NCBI GenBank assembly: GCA_021828195.1
Contig: JAKASQ010000001.1
Span: 596,335-660,334, forward strand
DNA: 64,000 nucleotides
Direction of reading: 5' to 3'
Source of the DNA: Thermoplasmata archaeon
GTDB lineage: Archaea; Thermoplasmatota; Thermoplasmata; Lutacidiplasmatales; UBA184
The notes under the pieces were generated by a model, which worked only from the letters and a program-made list of their open reading frames with translations, searched no databases and had not been told where the DNA came from. This document shows, one piece after another, positions 1 to 64,000 of the stretch. A program made the translations under genes and the position numbers. The stretch's first letter is position 1. Every line of letters begins with the position of its first letter.

Positions 1-144
1 CGCCTCGCTCGTGCATCCGGGGGTGTCGGCCTTCGGATAAAAGTAGAGCACCACCGGCTTCCCTCGGAGCGAAGAGAGGCGGAAGGACGAGCCGTCCTGA
101 AGCTGCTCTTGGAAGTCCGGTGCGGGCTGACCTGCTTCGACCAT
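1..144 (-). CDS. bcp: Peroxiredoxin, Bcp/PrxQ type (N-terminal part only)
   Basis: Thiol peroxidase that reduces hydroperoxides with electrons from thioredoxin-like donors in the cytoplasm. Only the first 48 codons lie in the window; the gene runs off the left edge. The visible part has the thioredoxin-fold start (GQPAPDF, LSSLRGKPVVLYFYPK) and the peroxidatic-cysteine motif ADTPGCTSEA. In this family the peroxidatic Cys sits in the T-P-x-C context. The start ATG at 144 was chosen because an AAATATT box lies about 30 bp upstream, as expected for a nearly leaderless archaeal transcript. Subclass (1-Cys or atypical 2-Cys) cannot be judged because the resolving cysteine would be beyond the edge. 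Confidence 0.88.
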   Translation of the reverse strand, partial: MVEAGQPAPDFQEQLQDGSSFRLSSLRGKPVVLYFYPKADTPGCTSEA

Positions 145-169
145 GGTGGCGATCCTCGGAGCGCCCAGC

Positions 170-177
170 GAATATTT
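170..177 (-). promoter_or_regulatory. Probable BoxA/TATA for the peroxiredoxin gene
   Basis: AAATATTC on the minus strand, centred about 30 bp before the peroxiredoxin ATG, in otherwise GC-rich sequence. Position and composition fit an archaeal TATA box. Confidence 0.5.
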
Positions 178-198
178 AGGAGGGAGGGGCCACGTCGC

Positions 199-435
199 TC
201 ACCCGGCGGATACCGTCACCAGCGTCTCGGTGCCCTTGATGCCCGCGATCCGACGGATCTTCCCGATGACGACGTCCAGCGCCTCGTTGATGTGCTCGGC
301 CTGGACCTTGGCGATCAGGTCGAACGGGCCCGTGACGGCCTGGACCTCTACCACGTGGGGGATCGTGCGGAGCCGCGCGAGGACCTCGTCCAGGCGTCCG
401 ACCTCAATCTCGATGAGCAGGTAGAGCGTTTCCAT
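199..435 (-). CDS. Stand-alone Lrp/AsnC ligand-binding (RAM) domain protein
   Basis: A 78-residue protein that is just the alpha-beta RAM domain normally found at the C-terminus of Lrp/AsnC regulators. It begins METLYLLIEIEVGRLDEVL and contains the family's central pattern V-x-x-V-x-A-V-T-G-P-F-D followed by I-G-K-I-R-R-I-x-G-I. There is no helix-turn-helix. Upstream in-frame codons reach 552, but they would overlap cysS and show no RAM or HTH similarity, so ATG 435 is preferred. Stand-alone RAM proteins are common in archaea and are thought to bind amino acids as oligomers or to partner with full-length Lrp proteins; no target is evident here. Confidence 0.8.
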   Translation of the reverse strand: METLYLLIEIEVGRLDEVLARLRTIPHVVEVQAVTGPFDLIAKVQAEHINEALDVVIGKIRRIAGIKGTETLVTVSAG

Positions 436-550
436 GGGCCCGTCGACCGTAGCGGCAGGTTCGATGCCGCTCTTCAAGCTAACGAGCCGGCCCCCATGGT
501 ACGGTCCGTCCCAAAGCGCTATCTTCCCGCTCACGCCGCTCGCCTCGCGC

Positions 551-1777
551 ATGGCATTCGATTACCTCGATACCCTTACCGAGCGGAGCGTTCGGCTCCG
601 GCCGCACGGGCGGCCGTACGTCGCCGCGTACGTCTGTGGCCCCACCGTCTACGCCCCCGCCCACGTCGGCCACGGCCGTACCTACCTCGCGTTCGACATC
701 GTCCGCCGGTACCTGCGCGACGCCGGGGTCCGGACGCGTCACGTGATGAACGTCACGGACGTGGAGGACAAGATCGACGAGCGCGCCCGCGAACTCGGGA
801 TGACCCCCATGGGGCTGGCGCGCCAGGAAGAGCGTCGGTTCTTCCGCGAGCTCGACGCCCTTCACATCCTTCCTCCGACCTTCGCCCCTCGGGCGAGCGC
901 GTGGGTGCCTCGGATGGTCCGTATCGGTCGGCAGCTCGAGCGACGCGGCTACGTCGAGCGTCGCGGCGACAGCTGGTGGTACTCGCCACCGGCGAGCCAT
1001 ACCCGACGCAATTTCAAGCTGGCCACGGACGTGGCGCGCCACGCAGTCCGGGAGCCGAACGGAGGGCCCCGCGGCACGCGCCCGGACCCTCGGGATTTCA
1101 TGATCTGGAGACGTCAGGAGGCTCCCGTACCGACCTGGGCGAGCCCCTGGGGGCGGGGAGTGCCGGGCTGGCACCTCGAGTGCTACGCGATGGCCCTCCA
1201 CCACCTGGGTGTTCCGGTGGATTACCAAGGCGGCGGGAAGGACCTCGTCTTTCCCCATCACTACGCGCAGAACGAGATCGCCCTCGCGCTCCAGGGCACT
1301 CCGTTCGCGCGCGGTTTCATGCACTTCGGTTTCGTGCGCGACGGGGGCTCGAAGATGTCCAAGTCGGTCGGGAACCTCGTCTCCCTCGGGCCCGCGACTC
1401 GCGAATACGGCGCGTCCGCGCTCCGATGGTACCTGCTCAGCCGGCCCTATGCCGATCCGCTCGACTGGTCCGATCGCGATGCGGGACGGGCCCGAGCGGC
1501 CTACCGGGAGGTACGCCGCAGAGTCGTACGCTCCGTCGCCGGCGGGGCGAGCGGCACCGTGTCGGCGGCGCAGGCGTCGCGCTTCGCGAGCGAAGTGGCA
1601 CGGTCGATCGGGATGAACCTGGGAGTCGACCGCGCCTTCGAGCGGATCCGCCGATGGGCCGAGGCCCTCGGTCGAGCGCCTCGGCCGTACGCGCGTGCGG
1701 GCGATCGTTCCGCGGTACGTGCGGCCTACGAGCAGGTGGAGCGCCTGACGGGCCTCGAGCTACTGGGTACCCGATGA
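551..1777 (+). CDS. cysS: Cysteinyl-tRNA synthetase (short form)
   Basis: Class I synthetase that charges tRNA-Cys with cysteine using ATP. Over 408 residues it shows C29 in YVCGPTVY, the HIGH-type motif HVGHGRT (38-44), WHLEC with C211, GGGKDLVFPHHYAQNE (H236/H237) and KMSKS at 268-272. C29, C211 and the histidine pair correspond to the catalytic zinc ligands. Only about 136 residues follow KMSKS, so the C-terminal anticodon-binding part is shorter than in typical enzymes of about 460 residues. The upstream in-frame extension to 434 overlaps the divergent RAM gene and is not CysRS-like, so ATG 551 is used. The stop overlaps the next ATG by 4 nt. The related ligase MshC is a less likely alternative because this is an archaeon. 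Confidence 0.9.
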   Translation: MAFDYLDTLTERSVRLRPHGRPYVAAYVCGPTVYAPAHVGHGRTYLAFDIVRRYLRDAGVRTRHVMNVTDVEDKIDERARELGMTPMGLARQEERRFFRELDALHILPPTFAPRASAWVPRMVRIGRQLERRGYVERRGDSWWYSPPASHTRRNFKLATDVARHAVREPNGGPRGTRPDPRDFMIWRRQEAPVPTWASPWGRGVPGWHLECYAMALHHLGVPVDYQGGGKDLVFPHHYAQNEIALALQGTPFARGFMHFGFVRDGGSKMSKSVGNLVSLGPATREYGASALRWYLLSRPYADPLDWSDRDAGRARAAYREVRRRVVRSVAGGASGTVSAAQASRFASEVARSIGMNLGVDRAFERIRRWAEALGRAPRPYARAGDRSAVRAAYEQVERLTGLELLGTR

Positions 1778-2181
1778 CGCTGCGCCACGTGGGCATTCGG
1801 GTGACCGATCTCGATCGCTCGGTCGCATTCTACCGGGAGGGTCTCGACCTCGTCGAGACGGGCCGCGGATCGATGAACCACGGCGGGCGGTTCGTGCAGC
1901 TCGAGGACCCTGAAAGCCGTCAGGCGCTCGAACTGAACTGGTATCCCCCCGACAACCCCTATGCTATGCCGTTCGTCCCCGGTGAGGGCTTGGACCACCT
2001 CGGAGTCGAGGTCACGGATCTCCGGGCCGTGTGGGAACGGCTTCTGCGACTCGGCACCCACGTCGCGATCGCTCCGTGGATCGAGGTGGGCCCCCTTCGG
2101 TCGTACCGGATCGGTTTCGTGACGGACCCGGACGGCAACTGGATCGAGGTCCAGGGTCTGCTTCCCGCTCTTCCGGGTTAG
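1774..2181 (+). CDS. Glyoxalase I-like VOC-family protein
   Basis: A 135-residue protein with two beta-alpha-beta-beta-beta VOC modules. The metal-ligand pattern is typical of glyoxalase I: H near the start (RHVGIRVTDLDRSVAFYR), E in ALELNWY, H in GLDHLGVEV and E in NWIEVQ. Family members remove methylglyoxal as a thiol adduct or act on other small carbonyl substrates, and the substrate cannot be read from sequence alone. It starts inside the cysS stop (ATGA overlap), so the two are translationally coupled. The 3' end overlaps the convergent thiolase gene by 4 nt. Confidence 0.82.
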   Translation: MTLRHVGIRVTDLDRSVAFYREGLDLVETGRGSMNHGGRFVQLEDPESRQALELNWYPPDNPYAMPFVPGEGLDHLGVEVTDLRAVWERLLRLGTHVAIAPWIEVGPLRSYRIGFVTDPDGNWIEVQGLLPALPG

Positions 2182-3383
2182 AGGCCGCGCCGATCCACGA
2201 TCACGCTGAGGCCGTTCCCGCCGCCCATGCACAGGGTGGCGAGGCCGAGCGAGGTGTTCGAGCGGACCAGCTCGTGGACGAGCGTGACCACGATCCGGGC
2301 GCCGCTCATGCCGATCGGGTGCCCGAGCGCGATGGCGCCTCCGTGGACGTTGAACTGACGATCGGTGAACCCGAACGCGCGCATCACCGCGATCGACGCC
2401 GACGCGAAAGCCTCGTTGTGCTCGATCCGATCGAATTCCTCCGGCGCGAACCCGGTCGCTGCGAGGTGCTTGCCTACGGTGGGGATCGGGGACTCCATCA
2501 CGTCCGATGGATCGACGCCCGAGACGCAGATCGAATGGATCCACGCGAGCGGTTTCAGCCGGCGGTGCTCGACCTCGTGCGCGCTCGCCAGCACGAGCGC
2601 GGCACCGCCGTCCGCGAGCGAGGAGGAGCTCCCCGGCGTGAGGACCCCGTCGGGGCGAAACGCCGGCTTGAGCCGAGAGAGCGCGACCATCGACGTGTCC
2701 GCGCGGGGACCTTCGTCGTGGTCGAGTCCGGGGGACCGAGGTGTGATTCCCGGTGGCACGGCGACGATCTCCGATGCGAAGGTGCCATCGCGGGTGGCCC
2801 GCAGCGCCCGCTCGTGGCTCCTCAGCCCGAAGGCGTCGATCTCGACGCGCGACAGACCGAGCTTGCGGGCGATCCGCTCGCCAGTCAGTCCCATCTCTTC
2901 GTGCTCGCCGTAGGCGTCGATGAGTGCGTCGTTGCGCATCGCGTCGACGAACGGTCGGTTTCCGTACTTGATCCCCCAACGGACCTCCCCGTCGACAAGG
3001 AACGGAGCGCGCGACATGCTTTCCATCCCGCCCACCAGGACTCGGCCGGCGGCGCCGGACCGTATCTCCGAGTACCCGAGGTGCAGCGCCTTCATGCCCG
3101 AGCCGCAGACCATGTTGATCGTGCTGGCGCCGGAACTGTCCGGGATACCCGTACCCCGCAGGACCTGTCGTGCCGGGTTCTGGCCGGCACCGGCCTGAAT
3201 GCAGTGCCCATAGAGGACCTCCTCGATATCGGCGGGTGGGATGCCGCTCTTTCCGATCGCGGAACGGGCCGCCACGGTGCCGAGCTGGACCGCCGAGAGC
3301 TCGCGGAGCGAGCCACCATATCTCCCGACCGGGGTGCGGATCGCGCCGACGATCGCGACCGTCCGCTCTACCGCGTTCGACAT
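2178..3383 (-). CDS. Acetyl-CoA C-acyltransferase (thiolase)
   Basis: Thiolase of 401 residues that condenses or cleaves acyl-CoA and acetyl-CoA. It carries the nucleophilic cysteine C93 in NMVCGSGMKA, the HNEAFA motif, GGAIALGHPIGMSGAR and the second active-site cysteine in LCMGGGNGL. Unlike many archaeal acetyl-CoA acetyltransferases of the mevalonate pathway, it resembles bacterial degradative or biosynthetic thiolases with all catalytic residues present. An in-frame GTG exists at 3404, but ATG 3383 is preceded by GGAGGT with a short CCC spacer, a clear Shine-Dalgarno site, so it is preferred. It could act in beta-oxidation with the acyl-CoA dehydrogenase at 23.3 kb or supply acetoacetyl-CoA. 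Confidence 0.93.
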   Translation of the reverse strand: MSNAVERTVAIVGAIRTPVGRYGGSLRELSAVQLGTVAARSAIGKSGIPPADIEEVLYGHCIQAGAGQNPARQVLRGTGIPDSSGASTINMVCGSGMKALHLGYSEIRSGAAGRVLVGGMESMSRAPFLVDGEVRWGIKYGNRPFVDAMRNDALIDAYGEHEEMGLTGERIARKLGLSRVEIDAFGLRSHERALRATRDGTFASEIVAVPPGITPRSPGLDHDEGPRADTSMVALSRLKPAFRPDGVLTPGSSSSLADGGAALVLASAHEVEHRRLKPLAWIHSICVSGVDPSDVMESPIPTVGKHLAATGFAPEEFDRIEHNEAFASASIAVMRAFGFTDRQFNVHGGAIALGHPIGMSGARIVVTLVHELVRSNTSLGLATLCMGGGNGLSVIVDRRGL

Positions 3384-3443
3384 GGGACCTCCGCCATTCG
3401 ACACACGGCTTAACGCCGTCGCGTGACGGCGCTGGATTCGCGC

Positions 3444-4187
3444 CTAGTCTTCCTCGACCCGGGGAGCAAGCAGGAACCGGCCCGAGCCCTTGCCGCCCGC
3501 GACGGTGAATTCGATCTTGAGCGGGTACTCATTTCCAACGTGGAGGGTGACCTCCTCGGCGGAGGTGATGGACTTCATCATCGAACTGAAGAAATCGAGC
3601 GGGTACATGCTCTTCACCGGCTCCTTCACCTCGAGTCGGGACAGCCCCGGACCGCCCTTGACCAGGTCGAGATCGACCCGATCGGTCTCCGCTTCCGAGT
3701 AGAGGCTGAACTTGTCCGGGTCGACGGCGATGGTGACGTGGTCGGAGATGCTCTCGCTTCCCCGGATCCCCTGGCGGATCTCCTCCATACGGACCACCGC
3801 GACCGCCGGCGGACTCACGTTCGGCACCTTGGGGTCGGCGATCCCAGCGGGATCGATCACGGACATGTGCCGCGTGACCTTCCCGACCCTGACAACGAGG
3901 CGGCTCTTGCCCCCGTCGTACTGGAGGTCGAGGATGTCGTTCGGCTTGGAGAGTCGGAGCACGTCCTTCAGTTTTTCGATGTCGATGCCGATCTCGGTAG
4001 GCTCGCCGGTGAACTCCTCGAAAGCGCCCTTGTCGAGCTTGAGCACCAGCATGGCGACGTGGGAGGGATCGACCGCCTTGACCTCGAGACCGTCCTTGGA
4101 GATCGAGAGCTTGACCTCCGATACGAGGGTCGAAACGACCTCGACAAGCTCGCGGAGGACCTCGGTGCGGATGCGCGCCTTGAACAT
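3444..4187 (-). CDS. pcn: DNA polymerase sliding clamp (PCNA)
   Basis: Trimeric processivity clamp that tethers DNA polymerase, ligase, FEN1 and others to DNA. The 247-residue length is normal. The sequence has the two-fold repeated clamp fold: an N-terminal domain starting MFKARIRTEVLRELVEVVS, the VDPSHVAMLVLKL segment, the interdomain connector region, and the C-terminal LKIEFTVAGGKGSGRFLLAPR strand. The clamp binds replication proteins through PIP boxes, and DNA ligase is also encoded in this window. Start ATG 4187 matches the conserved N-terminus; a TATA element lies about 40 bp upstream. It is transcribed divergently from alaX. Confidence 0.96.
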   Translation of the reverse strand: MFKARIRTEVLRELVEVVSTLVSEVKLSISKDGLEVKAVDPSHVAMLVLKLDKGAFEEFTGEPTEIGIDIEKLKDVLRLSKPNDILDLQYDGGKSRLVVRVGKVTRHMSVIDPAGIADPKVPNVSPPAVAVVRMEEIRQGIRGSESISDHVTIAVDPDKFSLYSEAETDRVDLDLVKGGPGLSRLEVKEPVKSMYPLDFFSSMMKSITSAEEVTLHVGNEYPLKIEFTVAGGKGSGRFLLAPRVEED

Positions 4188-4223
4188 GGGGAAACCCTGG
4201 GCCGCGACTACGTGTATCACCTC

Positions 4224-4230
4224 TTTATAG
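4224..4230 (-). promoter_or_regulatory. TATA box for pcn
   Basis: CTATAAA on the minus strand, centred about 40 bp before the PCNA ATG, implying a leader of roughly 14 nt. It lies in the divergent spacer shared with alaX. Confidence 0.6.
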
Positions 4231-4287
4231 GTTGCCCACCGGCGAGGCGGCCGACGTGGTTTTTGCGCTCGTGCGCGTGCGAGCGGC

Positions 4288-5040
4288 GTGACCGAGTTCG
4301 CCGATCTCGATAGCACCGACGCCGCCTACGTGCGTACGTTCCACGCGCGGATCCAAGCGCGTCCCCCCGGAGCGGTCGTGCTCGACCGCACATACTTCTA
4401 CGCGGTTGGGGGCGGTCAGCCCGCGGACCGCGGCCTCCTCCGCGCCCCGACGGGGCGCACCGTGGATGTGGTGGACGTTACCAAGAGCGGGTCCGCCGTG
4501 CTCCACCGGGTGCGGGGTACTCCTGAGGCGCTCGCCGATCTCGCCGTCGGTACCGAGGTGGAGGGGGCCCTCGACTTCGACCGGCGCTATCGCCACATGC
4601 GCCTGCACACCGCTCAGCACTTCCTCAGCGCCCGGATCTTCACCCGGGCCAACATTCGGACCCAGAAGGCGAAGCTCGGGGGCCGAGAAGGGACCCTCGA
4701 TCTGGAGGGGGCGGTAACGGCAGCCCTGCTTTCGGAACTCGCGGAGGACGCGGCCGAAGCCCATTCCCACCCCCGGCCCGTACGGATCCGCCACGTGTTG
4801 AGAGCCGAGTGGGACCGACACCCCTCCGCACGATCCGGCCTCGTGCGCCTCGCCGGGCACATCGATCCCGTGCGTGTGATCGAGATCGACGGGATCGACG
4901 CCTGTCCGTGTGGGGGCACGCATGTTCGATCGACCGGCGAGATCGGCCGGATCGCGATCCGCGATCCGATTCCCCTCGCCGGAGGGGGCTGCCGCCTCAC
5001 GTTCACGCTTTCGGAGGAGACCGCCACTCGGAGCGTGTGA
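4288..5040 (+). CDS. alaX: AlaX-type alanyl-tRNA trans-editing protein
   Basis: Free-standing homologue of the AlaRS editing domain; it hydrolyses Ser- or Gly-mischarged tRNA-Ala. The 250 residues include the N-terminal barrel motif YFYAVGGGQPADRG, the zinc-site half HTAQHFLSA, and the second half CPCGGTHVRSTGEIG. These HxxxH and CxxxH elements are the catalytic zinc ligands of the family. The GTG start at 4288 was chosen as the first start after the divergent spacer. Length places it with the AlaX-M group, which has an extra N-terminal domain. Its 3' end overlaps the convergent acetyltransferase gene by 38 nt. Confidence 0.92.
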   Translation: MTEFADLDSTDAAYVRTFHARIQARPPGAVVLDRTYFYAVGGGQPADRGLLRAPTGRTVDVVDVTKSGSAVLHRVRGTPEALADLAVGTEVEGALDFDRRYRHMRLHTAQHFLSARIFTRANIRTQKAKLGGREGTLDLEGAVTAALLSELAEDAAEAHSHPRPVRIRHVLRAEWDRHPSARSGLVRLAGHIDPVRVIEIDGIDACPCGGTHVRSTGEIGRIAIRDPIPLAGGGCRLTFTLSEETATRSV

Positions 5041-5545
5041 CGCCGTAGACGTAGACGTCGTGCCACCGCGCATGATGAAATAGCGCGCCCCGCAACGACC
5101 CCTCCCGCCGGAACCCGATCCGTTCCAGGAGTCGGGCCGAGGGAACGTTCTCCACGTCGCAGGTCGCCCCGATCCTCTGGACGGTCTGGGTTCGGAACAG
5201 CTCGGTCACCAGGACCTGCACGGCCTCGCGTCCAAGTCCCTTTCCTCGTTGGGCGGGGTCTCCGAGCAAGTACCACACGTCGATGTACTCCAGGACCGGA
5301 TGCGCCCGATACCAGCCGACACAGCCTACGGTGGTCCCCGTCGCCCGGAGTTCCACGGCGTACCGGGGGTAGAGCGAGCCGGGGTCTCCGGCGGCGCCGG
5401 CGAGTCCGGCGGCGAACGTGTCGACCGTGTCCGGTTCGTACCGGTCGAACGGCGCTACGAGCTCGGGATCCTGGTACCATTCGAACAGGGGCACCGCGTC
5501 CTGGGCGGTCGGCGGGCGCAAGCGGACCTGAGACCCTTCGAGCAC
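5003..5545 (-). CDS. GNAT acetyltransferase, RimJ/RimL-like
   Basis: A 180-residue N-acetyltransferase of the RimJ/RimL branch. It begins VRLRPPTAQDAVPLFEW and has the acetyl-CoA pyrophosphate-binding motif in QRGKGLGREAVQVLV, followed by NVPSARLLERIGFRREGSLR, the classic C-terminal GNAT segment. Such enzymes acetylate N-terminal residues of proteins or small amines; the substrate is not predictable here. It is convergent with alaX with a 38-nt overlap of coding ends. Confidence 0.87.
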   Translation of the reverse strand: MLEGSQVRLRPPTAQDAVPLFEWYQDPELVAPFDRYEPDTVDTFAAGLAGAAGDPGSLYPRYAVELRATGTTVGCVGWYRAHPVLEYIDVWYLLGDPAQRGKGLGREAVQVLVTELFRTQTVQRIGATCDVENVPSARLLERIGFRREGSLRGALFHHARWHDVYVYGVTRSEWRSPPKA

Positions 5546-5603
5546 CTTTTCCTCGGCCCGGCCGGAACGGCGGCCGGCGCCGGCCGGCTCTCATCTGCGG
5601 CCC

Positions 5604-5612
5604 TCTTATATG
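5604..5612 (+). promoter_or_regulatory. TATA box for the epimerase-glycosyltransferase pair
   Basis: CTTATATGT, centred about 30 bp before ATG 5638. Because ATG 5629 is only about 21 bp from the box centre and may not be in the transcript, this site favours the later start. The same A/T patch could serve the divergent acetyltransferase. Confidence 0.5.
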
Positions 5613-5637
5613 TACATCCTCCTCGCCGATGTGTGCC

Positions 5638-6606
5638 ATGAGGCCACCGGCGTCTCGAGGTCCGGTCGTCGTAACGGGCGGCGCCGGTGCGATCGGACAG
5701 ATGCTCGTCCGCTCCCTACTTCACCGCGGCCACGAGGTCCGGGTCATCGACAACCTCTCTTCTGGACAGAGAAGCGATCTGCCGGATCCCGCGTCGGAGC
5801 CTCGCCTCTCCATCCTCCAGGCGGACCTGAGGGAACCGAAGGCCTGGGAGTCGCAGTTCGAGGGGGCCGAAGCCGTCTGGCACTTGGCTGCGAACCGGGA
5901 CATCCGGTTGGGCACGAGCCGGCCGGAGATCGATCTAGAGCAGGGCACCATCGCGTCGTTCCACGTGATCGACGCCGCTCGCCGCCACGCGGTCCCGCGG
6001 GCACATCTCACCTCCTCGTGCGTGGTCTACGGCTTGCCGACCGTCTTTCCCACGCCCGAGAGCTACGGCCCACTGGAACCGCAGTCGCTGTACGCCGCCT
6101 CGAAGCTGGCGGCGGAAGGACTGTTCAGCGCGTACGCCCACACCTACGGTCTGCGATCGTACATCTTCCGTCTCGCGAACATCATCGACGCCCGGATGAA
6201 TCACGGCGTGATCTTCGATTTCTTCGAGAAGCTGAAGAGGGACCCCACTCGCCTGGAGGTCCTCGGCGATGGACATCAGGCGAAGAGCTACCTGCGCACC
6301 GAGGACTGCGTGGCCGGAATGCTCCTCGTCGCCGACCGCGCGGACGCGAAGGTGAACATCTACAACCTCGGGACCCTCGATCGCATCTCGGTGCGGGAGA
6401 TTGCGGAAAAGGTGGTGCGCGCCCACGGCGAGAAGGCCCGGATCGAGTTCACCGGAGGGTCCCAGGGCTGGGCCGGCGACGTTCCCCAGTTGCTTCTGAG
6501 CATCGACCGTGCCAGTGCCCTCGGCTGGCGCCCGCCCTACACCAGCGCTGCCGCCGTCGATCGGACGATCGCCGAGGTCGCGTTCGCTCGGGGGCTCGGG
6601 CGCTGA
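5638..6606 (+). CDS. NAD-dependent sugar-nucleotide epimerase/dehydratase
   Basis: Extended short-chain dehydrogenase of 322 residues, most like UDP-glucose 4-epimerases. It has the NAD-binding glycine motif TGGAGAIG near the N-terminus, HLAANRDIR, the catalytic Ser in LTSSCVVYG and the YxxxK pair in LYAASKLAAEG. Later segments RLANIIDARMNHGVIFDF and GDGHQAKSYLRTEDCV match the substrate-binding half. The adjacent glycosyltransferase starts 10 nt downstream, so the two probably work together in making a surface glycan or glycolipid. ATG 5638 is chosen over 5629 because of TATA spacing. Confidence 0.92.
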   Translation: MRPPASRGPVVVTGGAGAIGQMLVRSLLHRGHEVRVIDNLSSGQRSDLPDPASEPRLSILQADLREPKAWESQFEGAEAVWHLAANRDIRLGTSRPEIDLEQGTIASFHVIDAARRHAVPRAHLTSSCVVYGLPTVFPTPESYGPLEPQSLYAASKLAAEGLFSAYAHTYGLRSYIFRLANIIDARMNHGVIFDFFEKLKRDPTRLEVLGDGHQAKSYLRTEDCVAGMLLVADRADAKVNIYNLGTLDRISVREIAEKVVRAHGEKARIEFTGGSQGWAGDVPQLLLSIDRASALGWRPPYTSAAAVDRTIAEVAFARGLGR

Positions 6607-6616
6607 GGATCCGCCG

Positions 6617-7684
6617 ATGGCCGGACGCCCGCGCACGCCCGGGGAAGTGACGGTCATCGTCACGGTCCTGAACGATTCTCGCGTCCGGAGGGCGATCGAG
6701 AGTCTACGATCCCAGCATCATGCCATCGCCACGATCGTCATCGACGACGGAGGCGGCCCCTCCGGCGAAATCCGGCGAATTGCCGAGGGAATCGCCCGCT
6801 CCGATCCGCACGTCCAGTGGCTGGATGCCCCGGGTTCGGTCGCCCAGAGCCGGAACACCGCGCTCGCTCGGGTCGATTCGGAGTTCGTGGCCTTCCTGGA
6901 CGCCGACGAGATCGCCCCCGTCGACTGGCTCGCGCACCTGCTCGCGCCGTTCTCCGACCCCGCGATCGGCTTCACGGGAGGTCCGACGCCCGCTCTCGCG
7001 GGTTCGGCCCGTGGACCCGGGGTCCGGTACTACGACGGGTACCTTCGCCGCTTCTACGATGTGGTCGCCCGTCGCCATCCCCACGCTCTCCCGATGGGAA
7101 ACTCGGCGTGGCGAATGGCGGTCTTCGATCGGTGCGGTCCGCTCGACACGACCCTCTCTCTCGGCGCGGGCAACGAGGACCACGACATGGCCGTTCGGAC
7201 CCTCGGGGCCGGCTGGAAGGCCGCGTACGTCCCCGAAGCGTACGTCGAGCACGACTTTTCGGACCTGACCTCCTGGAGGCTCCTGCGCAAGCAATCGCGC
7301 TACGCGTTCGGCGGGTTCGCCCTGTGGCGACGACGAGGCAGCACCTACGAGGCGTCGGGCACGCGCCTCGCGCCGTATGTGGTGCTGCCCGGGCTCGCCG
7401 TTCTTGGGGCGATACTCCTCGTACCGGTGCCGACTCGGACCCTGGGGGAGATCTTGCTCGGCGTCGGTGCGATCGGACTGGGCCTCCTCGCGCTCGGGCT
7501 CACCGCCCAGGGGTTCGCCTGGGATCGAACCTATCCCGGGATGCGATATCGGGCGTTCGAGATCCTCCGCCGATGGGCGACCCTGTGGGGGGCGGCCCGG
7601 GGGTGGCTCCGATTCGGTTGGAGCGGACGACGGCCGGGCGCCGGGGCGACCGCGACCGACTCTTCGGCGTCGGGCAAACCTTAA
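6617..7684 (+). CDS. Family 2 glycosyltransferase with C-terminal membrane segments
   Basis: A 355-residue GT-A fold transferase. It starts GEVTVIVTVLNDSRVRRAIE, has a DDGGGPS nucleotide-binding region, the DXD-like FLDADE metal site, and GNEDHDMAVR plus a basic LLRKQSRYAFGG segment typical of GT2 enzymes. After about residue 250 come two hydrophobic stretches (VVLPGLAVLGAILLVPV; LLGVGAIGLGLLALGL), so it is probably tethered to the cytoplasmic membrane. It follows the epimerase gene by 10 nt and likely uses a nucleotide sugar made or modified by it. The acceptor is unknown. Confidence 0.9.
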   Translation: MAGRPRTPGEVTVIVTVLNDSRVRRAIESLRSQHHAIATIVIDDGGGPSGEIRRIAEGIARSDPHVQWLDAPGSVAQSRNTALARVDSEFVAFLDADEIAPVDWLAHLLAPFSDPAIGFTGGPTPALAGSARGPGVRYYDGYLRRFYDVVARRHPHALPMGNSAWRMAVFDRCGPLDTTLSLGAGNEDHDMAVRTLGAGWKAAYVPEAYVEHDFSDLTSWRLLRKQSRYAFGGFALWRRRGSTYEASGTRLAPYVVLPGLAVLGAILLVPVPTRTLGEILLGVGAIGLGLLALGLTAQGFAWDRTYPGMRYRAFEILRRWATLWGAARGWLRFGWSGRRPGAGATATDSSASGKP

Positions 7685-7687
7685 ACG
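7679..7687 (+). promoter_or_regulatory. BoxA/TATA for the FKBP gene
   Basis: CCTTAAACG centred 26 bp before the FKBP ATG and overlapping the end of the glycosyltransferase gene. The spacing implies a leaderless transcript. Confidence 0.6.
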
Positions 7688-7708
7688 GCATGCGCCCTCG
7701 GCGCGGAG

Positions 7709-8551
7709 ATGTCCCCCCACGCATCGGAATCGTCGACACCGATCAAGTCCGGAGAGCTCGTGCAACTCGAGTACGAGCTTTGGGCCGAGGGCGGTGGCCG
7801 CACCGATCTCATCGATGCGACGAGCGAGGAGGTCGTGCAGAAGGCGACCGGGACCCTGCCGAGCGGCCGAACCTTCGGCCCGCGGCCGCATCTTATCGGG
7901 GGAGAGTACTTCCCTGCGGGGATCGAGAAGGTCCTCGAGGGCGCTCAGATCGGCGAGAAGTTCGAGCGGGAGTTCGCTCCCGCGGACGCCTTCGGGGAGC
8001 GGGACCCGAACCTCATCGAACTGTTCTCGATGGGCGAGGTCCAACGCCTCCCCGAGATGCGGCGCGAGGACGCCGAGCTCGAGATCGGCACCGTTCTCAC
8101 CATCCGCGGCCGTCGGGGACGGGTGGTTACGCTCACGCAGGCCCGGGTCCGGGTCGATTTCAACCCACCGTTCGCCGGACGCAAGATCCGCGCGAAGTTC
8201 AGGATCGTCGGCCGCATCGAAGGAGCTGTCGAGCAGGTCCGCGCACTGATCGAGCTGGAATACGGACACTCCAAGGAATTCCAGATCGAGGTTCACGGCA
8301 AGTCGATCGTCCTCACGATCCCTGACCGCACCAAGTTCGATGTCGCCTGGTTCGGTGCGAAACCTCGCGTCGTCGACCGTCTCCGCACACAGCTCGAAGC
8401 ACATTCCGTCAAGCTCATCGAGGAGTACGTGACCCCGAAAGCGGCGGCGGCCGAGACGCCGGTTTCCGCGGCCGCGGTCGAACTCACGCCCGAGACTCCG
8501 GAAAAGGGGACCGCAGCGCACTCTCACACGCACTCGTCGAAGTCCGCGTAG
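7709..8551 (+). CDS. FKBP-type peptidyl-prolyl isomerase, SlyD-like long form
   Basis: Peptidyl-prolyl cis-trans isomerase and folding chaperone of 280 residues. It shows the FKBP start ([25 protein letters not shown]), [21 protein letters not shown], and the insert-in-flap arrangement ([16 protein letters not shown]) of SlyD-like archaeal FKBPs. A second domain (about residues 150-245) is the C-terminal extension seen in long archaeal FKBPs. The tail is low complexity and ends in HSHTHSS, a His-rich stretch that could bind metal as in bacterial SlyD. The TATA box 26 bp before ATG supports this start. Expected in the cytoplasm. Confidence 0.92.
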
Positions 8552-8643
8552 AGCCCGGCCCGAGTACGGCCGCGGGGCCCGGTGGCGGGATACATCGTCC
8601 GACCCGGGCGCGGGCAACGTCCGGCGGGCCTGCGAGGTCGAGC

Positions 8644-9457
8644 GTGGCGCAGAAGCGCAAGACGGTGACCACCGCTGCGGGGATCCCTGTAGCCGACAAC
8701 GAGAACAACCTCACGGCCGGCCCATGGGGCCCTGTGCTGGTGAGCGATCACGAGCTGTTCGAGCGAGTGGCCCACTTCAACCCCGAACGAGTCCCGGAGC
8801 GGGTGGTCCACGCGAAGGGGGCGGCGGCCATGGCACGCTCACGGTCACACGCTCCCTCACGAGGTACGCTCGGGCGGAGCTGGTCCAGAAGGCCGGCAAC
8901 TCCGGCCCCGCGTTCGTGCGCTTCAGCACCGTTGCGGGAGAACAGGGCCCGGCGGATACGGCGCAGGATCCGCGGGGCCTTGCGATGAAGTCCTACACCG
9001 AAGCGGCGAACTGGGACCTCGTGCGAAACAACACCCCGGCCCTCCTCGTTCGCGACCCGCTGAAGTTCCAGGACTCTGTCCATAGCCAGAGACGCCATCC
9101 CGGGACCGGACGACGCGATCCCACGATGAAGGGGGACTTCTGGTCGCTCTCCCCGGAGTCGCTCCACCAGGTGACGATCCTGATGGGCGAACGGGGGATT
9201 CCCGCCACGTCGCGGAACATGAACGGCTATTCCTCCCACACCTACAGCCTGTGGAACGAGAAGGGCGAACGGTTCAGGGTGAAGTGGCACTTCAAGACGA
9301 TGCAGCGCGAGCGCTTGATCGGGACCATCGCACGACCATGGCCACCCCACCGGAGGAGGTCCAGCTGCGGCAGCGCGCTCAGTTCACGCGCGCCGACCCG
9401 GACTACGGCCTCGGTGTGGCTCGCGCCGTGGGCACCGAGAACCCCGCGAAGCGCTAG
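8644..9457 (+). pseudogene. katE: Catalase (heme, clade 3-like), frameshifted and internally deleted
   Basis: Remnant of a monofunctional heme catalase. The first frame reads [18 protein letters not shown]...[16 protein letters not shown], with the distal heme histidine in VVHAKGA. Near 8817-8828, in a G-rich run, the frame shifts by one base and the protein continues in another frame as [62 protein letters not shown] and [23 protein letters not shown]. After KWHFKT the sequence jumps straight to RERLIGTIA, which belongs to the C-terminal catalase-related domain, so the middle (including the proximal heme tyrosine) is missing. A second frameshift near 9330-9350 leads to [21 protein letters not shown]. 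No functional enzyme can result. Confidence 0.88.
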
Positions 9458-9521
9458 ATCCCGGACGTCCGGGGAGCGGAACGAACCGAGGGGGGAAAAA
9501 CCTCCTCGGTTTGATTGCGTC

Positions 9522-9662
9522 GTGGCCGAACCGGACGAGACGCGCCGGATCTCTCGTGCGTTCCTTTATGGGACGTTCGCGGTGGGGGTCATCGTCGCGG
9601 CCCTGATCATTTATCTTGGCTCCAATGGCTACATCGGGACGGGGATCCCGGGGAGCCCGTAG
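9522..9662 (+). CDS. Tiny single-span membrane protein
   Basis: A 46-residue ORF starting GTG: a polar N-terminus ([14 protein letters not shown]) followed by one strong transmembrane segment ([17 protein letters not shown]) and a short glycine-rich end. An A-rich patch (GGGAAAAAC) about 25 bp upstream could serve as a promoter. It is followed 8 nt later by another tiny membrane protein of similar design. I do not recognise the family. The pair might be accessory subunits of a respiratory or transport complex, but nothing nearby identifies a partner. Confidence 0.5.
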
Positions 9663-9670
9663 GGGTGCGG

Positions 9671-9802
9671 ATGGGCGAGACGACCGAACCGGGCCCCGAG
9701 GACGACTACAACCCGAACATGGGTTGGATCGTCGCGGGCCTTATCGTCGCGGCGATCTTCGCGGTGGGCGCGGCCTTCTGGTTCACCTTTCACCCGCTCT
9801 GA
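9671..9802 (+). CDS. Tiny single-span membrane protein
   Basis: A 43-residue ORF with an acidic N-terminus (GETTEPGPEDDYNPNMG) and one transmembrane helix (WIVAGLIVAAIFAVGAAFWF) ending FHPL. It sits 8 nt after the preceding tiny membrane protein, and the shared size and layout suggest a co-expressed pair. The 3' end overlaps the convergent methyltransferase by 13 nt. Family not recognised. Confidence 0.5.
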   Translation: MGETTEPGPEDDYNPNMGWIVAGLIVAAIFAVGAAFWFTFHPL

Positions 9803-10353
9803 GCCGGCGCGGGGCGCCCGGTTCGCTCGGGGATGCGGTAGAGATAGATCCGGTGCTCTCGGTCCACAGCGTCCGGTATCCAACCGATGAGCGGGTGATA
9901 GTGGCTCACGACCCGGCTCCCCGGTGCGAGTTCGCGCTCGAGCCGGGGGCTCAGACGGGTCATCGCCGAGGGCCAGAGGAAGGTCGTGACGACCGTCGCG
10001 CCGGTGAGATCCGTGCGGAAGAGGTTCTCGCGGCGCACCGTGATCCGCCGACGCGCGGGACTCCGCAGGCGTCGGAGGGCCAGGATCCCGGCGCGCAGCG
10101 GATCGATCTCGACCGCCACGACCCGCGCCCCGCGCTCTTCCGCGGCGCGCATCGCGATCGCCCCGGTGCCCGCCCCGAGCTCGTAGACGGTGTCGGTGGG
10201 ACCGATCTCGGCGAGTTCAAGGAGCGCGCCGACCCGCGCCCGGCCGGTGGGCTCGTACCCCGCCCCGAACAGGAAGGAACCTAGGAAGAAGTAGATCACC
10301 GCGCCCGCCCCGATGGCCATGAAGATCGCGGCCCACGACAACGCGTCGGCCAT
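9790..10353 (-). CDS. Membrane-anchored SAM-dependent methyltransferase
   Basis: A 187-residue class I methyltransferase. An N-terminal transmembrane helix (WAAIFMAIGAGAVIYFFLGSFLFG) is followed by the SAM-binding motif VYELGAGTGAIAMRAAE, the acidic VVAVEIDPLRAG at the end of strand 2, and TVVTTFLWPSAM in place of motif IV. Archaea and bacteria have many such small anchored methyltransferases, and the substrate is not known. The start at ATG 10353 places the helix at the N-terminus. It lies 11 nt downstream of meaB on the same strand and may be co-transcribed with it. Confidence 0.85.
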   Translation of the reverse strand: MADALSWAAIFMAIGAGAVIYFFLGSFLFGAGYEPTGRARVGALLELAEIGPTDTVYELGAGTGAIAMRAAEERGARVVAVEIDPLRAGILALRRLRSPARRRITVRRENLFRTDLTGATVVTTFLWPSAMTRLSPRLERELAPGSRVVSHYHPLIGWIPDAVDREHRIYLYRIPERTGRPAPAQSG

Positions 10354-10364
10354 CTCGGCAATCG

Positions 10365-11318
10365 CTAGCGGGGGGGGAAGCGCTCGGCGTACAGCTCGCG
10401 AGCCGCGGTTTCCGGATCGAGCGTGCGCGCGATCACACGGTCGACCAGCCCGTGTAGGGCGGGATCCTCGAGGATCCGTTCTCCGACCCGGTCGCGCACC
10501 CGACCGGCGATCTCCTTCGCGAGCCGGCGGCGCTCCTCCTCGCTCCGGCGGCCGCCCGCATCGAGGAAGGCTTCGTGGGCGGCGATCGCCTCCCAGAGCC
10601 GGTCGATCCCGCAAGGCGGCGAGGTCGACGTCGCGACGATGCGGGCGGTCCACCCGTTCCGGGGTCGGCCGGTTCCGGCGAGGTCGGTAAGGTGCTTCTC
10701 GGCCCGCTCCGCTCCAGGAAGATCGGACTTGTTCACGCAGAAGACGTCCGCGATCTCGAAGAGGCCGGCCTTCAACGTCTGAACCTCGTCGCCCAGGTGC
10801 GGGACGAGGACGACCACGCTCGTGGTCGCGACGTCCCGGATCTCCACGTCGACTTGGCCGCTTCCGACCGTCTCCACGAGGACGATATCGAAGCCCGCTG
10901 CTTCGAGAAGGCGCACGCTCGCCCGGGTCGCGATCGCGACCCCACCGGCATGTCCGCGGCTCGCCATCGAACGGATGAAGACTCCGGAATCCTCCGGTGC
11001 GCGGTCAAGACGGATCCGATCGCCCAGGACCGATCCGCCCGAGAACGGGCTCGAGGGGTCGACCGCGAGCACCGCCACCGTCCGGCCGAGGCCCCGGAGA
11101 TGCGCGATGAGCTCGTTGATCACCGAGGATTTTCCCACGCCGAGCGGGCCAGTGATGCCGATGATCTGGGCGTGGCCGGTGAACGGATAGAGCGCGCGCA
11201 GCGCCGGTTCGGCGTTGCGGTCGCCGTTCTCCACGGCCGTGATCAGCCGCGCGAGCGCCCGACGGTCCCCGCGGCGAACGGCCTGGGCCGCGTTCGGAAG
11301 CCGTGCCGTGCCTTTCAT
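10365..11318 (-). CDS. meaB: MeaB/ArgK-type GTPase, methylmalonyl-CoA mutase chaperone
   Basis: G3E-family GTPase that loads and protects adenosylcobalamin in methylmalonyl-CoA mutase. The 317 residues include the Walker A motif [28 protein letters not shown], the metal-binding [13 protein letters not shown] and the NKSD base-recognition motif. These are the conserved G1 to G4 elements of MeaB. It overlaps the B12-binding mutase subunit by 4 nt (ATGA), which firmly ties it to mutase rather than to another metalloenzyme. Confidence 0.95.
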
Positions 11319-11731
11319 GTCGAACGGCCGGCGAGGGTACGTGCCGTCGTCACGATCTCCTCCAGCGACGCACCGGGCCCGAAGATCGCCCGGACTCCGA
11401 GCTTCTTCAGCCGGCGGGCGTCCTCGTCGGGAATGATCCCCCCGGCAAACACGGGAATGTCGCTGGCCCTCTCTCTCTTCAGCAGCTGGACGATCCGAGG
11501 GATGAGGGCCATGTGCGCCCCGGACAGGATCGAGACGCCGACCAGATCGACATCCTCCTCGATCGCAGCCTGAACGATCGCCTCCGGGGTTTGTCGGAGC
11601 CCGGCGTAGATCACTTCCATGCCAGCGTCCCGCAGGGCCCGGGCGACGATCTTAGCCCCTCGGTCGTGCCCGTCCAACCCGGGCTTGGCGATCAGGACCC
11701 GGATCGGAGGCTGCTTCACCTGACGGACCAT
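11315..11731 (-). CDS. mcmA2: Methylmalonyl-CoA mutase, B12-binding subunit
   Basis: Small subunit (138 residues) that binds adenosylcobalamin; with the large catalytic subunit encoded at 38.1-39.8 kb it interconverts methylmalonyl-CoA and succinyl-CoA. It has the complete B12 motif: [10 protein letters not shown] (the D-x-H-x-x-G lower-ligand histidine), SILSGAH, and AGGIIP for the nucleotide tail. Separate large and small subunits are usual in archaea. The start at ATG 11731 fits the family N-terminus ([16 protein letters not shown]) and a TATA about 36 bp upstream. It heads an operon with meaB. Confidence 0.95.
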
Positions 11732-11762
11732 GCGCTCGCCTCCCTCGCGTGGGAGAGCCCCC

Positions 11763-11772
11763 CCATAAAAAG
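11763..11772 (-). promoter_or_regulatory. TATA box for mcmA2-meaB
   Basis: CTTTTTATGG on the minus strand, centred about 36 bp before the mutase small-subunit ATG. It stands out in a GC-rich spacer. Confidence 0.55.
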
Positions 11773-11799
11773 GGCTTGCCGCCACCACGTCGGGCAGGT

Positions 11800-12717
11800 T
11801 CAGAGTAGGACGGCCAGATCGAGGAGGACGTTGCCGAGGAGAAGGGCGAGCCCGGCGCCGAGCGCGAAGAACAGGACGAGCGGGATCTGCGGGGTGACCC
11901 ACACCCGTGCGATTCCCTGCCCGCGGAGCTCCGCGGCCTGCTCGACCCGCAACTGGTGATCTTCGGCCGCGGTGTCGAGCTCCATCGGGGGTGCCCTCGC
12001 CCCGAGCTTCGGCTCGTGCAACCAAACGAAGCGTAGGGAGAGCTCGTCGGTTGCGATCGACGTCCCGAGGAAGCCTCTAGCGAAGGAGAACTCCCCGTGA
12101 CGCGCGTTGCGGATCGCGAGCCATATCGGAACGGCGAGCGCGAGCACCGCCCCATTGACGAGGGCGGTCAGCGCGAACGGAGTCACTTGCAACAGGGCGG
12201 TCAGGGTCGTCGTCTGCGCGAGAGGAGGGGTCGACCAGAGCGGGAGGAGCACCGCGATCGTGATCACCGCCTTCGCATCCGCACCTCCATACAGGATGCG
12301 CCCCTCGAAAAGACCCCGCGCCAGCAGTACGGCCGCATACACGGCGACCGCAGCGACCGGTACGCCGTTCGCGTCGAGTCCGTACGCCCACCCCGCGGCG
12401 AGCAAGACGACGCCGGTACCCACGTACAGGGACACCTCGAACAACTCCGGCCATCGGTTTGAGTCACCACTCCATCGCTCATCCCATGGGAAGAGATGCT
12501 GGAGGGCGAACCCCGCCACGAGCAGCCACAGGAGGACGGGACCGAGCCCTGAGCCCGCCACGAGGCTCGCCCCGATCGCGGCGCCGATAAGTCCGACGAT
12601 CTGCCAAAGCCGATCCGGCACCTCTCGCGACCGGGCGTCCCAGCCCGCCGCGAGTCCGAGACCGATCACGAGGGCGAGGATCTCTAGGCCCACGAGAATG
12701 CTCGACGTGTCCGTCAC
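11800..12717 (-). CDS. Prepilin/preflagellin peptidase (A24, FlaK/PibD family)
   Basis: Integral membrane aspartic protease that cleaves class III signal peptides of archaeal pilins and archaellins. The 305-residue protein shows several hydrophobic helices, the first catalytic aspartate in [11 protein letters not shown] after helix 1, and the second in the GxGD-type motif [11 protein letters not shown]. The C-terminal domain is long, including a charged region around residues 225-275 and a final hydrophobic segment. No archaellum or pilus operon is in the window. The gene is divergent from an exported protein with a pilin-like N-terminus. Confidence 0.88.
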
Positions 12718-12753
12718 CTCATCCCCTACCGTTCCCGACCTGGGACCCGGCTC

Positions 12754-12760
12754 TTAAACC
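12754..12760 (-). promoter_or_regulatory. Probable TATA for the prepilin peptidase gene
   Basis: TTTAAG on the minus strand about 39 bp before ATG 12717, in the divergent spacer. Confidence 0.45.
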
Positions 12761-12795
12761 GAGGGACGCGCCGGCAACTCGCGCGTGCCGTTCCC

Positions 12796-12804
12796 CTTTT
12801 ATCG
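12796..12804 (+). promoter_or_regulatory. TATA box for the anchored exported protein
   Basis: CTTTTATCG centred about 33 bp before ATG 12833. It excludes the longer in-frame start at 12785, which would lie upstream of the promoter. Confidence 0.55.
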
Positions 12805-12832
12805 TGATTCCCGTAGCTCTCGTCGAGCTCCC

Positions 12833-13690
12833 ATGTCCGGACCCCCGCTCGCGACTCCCCCGCCGGCCTCCGGGACTCCCGGCATGGATGCGTTCGGTCC
12901 CCCGGCCCCGCGTCCCGGCCGGTCGCGCCGCCGCGCGCGGCAGGCTGCCGTCGGGGCGATGGTGATCGTCGCGATGCTGATCGTCGGGGGGTTGTTCTGG
13001 CTCGGGGTCTTCTCTCCCGGGACCAGCCCCGGCACCTCGACGAGCCCCCCGTACTCCTCCGCGCTCGGAGCGGCGTCCTCGACCGCCCAGGGAGCCTCCG
13101 GGGGACCCTGGACGATCGTGGCCGGAGTGGGGATCGCCCTCCCCTCCAACGTAACGGAGTCGGCGGCCAATATCTCGAGCCAGTTCGCCACCTCGGGATG
13201 CCTCTTTGCCTGGCAGGGAACTCCTCCGACCTCGGTCACGTTCCCCGCGACCCCGACCCCCGCGGCTCCGGGGAGCGCGGGAGCCTGGGCTTTCATCTCC
13301 ACCAATCCGTTGCTCACCGCGCTCGTGACCTTGGTGGCCGACTCGATCGCGACCAACCTGTTCACGATCTCCGGATCGTGCGCGGCGGACTTTGCGCTTC
13401 TGAGTTCCCTCCCAGGAAACGTCGTGGATTCGCCGGCCGCGGCGGCCTCGGCCAATGCGGCCGGAGGCACTGCGTTCCTCATCGCCCATCCCGGCGCTGA
13501 GCGGGTGTACGCGATCGCCGCCGCCGGGTCGCTCGCCTTCTGGGTCGTGACGTACTCTACCTGTCCCTTGAGCTCGAACACCCCGACCACCGGCCTGCAA
13601 TTCAACGTGACCGAGTACGCGTCCACGGGAACCCCGGTCATGCCCGGTAGCACCGGGACGGTCACCTGCTCGCCCGGGCCGATCCCGTAG
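12833..13690 (+). CDS. Membrane-anchored exported protein, Ser/Thr/Ala/Pro-rich
   Basis: A 285-residue protein with a proline-rich cytoplasmic N-terminus, a basic patch (RPGRSRRRARQ) and one transmembrane helix (AVGAMVIVAMLIVGGLFWLGVF, about residues 54-75). An extracytoplasmic region rich in Ser, Thr, Gly, Ala and Pro follows, with several Cys residues that could form disulfides. I do not recognise the family. The basic patch followed by a hydrophobic core resembles a type IV pilin N-terminus, and the gene is divergent from prepilin peptidase, so it could be a pilin-like substrate. The alternative is an ordinary signal-anchored surface protein. Confidence 0.72.
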   Translation: MSGPPLATPPPASGTPGMDAFGPPAPRPGRSRRRARQAAVGAMVIVAMLIVGGLFWLGVFSPGTSPGTSTSPPYSSALGAASSTAQGASGGPWTIVAGVGIALPSNVTESAANISSQFATSGCLFAWQGTPPTSVTFPATPTPAAPGSAGAWAFISTNPLLTALVTLVADSIATNLFTISGSCAADFALLSSLPGNVVDSPAAAASANAAGGTAFLIAHPGAERVYAIAAAGSLAFWVVTYSTCPLSSNTPTTGLQFNVTEYASTGTPVMPGSTGTVTCSPGPIP

Positions 13691-13710
13691 ACCTCTCTCC
13701 GCCGGCAAGC

Positions 13711-13718
13711 TATTTAAA
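13711..13718 (+). promoter_or_regulatory. TATA box for the eS6-eIF2G-Trm112 operon
   Basis: TATTTAAA about 41 bp before the eS6 ATG. It is one of the best TATA matches in the window. Confidence 0.65.
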
Positions 13719-13754
13719 GCACCTCCAGTTGGCGCGCGCACTTCGCGGTCGTTC

Positions 13755-14147
13755 ATGGTCGAGTACAAGGTCGTCGTCTCTGAGGGGGGCACATCGTACG
13801 CCCGTACGGTGGCCGATCCGCAGTCCGCCGGTTTCCTCGGGAAGCGCATCGGGGAGACGGTCGGAGGAGAGCTGGTGGGGGCTCCGGGATACGCCTTCCG
13901 TCTCACCGGAGGGACCGATCGCAGCGGTTTCGCACTCCGCTCGGATGTGCCCGGGGGCCGACAGTTGCGCCTGTACGTCGGTAACGGATTCGGCTTCGAA
14001 GCGCCGCGGCACGGGATGCACCGCCGGCGCACGTTCCGCGGGAACACGATCAGCGAGGAGACGGTCCAGGTCAACCTCGTGGTCGAGCAGAAGGGGCCGA
14101 AGCCGCTCTCGGAACTGTTCGTTCCGGTGGCGGCCCCGACGTCATGA
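13755..14147 (+). CDS. rps6e: 30S ribosomal protein S6e (eS6)
   Basis: Archaeal/eukaryotic-type small-subunit ribosomal protein, 130 residues. It has the typical FLGKRIGETVGGELV segment, the GTDRSGFALRSDVPGG stretch and the RHGMHRRRTFRGNTIS basic motif that contacts 16S rRNA. Archaeal eS6 lacks the long eukaryotic C-terminal extension, as here. It overlaps eIF2-gamma by 4 nt (ATGA), a common archaeal pairing. Confidence 0.95.
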   Translation: MVEYKVVVSEGGTSYARTVADPQSAGFLGKRIGETVGGELVGAPGYAFRLTGGTDRSGFALRSDVPGGRQLRLYVGNGFGFEAPRHGMHRRRTFRGNTISEETVQVNLVVEQKGPKPLSELFVPVAAPTS

Positions 14148-15379
14148 AGGTACCTCGACAACCCGAAGTCAACATCGGTCTGGTCGGCCACGTTGACCAC
14201 GGGAAGACCACGCTCACCCAGACGCTCACGGGGGAGTGGACCGATCGCCACTCCGAGGAGCTCAAACGTGGGATTTCCATCAAGCTCGGCTACGCGGACG
14301 CCGCATTCTATCGATGCCCGAACTGCCCCCCACCCGCGGGGTTCTCCGTAACCCCCGTCTGCACGACGTGCGGTGGCGAGGCGAAGTTCTTGCGGGCGGT
14401 CTCCTTCGTGGACGCCCCGGGCCACGAGACTCTGATGGCGACGATGCTGTCCGGAGCCGCACTGATGGACGGGGCGCTCCTCCTCGTAGCGGCGAACGAG
14501 CCAGTGCCCCAGCCCCAGACGCGCGAGCATCTCTACGCCCTCGACATCATTGGCGTGCACAAGGTGGTCGTGGTCCAGAACAAGATCGATCTCCTTTCGT
14601 CGGAGAAGGCCCTCGAGAACTACCAGCAGATCCGCCAGTTCCTGGAGGGAACCCCGCTCGCCTCCGCGCCCGTGGTTCCGATCAGCGCGAACCACAAGGT
14701 CAACATCGATGCCCTGATCGCCACGATCGAGGAGACGATCCCGACCCCTCCCCGTGACCTCTCCAAGCCTCCGTTGATGTACGTGGCACGTTCCTTCGAC
14801 GTGAACCGGCCCGGCACGCTCCCGAAGGACCTCCGCGGCGGGATCCTCGGCGGATCGCTCGTGCAGGGACACCTGAAGGTCGGAGAGGACATCGAGATCC
14901 GGCCGGGGTTTTCGAGCGCCCCCGGGGTCTCGACCGAATCGCTCCACACCCGGATCACTTCGCTCATCTCCGGCGGGCAGGAGTGGGACGAACTGCGCCC
15001 CGGAGGGCTCGCGGCCATCGGAACGACCCTCGACCCCTCGCTGACGAAGGGGGACGGGCTCACCGGCCGCCTCGTGGGTGCGGCGGGCACGCTGCCTCCC
15101 GTCAGCCAGAAGATCCGCCTGAAGGCCACCCTGCTCGACCGGGTCCTTGGCGCGGAGCGGGAGACGAAGGTCGAGAAGATCCGGACCAACGAGACCCTCG
15201 CGGTGACCGTCGGCACCACCATGGCCGCGGGGAAGGTCACGAGCGCCCGCGGGGACGAGGTCGAACTGAGCCTCGGCCGTGCCGTCACGGTCTTCCCGCA
15301 GAGCCGCGTCGCCATTTCGCGACGGATCAGCGCCTGGCGCCTGATCGGCTACGGGATCGTGGAGGGACCGGCGAAATGA
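14144..15379 (+). CDS. eif2g: Translation initiation factor 2 subunit gamma
   Basis: GTPase subunit of aIF2 that delivers initiator Met-tRNA to the small ribosomal subunit. The 411 residues include G1 GHVDHGKTT (15-23), the switch region RGISIKLGYADA, G3 DAPGHE, G4 NKID and the zinc knuckle C-P-N-C ... C-T-T-C inserted in the G domain, a hallmark of a/eIF2-gamma. Domains II and III follow (VARSFDVNRPG, GGILGGSLVQGHLKVGEDIE). It overlaps the eS6 and Trm112-like genes by 4 nt each, so all three form one translationally coupled operon. Confidence 0.96.
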   Translation: MKVPRQPEVNIGLVGHVDHGKTTLTQTLTGEWTDRHSEELKRGISIKLGYADAAFYRCPNCPPPAGFSVTPVCTTCGGEAKFLRAVSFVDAPGHETLMATMLSGAALMDGALLLVAANEPVPQPQTREHLYALDIIGVHKVVVVQNKIDLLSSEKALENYQQIRQFLEGTPLASAPVVPISANHKVNIDALIATIEETIPTPPRDLSKPPLMYVARSFDVNRPGTLPKDLRGGILGGSLVQGHLKVGEDIEIRPGFSSAPGVSTESLHTRITSLISGGQEWDELRPGGLAAIGTTLDPSLTKGDGLTGRLVGAAGTLPPVSQKIRLKATLLDRVLGAERETKVEKIRTNETLAVTVGTTMAAGKVTSARGDEVELSLGRAVTVFPQSRVAISRRISAWRLIGYGIVEGPAK

Positions 15380-15558
15380 AGGCGGACCTGATGCAGATCC
15401 TCTGCTGCCCGGTGTGCCGGGGAGAGCTCACCCTGACCTCGCGTCGGACCGAGGGGATCGAGATCATCGACGGCACGCTGACCTGCCCGAAGTGCCGCAT
15501 CGATTACCCCATCGAAGACGGGATCCCCGACCTGTTGCCTCCTGAAGACCGGGAGTGA
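15376..15558 (+). CDS. Trm112-like zinc-ribbon protein
   Basis: A 60-residue protein with LMQILCCPVCRGELTL, LTCPKCRIDYPIEDGIPDLLP: two CxxC pairs and the characteristic Y-P-I-x-D-G-I-P ending of Trm112/YcaR proteins. Trm112 is a small activator that stabilises several SAM-dependent methyltransferases acting on tRNA, rRNA and release factor. It is encoded with eIF2-gamma through an ATGA overlap, consistent with a translation-related role. Candidate partner methyltransferases occur elsewhere in the window, but no specific partner can be assigned. Confidence 0.88.
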   Translation: MKADLMQILCCPVCRGELTLTSRRTEGIEIIDGTLTCPKCRIDYPIEDGIPDLLPPEDRE

Positions 15559-15671
15559 ACCGTCCTCTCGGGACCCCATCCAACGGTGCGCCGAGCTCCG
15601 GGATTCGGCTCATCATCTATCGAGAACCGCTTCCCGCCACGTCGGCCGCGGGGTTCCGTTCGAAACGAAGG

Positions 15672-15679
15672 GTTATGGG
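15672..15679 (+). promoter_or_regulatory. Probable TATA for the signal peptidase gene
   Basis: GTTATGGG centred 25 bp before ATG 15701, consistent with a leaderless transcript. Confidence 0.45.
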
Positions 15680-15700
15680 CGGCGTGGCCGAGCCAGAGCG

Positions 15701-17011
15701 ATGGCCCGGATCCCCGCTTCGTCCGACCTCGACGAGGACGACCTGACGATCGACGACGAAGAGGAGGAGCCGAAGCGATCGCCCCGGCATCCGAAGTCCT
15801 CCCGTCCGACCAACGTCCGTCGGACGAGGCCACGGCCCATCCGGGGGTGGAAGGCGTCCGGGGCGAGGATCGAGCCCCCCACTGACCGCGAGGCGGAGGG
15901 GTACTATCGCACGGGAAGACGGGGCAAGCCCTCCCCGACATGGCGGGCGCGGGATTCGCTGTACTTCGCGCCCCTGGTCGCCCTCGCGATCATCATCATC
16001 CTCCTTGTCGGCGTGTACGGCTACACCCAGAACTGGCCTCCGGTGTACGTCGTCGAATCGAGCAGCATGCAGCACGGAGGGTCCGACCAGGTCGGGCTGA
16101 TCAACGCGGGCGATCTCGTGCTCGCCCAGAAGATCCCCGTGTCCCAGGTCGTCACCTATATGGTAGGGATGGGGCGGGGGTACTCGACGTACGGCGGGTA
16201 TGGGGACGTCATCCTCTACTCTCCCAACGGTCAAGGCGGCACGCCCATCGTCCATCGTCCGCTCGTCTATCTCGATTGGAACGCGACGAGCGCGAGGTTC
16301 TCCATCCCGGAGCTCCAGGGGCTCGCGTGCGGCTCGAATCCCAACGCGAGCTGGTCCACCTCGGGAACCCTGGGGGGCTGCGCTTGGAACGATCTTCCGA
16401 ACGGTACCGTGCTCAACCTCTACCGGATCGGGTGGCGGTCCGCCACCGTCAGCGTGACCCTCGGTTCTGCGACCTCCGGGGCCCACTCCGGCTTCCTGAC
16501 GATGGGGGACAACAACTTCGACTGCTCCGCCTCCCTGTGCCGGGGACAGCCCGACCAAGGCCCGGCCGCGATCAGCCAGATCGTCGAGCCCGGTTGGGTG
16601 ATCGGCGTCGCGCGCGGCATGCTCCCTTGGGTCGGATCCGTCAAGTTGCTGATCGATGGGAACGCGGGATCGGTCCCGGCACAATCGTGGCAGTTCCTGG
16701 GGATCACGATCGCCGTGCTGGTCGGGGCCGCCTTCGCTCTCCACTACGCCGGGCGCTACGTCCGCCCGATGGACCCGCGGCGCGCGGTCGAACAGGAGGC
16801 CCGAGAGGAGGAGGCGGAGGAAGAGGAGTCCGAGGACCGGGGGAAACACTTCTGGAGCCGTCTGTCGTTCCGACGTCCGAACGAGGACGATGAGGAGGAC
16901 ATCGATCGTCCCGCTCCCCGACGCAAGCTGAGGGGAGGCGGACGGCCGAAACCGACCGTCCGGCGTCCACCAAAGACGCGCACGGCCAAGCAGAAGGACG
17001 ACCGATTGTAG
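15701..17011 (+). CDS. sec11: Signal peptidase I, archaeal Sec11 type (S26B)
   Basis: Membrane protease that removes signal peptides from exported proteins. The 436-residue protein is long for the family. It has an acidic/basic cytoplasmic N-terminus (about 85 residues), transmembrane helix 1 (LYFAPLVALAIIIILLVGVYG), the catalytic serine in VVESSSMQHG (S122 before Met), the catalytic histidine in PIVHRPL and the GFLTMGDNN motif. A second hydrophobic segment (ITIAVLVGAAFALHYAG) is followed by a highly charged tail with an E/D-rich stretch and a Lys/Arg-rich end. The Ser-His pair is the signature of the ER/archaeal branch. The charged tails are unusual and probably face the cytoplasm. Confidence 0.93.
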   Translation: MARIPASSDLDEDDLTIDDEEEEPKRSPRHPKSSRPTNVRRTRPRPIRGWKASGARIEPPTDREAEGYYRTGRRGKPSPTWRARDSLYFAPLVALAIIIILLVGVYGYTQNWPPVYVVESSSMQHGGSDQVGLINAGDLVLAQKIPVSQVVTYMVGMGRGYSTYGGYGDVILYSPNGQGGTPIVHRPLVYLDWNATSARFSIPELQGLACGSNPNASWSTSGTLGGCAWNDLPNGTVLNLYRIGWRSATVSVTLGSATSGAHSGFLTMGDNNFDCSASLCRGQPDQGPAAISQIVEPGWVIGVARGMLPWVGSVKLLIDGNAGSVPAQSWQFLGITIAVLVGAAFALHYAGRYVRPMDPRRAVEQEAREEEAEEEESEDRGKHFWSRLSFRRPNEDDEEDIDRPAPRRKLRGGGRPKPTVRRPPKTRTAKQKDDRL

Positions 17012-17085
17012 AGCCCGGGCCCGAGCAGCCGCCGCCAAACCCTTTTGTCCCGGTCCCGGTCTCCGCCGGACGGGATCGAGTGGGG

Positions 17086-17964
17086 ATGCACGTCATCGGA
17101 GGCACCGCATCGACCGATCTCGCCGAGAGGATCTCGCGCGAACTCGGCAACGCGCCGTTTGCGGTGCCGTTCACCAAGCGGTTCCCGGACGGCGAGCTCT
17201 ACCTGCGCGTCGGGGGTCGGTTCGACGGTGAGGATGTGGTCATCGTGCAGTCCACCCGAAGCGATGAGGACCTGCTCGAACTCCTTCTGCTCCAGGACGC
17301 CGTCCGGGAGGGGGGGGCGCTCCGCACGTTCATCGTGATCCCCTACTTCGGGTACGCCCGTCAGGATCGACGCTTCTTCCCCGGGGAACCCATCAGCGCT
17401 CGGGCGCTCGCCCGGCATGTCGAGCTCGATGCGGATGCGCTGGTGATGGTCGATCTCCATTCCCCCCAGACGCTCTCGCACTTCTCCAAACCCGTGTACG
17501 AAGCGAGCGGCATCCCCGCGATCGCGCGCCTGTTGCGCGAACGGCCCGTCGATTACCTCATCTCTCCGGACAAGGGCGGCGTCGAGCGCGTCCGCCGCCT
17601 CGGAGAGATCCTCCAACTGCCATGGTTCGCTCTGGAGAAGAAGCGGATCGACAGCGAGCACGTCGAACTGCGGCTCCCGGCCCAAGCCCCTGCCGAGCTC
17701 GCGGGCAAGCACATCGCCATCCTCGACGACGTTATCTCGACCGGAGGCACGATCGTCGAAGCCGCCAAACTCCTCCACCGGAACGACGTCGGGGCCATCA
17801 CCGCGGCCTGCACCCACGGGCTGTTCCTTCGAGACGCCTTCGAACGCATCAAGGCCGTCACGAACGAGATCTACGCCACCGATACCCTTCAGAACGGTGC
17901 GGAGAAGGTCTCGGTCGCTCCCGACGTTGCCCAGATCCTCGTCCACAACATCGGCGCGACCTGA
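17086..17964 (+). CDS. prs: Ribose-phosphate pyrophosphokinase (PRPP synthetase)
   Basis: Makes phosphoribosyl pyrophosphate from ribose 5-phosphate and ATP for nucleotide, His and NAD synthesis. The 292 residues include FPDGELYLRV, the ATP-site segment YFGYARQDRRF, the metal-binding DLHSPQ, and the PRPP-binding loop LDDVISTGGTIVEA. The short length and divergent N-terminus fit archaeal enzymes. A GTG two codons upstream (17080) is possible, but ATG 17086 matches the family start (HVIGGTAS). The ribose 5-phosphate supply links to the Rpe gene at 59.4 kb. Confidence 0.95.
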   Translation: MHVIGGTASTDLAERISRELGNAPFAVPFTKRFPDGELYLRVGGRFDGEDVVIVQSTRSDEDLLELLLLQDAVREGGALRTFIVIPYFGYARQDRRFFPGEPISARALARHVELDADALVMVDLHSPQTLSHFSKPVYEASGIPAIARLLRERPVDYLISPDKGGVERVRRLGEILQLPWFALEKKRIDSEHVELRLPAQAPAELAGKHIAILDDVISTGGTIVEAAKLLHRNDVGAITAACTHGLFLRDAFERIKAVTNEIYATDTLQNGAEKVSVAPDVAQILVHNIGAT

Positions 17965-17983
17965 CGGGCCCGGACGCGCGATC

Positions 17984-18943
17984 ATGGACGAGCCGCAGCC
18001 CGCCACGTCGGCCCGCCGCGACGATCTCGTCGAGCTCACGCACGCCTTGCGTCGCGAGCTCCGGAATCGAGGGGAATCCCCCACCGGCAATTGGGTGGAG
18101 GATCTCGCGGAGGATCTCCACACCGGCCGGATCCAGGGATGGTACTACGGCGAGGGCGGGGCCGCGCTCGGGTTCCAGTCGATGCGTAGCCACCTCTCAT
18201 TCGGACACGTCCACACCGAGGCGGGACCGCTCGCGCTCGACCGAGCGGAGCGGCTCGTCGAAATCCTGCGCGAGCACATGCCCCCGAACGCGCGTGCGAT
18301 CGACGTGGGGCTGACGGGCCTTTCGCCGGAGGAGGAACGTGCGCTATGGGATCGGCTCGGAGGCCGCCCCGGGGCGCATCTGATCGTGCGCTGCGCGATG
18401 GAGCGTGAGATCGCCCCCGAGGACGCCGCGGTCGAACCCCGACTCCCCACCGGGCTGCGCACGGTCCCGGTCCGGGAGGTCGCCCTGGAAGCGCTCGCGG
18501 ATCTGGACTGCCGGGCCTTCCGTCCCACCGAGGACTCCGAGCTGTTCGGAACCGATCCCGCCGACTATCGCCGCGTCTTCGAGGAGCTCTTCGACAGCCG
18601 CCTCGGCCGATTCCTGGAGGAGGCATCGGTCGCGGTGATCAACCAGGAGGGGACGGCCGTCTACGCGGCCCTCGTCACCTCCGAACAGTCTCCGAGGCAA
18701 GCCACCTACCTCGACCTCATGGTCGACCCCGAACGCCAGCGCGCGGGCCTCGGGACGTTCCTGGTCCGATGGGGCTTCCGAACCCTGCGCGCGCTCGGGT
18801 ACGGCTCCGTCCGGCTCTGGGTCACGGCCTCCAACGCCCCGGCGCGCGCCCTCTACGAGCGCACGGGCTTCCGGCAGACGGCGACGGCCTCGATCTATCG
18901 CTGGAGCCGCCCGGATCCGGAGGGACAACCACACTCCGGCTGA
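17984..18943 (+). CDS. Acetyltransferase with tandem GNAT-like halves
   Basis: A 319-residue protein starting 19 nt after prs. The C-terminal half is a clear GNAT domain: ATYLDLMVDPERQRAGLGTFLVRWGFRTLR with the acetyl-CoA loop, then ASNAPARALYERTGFRQTATAS. The N-terminal half (VEDLAEDLHTGRIQGWYYGEGGAALGF) looks like a degenerate GNAT repeat without an obvious acetyl-CoA loop, as in mycothiol-synthase-like and other tandem GNATs. Substrate unknown. Its last 49 nt overlap the convergent nuclease gene. Confidence 0.82.
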   Translation: MDEPQPATSARRDDLVELTHALRRELRNRGESPTGNWVEDLAEDLHTGRIQGWYYGEGGAALGFQSMRSHLSFGHVHTEAGPLALDRAERLVEILREHMPPNARAIDVGLTGLSPEEERALWDRLGGRPGAHLIVRCAMEREIAPEDAAVEPRLPTGLRTVPVREVALEALADLDCRAFRPTEDSELFGTDPADYRRVFEELFDSRLGRFLEEASVAVINQEGTAVYAALVTSEQSPRQATYLDLMVDPERQRAGLGTFLVRWGFRTLRALGYGSVRLWVTASNAPARALYERTGFRQTATASIYRWSRPDPEGQPHSG

Positions 18944-20268
18944 AATCGACAGTCGCGCGCCATCCATCCGGGACACGGGCTCAGACGCGACGGATCGTGA
19001 TCCTGCAGCGTCCGGGCAAGATCGCGTGCGCGCTCGCGCCACAGACGAGCGAATGGCGTGACCGGGTCGAAGGAGTACGAGAGGACGCGCAACGGCACCG
19101 GTCCGGAACCCTCCGGCTGCCCCGCGAGGAACAGCCAGGCATGGTTCTCCCCGAGGGCGGCGCACCGGAACCCGAGCTCAATCGCGTACTGCGGCTGGTG
19201 CACTCGGATCTCCTCGGCGGACGGCAGGGCGCGGGTACGCCACACGCGCAGCAGGTACGGCTGGCCTCGATATACCGGGACCGCCTCTTCGGGTTCCTCG
19301 GTCCGGGGGGCGTGGCGAGCGAGCTCGCCGGGTACCCCGCTTTCCAGCGCTTCCGAGAGTCGATTTCTAACGGGATCCGAGCCGGCGCGCGGGGGATCCG
19401 CCCGTCCCTCCGGTGCCGGGGGCCGGGTCCTCTCGAAGTACGCACGTCGGGGATAGAGCAGGTCCCGGAAGCGTTCGACGATGGGCGGCGGTCGTCCTTC
19501 CCGGACCTGGGCCGCGATCCGCCAGCGCTCGCCGGCCCCGCGGTCCTCGGCCACGCCGGCTATTCCCGCGAGGATGGGCGATGGTTCTCCTCCCTCGCCC
19601 CCGGTGCAGGAGCAGACCTGCTCGCGTTGGAACTCGCATCCGCGATCGAACCAGGTACAGCGTGGCAGATCGGTCGGGCGTCCTTCCGCCCACGCCGTTC
19701 GCAGCGCCAGTGCCCGCCGCCGGGTCTCCGCCCAGAGCACGGCTGGATCATGAAAGGAGATGTCGACGACGTGGGCGTCGACCAGCTGGTCACCGCGGGT
19801 GAGCAGCACCGAGAGACGGCCGGCCGCCCGCCCGAGGAGGCCGCAGTACATGCCCAGCTGCTCGACGTAATCCGGGCGTGCGCGAGCGAGGTCGTCGATG
19901 ACGATGGGACCGCTCGTCGTCTTCAGCTCGATGGGAACCTCCGTGAGCGCATCGATCTGGCCGATGATCCCCTCGCGCCGCACGCGCACCTCGAGGGAGG
20001 TTCCGGGCCCGAGTTGCGCCCCGAGCCACAGATGCCAGCGAACGCCGGCATCGAGACGCGCCTGGACGCGCGGTGGCTTCGGCAGTTGCGCCTGCCGCCT
20101 CCAGTACGCGGCGCGCGGATTGGTCAAGTCGGTCACGCTGATGGGCCGCCGCCCGCTCGCGGCCTCGAGGCGGGGGGCGAGCTCACCCTCGAGGAGCGCA
20201 TCCTCCTCGACCCGCACGGCGCGTGCCCACTCCCCGGTCGGGTCGAGGGGGTCGGTGTTCGGTCCCAT
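18895..20268 (-). CDS. RecB/Cas4-like PD-(D/E)XK protein with duplicated Cys4 motif
   Basis: A 457-residue protein whose N-terminal half carries a RecB-type nuclease core: RWHLWLGAQL (motif I histidine), GQIDAL (metal Asp), PIELKTT (E-x-K) and YVEQLGMYC (Q-x-x-x-Y-like). This is the Cas4/RecB exonuclease arrangement. Two Cys4 clusters follow: C-TWFDRG-C-EFQREQV-C-S-C in the middle and C-PGWMARD-C-RFQPE-C-G-C at the C-terminus, with matching W/R-x-C-x-FQ context, so the module looks duplicated and could bind Fe-S or zinc. No CRISPR or cas genes are nearby. ATG 20268 was chosen over a GTG at 20322 because GGGAG precedes it. The true role is unknown; DNA repair is a reasonable guess. Confidence 0.72.
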   Translation of the reverse strand: MGPNTDPLDPTGEWARAVRVEEDALLEGELAPRLEAASGRRPISVTDLTNPRAAYWRRQAQLPKPPRVQARLDAGVRWHLWLGAQLGPGTSLEVRVRREGIIGQIDALTEVPIELKTTSGPIVIDDLARARPDYVEQLGMYCGLLGRAAGRLSVLLTRGDQLVDAHVVDISFHDPAVLWAETRRRALALRTAWAEGRPTDLPRCTWFDRGCEFQREQVCSCTGGEGGEPSPILAGIAGVAEDRGAGERWRIAAQVREGRPPPIVERFRDLLYPRRAYFERTRPPAPEGRADPPRAGSDPVRNRLSEALESGVPGELARHAPRTEEPEEAVPVYRGQPYLLRVWRTRALPSAEEIRVHQPQYAIELGFRCAALGENHAWLFLAGQPEGSGPVPLRVLSYSFDPVTPFARLWRERARDLARTLQDHDPSRLSPCPGWMARDCRFQPECGCPSGSGRLQR

Positions 20269-20354
20269 GGTGCTCCCACCCCCCGACCCTATGAGAGAAC
20301 GATGGGGGATCGGCCGAAGCAAGGCGCTATGTCCCGGATCTCGGTCGGGAGGTC

Positions 20355-21905
20355 GTGGTCGATCTGGCCCGGCGGCCCCTCATCGTCGGCAGCGGGATCG
20401 CGGGCCTCTACGTAGCACTCCGGTGCCACGAACTCGGCCTGAAGCCGACCCTCGTCACCAAGGCGCGACTCGAGGAGTCGAACACCCGGTATGCCCAGGG
20501 CGGCATCGCCGCGGCGATCGGATCGGACGACTCCATCGATCTCCACTTCGCCGACACCGTCCGCGCCGGAGCGGGTCTCGTCGACCGACCGGCGGCCCGG
20601 CTGCTCGCGCACGACGCCCCCGAACGGATTGCCGATCTCGTGCGGCTGGGGGTTCCTTTCGACACGGTCCACGGGGAGATCGCACTCGGCCAGGAGGCCG
20701 CTCATTCTCGGCGGCGCATCCTCCACGCCGGAGGCGACGCGACCGGGCTATCCATCGAAGAGACCCTCAAACGACGTGTCCTCGAGATGGGCATCGAGAC
20801 CCGAGAACGTACGGTACTGCGGGAGTTGCGCCCGTCGGCCACGCGCCGGGTCGTGGCCACGCTTTCCGACCCGGACGGTCGCGGGGTCGACCGGCTCGAC
20901 GCGCGGCCGGTGGTCCTCGCGACCGGCGGAGCGGGGAGCCTCTACCGGCAGAGCTCGAACCCATCGATCGCGACCGGAGAGGGCGTGGCCATCGCCTTCC
21001 GGGCCGGCGCGCTCGTGGCCGATATGGAGTTCATCCAGTTCCATCCCACGGCGTTCTACCGTCGCGGGGCTCCCCGCTATCTCATCTCGGAGGCTCTGCG
21101 AGGCGAGGGCGCCTCCCTAGTCAACGCCGACGGCGAGCGGTTCCTCGTCTCCGAGCACCGTGACGCGGAACTCGCCCCACGTGACGTGGTCAGCCGCGCG
21201 ATCGACCGGGAGATCCAACGCTCCGGTCACCCGTGCGTGTACCTCGACGCGACCGCCACTCCTCGGGACCGCTTGTTCGCGCGCTTCCCTTCGATCTGCC
21301 ACTTCCTCGCGGCCTACGGCATCGATCCGTCCCGCGATCGCATCCCCGTCGCGCCGGTCGCGCACTACATGATCGGCGGCGTGCGGACCGATCTCGACGG
21401 CCGGACGACGCTCCCCTCCGTTTACGCCTGCGGGGAGGTCGCCTCCACGGGCGTGCATGGCGCCAACCGCCTCGGGAGCAATTCGCTGATCGAGGGACTC
21501 GTCTTCGGCGAACGCGTTGCGCGGACGCTTGCGAAGCCGCGCGCCGGCAAGCCGCTCCGTACCCGGAGGACACTCGCCATCGATTGGCCGGTACCCCCCG
21601 CCGGACCCCAGGAGGAAGGCACGTTCGAGGAGGTGCAGGAGCTCCTGTGGGAACGGGTCGGAATCATCCGTGAGGCCGTCGGTCTCGAGAGCGCCATGCG
21701 GGAGTTCGGACGGATCGGCGTGTCGGTCGAGCGTCGGACCGAGGCGTTCCCAAGCCACCTCTCCCACGCCGCTCTGACCGCCTACCTCATCGCCCGGGCG
21801 GCGCTCACCCGCACCGAAAGCCGCGGAGCCCACTACCGATCCGATCATCCCGACCCGCGTCCGGAGTGGCACCTGCACCTCGGGCTCCAGCGCCGGGCGA
21901 CGTGA
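20355..21905 (+). CDS. nadB: L-aspartate oxidase
   Basis: FAD enzyme that oxidises L-aspartate to iminoaspartate, the first step of de novo NAD synthesis. The 516 residues include the dinucleotide-binding LIVGSGIAGLYVAL, the substrate-site TRYAQGGIAAA, FIQFHPTAFYRRGAPRYLISEALRGEGA, APVAHYMIGGVRTD and the FAD-binding HGANRLGSNSLIEGLVFG. The missing succinate-dehydrogenase-like C-terminal helical domain, usual for NadB, is partly present (about 90 residues). The start is GTG 20355. nadA and nadC are not in the window. A tnpB element is inserted immediately after its stop codon. Confidence 0.93.
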   Translation: MVDLARRPLIVGSGIAGLYVALRCHELGLKPTLVTKARLEESNTRYAQGGIAAAIGSDDSIDLHFADTVRAGAGLVDRPAARLLAHDAPERIADLVRLGVPFDTVHGEIALGQEAAHSRRRILHAGGDATGLSIEETLKRRVLEMGIETRERTVLRELRPSATRRVVATLSDPDGRGVDRLDARPVVLATGGAGSLYRQSSNPSIATGEGVAIAFRAGALVADMEFIQFHPTAFYRRGAPRYLISEALRGEGASLVNADGERFLVSEHRDAELAPRDVVSRAIDREIQRSGHPCVYLDATATPRDRLFARFPSICHFLAAYGIDPSRDRIPVAPVAHYMIGGVRTDLDGRTTLPSVYACGEVASTGVHGANRLGSNSLIEGLVFGERVARTLAKPRAGKPLRTRRTLAIDWPVPPAGPQEEGTFEEVQELLWERVGIIREAVGLESAMREFGRIGVSVERRTEAFPSHLSHAALTAYLIARAALTRTESRGAHYRSDHPDPRPEWHLHLGLQRRAT

Positions 21906-21932
21906 GGCGATCCCGACCCTCCGTGACATCCT

Positions 21933-21952
21933 CCACCGAACAAGTTCGGTGG
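21933..21952. repeat. Right-end palindrome of the tnpB element
   Basis: CCACCGAAC-AA-GTTCGGTGG, a perfect 9-bp stem just downstream of the tnpB stop. IS605-family transposases recognise such subterminal hairpins, and the omega RNA of TnpB usually ends in this region. Confidence 0.75.
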
Positions 21953-21965
21953 CTTCCTCCGGGAC

Positions 21966-23195
21966 TCAAGTTGCTACCCCCGTGCCCCGTGGCGGTTCCT
22001 GCTTCTCCGACCGGACTCGCCGCCCCTTGCGGTGCGGTGGAGGTCCAATCTCCACAGGCGTGGATTCCCCGGTGCCCCCGGGTACTGCCCGAAGAGCGCG
22101 CGCGAGGACGTTCCTCGCCGCGTTCAGGTCTCGATCCATTACGAGGCCGCACCGACACTCATACGTGCGGTCCGGGAGCGTGAGCGGAGGGTCGTGGAGA
22201 CGGCCACAGGCCGAGCAGCTCTGCGTCGTGTTCTTCGTGGGAACTTCCACGTATCTCCCGGAGCGCCGGGCCTCCTTGTACTGGGACATCTGTCGGAGCA
22301 TCCCCCATCCGGCATCGGCGGTGGACTTCGGGAAGGCCCCCTCCATGTGGCTGCGCAGGTCCATGTCCTCGAAGGCGATCAGGTCGTGGGACTTCGCCCA
22401 CCCCGTCGTGAGCTTGTGAGCAAAGTCCCGCCGCTGGTCCCGCACCTTCGCGTGACATCGGGTGAGCCGCACCTTCGCCTTCTCCCGATTGTGCGAGCCC
22501 CTCTTTCTCCGGGAGACGACCCGCTGGGCGCGAGTGAGGCGGTCCTCGGCCCGTCGCAGGAACTTCGGGGGCTCCACCACCTCTCCGGTCGAGAGGGTGG
22601 CGAGGTGGGAGAGACCGAGGTCCACTCCGACCGGGGAGACGGGCGGCGTGGCCGGTGGGAGAGATGGGTCCGGGACCTCCAAGGTGAGCACGGCGAACCA
22701 ACGATCACCATCCCGCTGGATGGTACAGGTCTTGACCCGGCCCTCAGGGGGAGCGCGATGGACTTTGATGGGGATCTCTCCGATCATCGATAGCCGAAGT
22801 CGCCGGGTCCCGTTGCGGCCCGGAACGATGGCCGCCGAGCCGTTGGAGTCCGGGTAGCAGAGCGATGTGACCTCGCGCTTGAAGCGCGGGAACCCGGGCC
22901 GTCCGCCCTCTTTCACCCGCCGGAAGAAGTGCCCGAAGGCGTCACCGAGTCGGGCGAGGGTCTCCTGCGCGACGTGGCCGTAGACGCGCCCGATGCCCTC
23001 CTTGTCGTAGGCTCTCCATCGGGCGAGGTCCCGACACTGGCCCACATACGAGATCGAACGCGCTTTCTTCCGCCATGCCTCCTGCCGATGTTCGAGAGCG
23101 TAGTTCCACAAGAACCGCAACTCCTCCAGTTGACGGAGGAGTTCCCTCTCCTGATTCGGAAACGGGTAGAGGCGGTACTTGCAGGGCTGATACAT
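21966..23195 (-). CDS. tnpB: TnpB, RNA-guided nuclease of IS200/IS605 family
   Basis: TnpB of 409 residues. In characterised members it is an omega-RNA-guided DNA nuclease that helps retain the element. The RuvC-like catalytic residues appear intact: D192 in VGVDLGLSHLAT, E276 in IAFEDMDL and the aspartates of MDRDLNAARN (354-356). The zinc-finger cysteines are present (CSAC 327-330; C-R-C 347-349). The N-terminus (YRLYPFPNQERELL) is the usual IS605 OrfB helical domain. ATG 23195 starts this domain; longer in-frame starts upstream lack similarity. The reading frame is undamaged, so activity is plausible. Confidence 0.93.
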   Translation of the reverse strand: MYQPCKYRLYPFPNQERELLRQLEELRFLWNYALEHRQEAWRKKARSISYVGQCRDLARWRAYDKEGIGRVYGHVAQETLARLGDAFGHFFRRVKEGGRPGFPRFKREVTSLCYPDSNGSAAIVPGRNGTRRLRLSMIGEIPIKVHRAPPEGRVKTCTIQRDGDRWFAVLTLEVPDPSLPPATPPVSPVGVDLGLSHLATLSTGEVVEPPKFLRRAEDRLTRAQRVVSRRKRGSHNREKAKVRLTRCHAKVRDQRRDFAHKLTTGWAKSHDLIAFEDMDLRSHMEGAFPKSTADAGWGMLRQMSQYKEARRSGRYVEVPTKNTTQSCSACGRLHDPPLTLPDRTYECRCGLVMDRDLNAARNVLARALRAVPGGTGESTPVEIGPPPHRKGRRVRSEKQEPPRGTGVAT

Positions 23196-23245
23196 CGAGG
23201 GTAGCGGTGGACACAACCCACCGGACTGCATAAGTGGCTCGCTAA

Positions 23246-23265
23246 CCCCCCAACAAGTAGGGAGG
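23246..23265. repeat. Left-end imperfect palindrome of the tnpB element
   Basis: CCCCCCAAC-AA-GTAGGGAGG, 7 of 9 stem positions pairing, with the same loop core as the right-end hairpin. Located about 50 bp upstream of tnpB. Confidence 0.5.
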
Positions 23266-23289
23266 CTTGCGCTCGCCGGCATCGTCAAC

Positions 23290-23297
23290 CGTTATCT
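23290..23297 (+). promoter_or_regulatory. TATA box for the acyl-CoA dehydrogenase gene
   Basis: CGTTATCT centred 25 bp before ATG 23319, implying a leaderless transcript. It sets an outer limit for the neighbouring tnpB element. Confidence 0.5.
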
Positions 23298-23318
23298 CCG
23301 CTGCGGCGTCTCCCCGGC

Positions 23319-24473
23319 ATGGACCTCAGCCTCTCGGACGAGGAGCGGGATCTGCAGGAGGCGATCCGGCGGTTCGCCCGCAAAGAGATCGCGCCGATCG
23401 CGGATAAGATGGACCGGGAGGACTACTTTCCTCGGGACGTCTTCCGCCGCCTCGGCGATGCCGGGTTCCTCGGCGTCTCCGTGCCCGCCGAGTACGGCGG
23501 CCTCGGACTCTCCTACCGGTGCCAGGCGCTGATCCTGGAAGAGATCGCCCGGGTGAGCCCGGCCCTCGCGCTGAGCGTGGGAGCCCACTCCAACCTGTTC
23601 TGTGACAATCTCGCGCGCAACGGCTCCGACGCCCAGCGCAGCACCTTCCTGCCCCCGCAGGTCCGCGGGGAACACATCGGGGCGCTCGCTCTCACCGAAC
23701 CGGGTGCGGGCTCGGACGCGGTCGCGCTGCGGACCGTCGCCGTCCGCCAAGGGGATCGGTACGTGCTGAACGGCTCGAAGCAGTTCATCACCAACGGCCC
23801 CGTGGCCGACACGCTGCTCGTCTACGCGAAGACCGACCCGGAGAAGGGACCGCACGGGATCAGCGCGTTCATCGTTCCACGTTCCGCGCCCGGCTTCGTG
23901 GTCGCTCGCAGTCTCGATAAGATGGGAATGCGGGGCTCGCCCACCGGAGAGCTCGCGTTCCAGGACTGCGAGATCCCGGCCGCGAACCTCGTCGGCCCGG
24001 AGAACGAGGGGGTGCGGATCATGATGGGGGGCCTCAACGTGGAGCGGGCCGTCCTCGCCGGGATCTCCGTGGGAATCACGGCGGAGTGCCTCGAGCGCTC
24101 GCTCGAGTACGCACGACAGCGCGAGCAGTTCGGCCGGAAGATCGGCCACTTCGAGCTCATCGCGGCGAAGATCGCGAACATGTGGATGGACCTGGAGGCC
24201 TCGCGTCAGCTCCTCTACGAGGCGTTGGCGGCGGTGACGCGCGACAAGCGCTCGGCCCGCGCGAGCGCGGCGGCACTGACGTTCGCGAGCGAGGCGTCGA
24301 CGCGTGCCGCGCTCGAGGCGATCCAGATCTGGGGCGGATACGGCTACATGCGGGACGTCCCCCTCGAACGCCTCGCTCGGGATGCGAAGCTCCTCGAGAT
24401 CGGAGCCGGTACGAGCGAGATCCGACGCCTCGTGATCGCCCGCGAACTCCTCGGACCGGGGTTCGAGCACTGA
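23319..24473 (+). CDS. Acyl-CoA dehydrogenase, isovaleryl-CoA dehydrogenase-like
   Basis: FAD enzyme of 384 residues that introduces the alpha-beta double bond in acyl-CoA. It has LTEPGAGSDAVALRT, the FAD-binding YVLNGSKQFITNG, and REQFGRKIGHFELIAAKIANM. The position of the catalytic base tells the subtype: the usual C-terminal Glu site reads IGAGTSEIRR (Ala instead of Glu), while a Glu is present on helix G at E242 in GLNVERAVLAG. That arrangement is known from isovaleryl-CoA dehydrogenase, which acts in leucine breakdown. This fits the peptide importer and methylmalonyl-CoA genes in the window. The electron acceptor ETF is not encoded here. Confidence 0.92.
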   Translation: MDLSLSDEERDLQEAIRRFARKEIAPIADKMDREDYFPRDVFRRLGDAGFLGVSVPAEYGGLGLSYRCQALILEEIARVSPALALSVGAHSNLFCDNLARNGSDAQRSTFLPPQVRGEHIGALALTEPGAGSDAVALRTVAVRQGDRYVLNGSKQFITNGPVADTLLVYAKTDPEKGPHGISAFIVPRSAPGFVVARSLDKMGMRGSPTGELAFQDCEIPAANLVGPENEGVRIMMGGLNVERAVLAGISVGITAECLERSLEYARQREQFGRKIGHFELIAAKIANMWMDLEASRQLLYEALAAVTRDKRSARASAAALTFASEASTRAALEAIQIWGGYGYMRDVPLERLARDAKLLEIGAGTSEIRRLVIARELLGPGFEH

Positions 24474-24490
24474 CGGCCGGGCGGCAAGCG

Positions 24491-25264
24491 ATGCGGATCT
24501 CTCCCCGACATCCCCGGGCTGCGAGCCTTCGCACGCGCGCCCGTCTGGCCCGGGAGATGCGCAAGGGGGTCGTCGCGCCGGAAGGTCTGATCGCCCACGG
24601 CCGCGGCGAGGCCTTCGACTACCTCCTCGGCGAACGCAGCTCGGCGGGCGCGCGAAAGGCCGAGCGCGCGGCCGCCGCATGGCTCCTGGCCGCCCGACGC
24701 CCCGTGGTAAGCGTCAACGGCAACGTGGCCGCCCTCGCCGCACGACCGCTGGCCCGCCTCGTTCGGGCCCTCCCGGGCCTGCGCGTGGAGGTGAATCTCT
24801 TCCACCGCACTCCGGCGCGCGCCGCGAGAGTCGCCTCCCGACTTCGAGCCGGTGGCATCCGGACGGTGTTCGGGGTCCACCCGACCGTACGGATCCCGAA
24901 GCTCCCTTCCGACCGGGCCCTCGTCGACCGGGAGGGGATCGCCCAAGCGGACGTCTGCCTGATCCCGCTGGAGGATGGCGATCGCACGGAGGCGCTCCGC
25001 GCGCTCGGCATCCGCGTGATTTCGATCGACCTCAACCCGCTCTCGCGGACGAGCGAGCGCTCCGACCTACCGATCATCGATGAACTCACCCGCGCGCTCG
25101 ATCACATCACCCGGGCGATCCCCCTTCAGAAGGCACAGGCGCGGCCAGGATTCTTCCGGCCGTTCGACCGGTCTCGGGCGCTCGCGGATGCCTTCGCGAC
25201 GATCGAGCGGCGTCTCACCCGGGAGACGAGGGCTCGAGCGCCGCGGCCCTCACGGCACCGGTGA
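24491..25264 (+). CDS. 4-phosphopantoate--beta-alanine ligase
   Basis: Archaeal enzyme that joins 4-phosphopantoate and beta-alanine with ATP to make 4'-phosphopantothenate, replacing the bacterial PanC/CoaA route to coenzyme A. The 257 residues show the family-specific VVSVNGNVAALA, LRVEVNLFHRTPARAARV, the C-terminal SIDLNPLSRTSERSDLPIIDELTRAL and a conserved N-terminal H-P-R-A-A-S-L-R-T-R-x-R-L. ATG 24491 gives this N-terminus and lies 17 nt after the dehydrogenase stop, so the two may be co-transcribed. The partner kinase (pantoate kinase) is not in the window. The 3' end overlaps the convergent fRMsr-like gene by 50 nt. Confidence 0.93.
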   Translation: MRISPRHPRAASLRTRARLAREMRKGVVAPEGLIAHGRGEAFDYLLGERSSAGARKAERAAAAWLLAARRPVVSVNGNVAALAARPLARLVRALPGLRVEVNLFHRTPARAARVASRLRAGGIRTVFGVHPTVRIPKLPSDRALVDREGIAQADVCLIPLEDGDRTEALRALGIRVISIDLNPLSRTSERSDLPIIDELTRALDHITRAIPLQKAQARPGFFRPFDRSRALADAFATIERRLTRETRARAPRPSRHR

Positions 25265-25709
25265 GCCGGGTCGCGATCGCTTCCAGGAACCGCGCGTCGC
25301 TCTCGTCGTAGGCTCCAACCGCCGTCCCGTCGATGTCGATCTCTCCCAGGACGGTCGTCCCCTCCCGGATCGGGACGACGATCTCCGAGCGGGTCTCGAG
25401 GAAGCAGGAGAGATAATCCGGTTCCTGCCGGACGTCGGCGACGACGATCGATCGGTTCTCCCGCGCGGCCCGACCGCATATGCCGCGCTCGATCGGGATG
25501 CGCGTGTGCTCGGTCGCCGCCTCGCCGTTCCAGCCCTCGAGCACGAGCGTGCTCCCGTCCAGACGGTACACTCCGGCCCAACGATAGTGGGGGAACTCCA
25601 TCCGCAGGAAGCGGCAGATCTCGGAGAGGGCGGCCCGCCCCCTTAAGCGGCCGAGGATGGCGTCCACATGGAGGAGCGACGGCGTCATCTCGCGCGGATG
25701 CACGGTCAT
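25215..25709 (-). CDS. GAF-domain protein resembling free methionine-(R)-sulfoxide reductase
   Basis: A 164-residue GAF domain with the fRMsr pattern: GICGRAARENRSIVVADV, then DYLSC and TRSEIVVPI, and the C-terminal VLGEIDIDGTAVGAYDESD. In characterised fRMsr enzymes the Cys of the G-x-C-G motif and the later Cys form the catalytic/resolving pair; both are present here. Function would be repair of free oxidised methionine using thioredoxin. It begins 35 nt downstream of tRNA-Ser on the same strand without its own visible TATA. An alternative start is ATG 25688. A signalling GAF role is the alternative. Confidence 0.8.
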   Translation of the reverse strand: MTVHPREMTPSLLHVDAILGRLRGRAALSEICRFLRMEFPHYRWAGVYRLDGSTLVLEGWNGEAATEHTRIPIERGICGRAARENRSIVVADVRQEPDYLSCFLETRSEIVVPIREGTTVLGEIDIDGTAVGAYDESDARFLEAIATRLTGAVRAAALEPSSPG

Positions 25710-25743
25710 CGGGCACCGACCGCAGCGCGGCCGGAGGGGGAAG

Positions 25744-25861
25744 CGCCGAGGGGGAGATTTCCCCCCGGGACGGATCGACCGCCCCCGGTGTTTGAACTCC
25801 CGAGGCGTATTCCGCCACGAGCTTTCCAGACTCGCGCCGTACCGGACTGAGCCACCTCGGC
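25744..25861 (-). tRNA. tRNA-Ser(GGA) with T-loop intron
   Basis: Mature tRNA of 85 nt after removal of 33 nt. Acceptor GCCGAGG (25861-25855) pairs perfectly with CCTCGGC (25751-25745), discriminator G73 at 25744, no encoded CCA. The D-arm has GG at 18-19 and A21. Anticodon stem CGAGT/GCTCG encloses loop CTGGAAA with anticodon GGA. A long variable arm (GGCG-GAATA-CGCC) confirms a class II serine tRNA. The T-stem GGGAG pairs with CTCCC only when 25758-25790 is removed, giving loop TTCAAA-T. Without splicing neither T-arm nor acceptor can form. Confidence 0.9.
25758..25790 (-). other. Archaeal tRNA intron in T-loop (position 59/60)
   Basis: 33-nt insert between TTCAAA and T60. Its body folds into a hairpin (CCGGGGGCGG, loop TCGAT, CCGTCCCGG; 9 bp with one bulged G). 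Flanking bases form a relaxed bulge-helix-bulge: T54-A, T55.G, C56-G and an A57.G mismatch between two 3-nt bulges, with cuts that would fall as AA|C and AA|T. Exact cut sites are inferred from the need for a 7-nt T-loop. Confidence 0.82.
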
Positions 25862-25891
25862 ACGCCCCAATGCGAGGGACGAGAGTTCGCC

Positions 25892-25898
25892 GATAAAG
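25892..25898 (-). promoter_or_regulatory. TATA box for tRNA-Ser
   Basis: CTTTATC on the minus strand, centred 34 bp before the tRNA 5' end, predicting a leader of a few nucleotides removed by RNase P. Confidence 0.55.
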
Positions 25899-26159
25899 CT
25901 AGCGGGGAGGCGGCACGAGTACCGGCTCAGCCGGGAACCACCCGCACGATGGGCATCCCAGGGCCCGGCGACTCCCCGGAATCTCGTAGTCGCACTCGGG
26001 GCACGGAGCCGGCTCCGGGCCCAGGAGCGGCAGGCAATCGAAGCACGAACTCCCCCTCCGATCGCCGGGCAACACGACCAGATCCTTGCCGCAGAACACG
26101 CAGTGGGAGTAGCGATCGTCGGGCACCGAAAACGACCGGTGATCCGCGAACAACAGCAT
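25899..26159 (-). CDS. Small double zinc-ribbon protein
   Basis: An 86-residue protein with four CxxC pairs: SHCVFCGKDL, SSCFDCLPL, PCPECDYEI and GCPSCGWFP. This is two zinc ribbons in tandem with a short Pro-rich tail. Such proteins occur widely in archaea as uncharacterised nucleic-acid- or protein-binding factors, and no specific family was recognised. Start ATG 26159 is supported by a TATA element 28 bp upstream. Confidence 0.75.
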   Translation of the reverse strand: MLLFADHRSFSVPDDRYSHCVFCGKDLVVLPGDRRGSSCFDCLPLLGPEPAPCPECDYEIPGSRRALGCPSCGWFPAEPVLVPPPR

Positions 26160-26182
26160 GGGAGCGGCACGACCAGTTCCCG

Positions 26183-26191
26183 GTACATAAG
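26183..26191 (-). promoter_or_regulatory. TATA box for the zinc-ribbon gene
   Basis: CTTATGTAC on the minus strand centred 28 bp before ATG 26159. Confidence 0.5.
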
Positions 26192-26313
26192 GAGTTGGTC
26201 TGCCCCCGTCCCGAAGGCACCCCGGGTCGCTTATCTAGGCCCAAGTGTGCCCCGAAAAACCCTCGCCGGACCTTTCGGGACCTCGCGCTCCTGGATGCGC
26301 GTCGATGGGTCGC

Positions 26314-27060
26314 TCACGCCTCGCGCCACCGAGCCTTGAAGCTGGCCAGGATGAACAGTCCCGCCGTGAAGGCGGTGAGGATGCCCCAATCGGCCGCGGC
26401 GGTGCTCCAGGTAATGGGAATGAGGCCCATCGCGCTCTGAACGAGGCTCGCGGCGTAGGTCGTGGGCGACACCAGGGCCACGTACTGGGCCCACTGAGGG
26501 AGCGCGCTCAGAGGATAGTAGACCGGCGGGATCACCGTCAGTCCCAGGGAGATCAGGGGGCTGAACATGAACGTCTCTCGGACGTCCTCGAACCACGTCG
26601 CGAGGGTGAAGGCCAGCGCGCTCGCGAAGGCCCAGACGAGCAGGAGCGCCCCCGCGAGGATGAAGGCGTGGAGCGCCGTCGCGGCGCCGGTGACGAACCA
26701 GAGCCCGAGGAAGAGCAGCATTCCGGGCGTGGAGTACACGAGCTCGGAGAGTGCCATCCCGGCGACGTAGGTCGGCGCCTCGACCGGCGATGCCACGACG
26801 ATATCCTGGAACTTCAGATCGTGACGGTAATGCGTGAGATCCGACTGGAGACCGGTGCCCACGCTGAGCATCGTGAGGATCATCCCTCCGCCGATCCCGT
26901 ACGCGAGCAGAACACCGCCGGACGCGATCGTGATAAAGAACAGGAAGGCGAGCGGGGAGGCCAGGAGGTTCACGAGGTAGAGCGGCTGCGTGCGGATCGG
27001 GATGAGTCCGTTGAGCTCGATGAGCGTCAGGACCGAGCGCAGGCGGTGGCGTTGGCTCAT
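26314..27060 (-). CDS. ABC-2 type transporter permease
   Basis: A 248-residue integral membrane protein with about six hydrophobic helices (including LYLVNLLASPLAFLFFITIA, AFILAGALLLVWAFASAL, FMFSPLISLGLTVIPPVYYP), matching ABC-2 export permeases. The segment SPLISLGLTVIPPVYYPLSALP is the family's typical ABC-2 signature region. It overlaps the ATPase gene by 4 nt, so the pair forms one exporter. The substrate is unknown; drug or lipid-linked glycan export are common for the family. Confidence 0.88.
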   Translation of the reverse strand: MSQRHRLRSVLTLIELNGLIPIRTQPLYLVNLLASPLAFLFFITIASGGVLLAYGIGGGMILTMLSVGTGLQSDLTHYRHDLKFQDIVVASPVEAPTYVAGMALSELVYSTPGMLLFLGLWFVTGAATALHAFILAGALLLVWAFASALAFTLATWFEDVRETFMFSPLISLGLTVIPPVYYPLSALPQWAQYVALVSPTTYAASLVQSAMGLIPITWSTAAADWGILTAFTAGLFILASFKARWREA

Positions 27061-28010
27061 GCGGCCTCCGGGCCTTCGGCGAGCGGTTCATCCTGCTCGA
27101 TCGGGCGGCCCACGACCTCGAGGAAGACATCCTCCAGGGTCACCGGTCCCATCGAGACGCGGTGGCCCCGCTCGAGCGCCCAACGCGCGAGCTCGCGCGC
27201 ATCGGCCTCCCGCGCGAAGACGAGGAACCCACCCTCGATCGCGCTGACGCGTCCGTACGGCTCGAGCTCGGACAGGAGCGCCGAGCCCTGCACCGAGACC
27301 CGGTAGGGCAATCGGACGCGCCCCCGGAGCTCCGCCGCCGTCCCCTCGAGGAGCATCCGGCCCTTGTCGATGAGGGCGATCCGAGCGGAGAGCGCCTCCG
27401 CCTCGTCCAAGTAGTGGGTCGTTAGGAGGATGGTCCGGTGCTCGCGACTCGCGCGACGGATCGCTTCCCAGACCTGACGCCGGGCCAGAGGATCGAGTCC
27501 GGTGGTCGGTTCGTCCAGGAACAACAGATCGGCATCGGCGGCGAGCACCATCGCAACGAGGGCGCGGCGCCGCAGACCCCCGGAGAGGCGCGAGACCTGA
27601 CGTTTGCGGTACTCCCAGAGGGAGAGCTCCTCGAGCGCGGCCTTCGTGCGCTGGCGGGCCTCCAGCGGGTCGATCCCGCGCAGCTTCAGGTAGAGGTACA
27701 CGACCTCTTCGGTGTTCAGGAAGTACAGTGGGCGGGATTCCTGGGGCACGCAGGCGATGCGCGCGCGAATCGCCCGCTCCTCCCGGAGGATGGGATGGCC
27801 GAGCACGTACATCTCTCCCGAGCTCGGGGTAAGCTGGGTGGCGGCGATCCGGACGAACGTCGTCTTCCCGGCACCGTTCTGCCCGATCAGCCCGTAGATC
27901 TTCCCCGCGGGCACGGTCAGCGACAGATCGGCGAGCGCGGCGACCCCGGGCGGTGCCTTGGGGTAGCGTTTGCCGATGCCGATCGCACAGATCGCCGGGT
28001 CGTCGGACAT
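27057..28010 (-). CDS. ABC-2 exporter ATP-binding protein
   Basis: A 317-residue ATPase with Walker A GQNGAGKTT, Q-loop CVPQESRPLYF, signature RLSGGLRRRALVAM, Walker B LLFLDEPTTGLD and the H-loop LLTTHYLDEAEAL. The DrrA/CcmA-like C-terminal domain follows. Coupled to the downstream permease by an ATGA overlap. The gene lies 40 nt downstream of purP and has no obvious TATA of its own, so it may be read from the purP promoter. Confidence 0.93.
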   Translation of the reverse strand: MSDDPAICAIGIGKRYPKAPPGVAALADLSLTVPAGKIYGLIGQNGAGKTTFVRIAATQLTPSSGEMYVLGHPILREERAIRARIACVPQESRPLYFLNTEEVVYLYLKLRGIDPLEARQRTKAALEELSLWEYRKRQVSRLSGGLRRRALVAMVLAADADLLFLDEPTTGLDPLARRQVWEAIRRASREHRTILLTTHYLDEAEALSARIALIDKGRMLLEGTAAELRGRVRLPYRVSVQGSALLSELEPYGRVSAIEGGFLVFAREADARELARWALERGHRVSMGPVTLEDVFLEVVGRPIEQDEPLAEGPEAA

Positions 28011-28050
28011 GCAAGCGCCCGAGGTGCCTCGAGGGAGTGGGCCGGGAGGC

Positions 28051-29118
28051 CTAGCTCAGGACCTCAGCGAGGCGGTGCTCTTCAGTCGCGCGGTGGATCT
28101 CCTGGGCGATCCGGCGGCCCGTAGAGAGGCCCGGCTCGATCATCTCGGAGTACGGGCTTCCCGAGATGAACAGGTTCGTTCCGGCGACGATGCGCGTCGA
28201 GATCTCGAAGACCTTGAACTGGAGGTCCTCGGTCATGATCCCTTCGACGCAAAACGGCCCCACCATCCCTCCGAACAGTTCGATCGACCGTTCCACGATC
28301 CGCGCCCCGACATCGAAGATCTGGGGCAGGAGGGACTCGCGCAGCATCACCGGCACGTTGCCCGTGACGACGAACGTGGGTCGGATCCCCGCACGCTGGA
28401 GTTCCTCCTGCGATCCCAATTTGTACAGCTCGTCGATGTTCGCCTCGTCTCGTCGATCCATCCCGAGGAGCTCGAGCGACCCGGAGCCGACCCGGTAGCC
28501 GCGGTCGGACAACGGCGAGTAGAAGAAGTGGACGTAGTAGCGCGTTCCGAGCACGTACTCTTGGATGACGTACGGGCCCGTCGGGCGGAACGCCTCCGTG
28601 TCCGCTCGATTCTTGGCGAGGAAGAATCCCTTGCCGCCCTTCGCTCCGTAATACTTGATGATCACCGGCCGGTCGATGTCACGGAGCTCCTCGAAGCGCA
28701 ATGGCATGAGCACCCCCGCGGACTCGAGCCAGTCGCGTTCCTTGCGTCGGTCGGATTCCCAGCCGATCACCGCGCGATTGCCGAACACCGGAACGTCGAG
28801 CGCGACGAACCGCTCAGGTCCGAGGTACTCCACGAACGATCCGTGAGGGATCAGGATCGCTCCTTCCTCGCGCAGGGTCGCCGCTGAGTTCGGTAACTCG
28901 GAGACCTTCGGGATCGACAGAAAGCGGTCCGGGCGGCCGAGCGGGAAGGCGTCGTAGAACTTCGGTGGGTTTCCCGCCGTGATCCCGAGCGTTGGGAATC
29001 CCTCACGGCGCGCGCCGTGGAAGATCTGGAGGGAGGAGTGCGAACACAGGGTGGTGATCGTAGGGGTGCGCCCTTCGATTGAGCGCAGGCGGGCCGGTGG
29101 TGCGAGGTGGATTCCCAT
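28051..29118 (-). CDS. purP: Formate-dependent FAICAR synthetase (PurP)
   Basis: ATP-grasp ligase of archaeal purine synthesis that formylates AICAR with free formate and ATP. The 355 residues include TITTLCSHSSLQIFHGARREGFPT, FVEYLGPERF, the ATP-grasp lysines in VIIKYYGAKGGKGFF, GTRYYVHFFYSPL, and the metal-binding end KVFEISTRIVAGTNLF. ATG 29118 is chosen because a TATA-like GGATATTTG lies 26 bp upstream; a TTG at 29142 would lie within the promoter. AICAR cyclohydrolase (PurO) is not in the window. Confidence 0.93.
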   Translation of the reverse strand: MGIHLAPPARLRSIEGRTPTITTLCSHSSLQIFHGARREGFPTLGITAGNPPKFYDAFPLGRPDRFLSIPKVSELPNSAATLREEGAILIPHGSFVEYLGPERFVALDVPVFGNRAVIGWESDRRKERDWLESAGVLMPLRFEELRDIDRPVIIKYYGAKGGKGFFLAKNRADTEAFRPTGPYVIQEYVLGTRYYVHFFYSPLSDRGYRVGSGSLELLGMDRRDEANIDELYKLGSQEELQRAGIRPTFVVTGNVPVMLRESLLPQIFDVGARIVERSIELFGGMVGPFCVEGIMTEDLQFKVFEISTRIVAGTNLFISGSPYSEMIEPGLSTGRRIAQEIHRATEEHRLAEVLS

Positions 29119-29139
29119 AGGGAAGCCTACCGGGAAGCC

Positions 29140-29147
29140 CAAATATC
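29140..29147 (-). promoter_or_regulatory. TATA box for purP
   Basis: GGATATTT on the minus strand centred 26 bp before ATG 29118, indicating leaderless initiation. Confidence 0.5.
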
Positions 29148-29172
29148 CTTTGCGAGGAGCCGGCCGGTCGGG

Positions 29173-30402
29173 TCAGTCGGCGCGAGAGCTCTCTTCGAGC
29201 TCCCAGTACCACTTCACCCGCCGGGTGCCGGCATCGGCGACCCGCCGGCGGATCTCGGGATCGATCGAAGGGTCCCGGACGATACGTCGGACCTCCTCGG
29301 GCCGGCCCGAGGTCAGACGGTCGCGGATACCCGCGCGTTGGAGGATCGGCCCGATCCGCTCCGGGGGATACTGCCAGCTCTCCTCCTTGTGCCGTATCGC
29401 GATCGCTCGGGAGCCGGGGACGCGATGGACCCGGAGGTCCGCCGCCGATCGATGGAGCTCCTCCGCCGTGCGCTCGAGCTCGCCCGCGACCCGCTCTTCC
29501 TCGGCTCGCAACAGGGCGAACCGGTCCACGAGCAGACGGAGCCGCTCCTGCTCCTCCACCGGGACCGTGCGGAACTCCGGGCAACGAGATTGGAACTCGC
29601 ATCGCGCGCACTGTCGCCCGGGAGTGGGGTCGAACGCCTGGGCGCGGATCCCATCCGTCACCGCTCCGAGCCGATCGTAGAGAAGTTCGAGGGTCTCCTT
29701 CGGGCGTCGCGACACTTTGAGCGGCGTAAGCGAGCGGAGGTGGTACAGGGTCAGCTCCTCGACCGGGTCGGAATAGTTCTTCTCGACGAGGACCTGGTAG
29801 AGCGAAAGTTGGTCGGACTCGCGTGCGTCCTCGGCCCGCAACTCGCGTGAGGTCTTGTAGTCGAGGACGGCGAGCCCACCTCCCGGTGCCCGATCGATCC
29901 GATCGATGTATCCGTGAATCGGGATCCCGTCCCAGGAGGCCTCGAGGTGTTGCTCCACCGCCACCGGGCGAGGCGGGTCCCGACGCATCTGCGCGTAGAA
30001 TCCTCGGAGCATCTCGACCCCGAGGGCTCGGTACCGGGCCTCCTCCTCGGGGGTGCTGTACCCCTCGTTGAGCCACTCCCGATCGTAGATCGCGAGGAGC
30101 TCCTCCTCCGAGAGCCCGGCGGGCCCCGTCACCGTCGGCGCGGAGGGATGCCAGTCATCGAGCGTGCGCTGCGATTCGGCCTCTCCGGATCGCCGCGCCC
30201 CGGGCACGACCAGTGGTCGCACAATCGTCTCGAGCACCGAGTGGATGGTCCGGCCGAACGAGAAGTAGCCCCGGGGAGCCTCCGTGAGCCGGTCGATGTA
30301 CAGGAACTTCCAGCGTAGCGGGCACTCGAGATACGCCCTCGAGGACGAGTAGCTGAGCGTCGGAACCGTCGCCACCCCGGCCCCAGCCCCCGAGACGCTC
30401 AT
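29173..30402 (-). CDS. RecB-family PD-(D/E)XK nuclease with Fe-S cysteines
   Basis: A 409-residue protein of the AddB/Cas4-like PDDEXK_1 group. It opens with TLSYSSSRAYLECPLRWKFLYID, where the Cys is the first cluster ligand, then FGRTIHSVLE (motif I His), IPIHGYIDRID (Asp), LAVLDYKTSR (D-x-K) and ESDQLSLYQVLVE (Q-x-x-x-Y). The remaining cluster cysteines follow in GRQCARCEFQSRCPEF. The C-terminal 120 residues are helical and charged, with no recognised domain. Probably a single-strand DNA exonuclease in repair or recombination; no helicase partner is adjacent. Confidence 0.86.
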   Translation of the reverse strand: MSVSGAGAGVATVPTLSYSSSRAYLECPLRWKFLYIDRLTEAPRGYFSFGRTIHSVLETIVRPLVVPGARRSGEAESQRTLDDWHPSAPTVTGPAGLSEEELLAIYDREWLNEGYSTPEEEARYRALGVEMLRGFYAQMRRDPPRPVAVEQHLEASWDGIPIHGYIDRIDRAPGGGLAVLDYKTSRELRAEDARESDQLSLYQVLVEKNYSDPVEELTLYHLRSLTPLKVSRRPKETLELLYDRLGAVTDGIRAQAFDPTPGRQCARCEFQSRCPEFRTVPVEEQERLRLLVDRFALLRAEEERVAGELERTAEELHRSAADLRVHRVPGSRAIAIRHKEESWQYPPERIGPILQRAGIRDRLTSGRPEEVRRIVRDPSIDPEIRRRVADAGTRRVKWYWELEESSRAD

Positions 30403-30455
30403 CTCGTTATGGGGCTACGCAACGCGGGGAAGCCCTGCCGAGCGCGCAGACGGGT

Positions 30456-31619
30456 CTACTGGCCCTCGACAGTGGCGTTCCCTTCCACCGGGGGAAGGGT
30501 TCCCGGGAGGACCAGACTCGCCCGGGCCTGGGGGTTCGCGAGGTTCTTGGGGAGCCCCAACAGGTCGAGGAGTTCTTTGTAGTGATTGCGGATCGTCACC
30601 GGTGTGACGTTTGCCACCGCCGCGATCCGGTCCTGGCTCCGCGGCTCGCCCATCAGGTTCGACGCGATGTAGATGATCGTCGCGAGGATCCCGTTCGGGA
30701 GCACTCCGCTTGTCGAGTACACCTGCTCGACCTGCTCGAGGAGCTCGAGCACCTTCGCCCGGACCTCCTTGGAGAGGTTGAGATCCTGCGTGAAGCGCAC
30801 GAGGTAGTCCCGCGGCTCGACCGGCTTCAACCCGAGCTTGAGCTCGCGTGCGAGCAACGTGTAGGCGCGTCCGACCTCGATCTTGGTCGCCTTGGAGTGG
30901 GCGATGATCTCCTTCATCGTGCGCGGAACGTGGCACTGGCGGCACGCGGCGTAGACACTCGCAGCCACGAGCGCAACGATCTTCTTTCCGCGCGTGGCCT
31001 TGTGTTCGAGGGCCCGCCGGTAGATGTACGTCGCGGACTCCTTCACTTCACGGGAGAGGCCGAGGACTCCTGCGAGCCGGTTGAGCTCGCCGAGCGCGAC
31101 GACTAGGTTGCGCTGGTGGGTTCGTGCGGCCCGGAGCCGGTGGTTGAGCTTGCGCAGATGGTAGAACTTGAGGGATGTGTTGCGGGAGAGGCTGTTGCCC
31201 TGGAAATCCCGCGTCGGCACGCCGATCTCGCTGAAGAGACCCTTGTCGGGCATCAACGGTGAGATGACGGGTCCCCAGCCCCGGGCCTCGCGCCCGGTGT
31301 CCTCCTTCCCGCCACGCTGGCCACGATCGCTGACCAGCGCGCTCTGGTCAACCACGAGGCCGCAGTCCGCGCAGACAATCTCGCCGCGGATCTCGTCACG
31401 GATGAGGTGAGAAGAGCCGCAGTTCGGGCATGAGTCGGAGGAAGGCGCGGAGGACGCGCCAGGTGCATTGCGTCCCGAGGCGAGCGTCTTGGGGACGAGC
31501 GCCTTTGACACCGCGACCTTCGAGGTCAGAGCCTTGGCTGTGGCGGGCTTCGAAGCCGCAGTTCGGGAGGCCGTGGGACGAGCGCGATGCGGTGCTGGGG
31601 TCGATGCAGTTGCCGTCAT
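30456..31619 (-). CDS. tfb: Transcription initiation factor B (TFB)
   Basis: Archaeal TFIIB homologue that bridges TBP-promoter and RNA polymerase. The 387 residues include a zinc ribbon (C64-x2-C67 ... C-A-D-C), a B-reader/linker with RGQRGGKEDTGREARGWGP, and two cyclin-like repeats (about 190-280 and 285-375) ending in VTPVTIRNHYKELLDLLGLP. Unusually, the ribbon is preceded by a 63-residue tail rich in Ala, Lys, Thr and Ser. ATG 31619 has a strong TATA about 34 bp upstream, so the tail is probably translated. Confidence 0.95.
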   Translation of the reverse strand: MTATASTPAPHRARPTASRTAASKPATAKALTSKVAVSKALVPKTLASGRNAPGASSAPSSDSCPNCGSSHLIRDEIRGEIVCADCGLVVDQSALVSDRGQRGGKEDTGREARGWGPVISPLMPDKGLFSEIGVPTRDFQGNSLSRNTSLKFYHLRKLNHRLRAARTHQRNLVVALGELNRLAGVLGLSREVKESATYIYRRALEHKATRGKKIVALVAASVYAACRQCHVPRTMKEIIAHSKATKIEVGRAYTLLARELKLGLKPVEPRDYLVRFTQDLNLSKEVRAKVLELLEQVEQVYSTSGVLPNGILATIIYIASNLMGEPRSQDRIAAVANVTPVTIRNHYKELLDLLGLPKNLANPQARASLVLPGTLPPVEGNATVEGQ

Positions 31620-31648
31620 GGTTCCAAGATTGAGTAACGGTGGTCCGG

Positions 31649-31657
31649 TATAAATAC
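31649..31657 (-). promoter_or_regulatory. TATA box for tfb
   Basis: GTATTTATA on the minus strand about 34 bp before ATG 31619, a near-consensus BoxA. A second A/T patch (TTACATAAAA) lies 20-30 bp further upstream. Confidence 0.7.
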
Positions 31658-31753
31658 ATTCAGACGTTTTATGTAACTCTTGTCCAAACACGTCCTACAC
31701 CGTGTGGTGTTGTAACACGGCTCGGAGCCCTCCTCCAAAGCCCTAAGCCATTC

Positions 31754-32446
31754 TCACGCGGGCTGGAACTTTCTCGGGGCGGGTTCTCCGCTGGAGCGAG
31801 TGGAGGGCCGGAGCTCGCGGGGCAGGAAGGTGAAGAGCTGTTCATTATCCCGGAAGGGCGCAGGGTCTCGCACGAGACGGTGGGCGCCAACCGAGGCGGT
31901 AGTACCGGGGATGGGCACGAAGCTCAACTCCTCGAATCCTGCCGCCTGGAACCAGCCGCGGATGGTTGGAGTTAGGTCCGGTTCGAAGCGTCCTCGCGTC
32001 CAGATCACCACCGCACCCCCGGCGCAGAGTTCGGGGAGGTGGTCGATCGTGCGCTTGACATCCTCATCGAGGATATTACCGAAGATCCCGCATGCAAGCA
32101 CGAGGTCGGCGGGCACGGCGCCCCCGTACGATCGCGTGTTCGAAGCGTCGTCCTTCACGAAGGCGATGCCCCTCAGGCCCAGACGTGCTACGCTCTCGCG
32201 ACCCGATGCCACCAGTTGAGGCTCCAGCTCGATGAGGCGCGCTTCGACCTCCTCCGCCCGGGGGTGAGTCGCGAGAACGCCGAGCAGATCACGCCCATCG
32301 CCGGCGCACAGACTGAGGACGCGCACGGGGCCGGGAGGTGCCCGGTCCAATGCCTCCGCGATCCGGCTCTGCACGACTTTCAGGCGCCTCGCGTTCGGCT
32401 GATCTCGGTCGTATCCTGTGTGCCACTCTACCCATTCGCTCGTCAT
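31754..32446 (-). CDS. Class I SAM-dependent methyltransferase-like protein
   Basis: A 230-residue protein with a Rossmann methyltransferase core: VRVLSLCAGDGRDLLGVL (motif I), RLIELEPQLVASGRE (motif II), FVKDDASNTRSYGG and ADLVLACGIFGNI (motif IV region). The motif I pattern C-A-G-D-G-R-D resembles a small family of stand-alone methyltransferases of unknown substrate. The C-terminus (RDNEQLFTFL) is conserved-looking, but I cannot assign it. It is followed downstream on the same strand by tfb's promoter region. Confidence 0.8.
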   Translation of the reverse strand: MTSEWVEWHTGYDRDQPNARRLKVVQSRIAEALDRAPPGPVRVLSLCAGDGRDLLGVLATHPRAEEVEARLIELEPQLVASGRESVARLGLRGIAFVKDDASNTRSYGGAVPADLVLACGIFGNILDEDVKRTIDHLPELCAGGAVVIWTRGRFEPDLTPTIRGWFQAAGFEELSFVPIPGTTASVGAHRLVRDPAPFRDNEQLFTFLPRELRPSTRSSGEPAPRKFQPA

Positions 32447-32575
32447 GATCTAGCGTCCCGCACCGTTGCGTTCTGCTCCGCCTCGCTCGGTGCTCGATAT
32501 CGAACTCGAACCGTCGATGCCCACTGCACTCGCTTCCCTCCGACGAAGCCGACCGGCGCACCGGGGACGGGATTC

Positions 32576-33163
32576 TCAACCACGGCGGGCCCTCTGGACC
32601 GAGGAGCGACGGAAGCAATCTGCGGCGTGGTCGTTGACCATCCCGGTGGCTTGCATCCACGCATAGGTGATCACCGGGCCCACGAACTTGAATCCTCGCT
32701 CCTTCAGCGCCATGGACAGCTCCTCGGAGAGGGGTGTCTTCGATGGAACCGGGCCCGTGTTCTGGATGGGAACTCCACCGACGCTGCGCCATGCGAAGTC
32801 GGAAAGCCCCTCTCCCGCGTCCTGCATGGCGAGATAGGCCCGGGCACCTCGGATCGTCGCGTCGATCTTCGCTCGGGATCGCACGATGTTCGGGTCCCGA
32901 AGGAGCCGCGCCATGTCCCTTCGACCAAAGCGCGCCACCTTTTCGGGGTCGAAGCCCCGGAACGCCTTCCGAAATGCCTCGCGCTTGTATAGGATGGTGG
33001 ACCAGGAGAGTCCCGCTTGGAAGCCATCCAGGATCAACGCCTCCCACAGCTTGCGCCCGTCGCGCTCGGGCACTCCCCACTCCGCGTCGTGGTAGGCGCG
33101 CATCCGCGGGTCGCTCTCGGCCCAGGAGCAGCGGCGGACCGGGGCCGGGGCGTGCCCCGTCAT
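32576..33163 (-). CDS. tag: DNA-3-methyladenine glycosylase I
   Basis: HhH-fold base-excision repair enzyme that removes 3-methyladenine. The 195 residues show the Tag signature: RCSWAESDPRMRAYHDAEWG, FQAGLSWSTILYKREAFRKAF, and the C-terminal ATGMVNDHAADCF. The N-terminal Cys and the C-terminal His/Cys are the zinc ligands of the family. Longer in-frame starts upstream show no similarity, so ATG 33163 is used. Tag is mostly bacterial, so acquisition by transfer is plausible. Confidence 0.92.
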   Translation of the reverse strand: MTGHAPAPVRRCSWAESDPRMRAYHDAEWGVPERDGRKLWEALILDGFQAGLSWSTILYKREAFRKAFRGFDPEKVARFGRRDMARLLRDPNIVRSRAKIDATIRGARAYLAMQDAGEGLSDFAWRSVGGVPIQNTGPVPSKTPLSEELSMALKERGFKFVGPVITYAWMQATGMVNDHAADCFRRSSVQRARRG

Positions 33164-33257
33164 GTCCTCCCCAAGGCGCGAACCCTCCGTGCATCGGTTT
33201 TGGCGGAGAGCGAGCGACCGTGCACGCTCCTTGTCTCGGCGAGCATGGGGATCGCCC

Positions 33258-34064
33258 TTAGCATCCAAACTCCGTCCGGAGGAATGCCTGCACGCGTTTC
33301 CACGCATCCACGGCCGCCTCGGCACGATACAGCTCGACGCGGGTATCGTTGAAGAACGCGTGCGGAGCTCCGGGATAGATGTGGTAGGTCAGACGCACGC
33401 CGGCTTCCTTGGCCTCCTCCGCGAACTTCGGTATCGTGTCGGTGATTCGATGATCTTCGGCGCCGTAAAGCCCGAGCATGGCGCACCGGATGTGGGGGAT
33501 CTGATCGGCCGGGGGAGCGTTGCCGTAGAAGATCACCGCCGCGGCCAGATCCGGGTCCGCACATGCGAGCCGCCCGGACATCGCGCCGCCGAAACAGAAT
33601 CCGACGCTCGCGACCTTCCGAGGCTCAACGTCGCTCCGCCCTCGGAGGTACCGAGCCATCGCGCGGAGGTCCTGAGCGAATTTCGCGTGCTGGGCGGGGT
33701 CTTGGATCTTCATGAGTGCGGCCAGCGCGGCCCTCTTCTCCGGGGGGAGCGCCGCGATCCGCGCCTGGATCTGGGCGGGATCCCGCTGCACCTCGGGCGG
33801 AAGGCCCCGCAAGAACCCGAAGCCGGTGGCGATTGCCTCGGGCGTCAGGAGCCGCTGGATCTCTCCAGTGAAGAGGTTGGGCGCGATCGCGATGTAGCCT
33901 TCTCGGGCGAATCGTCGTGCCACATCCTGGATGTGGCGATCGGGTCCGAAGATCTCATGGATCACGATGACGGCCGGGTGTGGTCCTGTCCGCTCCTCAG
34001 GCAGCGCGAGATATGCTTCGAGAGTCCGGCCCTCTCCCGGTACCGAAATCGGGGCGTTCTGCAT
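33258..34064 (-). CDS. Dienelactone hydrolase family protein
   Basis: Alpha/beta hydrolase of 268 residues. The catalytic triad of the dienelactone hydrolase family is visible: Cys in VGFCFGGAMSG, Asp in YGAEDHRI and His in GAPHAFFND. The start has the usual lactonase features (HPAVIVIHEIFG followed by DVARRFAREGYIAIAPNLF). The substrate need not be dienelactone; archaeal and bacterial members act on varied esters or lactones. A GTATTACGG promoter-like element lies about 39 bp upstream of ATG 34064. Confidence 0.9.
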   Translation of the reverse strand: MQNAPISVPGEGRTLEAYLALPEERTGPHPAVIVIHEIFGPDRHIQDVARRFAREGYIAIAPNLFTGEIQRLLTPEAIATGFGFLRGLPPEVQRDPAQIQARIAALPPEKRAALAALMKIQDPAQHAKFAQDLRAMARYLRGRSDVEPRKVASVGFCFGGAMSGRLACADPDLAAAVIFYGNAPPADQIPHIRCAMLGLYGAEDHRITDTIPKFAEEAKEAGVRLTYHIYPGAPHAFFNDTRVELYRAEAAVDAWKRVQAFLRTEFGC

Positions 34065-34497
34065 GTAGTACCTCTTCGATGGGAATGGGGGATCCGGGGT
34101 ATTACGGCTCCCAACCCGTGGTCGCGGGTGTCGTTCGTTTCACACGCGGTCCGGCGGAGGGCGTACCTCGGGGGTCGGAGGTAAAGGCACCGGGTTCGTA
34201 TGGGGCGCGAGAAATCCCGGAGCGACCCCCGGGCGATAGAGCACTCGCGCCCGGTAGCTGCGGAACGGAGCCAGAACGTCGCCCCCACGCGTTCGCTCCA
34301 CGGTCGCCTTCTTCAACAACCACTACACGGGATTCGCCCCTCGTTGGTGATCCTCTTCAGAGCCGAGATGGGGCTCCCCCGAGTGGATGGCAGGTTCGGG
34401 AGCCTACCCGAAGACCCGGGACTCTGCCGAGAGTGGCGGAGCGTAGATCGGACGCCCCTCCCGGCCCCGGGACTCCCACGCGCGCGGAGCGAAGCAA
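34065..34497. other. 433-nt stretch without an intact gene
   Basis: Contains the likely promoter of the dienelactone hydrolase gene near 34099-34107 and a decayed DUF72-like coding remnant on the plus strand. The rest shows no convincing frame, tRNA or repeat. Confidence 0.5.
34201..34350 (+). pseudogene. C-terminal remnant of a DUF72-family gene
   Basis: The plus-strand sequence ends with VRSTVAFFNNHYTGFAPRW and a stop at 34348-34350. The pattern FFNNHY-x-G-x-A-P is the characteristic C-terminal motif of DUF72 (YecE-like) proteins, normally about 240-300 residues long. Upstream, the same frame is broken by stops at about 34237 and 34255. Weak similarity in other frames (for example RALAPGSCG, like an S-D-E-E-L-A-P-W region) suggests further frameshifts. 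No start or N-terminal part is recognisable. Confidence 0.55.
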
Positions 34498-35772
34498 TCA
34501 TCCCGCGGTGATCGAAAACACGCAGCCGCGAGTGGCGTGGCGCGTGGGGTCGGGCTTCGAGACCTCCCAGCGGCTGCCGATGCGGGTCTCCATCACCGAG
34601 CGCAATAGGCGCGGGCACATCACGCGCCCGATCTCGGTCGAGCCGTTGGTGCACGCGAAGCAGTTGGTCACGCGCACGGTGAGGGGCCGCTCTTTGAGGA
34701 TCTCGAGCCGGCTCGACGTGTGCGCCTGATAGTACGATTGGAGCGCGCGCGCCACCTCCGTCGGCGTACCTCCTTCGACCTCGTTGGCGATCTGCCGGCC
34801 GATCTGGCGTGCGATCGTCTGGATGAGTTCGGGAACCTTGAGCTGGAGTTCGCGGATCCCCGTCGCGCGCATCCCGAGCCCGGTCATCTCCTTCAGGCGA
34901 CGGAACGGTTCGCGCTCGCGGCCCTCCACGACGAGGAGCGTCGCGGTGTCCGGCACCTCGATCTCCACGAGCCGCTCCTCGGCCCGAACTGCCGGGATCC
35001 AGAGCCGCCGGTGGTACTCCCGCGCGAGATCGATGAACGCCCGGGCGCTCGACCACAGCACGACCTGCTCCTCCTCCGTTCGCCCTCCGTCATCCTCCCC
35101 GGAGAGGAACAGGAGCGTGCCCGAGCGATCGATGACGACCGCCTGATTCGCGACGGACGTCTCGACGTGCCGGAGCTCGGTGAACCCCGAGAAGTGCTTC
35201 GCCTCGCCGAGGTGCGCTCGATCGACCTCGGTGACGACGCGAACCTTGACCCCGCGCGCGTGCGCCTCCTTCAGGGCCCGGTCGACCCCCGTGTCCATGA
35301 GACGGGCGAGGGCTCCGCCGCTTACGCTGACGAGGATCTGGCGCTCGGCCGACCCGATCCGCTTGATGAGGAACCGGCGGGTCGCCTCCCGCCCCTCGAT
35401 GATCGTGAACTTCCGGGGGTCGCTCTCGCCGATCTCCTCCAGGCTCTCCTGCCACCGGGCCAGGATCCGCTCACGATCCTGCTCGAGGTGGTCGAGCCGC
35501 TCGGACGCGGTCCGGATCCACCGGTCCATGAGCGCCTCCGGCGGCAGGGCCGCGAAGCGCATGGGACGGCCCCCGGTGGCCCGTAGGAGTCCCTCCCGGG
35601 TCAGCTGCTGGATGAACCGATAGGCATCGACTCGATGGAGCGTCGTCACTCGGGCGAGTTCGGCCGCCGTCTGGGGACCCGTGCGGGTCGCCGCGAGGTA
35701 GATCCGGGCCCCCTTCTCGGGGATCCCGTGGTCCGTCAGGAGCCCGACCAGCTCCGCTCCCTGCCGCGTCAC
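34498..35772 (-). CDS. TrmB-type transcriptional regulator with C-terminal V4R-like sensor
   Basis: A 424-residue regulator. The N-terminus is a TrmB winged helix (LLTDHGIPEKGARIYLAATRTGPQTAAELAR), followed by a coiled region and a PLD-like middle domain (AERQILVSVSGGALARLMDTG; VANQAVVIDRSGTLLFLSGED). The C-terminal 150 residues carry cysteines in TNCFACTNG, VMCPRLL and RGCVFSI, a layout like V4R/4-vinyl-reductase sensor domains. GTG 35772 is chosen because TTTTATCG lies 25 bp upstream. The ligand is unknown; the Cys pattern could bind metal or sense redox. The target genes are not evident. Confidence 0.82.
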   Translation of the reverse strand: MTRQGAELVGLLTDHGIPEKGARIYLAATRTGPQTAAELARVTTLHRVDAYRFIQQLTREGLLRATGGRPMRFAALPPEALMDRWIRTASERLDHLEQDRERILARWQESLEEIGESDPRKFTIIEGREATRRFLIKRIGSAERQILVSVSGGALARLMDTGVDRALKEAHARGVKVRVVTEVDRAHLGEAKHFSGFTELRHVETSVANQAVVIDRSGTLLFLSGEDDGGRTEEEQVVLWSSARAFIDLAREYHRRLWIPAVRAEERLVEIEVPDTATLLVVEGREREPFRRLKEMTGLGMRATGIRELQLKVPELIQTIARQIGRQIANEVEGGTPTEVARALQSYYQAHTSSRLEILKERPLTVRVTNCFACTNGSTEIGRVMCPRLLRSVMETRIGSRWEVSKPDPTRHATRGCVFSITAG

Positions 35773-35792
35773 CAACGGACGAGCGGGCGGAG

Positions 35793-35800
35793 CGATAAAA
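35793..35800 (-). promoter_or_regulatory. TATA box for the TrmB-type regulator
   Basis: TTTTATCG on the minus strand centred 25 bp before GTG 35772, supporting a leaderless GTG start. Confidence 0.6.
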
Positions 35801-35838
35801 GCACGTCGAAATCGGGCCCGGGGGGCGCCCGAGGCGCT

Positions 35839-36498
35839 CTAGAGCGCGGCCTGGAAGTCCTCGACCGCGAGCGTGTACGGGACCTCGGCCCCGCCCGCCC
35901 GGCACTTCAGGACCTCGCGCGTGAGCAGCCAGTAGACCGTCGCGAGCGCGACGCGGCCCTTGTTGTTGGCCGGGATCACAAGATCGACGTTCCGGGTCTC
36001 GTTGTTGACATCGCACAGACCGACCACGGGGATCCCAATCGAGACCGCCTCGCTCAGCGCCTGCTGGTCGGTGGCCGGGTCCGTGACGAGGAGCACCTGC
36101 GGCTCGAAGTATTCGGTGAGGTTCGGGTTGGTGAGGCAACCGGGGACGAACCGCTCGGCGAACGACACCGCCCCGGTCGTCTGCGAGAAGATGCGCACCG
36201 GTTTCTGGCCGTACTGGCGTTGGGAGACCGCGAGCACGCGCGCGGCCGGGTATCGTGCGAGGAATCGGGCCGCGGCGCGGATCCGACGATCGGTCTCGCG
36301 GATATCGAGGACGTGCAGCCCGTCGAAGCGGACCTTGTAGATGAATCGGCGCATGCTCGCCGACTTCTGCTGGGTCCCGATGTGCACGCCCGAGGTCAGA
36401 TACGTCTCCTCGGGGATCAGGAGCTCGCTCGGGGAGGTGTCCTGGCTGTCGCTCACAATCTGGCGATCGGCCGACGCCACGTCCTCCTCAGGTACCAT
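35839..36498 (-). CDS. rpsB: 30S ribosomal protein S2 (uS2)
   Basis: Small-subunit ribosomal protein of 219 residues with the archaeal uS2 features: LTSGVHIGTQQKSASMRRFIYKVR, GLHVLDIRETDRRI, VPGCLTNPNL, PQVLLVTDPATDQQAL and GIPVVGLCDVNNETRNVDLVIPANNKG. It follows eno by 6 nt, an arrangement conserved in archaea, where eno and rpsB usually sit with rpoK/rpoN. Here the RNA polymerase subunit genes are absent and the methylmalonyl-CoA genes lie upstream instead. Confidence 0.96.
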   Translation of the reverse strand: MVPEEDVASADRQIVSDSQDTSPSELLIPEETYLTSGVHIGTQQKSASMRRFIYKVRFDGLHVLDIRETDRRIRAAARFLARYPAARVLAVSQRQYGQKPVRIFSQTTGAVSFAERFVPGCLTNPNLTEYFEPQVLLVTDPATDQQALSEAVSIGIPVVGLCDVNNETRNVDLVIPANNKGRVALATVYWLLTREVLKCRAGGAEVPYTLAVEDFQAAL

Positions 36499-36504
36499 CG
36501 ATCC

Positions 36505-37719
36505 TCAAGCTCCGGTGGGGCGGGCGAGACGTAGGAGTTCATTTAGCTTTGCCACCCGCTCCCCGCCGAGAACCCCCGTCTTGATGCCCCGAGCCCCGAT
36601 CCCGAGCGCCACGTGGGCCAGCCAGGAGTCCGTGGTCTCCCCCGAGCGGTGCGAGGCGATGAGGGCCGCTCCATGCGCGCGGGCGTAATCGACGGTGGCG
36701 AAGGTGCCCGAGAGGGTGCCGACCTGGTTGACCTTGATCAGGACGGCGTTCGTGGCGCCTTCCTCGAGGCCCCGGCGCACCCGCGCCTCCTGGGAAACGT
36801 ACACGTCGTCGCCCACCACGAGCGTCGAGCCGCCGACGCGCCGGGTGAGGTCGGCAAACTCCCCGAACGCCTCCTGGTCGAACGGATCCTCCACGAATCG
36901 GAGGCCATAGCGCTCGACGAGCTTCTCGACGAAGGCGACCTGTCCCGTGCCGTCGAGGACCTGCTCGCGGTAATGGTACCGGCCGTTCGCATAGAACTCG
37001 CTCGCCGCGAGATCGAGCCCGGGGTGCACCTCGACGTGGAGCTCGTCCCGGACGGCGGCGCAGGCTTCGGTGAGAAGCTCGACCGCTTCCACGTTGCCGA
37101 GCGGCGCGACCCATCCGCCCTCGTCGCCGCGCCCGAGGGCGGCCCGGGGGAAGCGCTCGTGCAGGCTCGCCCCGATCCATCGATGCACGTGGATCGCGGC
37201 CTCGATCGACTCCTCGATCCGTCGGCCCTCCGCGAAGGCGATGAACTCTTGGATGTCCGGCCCCCCGACCGCGTGGCGCCCACCGTTCAGGCAGTTGCCC
37301 ACGATCGCGGGGAAGCGGGGCGCGTCGATCCCGGGACGCGCGAGCACGCGCCAGAGCGGTTGGTGGGAGTCGTGCGCGTGAGCGAGCGCGGCGGCCACGG
37401 AGGTCGCCGTCGCCGCGTTGCCCCCGATCCGACCGAAGTTCGGCGTGCCATCGGCCTCGACCAGGGCCCGGTCGACCCCGGCCGTATCGGACGGGTCGAG
37501 CCCATGAAGGCGTGGTGCGACGAGGCCGGAAAAGGTCGAGATCGCTTCGCCCACGCCTCCAGCGGGGAACGCGAGGACCTCGTGGATGCCGGTGCTCGCC
37601 CCGCTCGGCGCTCCGGCCCGGGCCCACGCGCCGGAGTCGAGAACGATCGTGGCCTCGACGGTCGGTCGGCCGCGGCTATCGTAGATCATCGCGAGCTCGC
37701 TCGAGCGGATGCGGCTCAT
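36505..37719 (-). CDS. eno: Enolase
   Basis: Glycolytic and gluconeogenic enzyme interconverting 2-phosphoglycerate and phosphoenolpyruvate. The 404 residues include YDSRGRPTVEA, the loop GAPSGASTGIHE, the conserved NGGRHAVGG (GG-x-HA), the metal ligands in VEDPFDQE and VGDDVYVS, the catalytic lysine in IKVNQVGTLS, and SHRSGETTDS. Slightly shorter than the usual 410-430. The start ATG overlaps the stop of the epimerase gene (ATGA), making translational coupling likely. Confidence 0.96.
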   Translation of the reverse strand: MSRIRSSELAMIYDSRGRPTVEATIVLDSGAWARAGAPSGASTGIHEVLAFPAGGVGEAISTFSGLVAPRLHGLDPSDTAGVDRALVEADGTPNFGRIGGNAATATSVAAALAHAHDSHQPLWRVLARPGIDAPRFPAIVGNCLNGGRHAVGGPDIQEFIAFAEGRRIEESIEAAIHVHRWIGASLHERFPRAALGRGDEGGWVAPLGNVEAVELLTEACAAVRDELHVEVHPGLDLAASEFYANGRYHYREQVLDGTGQVAFVEKLVERYGLRFVEDPFDQEAFGEFADLTRRVGGSTLVVGDDVYVSQEARVRRGLEEGATNAVLIKVNQVGTLSGTFATVDYARAHGAALIASHRSGETTDSWLAHVALGIGARGIKTGVLGGERVAKLNELLRLARPTGA

Positions 37720-38111
37720 GGATCCTCCACGAACTCAACGAGGACCCCGCCGAACGCGGAAGGGTGCGCGAAACCGACGCGGCGGCCTCGGGCTCCGGGG
37801 CGAGCCCGAGCGTCGACAAGTCGACGGCCCAAGGCCGCGATCCGGTCGAGCTCGGCGTTGACGCTCTCGACGTGGAAGGCGACGTGGTGGAACCCCTCTC
37901 CGCGACTCTCGACGAACCGGGCGATCGGAGAGTCCGGCGACGTCGGTTCGAGGAGTTCGATGTGCGTTGCCCCGAGCGGGGCGAACACGACCCGCACGCG
38001 CTGGGAGGCGACCTCCTCCGGCTCGGAGATCGGCCCTTCGACGAGCGGTCGCCAATGCGCGATGGCCTCGGGGAGACTACGAACCGCGATGCCCAGATGA
38101 TCGACCTGCAT
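37716..38111 (-). CDS. mce: Methylmalonyl-CoA epimerase
   Basis: VOC-fold enzyme of 131 residues that converts (S)- to (R)-methylmalonyl-CoA for the mutase. It has HLGIAVRSLPEAIAHW (first metal His), HIELLEP, GEGFHHVAFHV (second His plus following His) and the final Glu in VLVEFVEDP. These match the cobalt/zinc ligand set of the epimerase. It sits between the mutase large subunit (11 nt upstream) and eno (4-nt overlap), which supports the assignment over other VOC functions. Confidence 0.95.
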   Translation of the reverse strand: MQVDHLGIAVRSLPEAIAHWRPLVEGPISEPEEVASQRVRVVFAPLGATHIELLEPTSPDSPIARFVESRGEGFHHVAFHVESVNAELDRIAALGRRLVDARARPGARGRRVGFAHPSAFGGVLVEFVEDP

Positions 38112-38122
38112 GGAGGCTCCGC

Positions 38123-39808
38123 CTAGAACGCCCTGGACGGTCGGTGCTCCCCGAACACGCCGCGCCACGTATCGGCAATCTCTCCGAGGGTGACCCCCGC
38201 GCGCACGGCCGCGAGCACGCCGGCCATGACGTTCTCCGGAGAACGGGCCGCCCGCTCGAGCTGGTCGATCGCCGCGGAGGCAGCTCGTGCATCCCGCGCG
38301 CGACGCCAGCGGACGATCCGTTCGGCCTGTCGATGCTCCTCGGCCGGAGAGATCCGTTGCCCTCGGACCCCCCCGCGCTCCTCGCGAGGGAACAGCGTGA
38401 ATCGGGGATTGCCCTCGGTGTGTCCGTTGACGCCGACGACGATCTCCTGCCGGGATTCTCGGGCGAGCGCGATGCGATACGCTTCGCGCGCGATCTCGGC
38501 CTGCAGGAACCCCTTCTCGATCGCGACGAGCGAGCCTCCCATCGCGTCGATCCGGTCGATGTACTCACGGGCCTCCCGTTCGATCCGGTCGGTCAACCAC
38601 TCGATCTCGTAGGCGCCGCCCAGAGGATCGACCGTGTTCGGGATCCCGGACTCCTCCGCGATGATCTGCTGGGTCCGCATCGCGAGCCGTGCGGCCGACT
38701 CCGTCGGAAGGCCGATCGCCTCGTCGAGCGCGTTCGTGTGGAGCGATTGGGTTCCTCCCAGTACGGCCGCGAGGGCCTCCACGGTCGTGCGGACCACGTT
38801 GAGCTCGGGTTGCTGGGCGGTGAGGCTGGAGCCCGCGGTCTGCGTGTGGAAGCGCAGTTGCATCGATCGCGCGCGGCGGGCGCCGAGCCTCTCCGCGACG
38901 AGCGAGCCCCAGAGTCGACGCGCCGCGCGGAACTTGGCGATCTCCTCCAGGAATCCTCGGTCCGAGGAGAAGAAGAACGAGAGTCTCGGCAGGAACTCGT
39001 CGAGATCGAGGCCCCGCTCCTGGACCGCGCGGACGTAGGCGAGCGCGTTGGCGAGCGTGAAGGCGACCTCCTGGGAGGCGGTGGCGCCCGCCTCCCGCAT
39101 GTGGTATCCCGAGACGGAGACGTAGTTCCATTGGGGCATCTCACGGGTCGCGAACTCGATGAGGTCCGTGGAGAGGCGCATCGACGCCTCCGGTGGGTAG
39201 ATGTAGGTCCCGCGCGCGACGTACTCCTTCAGGATATCGTTCTGGACCGTCCCCCCGAGCCGGGCGCGCGGGACCCCGCCCTCCTCGCCTACAGCGACCA
39301 GGAGCGCGAGCAGGATCGGCGCGGTGGCGTTGATGGTCATGGAAACGGTGGCCCGGTCGAGCGGAAGGCCGCCGAGCATCGTCCGCATGTCACCGAGGGA
39401 CGCGATCGGGACCCCGCAGCGGCCGACCTCTCCGCGCGCGCGCGGATGGTCGGAATCATACCCCGTCTGGGTCGGCAGATCGAAGGCGACCGAGAGACCC
39501 GTCTGGCCCCCTCGCAGGAGATACTGGAACCGGCGATTGGTCTCCCGCGCACTCGCGAACCCCGAGTACTGGCGGAGGGTCCACGGTCGGCCGCGGTACA
39601 TCGTAGGCTGAATGCCCCGGGTGAACGGCCTCTGGCCCGGGAAGCCGATCCGCTCGAGGTACCCCGTCTCCCCGTCCTCGGAGGGCTCCGCAAGCATGGG
39701 CACTGCTTCCGTCTCAGGAAGGAATCCGAGCGCTTGCCGAGAGCGGGCGCGCCATCGCGCACGGGCTGCTCCGTCTACCGAGCCCGGGGTGGGTTTGCGT
39801 CGGTTCAT
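38123..39808 (-). CDS. mcmA1: Methylmalonyl-CoA mutase, large (catalytic) subunit
   Basis: Catalytic TIM-barrel subunit of 561 residues that pairs with the B12 subunit at 11.3-11.7 kb. It carries TMYRGRPWTLRQYSGFASARETNRRF, LSVAFDLPTQTGYDSDH, the substrate-binding GTVQNDILKEYVARGTYIYPP, ISGYH-like VSVSGYHMREAGA, and RFHTQTAGSSLTAQQPELNVVRT. The YSGFA and YHMREAGA regions are hallmarks of methylmalonyl-CoA and related acyl-CoA mutases. The close epimerase and the MeaB gene favour methylmalonyl-CoA over isobutyryl-CoA as substrate. A leaderless promoter precedes it. Confidence 0.96.
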   Translation of the reverse strand: MNRRKPTPGSVDGAARARWRARSRQALGFLPETEAVPMLAEPSEDGETGYLERIGFPGQRPFTRGIQPTMYRGRPWTLRQYSGFASARETNRRFQYLLRGGQTGLSVAFDLPTQTGYDSDHPRARGEVGRCGVPIASLGDMRTMLGGLPLDRATVSMTINATAPILLALLVAVGEEGGVPRARLGGTVQNDILKEYVARGTYIYPPEASMRLSTDLIEFATREMPQWNYVSVSGYHMREAGATASQEVAFTLANALAYVRAVQERGLDLDEFLPRLSFFFSSDRGFLEEIAKFRAARRLWGSLVAERLGARRARSMQLRFHTQTAGSSLTAQQPELNVVRTTVEALAAVLGGTQSLHTNALDEAIGLPTESAARLAMRTQQIIAEESGIPNTVDPLGGAYEIEWLTDRIEREAREYIDRIDAMGGSLVAIEKGFLQAEIAREAYRIALARESRQEIVVGVNGHTEGNPRFTLFPREERGGVRGQRISPAEEHRQAERIVRWRRARDARAASAAIDQLERAARSPENVMAGVLAAVRAGVTLGEIADTWRGVFGEHRPSRAF

Positions 39809-39827
39809 CGGCCCTCGACCGATTGGC

Positions 39828-39838
39828 GATATTATAGC
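39828..39838 (-). promoter_or_regulatory. TATA box of the mcmA1-mce-eno-rpsB operon
   Basis: GCTATAATATC on the minus strand centred 25 bp before ATG 39808. It is the only clear promoter before four tightly packed genes. Confidence 0.65.
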
Positions 39839-39946
39839 TTGTCTTCGGAACCCCGCGTCCCATCTTGAGCGCTACCCGCTCAATGCCTGCGGATCGGGAA
39901 AAAGGGAAGGGGGAAAGGGTTGGTCTCGGGGTTCCGAGCGCCCGAT

Positions 39947-42900
39947 CTACTTGCTCGGGGGCGGCATGTTGCCACCCTGGGTCCCGCTGCTACCGGACGA
40001 CCAGCTTGGAGGTGGTGACGCGGGCGGCTTCGCCCGGCGCATGTAGTAGACCGTCGTGACCAGGAAGACCACCGTCAGCACGATGAACAGGCCGATCAGA
40101 GCCCATGCGGTGTTGCTGATCCCGCTCGTGCTGCTGGACGATCCTGCGCTGTTGGAGTTCATGGTCACCGGCACCGAGGTCGTCGACCCGCCCACCACGG
40201 TCGCGTTGTTGTAGTAGGTGTAGTACCCACTCGCGACCACGGAGATCGAGTAGCTTCCCGGGTTTGATGGGGTCGTGTAGGGCGTGCCCGCGTTGATCGT
40301 CACGCCCGATCCCCCATTGATGTAGAGCGTCGCGGTGCTCGGGCCTCCGGCCTGCAGCGTTACCGCGAGAGTACCCGCCGTGATGCTCGCGGTGAACACG
40401 ACCGGCACCACCACCAGCGAGGCCGCCGTGGACACCGCTCCGCTCGGTGGGCTGGGAGGATTGTACCCCGTGACCGAGCCGATCGTGTACGCGTACGTCC
40501 CGTTCGTCTGGTAGAAGGTGATCGACGGCTGGTTGGACGTCTGGGTAAGCCCGTTGAGGGTCGCGCTCCAGCTCGTTCCCACCGCGAGGCCCGACTCCGT
40601 CACAACGACCGCGTAGGTCGGCGTGGGGAAGATCGGCACGAAGGGGATCGCTACTGAGGCCCCGCCCGTGACCGCCGTGACGGATCCCGAGGGGGAGGCC
40701 ACCGTGTAGCCCGCCGTCTGCATCACCGTATACGGGTACGATCCTGCCGGGATGTTGACCAAGACCGACGTGCTGGCAGTGTACCACGCACCGACGCCCG
40801 GGACCACCGCGGCCCAGTTGGCCGTGCCGCTGATGATACCCGACTGCGAGAACGTCACCGGGACGAGAGGCGTGCTCCCGTACGAGGTGAAGGCCGCGCT
40901 CACCGTGGTCGTGTTGCCCGCGGTGATCTGGATCGTGCCGTTCGCGGGGCTGACGCTGTAGCCGTTCGCCGGCCAGACGTAGTAGTTGTACGTCCCGGGC
41001 GCGAGGGTGAACGCCAGCGAGGATCCCGTTCCGGTCTGCGTGTCGTATCCGACCGTCGCCGTCCACGGCGTTCCGGCGGGGAGGCCGGACGTAGTGACCG
41101 AGGCCGTCGAGACCGCCGAGGCATATCCCACCGTGTACCACGTGTTGTCTCCACCGCCACCCTGCATGACGTTCGCATTCAGAGAGGCTCCGTTGATCCA
41201 CGGGGCGTAGGACTCGGGGATGGTCAACTGGAAGTTCCAGATGTAGAGCGACAGCAGGAAATCCAGCTGGTTCGCCATCTGGTAGTCCAAGGTGCGCTGG
41301 GCGCCCACCGCGAGGGGACCCGCCGTGTTGTACCAGTACGTCGAGATACCGTAAGCGACACCCTGGCACGCGTTCGGGAGCTGCTGGAGGCTGTGGTAGT
41401 AGACCAGCGCCGCCCAGGCCGAGCTCGCGTCGGTGTAGTTCGCCGCGAACGGACACGACGGGGAGTTGAACGCCGGGAGGCTGAGCTCCTCCGCGACCGA
41501 GTCGCCGTACGTGTACGTCGAGTCCGGCAGGTACATCGGGGTAATGTAGTCGGTGGGGTCGGGGTAGTCCGGCGCCCATCCGAGGTTCCACAGCGGCAGT
41601 CCGTTCGACCCGGGGGCAGCGAACGCGTAGCCCAGGTACGCCGCAAAGGTGATGTCGAACGTGTACGGCATCAACCGGTTGCCCGTCAACGACTCGATCT
41701 CACCGATCAGGTCGACGATCGCCTGATCGTAGAACGTCGATCCCGTTTCGCTCGTGATCGGGAAGACGCACGGGTTCGCGGTCGTGCACGCGGCGAGTTC
41801 GGCATCGTAGTACGGCGAGCTCGGGTTGTTCGCCTGAGCCCACCACCACGCGGCCCCGCCAACGACGGCCGGGTTCGTGCTGGGATCGCTCTGGGGCCAG
41901 CTGATGTTGTACGCGTAGTAGTTACCCAGATACTTCGGAAGCGCACCGCCGTAACCAAAGCCCGTGGAGATACCGCCCGCCTGGAGCAGGCTCGAGTTGA
42001 CGGTAGCGTACGGGTAGGCGTTGGTGATGAACTGCCGCAGTCCGATCTGGCTGAAGAAGTCCCCCGGAACGTTCGTCGTCGACGGGTTCCCGGTCAACGT
42101 GTTCGTAACCGTCACGTTGAAGTTCAGGTTGTACGGCATGAAGAAGATCGAGATGGTCGGGATGTACGTCAGGTCGATCTTCCCCGCGTTGAGCAGCGTC
42201 GTCAGGGTCGTGACGTGGGCGGGCAACTGGATCCCTGCGAGGTCGGCTTGGCCGGCCTGGTAGTTCGCGATCCCCTGCTGGTCGGTCTGCTCCCAGAAGA
42301 CGTTGACCGTTCCCTGATAGCTTCCCGGCAGCGGCTGGCAACCTTGCTGACCGGCGCAGCCGGTCGGGGCGTGGTAGTACGGGTTGGCCTGGAGCACGTA
42401 CCCGATCGCGTTGTCGATCGCCACCGTGTAGTACGGGCCGGATCCGGCCATGCTCTCCTTCACCGCGGGCTGGGGGTTCAGGGGGCTCGTCGCCGCGAGC
42501 ATCTGGAGCGCGTCCCAGCTCGTCGGGTTGACCGTGGCCACGTAGTTCTGGAACGCCGGCTGGGAGGTGCTGGTCGCGCCGCCGGGGAGCAGGCAGGGAC
42601 CGTCTCCGTTGGCCGCGCTGGTTCCCGTGAAGCCGGGAACGCCTGCACCGATGTGCGTGAACCAGCCGCATGGCTCGATGCCCGCTCCGAGCGGGTCCGC
42701 CATGAGCTCCAGGAAGAACGGCCAGTCCGTGCCGCTTCCCGCCGCGTTGAAGGTGATGCATCCGTTCTGGCTCATCGCCGCCGCCGGGCAGAAGGCGGAG
42801 TCGTTGACCAGCATCGAGCTGAGAACGTTGCCCGGGGTGTTGTTCCACGGGTAGTGGATCCCGCCGTCGTACGCGTGGTTGCCGTAGGGGAGGAGGGCCT

Positions 42901-43510
42901 GGGTCTGGATCCAGCCGTTCTGGGTTCCCACGGCCGGGAGCTCCGCGAAGCTCAGCGTCCGGGACAAGGTGAACATGACGTCCGAGGGGTAGACGCCCCA
43001 GTGGCCGCCCGTGCTCGGGTCATAGAACTGGGCGGCGGAGTCCAGTACGAAGGTGAAGTACTGGGGGTAGCCCGTCGTCGCGTTGTTCTGGATCAGCGTG
43101 GAGCCGTAGAGCGCCGTGCACTGGGCGGAGCCCGGTACGCACGTCGCGAGCTGCGGCACGAACTGGGTCGTGCTGGAGCCGTTGTAGGCCACCAGAGTCT
43201 GATAGACGTTGATGATAGGTTCGTAACTCACCGTATCATAAGCGACCGAAGGATCTTCCGTCTTGCCACCGCCGGGAGCGACCTCGTAGATATCCAAGGT
43301 TCCCGGGTGTGGTCCATTGCTGGAGGGAGCCGAGATCGGGGCCGTAGAGGCGGTCGCGGGAGTCGCTGCGCCCACGGGCGTGAGTGGAGCGGTCGAGGCG
43401 GCAGTCCCATGAGACAAACCCGCCACGGGCACGAAGACGCTCCCCAGCATGAGAGCGGCCACGATGATGGCGGTCAGTCCGGCGCTTCGGTAGACCATCG
43501 ATGCGTTCAC
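39947..43510 (-). CDS. Surface-anchored peptide ABC transporter binding protein with C-terminal repeats
   Basis: A 1187-residue extracellular solute-binding protein of family 5. It has an N-terminal signal sequence (TAIIVAALMLGSVFVPVAGL), a long SBP_bac_5-like domain up to about residue 830, then about four repeats of roughly 75-90 residues with the pattern V-T-x-S-G-L-x-x-G-T-x-W ... G-T-Y-x-Y-x-I/V ... G-Y, typical of beta-rich surface modules in archaea. A Ser-rich linker and a transmembrane helix (AWALIGLFIVLTVVFLVTTVYYM) with a Pro/Ser tail follow. GTG 43510 is preferred because GGAAGGTG lies 6 nt upstream. It is the binding component for the adjacent opp genes. Confidence 0.92.
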   Translation of the reverse strand: MNASMVYRSAGLTAIIVAALMLGSVFVPVAGLSHGTAASTAPLTPVGAATPATASTAPISAPSSNGPHPGTLDIYEVAPGGGKTEDPSVAYDTVSYEPIINVYQTLVAYNGSSTTQFVPQLATCVPGSAQCTALYGSTLIQNNATTGYPQYFTFVLDSAAQFYDPSTGGHWGVYPSDVMFTLSRTLSFAELPAVGTQNGWIQTQALLPYGNHAYDGGIHYPWNNTPGNVLSSMLVNDSAFCPAAAMSQNGCITFNAAGSGTDWPFFLELMADPLGAGIEPCGWFTHIGAGVPGFTGTSAANGDGPCLLPGGATSTSQPAFQNYVATVNPTSWDALQMLAATSPLNPQPAVKESMAGSGPYYTVAIDNAIGYVLQANPYYHAPTGCAGQQGCQPLPGSYQGTVNVFWEQTDQQGIANYQAGQADLAGIQLPAHVTTLTTLLNAGKIDLTYIPTISIFFMPYNLNFNVTVTNTLTGNPSTTNVPGDFFSQIGLRQFITNAYPYATVNSSLLQAGGISTGFGYGGALPKYLGNYYAYNISWPQSDPSTNPAVVGGAAWWWAQANNPSSPYYDAELAACTTANPCVFPITSETGSTFYDQAIVDLIGEIESLTGNRLMPYTFDITFAAYLGYAFAAPGSNGLPLWNLGWAPDYPDPTDYITPMYLPDSTYTYGDSVAEELSLPAFNSPSCPFAANYTDASSAWAALVYYHSLQQLPNACQGVAYGISTYWYNTAGPLAVGAQRTLDYQMANQLDFLLSLYIWNFQLTIPESYAPWINGASLNANVMQGGGGDNTWYTVGYASAVSTASVTTSGLPAGTPWTATVGYDTQTGTGSSLAFTLAPGTYNYYVWPANGYSVSPANGTIQITAGNTTTVSAAFTSYGSTPLVPVTFSQSGIISGTANWAAVVPGVGAWYTASTSVLVNIPAGSYPYTVMQTAGYTVASPSGSVTAVTGGASVAIPFVPIFPTPTYAVVVTESGLAVGTSWSATLNGLTQTSNQPSITFYQTNGTYAYTIGSVTGYNPPSPPSGAVSTAASLVVVPVVFTASITAGTLAVTLQAGGPSTATLYINGGSGVTINAGTPYTTPSNPGSYSISVVASGYYTYYNNATVVGGSTTSVPVTMNSNSAGSSSSTSGISNTAWALIGLFIVLTVVFLVTTVYYMRRAKPPASPPPSWSSGSSGTQGGNMPPPSK

Positions 43511-43912
43511 TTTTGACACCTTCCTAAATCGCCCCGTGTCACGTTCGGGGGCAGGAGGACCCATCCGTCCATCCTACATATACTTTAGTTTGGCCATGGA
43601 CTGGAGACCCGCCACCCGTCTCCCTCCCGCAAGTCCGGGAAGGTCCGAAGCGAAGAGGGAAACGCTCCCGAACGGGAGCCAACCGACGATCCTTGACGAG
43701 CGTCTCAGTTCTCGATGCCCCCTTCGTCCCTCCTAGATGGGATGAACGGGAGCGGGGCGACCGTCGACCCGCCCGCGCACTCGGGAGATGGGGTCAGCGG
43801 GAACGCGTTCAACCCTTGCGCGGGGCCAATGCGAGCACGGCCCGCGATGGGCCGAGATGCCTCGGGAGGGGGCGGGACCTTCCAAACTGGATGCGGGTGG
43901 GCAGGTCCTCGC
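43511..43912. other. 402-nt intergenic region upstream of the binding protein
   Basis: Holds the binding-protein promoter at 43576-43584 and a leader of about 40 nt. A small hairpin GCTCCC-GAAC-GGGAGC lies at 43664-43679 and may mark the end of the preceding opp transcript. No convincing reading frame or RNA gene seen. Confidence 0.5.
43576..43584 (-). promoter_or_regulatory. TATA box for the peptide-binding protein gene
   Basis: AGTATATGT on the minus strand about 70 bp before the GTG start, implying a leader of roughly 40 nt carrying the GGAAGGTG ribosome-binding site. Confidence 0.6.
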
Positions 43913-44383
43913 CTACAGGAACTCTCGGGGGTCCGGGCCGCCTGAAGGATCGTACGCCGGATGCCCCTCCGCCGCCAAGCGGCGCTCCGGGGTCCAGCGG
44001 CCGAACTCGACCGGGCGGTGCCAACTGGGGCGGAACCCTCCCTTCGGCGCCCGTTCCCTCGGTTCCGGGCGGTACCAGAGATACTGGTACAGAACGAACT
44101 CGAGATAGAGGGCCAGGGCGAGCGAGGCCGCGAGCCCGTAGACGTTCGGAACCTCGATCCAGTACCCGACGATCCACCCGTCCACCGCGATCAAGGCGAT
44201 CGCGAGCCACCACTTGAATGCCGAGAAGTACAGCCAGTCATGCCAAGAGAGGCCGGGTTCCGCGAGTGCCGCCTGCTTCTCCTGGGCGACCCGGTCAAGC
44301 TGGGCTCGGTACGGGGCGTCCATCCCGCTTTGGGGAAGCGGAGGGGGCTCGGCAGGACCCGGCGGATCGAGTATCGGCGACAT
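43913..44383 (-). CDS. Small membrane protein at the end of the opp operon
   Basis: A 156-residue protein with a proline-rich N-terminus, a charged helix (APYRAQLDRVAQEKQAAL) and two hydrophobic segments (WWLAIALIAVDGWIVGYWI; GLAASLALALYLEFVLYQYLW), then a basic, Pro-rich cytoplasmic-looking tail. It starts 16 nt after oppF and appears to be part of the operon. I do not recognise the family; a role as an accessory or assembly factor of the importer is a guess from position only. Confidence 0.72.
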   Translation of the reverse strand: MSPILDPPGPAEPPPLPQSGMDAPYRAQLDRVAQEKQAALAEPGLSWHDWLYFSAFKWWLAIALIAVDGWIVGYWIEVPNVYGLAASLALALYLEFVLYQYLWYRPEPRERAPKGGFRPSWHRPVEFGRWTPERRLAAEGHPAYDPSGGPDPREFL

Positions 44384-44399
44384 CGCCGCGCCTCCCTCT

Positions 44400-45617
44400 C
44401 TAGGCCGGAGGGGCTGGGGCCCCGCTGTCGGAGCCCGCCGCTTCCTCGGGCGGCGTCACGCTCTCGCCCCGTATCGAAGTGGGGTAGAGATGGCAGGCGA
44501 CCCAGTGCTGGGGCCGGACCTCGAGCAGGGGGGGCTCGATCTTCGAGCAGACGGGCATCACGGCCGGGCAACGGGTGTGGAAGCTGCAGCCGGGAGGAGG
44601 CGCGGCCGGGTTCGGGACGTCACCGGCCAGCACGATCCGCTCGCGCTTGAGGGTGGGGTCCGGGATAGGGATGGCCGAGAGAAGGGCCTGCGTGTACGGG
44701 TGGAGCGGCTCGGAGAACAGCCGCTCGGTCGACGCCTGTTCGACGGCCTTCCCGAGGTACATGACGACGACGCGGTGGCTGATCGCCCGCACGACGGAAA
44801 GGTGGTGGGAGATGAACAGGTAAGCGAGCCGGTGCTCCGATTGGAGCTTCTTCAGGATGCCGAGGATCTGCGCCTGAACCGAGACATCGAGCGCGCTCGT
44901 CGGCTCGTCGAGAACGATGAACTCCGGCCGCAGCGCGAGCGCCCGGGCGATCCCGATCCGCTGACGCTGGCCTCCGGAGAACTCGTGCGGGAAACGCCAC
45001 TCGTGCTCCGGGTTCAGTCCGACCTCGCCGAGAAGCTCGGTGACGCGCCGTTGCCGTTCCCGTCGGTTGCCCGAGTGGTGGATCTCGAGCGGCTCGGCGA
45101 TGATATCGCGCACGAGCATGCGTGGGCTCAGCGAGCTGAACGGGTCCTGGAAGACGATCTGAAGCTTGCCGCGCAGGTCTCGGAGCCGTCCCGCTCCCAT
45201 CCGGTTGATCGAGTACTGGTCGGCGAGCTCGTCGAGCTCTTCGAGCGCGGTCGCCGCATCCGGTGCGAGCGCTCCCCGTTTCGCCCCGGCCTGATCGCCC
45301 AGTTCGGAACGCGAGAGCCGGGCGTAGAGCCCGTCGAGCTGGCTGTCGATCTCGGGCGGAGGACGGTAGTACACGTGACCGGAGGTCGCTTCGATCAGGC
45401 GGAGCAACAGGCGTCCGACCGTCGTCTTGCCGCATCCGGACTCGCCGACGAGGCCGACGGTCTCGCCCTCCCGGACGTTGAACGTGACCCCGTCGACCGC
45501 ACGCACGTCCCCGATGTGCGTCGAGAAAAGTCCACCGCGGATCGGGAAGTACTTTCGGACCCGACGGGCCGAGATGACGACCGGCGATTCGCTTCGATCG
45601 TCGCCGCTCGGCAGCAA
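44400..45617 (-). CDS. oppF: Oligopeptide ABC transporter ATP-binding protein, OppF-like
   Basis: A 405-residue importer ATPase: Walker [10 protein letters not shown] (58-66), Q-loop [12 protein letters not shown] (Q157), signature FSGGQRQR (213-220), Walker [13 protein letters not shown] and the oligopeptide-transporter C-terminal Cys motif ([17 protein letters not shown]). About 60 extra residues, including [12 protein letters not shown] and a coiled [13 protein letters not shown] stretch, lie between Walker A and the Q-loop. The frame's only nearby start is TTG 45617, 9 nt after oppD. In known Opp/Dpp systems the Cys-rich tail can hold an Fe-S cluster. Confidence 0.92.
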
Positions 45618-45626
45618 AGGACTTCC

Positions 45627-47252
45627 CTAGTCCGTCGCGACTGGTCCCTCGTATAAAAAGCACGCGACGGTGTGACCCGGTCCTTCGACCGTGGTCGGGG
45701 GCCGCTTCTCCTTGCAGATCGGCATCGCGTACGGGCAGCGCGGGTGAAACCGGCAGCCGTCGGGGGGATGGATGAGGTTGGGGACCGAGCCCGGGATCGA
45801 GGCCAGCTCCTTGTCCGGCTGATCGAGGCGAGGGATCGAAGCGAGGAGGCCCTGCGCGTACGGATGGAGCGGGCGGCTGAAGATGTCGCGGACGGGGCCG
45901 GTCTCTACGATCTGGCCGGCGTACATGACGCAGACGCGATCCGCGACCTCCGCGATGATCGCGAGGTCGTGGGTGATCAGCATGATCGCCGTGCCGACCC
46001 GATCCTTCAGGTCGCGCATGAGCTCGAGGATCTGGGCCTGGATCGTCACGTCGAGCGCGGTCGTCGGTTCGTCGGCGATGAGCAGATCCGGTTCGGAGCA
46101 CAGCGCCATCGCGATCATCACTCGCTGCAGCATCCCTCCGGAGAGTTCGTGCGGATATCCCCGCGCGACTTGGACCGGGTTCGCGATGGTGACACCCTCC
46201 AGATGCGCGACCACTCGCCAGAACATCTCGTTCTTAAGCGCCCGTCCGACCCGGGAGCGGAAGCCCCAGAGCCCGTAGTAGAAGTGCGCGTAGCGCTCGG
46301 TGCGGCGCCGGCGCTGGATGGCCGCGCGCGTCGAACCGCGCGTCGCCTGCGCCCGCATCTCCGCCATGTACTCCTGATTCCGCTGCCGGTCGAGCACCAT
46401 CAGCCGGCGGCGATGCGCGAGATAGTTCCGCTCGAGGCCCGAGAGCTTCAGCCGCCGGATCGAGCGCTCGATGTCCGTGGCGAGATCTCCGGCTGATCCG
46501 CCTTCGGCCCCCCGTGCGAGGTAGTAGGCCTGTGTCGCGATCGAGGGGGATCCCACGATCTCTCCGAGCCGTCGGGTCGTGGCGCGTAGCTCTCCCGGCG
46601 TCTTCGCCGCATGCGCCGCCACGATCGCGTCGATCGCCGGCCGGATCCCCTCGGCGTCCGGCTTCGTGGTGAGGAGGCTGTCGATGATCTCGACGCCACG
46701 ATGGAGGAGGAGCGACTCGCCGACCTGGTCGCCGACCGAGAAGATCGGGTTCATCGCCTGGCTCGGCTCCTGGAAAATCATCCCGATGCCGCTGCCGCGC
46801 ACCGCGGCCATCCGGTCGTTCGCTTCTCTGATCCGCCGGAACCGCCGTCGGATCTTGATCTGCTGGGTCCTCGGGTTGACCCGGTAGCTCGCCTCCCGGC
46901 CGAGTCCCCAGAGCAGGTTCGCTCCGCGGTACCAAATCTCCCCTTCGATGATCCGCCCCGGCGGGTCCGGGATGAGCCGCGTGATCGAGAACGCCGTCAC
47001 GCTCTTGCCGCAGCCGGTCTCGCCGACCAGCCCGAGGGTCTCCCCTCGACGGATCTTGAAGGAAACTCCGTCGATCGCCCGGACGACGCCGTCGTAGGTG
47101 AAGAAGAATGTGCGCAGGTCCTTCAGGACCAGGACCTCACTCGCGTCGCGGATCGAAGTCGGGGTGCTGGCCAAGGCGCCGGGGGACGCCGGGGGGGCCG
47201 AAGGAACCGAGCGTTCCATCGCCGAGGTCGGCGGGCTGCTGATGGCCGGCAT
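45627..47252 (-). CDS. oppD: Oligopeptide ABC transporter ATP-binding protein, OppD-like, with large insertion
   Basis: A 541-residue importer ATPase. Walker A GETGCGKS is at 77-84, the Q-loop [11 protein letters not shown] has Q161, the signature LSGGMLQR begins near 370, Walker B is [12 protein letters not shown] and the C-terminal [17 protein letters not shown] motif is present. Normal OppD proteins have about 60 residues between Q-loop and signature; here there are about 210. The extra segment (about 185-340) is rich in Arg and Ala and looks helical ([33 protein letters not shown]). All catalytic motifs are intact. Confidence 0.92.
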
Positions 47253-47262
47253 CGTCCCTTTC

Positions 47263-48378
47263 CTACCTCCGCAACCTGGGGTCGAGCGCGTCGCGCAGTC
47301 CGTCGGCGAAGAAGTTCACGCTGATGGCGAAGAGGAAGAGCATGAGGCCGGGGAAGAGGATCTGCCACCAAGGGATCACGCACACTCCGACCGAACAGGC
47401 CCCGAAGACCGCGTCGAACTGATTGACCGAGAACGCGGATAGCGAGCCCCACTCCGGTAGGACCTCGCTCGAGGAAAGGCCAAAGAGGTTGAAGCCGAGG
47501 AACGCGAGCGCGCCGACGAGCAAGGGCACCGTCCCCACGTCCAACGACATCTGGATGAAGACCGGGTACACGCTGTTCGGGATCACGTGGCGCGCGACGA
47601 TCCGGCCCTTCCTTGCGCCGCTCGCCCGGGCCGCTTCGACATACTTTTGTTCCCGCACCACGAGAACCTGGCCGCGGACGATACGCGCGTAGAACGGCCA
47701 CCAGACCACGATGAACGCGAGGATCAGTAACAGCATCCGAGAGCTGAAGGGGCTCAATCCGGGAATGGTGAATTGAGAGAAGACCGAGACCGTGATGATG
47801 ACGAACAAGATCACGGGGATCGAGAGGAAGATGTCGACGAGCCGCATCAGGGCCTCGTCCACCGCGCCTCCCCAGAACCCAGCGATGGCTCCGACCATCA
47901 GACCGATCAGGGCCCCCGACACGACGATCGAGAAGGCGATGACGAGCGACCAATCCGCTCCTCGAAGGATCCCGCTAAGCGTGTTGTAGTAGATCTGGGA
48001 GTACGGGGTTTGCGATAACGAACCGAGCGGTAACTGTCCCGCGGTGAGGGTCCCACCGGCGGCCGAAAGCGTGGGGGGGATGAACGCCGGGAAGTTTTGG
48101 TTCACGGCATAGCAATTCGGTCCGGGAGGCGATGGCGGGGTGGTGCAAACGTAGGTGCACCCGGGCAGGTGGACTCCGCAGTACCCGTCCATCTGGTTCC
48201 AAGGGATCGGCAGCGTCAGCGCGTAGAGGGCCACGGCGATCAGGAAGATCAGGATCCCGAGACCGACGAGCGCGAGCGTATTGCGGCGCAGGAAGAACCA
48301 GGTCCGCTTGTACTGGGCGATGCGGGGGCTCGGCCGGCGGCCCGAGGGGACAGGAGATGGAGGAGGAGCGCTCGCCAT
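47263..48378 (-). CDS. oppC: Oligopeptide ABC transporter permease, OppC-like
   Basis: A 371-residue permease with the usual N-terminal helix (TLALVGLGILIFLIAVALYAL), a Cys-containing extracytoplasmic loop (GYCGVHLPGCTYVCTTPP), five further helices and the EAA coupling motif KYVEAARASGARKGRIVARHVIPN. Ends YADGLRD-like FFADGLRDALDPRLRR, typical of DppC/OppC. The expanded Cys-rich loop between helices 1 and 2 is larger than in bacterial homologues. It is 10 nt upstream of oppD and 6 nt downstream of oppB. Confidence 0.94.
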   Translation of the reverse strand: MASAPPPSPVPSGRRPSPRIAQYKRTWFFLRRNTLALVGLGILIFLIAVALYALTLPIPWNQMDGYCGVHLPGCTYVCTTPPSPPGPNCYAVNQNFPAFIPPTLSAAGGTLTAGQLPLGSLSQTPYSQIYYNTLSGILRGADWSLVIAFSIVVSGALIGLMVGAIAGFWGGAVDEALMRLVDIFLSIPVILFVIITVSVFSQFTIPGLSPFSSRMLLLILAFIVVWWPFYARIVRGQVLVVREQKYVEAARASGARKGRIVARHVIPNSVYPVFIQMSLDVGTVPLLVGALAFLGFNLFGLSSSEVLPEWGSLSAFSVNQFDAVFGACSVGVCVIPWWQILFPGLMLFLFAISVNFFADGLRDALDPRLRR

Positions 48379-48384
48379 CGATCC

Positions 48385-49632
48385 TCACCCCAGCCGTACC
48401 CGGGGGTCCAGGTAGGCGTACAGCACGTCGACGATGATGTTGGCCGCGACGACGAGGAACGTGAACAGCAGGGTCGAGCCGAAGATGAGAGCGAAGTCCT
48501 CCTGGCCCGGGAGCACCGACAAGGCGAGAATGTAACCGACTCCGTTGAGCTGGAAGACGTCCTCGATGATGGGGAATCCCCCGATGAAGAAGGCGAAGGT
48601 CAGGCCTAAGACGGTGATCGTGACGTTGAGCGAGTTGCGCCCCGCGTGACGCTTGACGACCGTCGACTCGGGGACCCCCTTCGCGCGGGCCGTGCGCACG
48701 AAGTCGAGGTTCATCACTTCGAGCATGCTGTTGCGCACGAACCGCAGGAGGATGGCGATCGAACCGAAGGCGATCACGATCGCGGGCAGTACCATCCGCA
48801 GGATCGTATCGAACGCCAGCCACCAGTTGCCATGGATCATCGCATCGACCGTCGGGAAGCCCGTCGGGTGGCTGACGACTCCGAACGTGAGCCAGGCGGG
48901 GTAGTAGAAGTTCGAGATGGGCCCTCCACCGCCGGGAGCCCCGCATCCTAACGGGGTGGGCCAGGAGCCGGTGATCTCGGAGTACGACGTCTCGCCTCCC
49001 GGGCACCAGGGGGTGTGCACGAGCGTGCTGGTCCCTAAGACGAGGACCACGGCCAGCACGAGGAACGTCGCTAACAGGAACGCCGGTAACGCGAACCCCG
49101 AGAACGACATGACGCGGGACGCCTGATCGACGGGACGATTGCGGTAGACGGCGGAGAGGTTCCCTAACGGTACGGCGACGGCCAGGATGATGATGAGCGA
49201 GAAGATCGCGAGTTCGAGGGTGTACGGGAGGAGCTGAGCGAGCACCGTGGAGACCGGCTGACCGTGGATATACGCCGAGAGTGGGGTTTGCGTCTCGCTG
49301 TAGTTTGATACGGTGCCCCATTGGAAGGTGAAACTACGATAGATGTAGAATCCCCATTGCACGAAGACCGGTTGGTTGAGTCCTAACTTCGGCGCGAGCT
49401 CGTTCCAGAGCGGGTTCGCGCAGGTCCCGTTCGCGCCGGGCGTGATCTCGCTGCACGGGATCGTCGGGTTGTACGAATGGATCGTCCCGTGGATCGGGGG
49501 TGGCCCGAAGGCCGATTCCAACTGTTGCACTGGGCCGAGGGCCGTGACGAGCAGGAAGGTGATCGTCATCACCCCGATGACCACCGGCGCGAGCAGGGCG
49601 ACGCGGCGCACGACGTACACCCACATCCGCAT
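48385..49632 (-). CDS. oppB: Oligopeptide ABC transporter permease, OppB-like
   Basis: A 415-residue permease, the first gene of the opp operon. Helix 1 (VALLAPVVIGVMTITFLLVTALG) is followed by a long external loop with cysteines, LNQPVFVQWGFYIYRSFTFQWGTV, the helix bundle with LELAIFSLIIILAVAVPLG, the EAA motif LDFVRTARAKGVPESTVVKRHAGRN, and the C-terminal DVLYAYLDPRVRLG. ATG 49632 has a GGAGGGAA site about 6 nt upstream, one of the few strong ribosome-binding sites here, consistent with its leadered transcript. Confidence 0.94.
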   Translation of the reverse strand: MRMWVYVVRRVALLAPVVIGVMTITFLLVTALGPVQQLESAFGPPPIHGTIHSYNPTIPCSEITPGANGTCANPLWNELAPKLGLNQPVFVQWGFYIYRSFTFQWGTVSNYSETQTPLSAYIHGQPVSTVLAQLLPYTLELAIFSLIIILAVAVPLGNLSAVYRNRPVDQASRVMSFSGFALPAFLLATFLVLAVVLVLGTSTLVHTPWCPGGETSYSEITGSWPTPLGCGAPGGGGPISNFYYPAWLTFGVVSHPTGFPTVDAMIHGNWWLAFDTILRMVLPAIVIAFGSIAILLRFVRNSMLEVMNLDFVRTARAKGVPESTVVKRHAGRNSLNVTITVLGLTFAFFIGGFPIIEDVFQLNGVGYILALSVLPGQEDFALIFGSTLLFTFLVVAANIIVDVLYAYLDPRVRLG

Positions 49633-49682
49633 CGGCGTTCCCTCCGTCCCGTGCCACGGGATAGCACATCGACAGCCGTCCC

Positions 49683-49692
49683 GGTATTTATG
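49683..49692 (-). promoter_or_regulatory. TATA box of the opp operon
   Basis: CATAAATACC on the minus strand about 56 bp before the oppB ATG, giving a leader of about 30 nt with a Shine-Dalgarno site. Confidence 0.65.
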
Positions 49693-49717
49693 TATTCGAA
49701 GAATCCAGCGCGTCGGC

Positions 49718-49783
49718 GCACTCCGGATGGCTAGTCCACCGTGCCGTTAATTCCTGCGTGGTTACCGGAGCCGTCCGGAGTGC
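49718..49783. repeat. Long-arm inverted repeat between pheT and opp promoter
   Basis: Perfect 10-bp arms GCACTCCGGA (49718-49727) and TCCGGAGTGC (49774-49783) separated by 46 nt that contain a smaller CCAC/GTGG pairing. It lies upstream of the opp TATA box and downstream of pheT, so it could be a transcript-end hairpin or a regulator site. The remaining 49784-49938 shows nothing else. Confidence 0.55.
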
Positions 49784-49938
49784 CGGCCCTCCTCGTGACT
49801 TCCAGTCCCGTGCCCGGCCAGAACCGATCAAGGACTTCCGGCAGCCTGGACTAGTACCGACTGCGAGTTGGATTGCCCACGCGCCGATCGACCGTTCTGC
49901 TCTCCGATTTCCCCCGCCCGGGAGGTTCGCGCACCCGA

Positions 49939-51732
49939 CTATCGGGTCCGCGGGTGGGAACGGCGGCGAGGAGCGCGCTTGGGACTCCTTCGATCGGTCC
50001 CGGGCCACCGTGGGGCGGTGCCCGCCGCTACCGAGGCGTTTCCGGCCGTGCGCGGGGTCTCGACCAGCGGCCAAAGGGCCGTGAGATCGAGTTCGATCCA
50101 CGCCGCCGGCACGACGACCCGGAGCTCCTCCAGGGTGCGAGGGTGGAGTTCCCCCATCTGGGCGACCACGCCTCCGGCGACGTGGATCTCGGCGGCCCGG
50201 CCCGGGATGGTTCCTGGGAGCTCGGCGCTCTCCCGGACGCCCACCACGTCGATCGATCGGAGCAGATACTCCCCGAGGGCGGCCGCCATGGCGAACCCGG
50301 CGCCATCGGCGGCGAGGACGGCCGCTACGTGGTAGGCCGTGCGGGCGCCGGCTTCGGCTCTGGCGTCCGACTCGAGGATCGGGCCCAGCTCGCAGATCCG
50401 CTGAGGGTAGCCATACCGTACGTTCGCTTCCAATGCCTGGAGGAGCGAGACCAGGAGGCTCGGCCGAAGCGACCCGAATTCCGCGGAAGGCGCGTTCGAG
50501 AGTCGGATCGCGTGGAGCCCGGGGAGCCGGTCGATGGACGAGCGGGAGGTGAGTACAGGATGGTACAGAGGCTGGTACCCAAGGCCGAGCAGAAGAGGCA
50601 GGAACTTTCTGCGGAAGTGGACCTCCGGGCGACGGCCGCCGAGCGTTCGACTCGGGGGCACCAAGGCGTCCTCGGGACCGACCCCCCGCGCGAGCACGAC
50701 CTCTTCGACCGCGTCGATCGGCCCGAGGAGATCGGACCTCCAGGGTGCCGCCTGGACCTGCCAGCCTCCCAGCGCCGCCCGGGCGCTCATGCGAGCCTGC
50801 CCCGCGAAGCGAACGACGTCTCGGCCGGGCAACGGAATCCCGAGGACCGAATCGAGGAGATCTCGCGGCAGAGAGAGGGTGCGCGGCTGGTAGACTGCGC
50901 GGCCGTCGAACCGATACGTTCCCGGCCCGCGGGTGGCAACGGCGGATACGGCGAACCCCCGGGCCGCGAACACGAGCAGCAAGAGGCTCAGACTCTCTTG
51001 GACGCTCCGCGCGCGCGTTCCCGTGGCTTCCAACAGCAGCGTCCGATCCCCGGGGCGGGCCTCCCCGGCACCCCGTGCATTGAGGACGGGGGGGAGGCTC
51101 AGAATCGTCCCGCTCGCATCGCGCAACGTCAGGCAGCGATCGCCATCGCGTCCGAAGGCGCCGTACCGGGCCGCCAGAGGGTGGCTCCGGAAGAACGCCT
51201 CCGCGTCCATCGGGGCTTCTCCGTCGAGCGGCACGAACGACACCTGGGAAATCGGTTCCATGGCGTAGCGGATCGGACCGGAGATCTCGTCGGCAGGGTA
51301 GATCCCGAGGCTCGCGGCCGCTCGATCTCGTCCGACGCTCGCATGGAGGATCTCCTGGAAGCGAATCGCCTCGGCCAGGGTACCGGCATCCAGCCCGGTC
51401 GTGGCCGGAGCGCTGACGAGCGCGCCCGCGATCCAAGGGCGCAACTTGCGTACCGACCCGTCTGCCTCGATCCGTAACGCCGGGGAGCGACGAGCGATGG
51501 AGAGGGGGGGAAGGCCGGCCGCCGCGCCGGTGGCTCCGGCGACGTGGAGGGCCAGGCCGCCTTCCGAGAGGAGGTCGAGACGGTCGGGCGTGACCGAGAT
51601 CGTGAGGGCGTCGCCGTCCCGGGACTCGATCTCGGCCTTGGAACGGAACAGGATCTCCTCGAGCTCCGGCTCCGTGGGCTTTCGGGGCAACAGCTCGACG
51701 ATGCGCGAGCGGGAAAGCGTGCTTCGGGGCAT
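49939..51732 (-). CDS. pheT: Phenylalanyl-tRNA synthetase beta subunit
   Basis: Beta subunit of the heterotetrameric class II PheRS, 597 residues. It has the archaeal/eukaryotic N-terminus (RSRIVELLPRKPTEPELEEILFRSKAEIE), SVTPDRLDLLSEGGLALH, the B5-domain stretch LSLPRDLLDSVLGIPLP, and the C-terminal synthetase-like fold with LTSRSSIDRLPGLHAIRLSNAPSAEFGSLRPSLL. The last 35 or so residues are an Arg/Pro/Ser-rich tail that seems an extension beyond the normal end (LDLTALWPLVE). ATG 51732 lies 1 nt after the pheS stop, so the pair is coupled. Confidence 0.94.
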   Translation of the reverse strand: MPRSTLSRSRIVELLPRKPTEPELEEILFRSKAEIESRDGDALTISVTPDRLDLLSEGGLALHVAGATGAAAGLPPLSIARRSPALRIEADGSVRKLRPWIAGALVSAPATTGLDAGTLAEAIRFQEILHASVGRDRAAASLGIYPADEISGPIRYAMEPISQVSFVPLDGEAPMDAEAFFRSHPLAARYGAFGRDGDRCLTLRDASGTILSLPPVLNARGAGEARPGDRTLLLEATGTRARSVQESLSLLLLVFAARGFAVSAVATRGPGTYRFDGRAVYQPRTLSLPRDLLDSVLGIPLPGRDVVRFAGQARMSARAALGGWQVQAAPWRSDLLGPIDAVEEVVLARGVGPEDALVPPSRTLGGRRPEVHFRRKFLPLLLGLGYQPLYHPVLTSRSSIDRLPGLHAIRLSNAPSAEFGSLRPSLLVSLLQALEANVRYGYPQRICELGPILESDARAEAGARTAYHVAAVLAADGAGFAMAAALGEYLLRSIDVVGVRESAELPGTIPGRAAEIHVAGGVVAQMGELHPRTLEELRVVVPAAWIELDLTALWPLVETPRTAGNASVAAGTAPRWPGTDRRSPKRAPRRRSHPRTR

Positions 51733-51733
51733 G

Positions 51734-53230
51734 CTACGTCGCTCCCCCTTCGAGGCGCCGAAGGTCGTCGTCGAACAGTTCGCGCACATCGTTGAGACCG
51801 AGGGCGACCATCGCGAGCCGGGCGATCCCAATCCCCCAAGCTGCGACGGGGACATCGATCCCGAGCGGCCCGAGCACCTCGGGGCGGAACATTCCGCCCG
51901 GGAAGATCTCGAGCCACCCGAGCCGGGGGTGCCGAACGTACCCCTCGATCGACGGTTCGGTGAATGGAAAATAGCTCGGGCGGATCTTCATCTCGCGGAT
52001 GCCGATCGCCTCCGCACACGCTTGGAAGATCCCGACGAGATGGCGGATGCTGATGCCCTCCTCGCCAAGGATGCCTTCGCATTGTGTGAACTCGATGTGA
52101 TGCCGGGCGTCGAGCGATTCGAACCGGAAGTTCCGGTCGATCGAGAACATCCGGAAGGGAGGTTTCGGGCTCGCGGCCAGGAAGCGGCCGCTGACCGCGG
52201 TCGTCTGGGACCGGAGTACGGGATGCGACGCGATGCGGGGATCGTACGCTCCTCCCCATCCCGGGCCGATGGCGCGTCGCTTTCCGGGCAGCGCACGGCC
52301 CTCGTGGACCGCGGCCACGCGTGCGGCCAGGCGCGCGGGAGGTGGTTGTCCTTCGAGTCGTTCGAGGTACAGCACGTCGTGGATGGACCGCGCCGGATGG
52401 TCTTGGGGCATGAATAACAGATCGGAATTCCAGAACTCGGTCTCGATGAGCGGCCCTTCGGCCTGTTGAAAGCCGAGACCGATCAGAACATCTTCGAACT
52501 CCTCCAGCCACGCGGCGTACGGGTGGGGCCGGGGGCCCATGAGATACGGCACCGGCGCGCGAACGTCGTAGGGGCGGAACGGTCGTCCCTCCCAGCTGCG
52601 GCCCCGCATCATCTCCGAGGTCAGGGCGCCGATCCGGTCGGTCTCCGCGCCTTCGAGCGAGATCCGCCGGCCCTCGTCGGAAGGCGACCAGCGTTTGAAC
52701 GAAGCGTGCTCGACCCGGACGAGGCCGCGGCGTTCGAGCCGGGAGAAAACCTCGGGATCGACCGGTTCGGATTCCTCGGCCACGGCTCGGAGCGTCGCCT
52801 CTTCCGGCAACGCGATCTCGCGCGGAGGGGCATCGGACCGAAGCCGGAACGGCACCCCCTCCGCGAGATACCCCCGGCGTCGGAGCACGCCGATCGCGGC
52901 CGATCGCTCCTCCGGCTGGAGATCTCCTTCCGTCAAGGGTGTCCCGGCGGCGAGCAGATCGAGCAGACGACGCTCCGGAAGGCCCACGTCGAGCGTCGCG
53001 CGACCGCGAGGAGTGAGCCGGCGATGGGCCCGGTGCTCCTCCTCGACGAGCGCGAGGTGCTTCGAGCGCAGCCGCTGCAAGCTCCCCCGGACCGATTCGA
53101 TCGGCGTCGCGAGCTTCTCCGCGATCGCCTCCTCGGTGGAGGGGCCCTCGCACTCGCGCAGGCACCGAAGGACCGCGCGCTCGGGATCCGAGAGATCCGT
53201 CGGAGCCGATCCGTCCGGGTCCTCGCTCAT
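51734..53230 (-). CDS. pheS: Phenylalanyl-tRNA synthetase alpha subunit
   Basis: Catalytic alpha subunit, 498 residues, archaeal form with an N-terminal winged-helix region (DPERAVLRCLRECEGPSTEEAIAEKLATP) and second helical repeats. The class II motifs are present: motif 1 FEDVLIGLGFQQAEGPLIETEFWN, motif 2 PFRMFSIDRNFRFESLDARHHIEFTQCEG and motif 3 VAAWGIGIARLAMVALGLNDVRE. The start at ATG 53230 follows a TATA-like element about 38 bp upstream. The preceding in-frame extension to 53467 is antisense to nothing conserved and is not PheS-like. Confidence 0.95.
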   Translation of the reverse strand: MSEDPDGSAPTDLSDPERAVLRCLRECEGPSTEEAIAEKLATPIESVRGSLQRLRSKHLALVEEEHRAHRRLTPRGRATLDVGLPERRLLDLLAAGTPLTEGDLQPEERSAAIGVLRRRGYLAEGVPFRLRSDAPPREIALPEEATLRAVAEESEPVDPEVFSRLERRGLVRVEHASFKRWSPSDEGRRISLEGAETDRIGALTSEMMRGRSWEGRPFRPYDVRAPVPYLMGPRPHPYAAWLEEFEDVLIGLGFQQAEGPLIETEFWNSDLLFMPQDHPARSIHDVLYLERLEGQPPPARLAARVAAVHEGRALPGKRRAIGPGWGGAYDPRIASHPVLRSQTTAVSGRFLAASPKPPFRMFSIDRNFRFESLDARHHIEFTQCEGILGEEGISIRHLVGIFQACAEAIGIREMKIRPSYFPFTEPSIEGYVRHPRLGWLEIFPGGMFRPEVLGPLGIDVPVAAWGIGIARLAMVALGLNDVRELFDDDLRRLEGGAT

Positions 53231-53263
53231 CGCGGTCGTCACGGTTGGCCCATTCGGCCGGCG

Positions 53264-53271
53264 CGTTAAGT
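53264..53271 (-). promoter_or_regulatory. Probable TATA for pheS-pheT
   Basis: ACTTAACG on the minus strand about 38 bp before the pheS ATG. Confidence 0.45.
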
Positions 53272-53315
53272 CTTTCCGCGAAACCCGGCGCAAGCGCCGG
53301 CGCCTCGAGGGCGAC

Positions 53316-54788
53316 CTACACTCGGATCGGCTTCGTGTATCCGGCCGGCAATGCGAACGGCGTCTCCCCGCCCAGCGGATCGGGTCGGGCCGTGGGAGCT
53401 TCCCCCCGTTTCGCGCAGAGATAGGCGTCGATCGCGATCGCGGCCTCGGTCGCGGCGCCCATCGCATAGACGACCGAGCGTCCGCCGGCCGCGAATATCC
53501 CCGGCACCCCCGTCTGGAAACCGGGACCCTTGCCCTCGGGCCATCCCTGACTGGTCAGCTGGAGATCGAGGCCGGCATCGAACCCTTCGAGGTCCGCCTT
53601 CTGGCCGACCGCGACGATGACGGAGTCGCACGGGATCGTCTCCTCCGAGCCGGCGACGGGGATCGGGCTTCGCCGACCCCCTGCATCCGGGGGACCGAGC
53701 TCCATCGTTTGGACGACCAGCCCTTCGACGTGTCCGTCTCCGACCATCTTGACGGGGGCCTTCAGGAATCGGAAGTGGATCCCCTCCTGCTCGGCGCCGT
53801 GAACCTCTTCCGGGTCCGCGGGCATCTCCGAGCGACCCCGTCGATAGACGAGCGTGACGTCACCGCCCTGCGAGAGGCGCAGCGCGCTGCGGACCGAGTC
53901 CATCGCCACGTCTCCGCCTCCGACCACGACGATCCTCTTGCCGACGGAGACACTCTCACCGCGGTTCATCCGCTTGAGGAGCTCGAGCGCCGGCTGGACC
54001 CCGGGGAGATCCTCGCCGGGGATCCCGAGCACGCGGTGTCGGGAGGTGCCGATCGAGACGAATACCGCCTGGTATCCGTCCGTGAGAAGCTGCGCGACCG
54101 GGAATGTCCGCCCCACCTTCGTGCCGTCCACCCAGGTCACGTCGAGGTGACGGTAGCGCGCCTTGTCGACCTGGACATCGGCGTCCGTCATCCGGTAGGC
54201 GGGGATGGTCTGCATCAGGCCCCCGAGCCGATGCTCCTGCTCGAAGACGGTGACGGAGTAGCCGCGGATGCCGAGCTCCCAAGCCATCATCATGCCGGCC
54301 GGGCCCGCGCCGACCACCGCGACCCGCTGGTTCCGTGGCTTCGATGCGACGTAGGCGAGGTCGCCCGCTCCGTAGTCGAGCGCGGCGCGCTTCAGGTGCC
54401 GGATGGCGATCGGCACGCCCTTCTTCTTGACCACGCAGGAGTCCTCGCAGTAGTGGTAGCAGACCTTGCACAGAGAGGTGGCGAGTGGATTGTCCTGAAT
54501 CGTCACTCGCTTCGCGCCATCAAAATCCCCGTCCGCGATGAGCGTGATGTACTGCCGGCAATCTTGCGTGATGGGGCACGCCTCGACGCACCAGGGGCGC
54601 CGGCACTGGATGCATCGCTTGGCCTCCAGGATGGCGTCCTCCTTCGAGTAGGCGTGGAGAACCTCGCGGAAATCCTCCGCCCGCGTCGGCATCGACTCCT
54701 CCGCGATCGTGACGCGGACCGGATTGAGCTTCGGTGGCGTGACCTTCGCCGGCGCGGCCGCCGCTGGAGTTACGGGATCGGCGTTCAT
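53316..54788 (-). CDS. GltD-like FAD/Fe-S oxidoreductase (glutamate synthase small-subunit family)
   Basis: A 490-residue flavoprotein with an N-terminal double [4Fe-4S] domain (AKRCIQCRRPWCVEACPI and SLCKVCYHYCEDSCVVKK), then FAD-binding VAVVGAGPAGMMMAWEL, EQEHRLGGLMQTIPAYR, and an NAD(P)H site IVVVGGGDVAMDS, with a final GIFAAGGRSVVYAMGAATEAA FAD contact. Members pass electrons between NAD(P)H, flavin and Fe-S clusters; they serve as GltD, as NfnB (electron-bifurcating transhydrogenase) or as a dihydropyrimidine dehydrogenase subunit. No glutamate synthase large subunit or NfnA is adjacent, so the partner is unclear. A TATA-like element lies about 32 bp upstream. Confidence 0.9.
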   Translation of the reverse strand: MNADPVTPAAAAPAKVTPPKLNPVRVTIAEESMPTRAEDFREVLHAYSKEDAILEAKRCIQCRRPWCVEACPITQDCRQYITLIADGDFDGAKRVTIQDNPLATSLCKVCYHYCEDSCVVKKKGVPIAIRHLKRAALDYGAGDLAYVASKPRNQRVAVVGAGPAGMMMAWELGIRGYSVTVFEQEHRLGGLMQTIPAYRMTDADVQVDKARYRHLDVTWVDGTKVGRTFPVAQLLTDGYQAVFVSIGTSRHRVLGIPGEDLPGVQPALELLKRMNRGESVSVGKRIVVVGGGDVAMDSVRSALRLSQGGDVTLVYRRGRSEMPADPEEVHGAEQEGIHFRFLKAPVKMVGDGHVEGLVVQTMELGPPDAGGRRSPIPVAGSEETIPCDSVIVAVGQKADLEGFDAGLDLQLTSQGWPEGKGPGFQTGVPGIFAAGGRSVVYAMGAATEAAIAIDAYLCAKRGEAPTARPDPLGGETPFALPAGYTKPIRV

Positions 54789-54814
54789 GGTCTACGTCCC
54801 TACCTTCCGTCGTG

Positions 54815-54823
54815 ACGTTAAGA
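54815..54823 (-). promoter_or_regulatory. Probable TATA for the GltD-like gene
   Basis: TCTTAACGT on the minus strand about 32 bp before ATG 54788. Confidence 0.45.
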
Positions 54824-54906
54824 ATCTTGCTGGCAGGGCGCGGCTTTGGAACGAAACCTCCCTCATGGGACGGAACTGCCTTTCGCTGGCACGGAACCCC
54901 CTCCGC

Positions 54907-54977
54907 CGCCGAGGTTACGAGCCAATGCCTGGCGGGGCGGGGAGCGCCAGTTCGCGGCTCGGATCGGTTCGTCGGCG
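54907..54977 (+). other. Predicted nested stem structure upstream of srp54
   Basis: Three nested 6-bp stems share one axis: CGCCGA (54907-54912) with TCGGCG (54972-54977), CGAGCC (54918-54923) with GGCTCG (54956-54961), and CTGGCG (54929-54934) with CGCCAG (54945-54950). The 327-nt gap between the GltD-like gene and srp54 otherwise holds no recognisable gene. It does not match SRP RNA or RNase P RNA conserved elements that I know. Could be a non-coding RNA or a leader of srp54; high GC makes chance pairing possible. Confidence 0.35.
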
Positions 54978-55115
54978 CACGCGAGCGGTCGTCTCGGAGA
55001 TCGGAAGGCGCGTACCTCTCCCGGGACGGGCGGTTTCTCGAGCCGCGAAAGGGTAAGGAGGGCGACGGCGTAGCCGAGCTCGAGCGGCCCGTCGAGGTCG
55101 CCTCCGGGGGAAGGT

Positions 55116-56459
55116 GTGGTGCTGGACTCGCTGGGCAAGTCGCTTCGCGCGGTGCTCCAGAAGATCGCCCGCGGTTCGGCCGTCGACGACGCGCTCCTCG
55201 CCGAGGTCGTCCGGGACATCCAGCGCGCGCTCCTGCAAGCGGACGTGAACGTGGAGTTGACCCTCCAGCTCACCGACCGGGTCAAGCGCCGCGCGAAGGA
55301 GGAGAAGCCTCCCGCCGGTTCGAGCCTGCGCGACTTCCTCATCCGCATCATCTACGAGGAGATCCGCGGCATCCTCGGCAAAGATCGCCCCCTCGAGTTC
55401 CGGCCGCGGCGGATCCTCCTCGCGGGGCTCTTCGGACAGGGCAAGACGACCACAGCTGCCAAGCTCGCCCGGCAGTACCAGAAGAAGGGAGTTCGGGTCG
55501 GACTGATCGCCGCGGACGTCCATCGCCCCGCCGCGATCGACCAACTCCAACAGCTCGCCCAGAAGGTCGGGTGCGAGTTCTATGCGAACCGCGCCGAGCG
55601 CCGTGCTGAGGTGATCGTCCGGGAGGGACTCGCCGCGTTCCCGCCGCACTTCGCGATCATCGTGGATACGGCCGGGCGCAGCGGGATCGACGCGGAGTTG
55701 ATCGACGAACTGCGGCAGGTCCACGAAATCGTGAAACCGGATGAGACGATCCTGGTACTGGACGCCGCGATGGGGCAAAGCGCCGGCCGGAGTGCGAAGG
55801 CGTTCCAGGAAGCGGTGGGACTCACGGGAGTGATCCTCACCAAGCTCGATGGCTCCGCCAAGGGCGGAGGGGCGCTCTCCGCCGTCGCGGCAAGCGGGGC
55901 CCCGATCCTGTTCATCGGGACGGGGGAGCACCTGGACGAGCTCGAGCGGTTCGACCCGACCCGGTTCGTCTCCCGGTTGCTGGGCATGGGCGACCTGCAG
56001 ACGCTCCTCGAACGATTCGAGGACCTCCGCGGAAAAGAGGAGGCGCAGAAGGCGAGCGAGCATCTCATTTCCGGCCGATTCACGCTGCGCGACCTCCGCA
56101 CGCAACTCGACTCCCTGGGACAGATGGGCTCGCTCTCCAAGCTCATGTCCTTCTTTCCGGGCCTCGGCCCGGCCAAGATCGATGATTCGAAGCTCAACGA
56201 GACCCAGGTCCAGTTGCGGAAGTTCCGCACGATGCTCGATTCGATGACCTCCGCCGAGCTCGACGATGCGAACATCATCAAGTCCGAGCGGGCCCACCGC
56301 ATCGCCCGCGGCAGCGGGAACAAGCCACCGGAGGTCCGAGCGCTCCTCAAGTACTACGAAACGACGAAGAAGGCCGCCCACGGCATCACTTCGAACCGAC
56401 GCTTGCGCCGCCAGATCGAACGGCAGATGTCCCAAGGCGGGGCGCCTCCGCCCTCGTGA
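55116..56459 (+). CDS. srp54: Signal recognition particle protein SRP54
   Basis: GTPase that binds signal sequences and 7S RNA and delivers ribosomes to FtsY at the membrane. The 447 residues show the N domain (LDSLGKSLRAVLQKIARG), G1 GLFGQGKTTTAAKLA, DVHRPAAIDQL, G3 DTAGR, G4 TKLDGSAKGGGALS, and an M domain with FTLRDLRTQLDSLGQMG, LMSFFPGLG and HRIARGSG, the RNA-binding motif. The GTG start at 55116 begins the family N-terminus; a purine-rich GGGGGAAGGT precedes it. The G1 loop L-F-G-Q-G-K-T varies slightly from the common L-Q-G-S-G-K-T. Confidence 0.95.
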   Translation: MVLDSLGKSLRAVLQKIARGSAVDDALLAEVVRDIQRALLQADVNVELTLQLTDRVKRRAKEEKPPAGSSLRDFLIRIIYEEIRGILGKDRPLEFRPRRILLAGLFGQGKTTTAAKLARQYQKKGVRVGLIAADVHRPAAIDQLQQLAQKVGCEFYANRAERRAEVIVREGLAAFPPHFAIIVDTAGRSGIDAELIDELRQVHEIVKPDETILVLDAAMGQSAGRSAKAFQEAVGLTGVILTKLDGSAKGGGALSAVAASGAPILFIGTGEHLDELERFDPTRFVSRLLGMGDLQTLLERFEDLRGKEEAQKASEHLISGRFTLRDLRTQLDSLGQMGSLSKLMSFFPGLGPAKIDDSKLNETQVQLRKFRTMLDSMTSAELDDANIIKSERAHRIARGSGNKPPEVRALLKYYETTKKAAHGITSNRRLRRQIERQMSQGGAPPPS

Positions 56460-56548
56460 TCGCGCGGCCCGGCAGCCCCCGTCGTTCGGGTCACGCGGTG
56501 AAACCCTCAAGCGCCGAACGGACGTGAGGTCGCGGAGCCGCGCACGCG

Positions 56549-57085
56549 ATGTCGGACTGGACGGGCCTGGAGATCGTCGCCGGAATCCTCCTCTTGTTCT
56601 TCGGCCCGGGGTACTTCGTGACCAAGGCGACGTTCCCGGAGTGGCGCGTGCGGGGGGACGACGCGCTGGTGCGCGCGATCGAGATCGGCACCCTATCCTT
56701 CGTCCTGAGCGTGGCGCTCACCGTGCTCGTGGGCTACTCGCTCCTCGTGGGGGGACCCCAGGGGTTCCAAGCGGCGTGGTCGGACCCGGTTCTCGAAGCG
56801 GTTCTCTTCGCGATCGCGATCCTCGCCCTCGGGGTAGGAGCGATTCGAGGAGCTTACCGAGCGATCCCTCCCGTACGAACCCCCACATCCGCCCCCGGCG
56901 AGGAGGGACCTTTCGAGCTCGCCCGCGAACTGACCCGGCTAGATCGCGAGGAGAAGCGGCTGCACCGCGAGCTCGATCGCGCCGACACGACCGAGCAACA
57001 GGCGAGCTTGGAGAGCCAACTCGGTGCGGTCCGGGCGCGTCGAACCGAGCTGCAGCGCCGACGCGAGGCCGAATATGCCGCGTAA
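56549..57085 (+). CDS. Membrane protein with C-terminal coiled coil (DUF1616-like start)
   Basis: A 178-residue protein with three hydrophobic segments (LEIVAGILLLFFGPGYFV; GTLSFVLSVALTVLVGYSLLV; VLEAVLFAIAILALGVGAI) followed by a cytoplasmic coiled coil (ELTRLDREEKRLHRELDRAD and onward, about 125-175). The opening, with L-L-F-F-G-P-G-Y and T-x-x-x-P-x-W, resembles the N-terminal part of archaeal DUF1616 membrane proteins. Function unknown. It overlaps pth2 by 11 nt and follows srp54 by 89 nt, so it may be read with one or both. Confidence 0.75.
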   Translation: MSDWTGLEIVAGILLLFFGPGYFVTKATFPEWRVRGDDALVRAIEIGTLSFVLSVALTVLVGYSLLVGGPQGFQAAWSDPVLEAVLFAIAILALGVGAIRGAYRAIPPVRTPTSAPGEEGPFELARELTRLDREEKRLHRELDRADTTEQQASLESQLGAVRARRTELQRRREAEYAA

Positions 57086-57458
57086 TCCGCGCGGCGCCGA
57101 GCGCGGCGAGCGGAAGATGGCCCTCGTCCTTCGCGGGGAGCTTCGGCTCTCGGCGGGTAAGGCCGCGGTTCAGGCGGCCCACGCCGCCGTGATGCTGGTG
57201 GAGCAGGCGCGCCGGCGGGACGAGGAAGGCATGGCGGAGTGGCTCGCCCAGGGCCAGAAGAAGATCGCGCTCGTCGTGAGCACGCTCGACGAGATGGTCG
57301 ACATCGAGCGGCGGGCGCGCGCGCGGGGGATCGGGATAGTCTGGGTCGAAGACGCGGGGTTTACCGAGGTCGCGCCGGGGACCCGCACATGCCTCGGGCT
57401 GGGTCCGGCGCTCGCCTCCGAGCTCGACCCCATCACGGGTTCGCTACCGCTCTTGTGA
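57075..57458 (+). CDS. pth2: Peptidyl-tRNA hydrolase, Pth2 family
   Basis: Recycles peptidyl-tRNA released from stalled ribosomes. The 127 residues match archaeal Pth2: MALVLRGELRLSAGKAAVQAAHAAV at the start, the conserved WLAQGQKKIALVVSTLDEM, and the VWVEDAGFTEVAPGTRTCLGLGPA segment with the catalytic lysine/aspartate region. ATG 57075 adds a 14-residue basic N-terminus; ATG 57117 would begin right at the core and is possible. An IS607 element lies directly after the stop. Confidence 0.94.
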   Translation: MPRNPRGAERGERKMALVLRGELRLSAGKAAVQAAHAAVMLVEQARRRDEEGMAEWLAQGQKKIALVVSTLDEMVDIERRARARGIGIVWVEDAGFTEVAPGTRTCLGLGPALASELDPITGSLPLL

Positions 57459-57475
57459 ACTCCGTTCTCCCATAC

Positions 57476-58687
57476 CTAGACATCGGCGACAGGCACCGAT
57501 GACGCTGGGTTCCTGATTCCTCGGAAGGCACCTGCCGTCTCCGGCATGGACCTCCTTCCTCCACCGGCGTTTAGGCTCTCGACCGAACTGGCCGCGAGCA
57601 TCGCAAGATTGCGACTGGCATTCAGGTCACGGTCCATCGTGAGTCCGCACGATGGGCACGAATAGACGCGCTCGGAGAGCGCCATCTCCTTCCGGGCACC
57701 GCATCCCGAGCAGAGCTGCGTGCTCGGGTAGAACGGGTCCGCCTTGACGAGGCGCGACCCGTGCCACCGGCACTTGTACTCCAACTGGCGTGCGAACTCC
57801 CCGAAGGAAGCGTCCGCCAGCGAGCGGGCAAGGTGATGGTTCCTGAGCAGGTTCTCCGGTCGGAGGCTCTCGATCACGATGACCGGCTTGGTTCTCGCCA
57901 GCCACGTCGTGGCCTGATGGAGCGCATCCTTCCGGAGGTCCGCCACCTTCGCATGGCACCGCGACAGTCCTCTCTTCGCTTTCTCCCGGTTCTTGCTTCC
58001 CTTCTTCTTCCTCGATACCTCCCTCTGGAGATGCTGAACCTTCCGGATGCGGCGGGCCAACGCCCTCGGGTTCTCGAACACTGTCCCATCGCTCGCCGTG
58101 GCGAGATGGCTGAGGCCCAGGTCTACGCCCACCGCCTCTCCCGCGACGGGAGCCGGGTCGGGCCTCTCCTCCTCCACCGCCACACTGACGTACCACCGCC
58201 CCGCCCGCTCGGAGACCGTGGCCGACAGGAGGTGGGTCGTCCTGGGCAGGTAGCCGCGTTCCTTGAGCCTCACGCTCCCGATCCTCGGCAGGCCGATGTG
58301 CCGGTCCCGGACCGCGATGGCCCCGGTGAGCCGAAACGAACCGACCCCCCGGTGCCGGGAGTGGAACCGGGGGAACCGGGTACGCCCCTCGAAGAAGTTT
58401 CGGTACGCACGGTCCAAGTCCCGCAGGGCCTCCTGGGGGGCGCACTTCGAGGACTCGTACATCCATCCCAGATCGCGTTGCTTCCGTAGGTTGAGTTCCC
58501 GGTGCAGGTCGATGGCACTCGGGGCCCGGATGGCAGGGACCGGGAGTTGGTTCATCCACCACACCTCCTGCTTCCGTTGGAGTCCCCAGTTGTAGCTGAA
58601 CCGTGCCGCGCCGGCGTGGCGAAGCAGGGCGGTCCGCTGGACGTTCGTCGGGTCCAACTCGATGCGGTACGCGCGGGAGATGTTCAC
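57476..58687 (-). CDS. tnpB: TnpB, RNA-guided nuclease of the IS607 element
   Basis: A 403-residue TnpB. RuvC residues are intact: D189 in VGVDLGLSHLAT, E273 in VIVIESLRPEN and the DRDLNASRN motif (D351). The zinc finger is C-SG-C and C-PS-C (325-328; 343-346). The N-terminal YRIELDPTNVQRTALLRHAGAARF and the N-R-E-K-A-K ... R-C-H-A-K-V region resemble the other TnpB at 22-23 kb, though overall the two differ clearly. Its GTG start overlaps the tnpA stop. The frame is undamaged, suggesting recent activity. Confidence 0.93.
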   Translation of the reverse strand: MNISRAYRIELDPTNVQRTALLRHAGAARFSYNWGLQRKQEVWWMNQLPVPAIRAPSAIDLHRELNLRKQRDLGWMYESSKCAPQEALRDLDRAYRNFFEGRTRFPRFHSRHRGVGSFRLTGAIAVRDRHIGLPRIGSVRLKERGYLPRTTHLLSATVSERAGRWYVSVAVEEERPDPAPVAGEAVGVDLGLSHLATASDGTVFENPRALARRIRKVQHLQREVSRKKKGSKNREKAKRGLSRCHAKVADLRKDALHQATTWLARTKPVIVIESLRPENLLRNHHLARSLADASFGEFARQLEYKCRWHGSRLVKADPFYPSTQLCSGCGARKEMALSERVYSCPSCGLTMDRDLNASRNLAMLAASSVESLNAGGGRRSMPETAGAFRGIRNPASSVPVADV

Positions 58688-59283
58688 GGGTCCTTCAGCA
58701 CCGCCCTCGTGGAAGCGAGAAGCTGCTGGGTCTTGGGGCTGCGCAGACCGTAGAGTCTCGCCGAGAAGGAGGTGACGATGGCGATGAGGTCCTGGGCCAG
58801 CTCATGCTCCGGGATCTCCGCGGGCTTGGGCTCCATGACTTCCAAGGTCGTGCCGTAGGCGGCGAAAACCTGACGGAGCAGGTCCACGCCGAACCGGGCG
58901 AGACGGTCCTCGTGGACCACCACGACCCGGGAGACCCGCCGCTCCTGCACCGCCTTGAGAACGCGGAGGAACCCCGGGCGGTCGAACTTGAGTCCGGAGC
59001 GGATGTCGAACTGGAGTTCCGCCCCGGGATGGGTTCGGAGCAGTCGTTCCTTCTGCCGTTCCAGATCCTCCTTCTGACCGTGGGAGGAGACTCGGGCATA
59101 GAGGATGGGTTCGCGCTGTTCGCGTTCCCCCATGAGACGCTGGACCTCGGAGAGGGGAACTCTTCGCTTGCCACCCGGGGTACGCACCACACGCAACGTT
59201 CCCGCGCGGTCCCATCGCTGGAGCGTGGTGACCGTGAGGCCGAGCTTCGAGGCTGCATCACCGATGCGAAGAAGGACGTCCAC
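58684..59283 (-). CDS. tnpA: IS607 serine recombinase TnpA (MerR-HTH)
   Basis: Transposase of 199 residues. The N-terminus is a MerR-like helix-turn-helix (LLRIGDAASKLGLTVTTLQRWDRAGTLRVVRTPGGKRRVP), followed by a serine-recombinase catalytic domain with ILYARVSSHGQKEDLERQ (R64 and nucleophile S66) and VVVVHEDRLARFGVDLL (the D-R-L-A-R motif). All catalytic residues are in place. The only plausible start is GTG 59283, with a TATA box about 28 bp upstream. Confidence 0.94.
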   Translation of the reverse strand: MDVLLRIGDAASKLGLTVTTLQRWDRAGTLRVVRTPGGKRRVPLSEVQRLMGEREQREPILYARVSSHGQKEDLERQKERLLRTHPGAELQFDIRSGLKFDRPGFLRVLKAVQERRVSRVVVVHEDRLARFGVDLLRQVFAAYGTTLEVMEPKPAEIPEHELAQDLIAIVTSFSARLYGLRSPKTQQLLASTRAVLKDP

Positions 59284-59307
59284 GAGATGTACATGACAGT
59301 CCGCCTA

Positions 59308-59316
59308 TGTATATGT
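59308..59316 (-). promoter_or_regulatory. TATA box of the IS607 element
   Basis: ACATATACA on the minus strand about 28 bp before the tnpA GTG. Confidence 0.55.
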
Positions 59317-59384
59317 TTTCCCATTAGCAGTTAAGCCCCTCCAGTGTGTCCCACGCTCGTGCCGGCCGCACGGAGCGGGCGGAG

Positions 59385-59393
59385 ACATATACG
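59385..59393 (+). promoter_or_regulatory. TATA box for rpe-lig
   Basis: ACATATACG centred 25 bp before GTG 59414, supporting a leaderless GTG start for rpe. It is nearly the same sequence as the oppositely oriented IS607 promoter 70 bp away. Confidence 0.6.
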
Positions 59394-59413
59394 CCCCGGG
59401 CCATGGCACGCAC

Positions 59414-60109
59414 GTGGAGGCCCACCCTCGGAAACTTCGCCTCGCTCCGTCCCTGCTGAGCGCGGACTTCGGCGCGCTCGGCGAAGCGGTCCGCGCGGCC
59501 GAGAAGGGAGGCGCCGACGCCTTTCACCTGGATGTGATGGACGGCCATTTTGTTCCGAACATCTCGTTCGGCCCCGCGCTCGTGCGCGCGGTGCGACAGC
59601 GCACTCGTCTGCCGATGGATATCCATCTCATGATCGACGACCCGCTCCGCTATCTCGACGCGTTTCGGAAAGCCGGGGGTGACTCGCTGGTCTTCCACCT
59701 CGAGTCCCGCTCCGATCCGGCCGAGGTGATCCGCGAAGGGCACCGGCTCGGTGCGACGGTCGGGGCGGCCCTGCGTCCCGACACTCCGATCGAGGCCGTG
59801 GATCGCTGGATCGAAAAACTCGATCAGGTGCTCGTGATGGGCGTTCATCCCGGGTTCTCCGGCCAGAAGTTCATTCCCGAGACTATCCCCAAGATCCGAT
59901 CCGCCCGGGAGCGGCTCGACCGCATCGGGTCCTCGGCCGATCTCTCCGTGGACGGCGGTATCACCCCCTCGACAGCGATCCCGGCGGCGCAAGCCGGAGC
60001 GACCTTCTTCGTGTGCGGCAACTCCGTGTTCGCTGGGGGAAGCGTGGACGACAATCTCCGAAGCCTGCGCGCCTCGGTCGAGGAAGGGGCCCGGCATGAA
60101 GTACGCTGA
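59414..60109 (+). CDS. rpe: Ribulose-phosphate 3-epimerase
   Basis: TIM-barrel enzyme of 231 residues interconverting ribulose and xylulose 5-phosphates. Metal and substrate motifs are clear: LAPSLLSADFGALG, FHLDVMDGHFVPNISFGP, MDIHLMIDDPLRY, VLVMGVHPGFSGQKF and LSVDGGITPSTA. The catalytic aspartates lie in DVMDG and VDGGI. The start is GTG 59414, placed 25 bp from a TATA box. It overlaps DNA ligase by 14 nt. A complete pentose phosphate pathway is not implied; many archaea use Rpe with the RuMP route. Confidence 0.94.
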   Translation: MEAHPRKLRLAPSLLSADFGALGEAVRAAEKGGADAFHLDVMDGHFVPNISFGPALVRAVRQRTRLPMDIHLMIDDPLRYLDAFRKAGGDSLVFHLESRSDPAEVIREGHRLGATVGAALRPDTPIEAVDRWIEKLDQVLVMGVHPGFSGQKFIPETIPKIRSARERLDRIGSSADLSVDGGITPSTAIPAAQAGATFFVCGNSVFAGGSVDDNLRSLRASVEEGARHEVR

Positions 60110-61895
60110 GCTGGCGCGGGCCTACGAGGCGCTCGAAGCGACGACGAAGCGGCTCGAGATGCGCTCGATCCTCGTCGAGCTGATCGGTGCCGTGAAGGGC
60201 GAGGAGCTCGGAATCGTGCTCTACCTCTCCCAGGGGCTCCTGCGACCCGAGTACGAGGGCGTAGAGCTCGGGGTCGCCGGTTCGCTCGCTCTCAAGGCGC
60301 TCGCCCGGGCGACGGGGGAGGAGGAGGGACGGCTCGCGCGGCAGGCCCGTGCCTCGGGGGATCTCGGTACCACGGCCGCCGAGGTGCTCGCGCCCCCGCC
60401 CCGCCGAGAGGAGTCGAAAGCGCTCGAGGTTCCCGAGGTCTACGCGCGCCTGCTTGAGGTCGCCCACGCGAGCGGTGCCGGCTCGCAGGAAACGAAGATC
60501 ACGATCCTCGAGATGTTGCTGCGCCGGGCGACCCCGCTCGAGGGAAAGTACCTCCTGCGTTTCGTTCTCGGAACGCTGCGCGTCGGGGTGCGTGAGATGA
60601 CGATCCTCGACGCGCTCGCGGAGCACTTCGCGCCCGGGGACAAGCACGCGCGCCACGAGATCGAGGCGGCGTTCAATATGACGAGCGACCTCGGCCTGAT
60701 CGCAGAGCGTCTCGCCGCCGGAGGGATCCCGGTGCTCGCGCGACTCGGTCTCACCGTGGGTCGCCCCGTCCGCTCGATGCTCGCCGAGCGCTCGAACAGC
60801 CTCTCCGACATCCTCCTGAGGATGGGCGGACGCGCGGCGCTCGAGTACAAGTACGATGGGCTCCGTGTCCAGGCCCACATCGCACGCGATGGCTCGGTGC
60901 GGCTCTTTTCGCGCCGTCTCGAAGAGATCGGGCCCCAGTTCCCCGATCTCATCGGGGCCCTGGGGAGCGCGATCCCCCACCGCCCCGCCATCGTCGAAGG
61001 GGAGTGCGTACCGGTGGACCCGGTCACCGACGAGCTACGGCCCTTCCAGGAAGTCTCCCACCGTCGTGGGCGCAAGCGGGACCTCGACCGGGCGCAAGAG
61101 GAGACCCCGGTGGCGCTGTTCGTCTTCGACGTCCTCCTCGACGCGGGGGAGGCGGTGTACGAACGGCCGTACCCCGAACGTCGAGAGCGCCTCGAAGCGC
61201 TCCTTGTTCCCAACGAGCGCATCCGCCTCGCGGAGAGCCGGGTCGTCGCCTCGGTGGACGCGGCGACCCGATTCTTCGACGAGGCCGTCGCCGGGGGTGC
61301 CGAGGGGGTGATGGCGAAGTCCCTCCAGGAAGGGAGCACCTACCAGGCCGGTGCCCGAGGGTACTGGTGGATCAAGTACAAGCGGGAGTACGTCACCGGT
61401 CTCGCCGATTCGATCGATGGCGTCATCGTCGGCGCGTTCTCCGGTCGCGGACGCCGCGGAGGCCGCTTTGGGGCGTTCCTCCTTGCCGTCTACAACTCCC
61501 GCAAGGATCGGTACGAATCGTTCTGCAAGGTGGGGAGCGGCTTCGACGACCCGGCGCTGGAGGAGATGCCGCGCCGGTTGCATCCGTACGCGGTCGGCGA
61601 GCGGCCGGCGAACGTCGACACGGGGCTGAACGCGGACTCTTGGTTCCGGCCGGCGCTCGTGCTCGAGGTCCGGGGTGCGGAACTGACGCTCAGCCCGATC
61701 CACCGCGCCGGGATCGGCCGGGTCAAGCCGGAGGCGGGCCTCGCGTTGCGCTTCCCGCGTTTCACGGGGCGCTACCGGGACGACAAAGGTCCGACCGATG
61801 CTACGACGACCGACGAACTGCTCGAATTGTACGAGTCCCAGAGCCACGGCACTCCCCGCGGCGCGCACGGCGTTCGCCTCCGCCCAAAGGCATAA
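60096..61895 (+). CDS. lig: ATP-dependent DNA ligase
   Basis: Archaeal replicative ligase of 599 residues that seals Okazaki fragments and repair nicks. The N-terminal DNA-binding domain (helical, 1-220) is followed by the adenylation domain with motif I EYKYDGLRVQ (K252), motif III FSRRLEEIGPQFPDL, VEGECVPVD, and motif IV/V AEGVMAKSLQEGSTYQAG and WIKYKREY. The OB-fold C-terminal domain includes SGRGRRGGRFGAFLLAVY. It is co-transcribed with rpe through a 14-nt overlap. It acts with PCNA, also encoded here. Confidence 0.96.
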   Translation: MKYAELARAYEALEATTKRLEMRSILVELIGAVKGEELGIVLYLSQGLLRPEYEGVELGVAGSLALKALARATGEEEGRLARQARASGDLGTTAAEVLAPPPRREESKALEVPEVYARLLEVAHASGAGSQETKITILEMLLRRATPLEGKYLLRFVLGTLRVGVREMTILDALAEHFAPGDKHARHEIEAAFNMTSDLGLIAERLAAGGIPVLARLGLTVGRPVRSMLAERSNSLSDILLRMGGRAALEYKYDGLRVQAHIARDGSVRLFSRRLEEIGPQFPDLIGALGSAIPHRPAIVEGECVPVDPVTDELRPFQEVSHRRGRKRDLDRAQEETPVALFVFDVLLDAGEAVYERPYPERRERLEALLVPNERIRLAESRVVASVDAATRFFDEAVAGGAEGVMAKSLQEGSTYQAGARGYWWIKYKREYVTGLADSIDGVIVGAFSGRGRRGGRFGAFLLAVYNSRKDRYESFCKVGSGFDDPALEEMPRRLHPYAVGERPANVDTGLNADSWFRPALVLEVRGAELTLSPIHRAGIGRVKPEAGLALRFPRFTGRYRDDKGPTDATTTDELLELYESQSHGTPRGAHGVRLRPKA

Positions 61896-61933
61896 GAAGG
61901 GCTCCCGCCGTCCGACCCCCGTAGGACCGGGAC

Positions 61934-62230
61934 ATGCTCGTCGAGATGACCGAACTGTTGGGTCGCCAGATCTACTCGCCGGACGGACGCCTCGTCGGCG
62001 AGGTGGACAACCTCGTCGTCTCCGTGGAGGAGTCCAAACTCGATGGGCTCTACGTCGTAGAGTCGAGCCCGATGTTAGTCGAGGACTCTCGTCCCATCAA
62101 CGTGCCGTACCGTTGGGTCTCGGCCGTCAACGACGTCATCCTCCTCAAGTTCTTCCCGAAGCGGGTCTCGCTGAAGAAGGGCGCCCCCGCCGATGAGGAC
62201 GATGCCGACGCCTCGGCCGACACCCGCTAA
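61934..62230 (+). CDS. PRC-barrel domain protein
   Basis: A 98-residue protein with a PRC-barrel (ELLGRQIYSPDGRLVGEVDNLVVSVEESKLDGLYVVE, then INVPYRWVSAVNDVILLKFFP) and a charged Asp/Glu-rich tail. Archaeal members occur singly and are linked to cell division (CdpB-like proteins) and RNA metabolism, so its role here is open. A TATA-like CATAAGAAG lies about 41 bp upstream. tRNA-Leu begins 4 nt after its stop, so the two may share a transcript. Confidence 0.85.
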   Translation: MLVEMTELLGRQIYSPDGRLVGEVDNLVVSVEESKLDGLYVVESSPMLVEDSRPINVPYRWVSAVNDVILLKFFPKRVSLKKGAPADEDDADASADTR

Positions 62231-62234
62231 CGGA

Positions 62235-62361
62235 GCGGGGATAGCCAAGCCCGGGCAACGGCGCAGGACTTAAACGGAAGGTACGCGCGGATCCTGCTCG
62301 CGAACCGTCCGAAGAGATCCTGCCGCGAAGGCGTTCGCCGGTTCAAATCCGGCTCCCCGCA
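62235..62361 (+). tRNA. tRNA-Leu(UAA) with anticodon-loop intron
   Basis: Acceptor GCGGGGA (62235-62241) pairs with TCCCCGC (62354-62360), discriminator A at 62361, no encoded CCA. The anticodon stem CAGGA pairs with TCCTG and the loop is CTTAAA-A with anticodon TAA once 42 nt are removed. The long variable arm (CGC-GAAG-GCG) marks a class II tRNA, and the T-arm is GCCGG-TTCAAAT-CCGGC. It begins 4 nt after the PRC-barrel stop codon. Confidence 0.95.
62275..62316 (+). other. Archaeal tRNA intron at position 37/38
   Basis: 42-nt insert at the canonical site. The flanks form a relaxed bulge-helix-bulge: C32-G, T33-A, T34-A and an A35.G mismatch between 3-nt bulges, with cuts expected as AA|C and AG|A, then a GGA/TCC helix inside the intron. 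The same A.G mismatch position occurs in the tRNA-Ser intron of this window. Confidence 0.88.
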
Positions 62362-62396
62362 TCGTGATTCAAGCGATCGGGAGCTCTGACGGTACC

Positions 62397-63008
62397 ATGC
62401 GGCATGCCACGCTCGTCGCGCGTCTTTCCTCGATCCGGCCCTTCGAGAGTCCCCGCGCGGACCTCGAACAGGTCCCCACCCCTCCCGAGATCGGGGCTGC
62501 GCTGCTCGAGAGTGCGCTCTCGGCGGGAGATCTGGAGGATCGCACCGTCCTCGACCTGGGGACGGGCACGGGGGTCCTGGCGATCGGAGCCGCGCTGCTC
62601 GGAGCGAAGAGCGTCGTCGGGATTGACATCGACCCCTCGGCGCTCGCGCGAGCCCGCGAGGAAGCGACGCGGCTCGGGGTCCGGGTCCGCTTCGTGGAAT
62701 CCGCGATCGGCGCGTGGAGCTCGAACGCCGACACGATCCTGATGAATCCACCGTTCGGTGCCCAACGACGCGGAGCCGACCGGCCCTTCTGGGACCGTGC
62801 GTTCGCGCTGGCCGGTCGCGCGATCTACGCCTTCGCGCTCGCCGACTCCCGAACCTTTATAGCACGCCGAGCGCTCGTAGCGAACGCCTACGTCGAGTCG
62901 GTGCGACCGGTCCCGTGGGAACTCGTTCGGATGTTCCCGCACCATCGCCGCGCCCGGGTCCCGATCCCGGTCGACCTCTGGGTGATCCGAACGGAAAACC
63001 AACCATGA
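62397..63008 (+). CDS. METTL5-like RNA adenine methyltransferase (COG2263)
   Basis: A 203-residue SAM methyltransferase with VLDLGTGTGVLAIGAALLGA (motif I), VVGIDIDPSALARARE, and the catalytic MNPPFGAQRRGADRPF, whose N-P-P-F-G (117-121) marks an N6-adenine methyltransferase. The archaeal family is related to eukaryotic METTL5, which methylates small-subunit rRNA with a Trm112 partner. A Trm112-like protein is encoded at 15.4 kb, which makes partnership plausible. ATG 62397 lies 35 nt after tRNA-Leu. The start of csl4 overlaps its stop by 4 nt. Confidence 0.92.
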   Translation: MRHATLVARLSSIRPFESPRADLEQVPTPPEIGAALLESALSAGDLEDRTVLDLGTGTGVLAIGAALLGAKSVVGIDIDPSALARAREEATRLGVRVRFVESAIGAWSSNADTILMNPPFGAQRRGADRPFWDRAFALAGRAIYAFALADSRTFIARRALVANAYVESVRPVPWELVRMFPHHRRARVPIPVDLWVIRTENQP

Positions 63009-63580
63009 CGCCCAGGGAAGTGCCCAAGTTCGTCGTCCCCGGAGAGTACATCGGCGCCGCGGAGGAGTTCGTTCCCGGTCCGGGAACCTACGAGCACGGG
63101 GGGCGCATTTTCTCCAGCCTCGTGGGGATCCCCACGATCGATCCGTCGGACCGGACCGTCCGCGTGGCCGGAACCAACTCGGTGCCCACCCTCTCCGAAG
63201 GGGATGTCGTCTACGCGCGCGTGGATGAGTTGAAGAGCGCCATGGCAATCTGCACGATCCTGTCGACGACCGAGAGCCGGCGCGGGATCCCCGGAGAGCC
63301 GGAGGGCACCGTGCACATCTCCAAGGTCAAGGACGGCTACACGGAGTCGCTGACGACCGAGCTCGCGGTCGGGGACATCCTCGTCGCGAAGGTCCTCCAG
63401 GCGCACCCCTCGATCAAGCTCACGACCGCCCCGTCGACCCTCGGGGTCATCTCGGCGCGCTGCCAGGTCTGCCATGGGCTCATGATCATCGGCGACAAGG
63501 GCCTGAACTGCCCGCGTTGCGGCAACCGCGAGCAGCGCAAGCTCGCCCAAGGGCCTCGTCCCTCGGTCCTCCCTTCGTGA
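63005..63580 (+). CDS. csl4: Exosome RNA-binding subunit Csl4
   Basis: Cap subunit of the archaeal exosome that helps feed RNA into the Rrp41/42 ring. The 191 residues have the N-terminal VVPGEYIGAAEEFVPGPGTYE, a central S1 RNA-binding domain (LSEGDVVYARVDELKSAMAICTI) and the C-terminal zinc ribbon C-QV-C ... C-PR-C. It overlaps the methylase upstream and glyA downstream by 4 nt (ATGA and GTGA), so all three are translationally coupled. Confidence 0.95.
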   Translation: MTPREVPKFVVPGEYIGAAEEFVPGPGTYEHGGRIFSSLVGIPTIDPSDRTVRVAGTNSVPTLSEGDVVYARVDELKSAMAICTILSTTESRRGIPGEPEGTVHISKVKDGYTESLTTELAVGDILVAKVLQAHPSIKLTTAPSTLGVISARCQVCHGLMIIGDKGLNCPRCGNREQRKLAQGPRPSVLPS

Positions 63581-64000
63581 ACGCATTCCCCGGGCCCGGC
63601 GAGCACGAGCGCACGCTCGCTCGGCTCGTCCGTGCCCATGATCGCTGGCGGGGCCGCGACGTCCTGAACCTGTTGCCGAGCGAGAACGCCGTCTCGCCCA
63701 CCGCACGCAAGTACCTCTCGAGCGATCTCGCCGGCCGGTACACCCTCCCGCTGGAGACCGAGTGGCACGGGGAGCGGATCGGCAACTCCTACACGGGGAC
63801 CCGGTACACGGACGAGATCGAGCAGCTCGGGAACGCCTCGGCCGCCCGCTTGTTTCACGGCCGCTACGCGACCGTCCGTCCGCTGTCGGGCCACATCGCG
63901 GCCCTTTCCGCGCTCGTTCCGTTGCTCCCGGCGAAATCCCGCATCCTCGCGATCGAACCGAAGGAAGGCGGCTACGACGGCTACGCTCCCGGGTACATCC
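63577..64000 (+). CDS. glyA: Serine hydroxymethyltransferase, archaeal type (5' part)
   Basis: PLP enzyme that interconverts serine and glycine with a tetrahydrofolate or tetrahydropterin C1 carrier. The gene runs off the right edge after 141 codons. Visible motifs are VLNLLPSENAVSPTARKYLSS, the RYTLP and SYTGTRYTDEIEQLGN segments, and VRPLSGHIAALSAL, all diagnostic of the archaeal GlyA branch. The GTG start overlaps the csl4 stop (GTGA). The PLP lysine region is beyond the window. Confidence 0.9.
   Translation, partial: MNAFPGPGEHERTLARLVRAHDRWRGRDVLNLLPSENAVSPTARKYLSSDLAGRYTLPLETEWHGERIGNSYTGTRYTDEIEQLGNASAARLFHGRYATVRPLSGHIAALSALVPLLPAKSRILAIEPKEGGYDGYAPGYI

Follow-up and report, generated by a model that had tools for sequence, protein, structure and literature searches.

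In Euryarchaeota with alpha4 or alpha2 splicing endonucleases, fewer than 10% of the tRNA genes were reported to bear introns, and at the canonical site only (PMC4090602). These enzymes are described as processing canonical bulge-helix-bulge (BHB) introns only, and non-canonical introns as following the gain of a CSL or ASL loop (PMC4090602, PMC4033280, PMC12397907). It was also reported that the alpha'2 EndA of A. fulgidus is limited to canonical motifs (PMC12397907), and that Korarchaeum was, as of 2014, the sole archaeon in which an alpha2 enzyme, with a special loop, occurs together with non-canonical introns (PMC4033280). In 2024, non-canonical introns were described as pervasive in Asgard genomes (PMC11291895). 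The intron models of tRNAscan-SE 2.0 were built in two sets, one from Crenarchaeota and Euryarchaeota and one from Thaumarchaeota (PMC8450103).

The tRNA-Ser(GGA) gene considered here lies in a 64,000-nt stretch of the genome of a Thermoplasmata archaeon (this whole stretch is called the window). Its T-loop intron is of a known kind; what is new is the presence of T-loop introns throughout a family of Thermoplasmatota with an enzyme of a class described as canonical-only. In the Thermoproteales, as far as they are described in the sources available (Sugahara 2008; Fujishima 2010, cited in PMC4033280, PMC8450103), short BHB introns likewise occupy non-canonical sites in many tRNAs per genome, and a spread of introns between tRNAs was likewise proposed (PMC4033280, PMC8450103). 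According to these descriptions, the Thermoproteales possess a heterotetrameric CSL enzyme, whereas a fused two-repeat enzyme without CSL or ASL is found here in Thermoplasmatota; the single canonical 3-4-3 register of the T-loop introns also sets them apart from the Thermoproteales introns so described. The Asgard Atabeyarchaeia and Freyarchaeia, also outside the old Crenarchaeota, are likewise rich in non-canonical tRNA introns, but there 92-95% of the tRNA genes are affected, with over half multi-intron (PMC11291895), compared with about 45% and one dominant T-loop site here. Korarchaeum cryptofilum likewise combines an alpha2-type EndA with non-canonical introns, but its EndA has a specific loop that is lacking here (PMC4033280). 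The permuted tRNAs of Thermofilum pendens and C. merolae share the 59/60 T-loop junction, but are permuted genes rather than genes with ordinary introns (PMC3218864). In the openly searchable papers, no report of T-loop introns in Thermoplasmatota was found, and a prior listing in GtRNAdb or in subscription journals is possible.

The tRNA-Ser(GGA) gene and its insertion

The features of the gene are given in Table 1. In the window scan, no tRNA was reported at this locus by ARAGORN or by Rfam at the gathering threshold, and Rfam at a permissive threshold returned only a truncated tRNA match to exon 1 alone (25861-25798, 22.8 bits), in line with the first-pass annotation, according to which a 3'-end-only annotation would miss the gene or call it truncated. 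When the intron is taken out, an 85-nt RNA is obtained that ARAGORN recognizes as tRNA-Ser(gga), and the perfect 7-bp acceptor stem, perfect 5-bp T-stem, and 7-nt T-loop that had been claimed for it are indeed restored. In shuffles of the downstream DNA, a perfect acceptor stem and T-stem appeared at any gap of 18-60 nt in 217 of 200,000 cases, which puts the chance for this gene alone at about 0.1%; it is conservation, beyond these odds, that makes the intron certain.

Table 1. Features of the tRNA-Ser(GGA) locus in window coordinates; the gene reads from 25861 (5') to 25744 (3').
Feature	Position	Strand	Evidence or remark
tRNA-Ser(GGA) gene with T-loop intron	25744..25861	-	R1 covariance model, 78.9 bits; ARAGORN on spliced form
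Exon 1, tRNA positions 1-59	25791..25861	-	100% identity in 17 other same-genus genomes/species
Anticodon GGA	25825..25827	-	ARAGORN, spliced sequence
33-nt intron, junction 59/60	25758..25790	-	cuts at 25791/25790 and 25758/25757
Exon 2: T60, T-stem 3' strand, acceptor 3' strand, discriminator G	25744..25757	-	
BHB central helix, 5' strand (U54 U55 C56 A57)	25793..25796	-	
BHB central helix, 3' strand (i-6 to i-3, GGGA; i-6 G faces A57)	25760..25763	-	ortholog pairing
5' bulge, A58 A59 ^ C(i1)	25790..25792	-	
3' bulge, A A ^ T60	25757..25759	-	
Inner intron hairpin, first pair an A.G mismatch, then 6 pairs	25764..25789	-	
TATA-like box, GCTAAGCTTATCG-like, here gctagctttatcg	25891..25903	-	about 30-42 nt upstream of tRNA 5' end

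The TATA-like box forms an AT-rich island against a GC-rich background and is conserved in same-genus orthologs, which suggests that the gene is probably transcribed. A gene for a GAF-domain protein (25215-25709, minus strand) follows the tRNA gene in the same orientation, its start lying 34 nt beyond the tRNA 3' end, and co-transcription of the two is possible. The second tRNA gene of the window, tRNA-Leu(UAA) at 62235-62361 on the plus strand, has an anticodon-loop intron; it was found by Rfam in a short-stretch scan (41.7 bits) and was not picked up by the whole-window scans.

An insertion of about 33 nt is present at the same point in this gene and in all 27 other loci of the genus whose 3' part is intact. 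When 48 distinct Ser-GGA introns of 33 nt are compared, 30 of the 33 intron columns vary and the flanking 11 and 6 exon bases are invariant; the base just 5' of T60 is among the most variable columns, and the 3' junction is thereby fixed. C56 is opposite G, and U54 and U55 are opposite A or G, in all 48.

The site is known in both empty and filled states. The T-loop is uninterrupted (TTCAAAT or TTCGAAT) in 12 genomes outside the family, some of them of the same order, and, within the family, in two genomes of one genus (g24), whereas the sampled genomes of five other genera (g25, g26, g27, g28, and g165) are intron-bearing. A filled site minus its intron equals the empty-site sequence, and the uninterrupted T-loops match the predicted splice product. 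The tRNA-Ser(GGA) with a 33-nt T-loop intron at 59/60, and with it a T-loop intron in a Thermoplasmatota archaeon, both claimed in the first-pass annotation, are therefore upheld by ARAGORN on the spliced RNA, by the orthologs, and by the empty-site outgroups.

In several out-of-family relatives (including loci L290-L292 and L298-L300), Ser-GGA has an anticodon-loop intron instead of a T-loop intron. Another Ser-GGA gene (L301, genome G046) has an anticodon-loop intron and, after the T-loop, an AT-rich stretch where the T-stem is expected, the region ending early; a longer T-loop intron is perhaps present there.

Introns of the same genome and their bulge-helix-bulge motif

The genome (1.62 Mb, 7 contigs, 93.6% complete) appears in a plain tRNA scan to be without many tRNAs. 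Introns were found by reading weak matches, and a covariance model (R1) was then built from ten of them. T-loop introns at 59/60 are present in 14 of the 44 recognized tRNA genes (the latter number being our own tally over several scans): Ser (GGA, GCT, and CGA), Arg (TCT and TCG), Asn (GTT), Gly (TCC), Ala (GGC), Asp (GTC), Gln (CTG), Glu (CTC), His (GTG), Lys (TTT), and Leu (TAG). The earlier report of the Ser-GGA intron was thus correct but incomplete, as at least 14 such introns occur in the genome and the trait is family-wide. For 11 of the other genes, splicing at the equivalent place allows ARAGORN to give the right anticodon. Glu-TTC and Pro-TGG genes were not found by the scans and the R1 model in this 93.6% complete genome.

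Insertions in the D-loop, with BHB-like folds, occur in four genes (initiator Met, Arg GCG, Lys TTT, and Leu TAG), of which Lys-TTT and Leu-TAG have D-loop and T-loop introns in one gene; the junctions of these insertions were not pinned exactly by ARAGORN deletion scans. Together with anticodon-loop introns in four genes (Tyr, Trp, a Met, and Leu TAA), the total is 22 introns over 20 genes, i.e., about 45% of the tRNA genes bear introns. The tRNA-Glu(CTC) that ARAGORN calls intact at 2480-2582 of contig C3 is a false normal call, its 3' half being read from the T-loop intron. A low-scoring tRNA-Arg(GCG)-like locus (contig C1, 85313-85385) exists in addition to the Arg-GCG gene with the D-loop intron and is likely a pseudogene or a chance match.

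In all 14 T-loop introns, U54-U55-C56-R57 of the T-loop pairs with the intron 3' end (i-6 to i-3) in a single register, giving a four-position helix flanked by two 3-nt bulges (A58 A59^i1 and i-2 i-1^N60), with the inner hairpin beginning at or near i2:i-7. A cut between the second and third bulge bases was observed in the ARMAN-2 complex (PMC12397907). The usual cleavage rule places the cuts here exactly after A59 and before N60, which leaves the mature T-loop. By geometry, all 14, the window copy included, belong to the 3-4-3 BHB introns; in addition, removal of the window copy's intron yields a complete tRNA by ARAGORN, and both EndA and RtcB are encoded. A relaxed motif with a centre of UUC only was rejected, since the usual rule would then leave a 6-nt T-loop, which is resolved by the 54-57 register.

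The central helix is fully paired in six of the 14, contains A57.G in seven, and contains C56.C in one (Asn). The window copy, with U54-A, U55.G, C56-G, and A57.G (three of four centre pairs) and an A.G first inner pair, is among the weaker of the 14. The hairpin and relaxed BHB described in the first-pass annotation thus hold for the hairpin, while "relaxed" is only partly apt, the geometry being the canonical 3-4-3.

Over ten isoacceptors, standard pairs make up 94% (100% in the acceptor stem and T-stem), a level approached by none of 500 shuffles and by no slid register. With regard to position 57, the table of 171 distinct precursors (G57 with C in 32 and U in 5; A57 with G in 120, U in 9, A in 3, and C in 2) is inflated by related sequences, and a fairer test is provided by the 14 isoacceptors of a single genome, which are not orthologous to one another: in these, G57 is always opposite C (6) and A57 never (8; Fisher p = 3.3e-4). 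The partner of A57 is G in the window's family, and U in His here and in the matches from Woesearchaeota, Heimdallarchaeota, and EA_24.

Distribution across archaea

As R1 also matches ordinary tRNAs (maximum about 62 bits), the phylum survey was run at a cut-off of E 1e-10, and nine candidates were scored per genome, so that all counts are floors. Of the 390 Thermoplasmatota genomes, 92 yielded at least one T-loop-intron candidate. In the window's family, the 23 genomes sampled each carry at least 5-8 T-loop introns; other families of the same class have at least 0-2 candidates per genome, and five genomes of a family in another Thermoplasmatota class (f28) have at least 4-6. A pattern scan of GTDB gave at least 118 contigs with Ser-type T-loop introns, mostly from Thermoplasmata MAGs and including Candidatus Lutacidiplasma silvani; Woesearchaeota, Heimdallarchaeota, and Methanomassiliicoccales contributed a few, and two bacterial matches look like chance. 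Same-site T-loop introns with A57-U centre pairing were seen at three Woesearchaeota loci (L080, L093, and L143) and one Heimdallarchaeota locus (L114).

Splicing enzymes and proposed processing of the introns

The genome has one EndA gene of 354 codons (locus L030, 718-1782; contig C6 near 20,400-21,400), and no second endonuclease subunit gene was found in it. PF02778 and PF01974 each match twice in the one 354-aa chain, in N-C-N-C order. The catalytic residues Y292, H300, and K331 and the bulge arginine R324 are invariant in the second (C) repeat, and the N repeat has no His matching the catalytic one. Two N+C repeats in one chain, with the catalytic triad in the second only, define the alpha'2 type, and this architecture suggests a homodimer. 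The first-pass annotation had proposed that the architecture of the endonuclease be determined, and this check returned one fused two-repeat alpha'2-type EndA and no other endonuclease.

No genus-specific insertion in EndA came to light when one was sought. A CSL is absent, as the segment YGSQLGDRLEL aligns gap-free to the wild-type enzyme of A. fulgidus but not to 3p1y, into which the CSL was grafted, and in the structural model (pLDDT 93) a tight two-residue turn (216-217) is found where the crenarchaeal loop would sit. The 11-18 residue loop with a key Lys by the active site, which marks CSL/ASL broad specificity, is lacking, with the ASL position taken from the text of PMC12397907 rather than from a residue alignment to 4FZ2. 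The two full N+C repeats also differ from the epsilon2 enzyme of ARMAN with its three units (alphaN-alpha-betaC), and the overall structural fit to 4fz2 is poor (TM 0.53-0.57). In Foldseek, the best matches are the fused enzyme of M. kandleri and the alpha'2 EndA of A. fulgidus. An EndA match is present in 27 of 27 near-complete genomes of the same class, nearly all with two matches in a single frame; of an additional 14 genomes, drawn from the family itself and from other families with such introns, 13 have a fused two-match EndA and one has no match. RtcB is also encoded (580.6 bits).

With gene anatomy, boundaries, conservation, covariation, empty sites, and the presence and type of the enzymes established, the Ser-GGA insertion is best read as a protein-spliced archaeal tRNA intron, cut by EndA and joined by RtcB (probability about 0.92). 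In the precursor, the T-stem (49-53:61-65), the central helix (54-57 with i-6 to i-3), and the intron hairpin would together form the bulge-helix-bulge; the single fused EndA, as an alpha'2-type homodimer, would cut both bulges, and RtcB would ligate the exons. Given the A57.G and A.G mismatches and the reportedly narrow A. fulgidus alpha'2 EndA, cleavage of the window substrate is not guaranteed by analogy.

If the insert were instead retained, the mature tRNA would have an enlarged, hairpin-bearing T-loop, which would break the T-loop fold required for the tRNA elbow. Retention is further opposed by the variability of the insert against invariant flanking exon bases, by the maintained pairing of the intron 3' end with U54-C56, and by the outgroups without an insert, and is very improbable. 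A pseudogene or an assembly error, with another intact tRNA-Ser(GGA) as the functional gene, could be envisaged since the genomes are MAG-based and a low-scoring tRNA-like locus does exist (C1:85313). However, the gene is single-copy: of the 84 family genomes with any match, 83 have just one. Exon 1 is unchanged in the 17 other species, and the insert recurs with compensating changes in dozens of species and independent assemblies. This possibility is thus refuted for practical purposes, and neither the assembly error in the intron segment nor the intact second gene, which the first-pass annotation had named as potential refutations, materialized.

On the other hand, protein splicing might call for a broadened or additional endonuclease activity, for instance that of an accessory factor or of a divergent subunit, given that alpha'2 enzymes are described as narrow. 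The A57.G introns, C56.C in Asn, and the D-loop insertions favour this, as does the literature in which non-canonical introns go with enzymes bearing a CSL or ASL (PMC12397907, PMC4033280); moreover, a constrained broad specificity is described for the best Foldseek match, the fused M. kandleri enzyme (PMC6379350). Nevertheless, such an activity seems unlikely: both PF01974 matches lie in one chain of the only EndA gene, the CSL site has no insertion, two matches per genome are the rule across the class and in other T-loop-intron-rich genomes, and the canonical motif geometry largely removes the need for it. Of a broadened enzyme, which the first-pass annotation had given as one of two possible implications of the intron, this fused, loop-free EndA shows no sign. 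It appears somewhat likely that the natural substrates of a CSL/ASL-free alpha'2-type EndA include a large set of T-loop introns found across the family, among them the conserved A57.G variant.

An intron ending in (Y/G)GAANN would fit nearly any tRNA at 59/60, and such introns could settle in 14 tRNAs and across the family because UUCRA is near-invariant in all tRNAs. A spread of such introns to many tRNAs is plausible; it may have come about by copying between tRNAs or, just as well, by several independent gains at a permissive site. A known idea is that tRNA introns may act as a shield against integrases using the T-loop region. About one third of the tRNA genes in this genome are missed or misread by default tools, an error that distorts tRNA counts in MAG quality scores and in codon analyses.

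The family breaks the position half of the canonical-only rule and mostly keeps the geometry half, so that the two halves are separable. If a CSL/ASL-free EndA does process these introns, a position outside the anticodon loop would need no broadened enzyme, only the canonical 3-4-3 geometry, and UUCRA, being near-invariant, would constitute a universal landing site, with a single intron end fitting all tRNAs.
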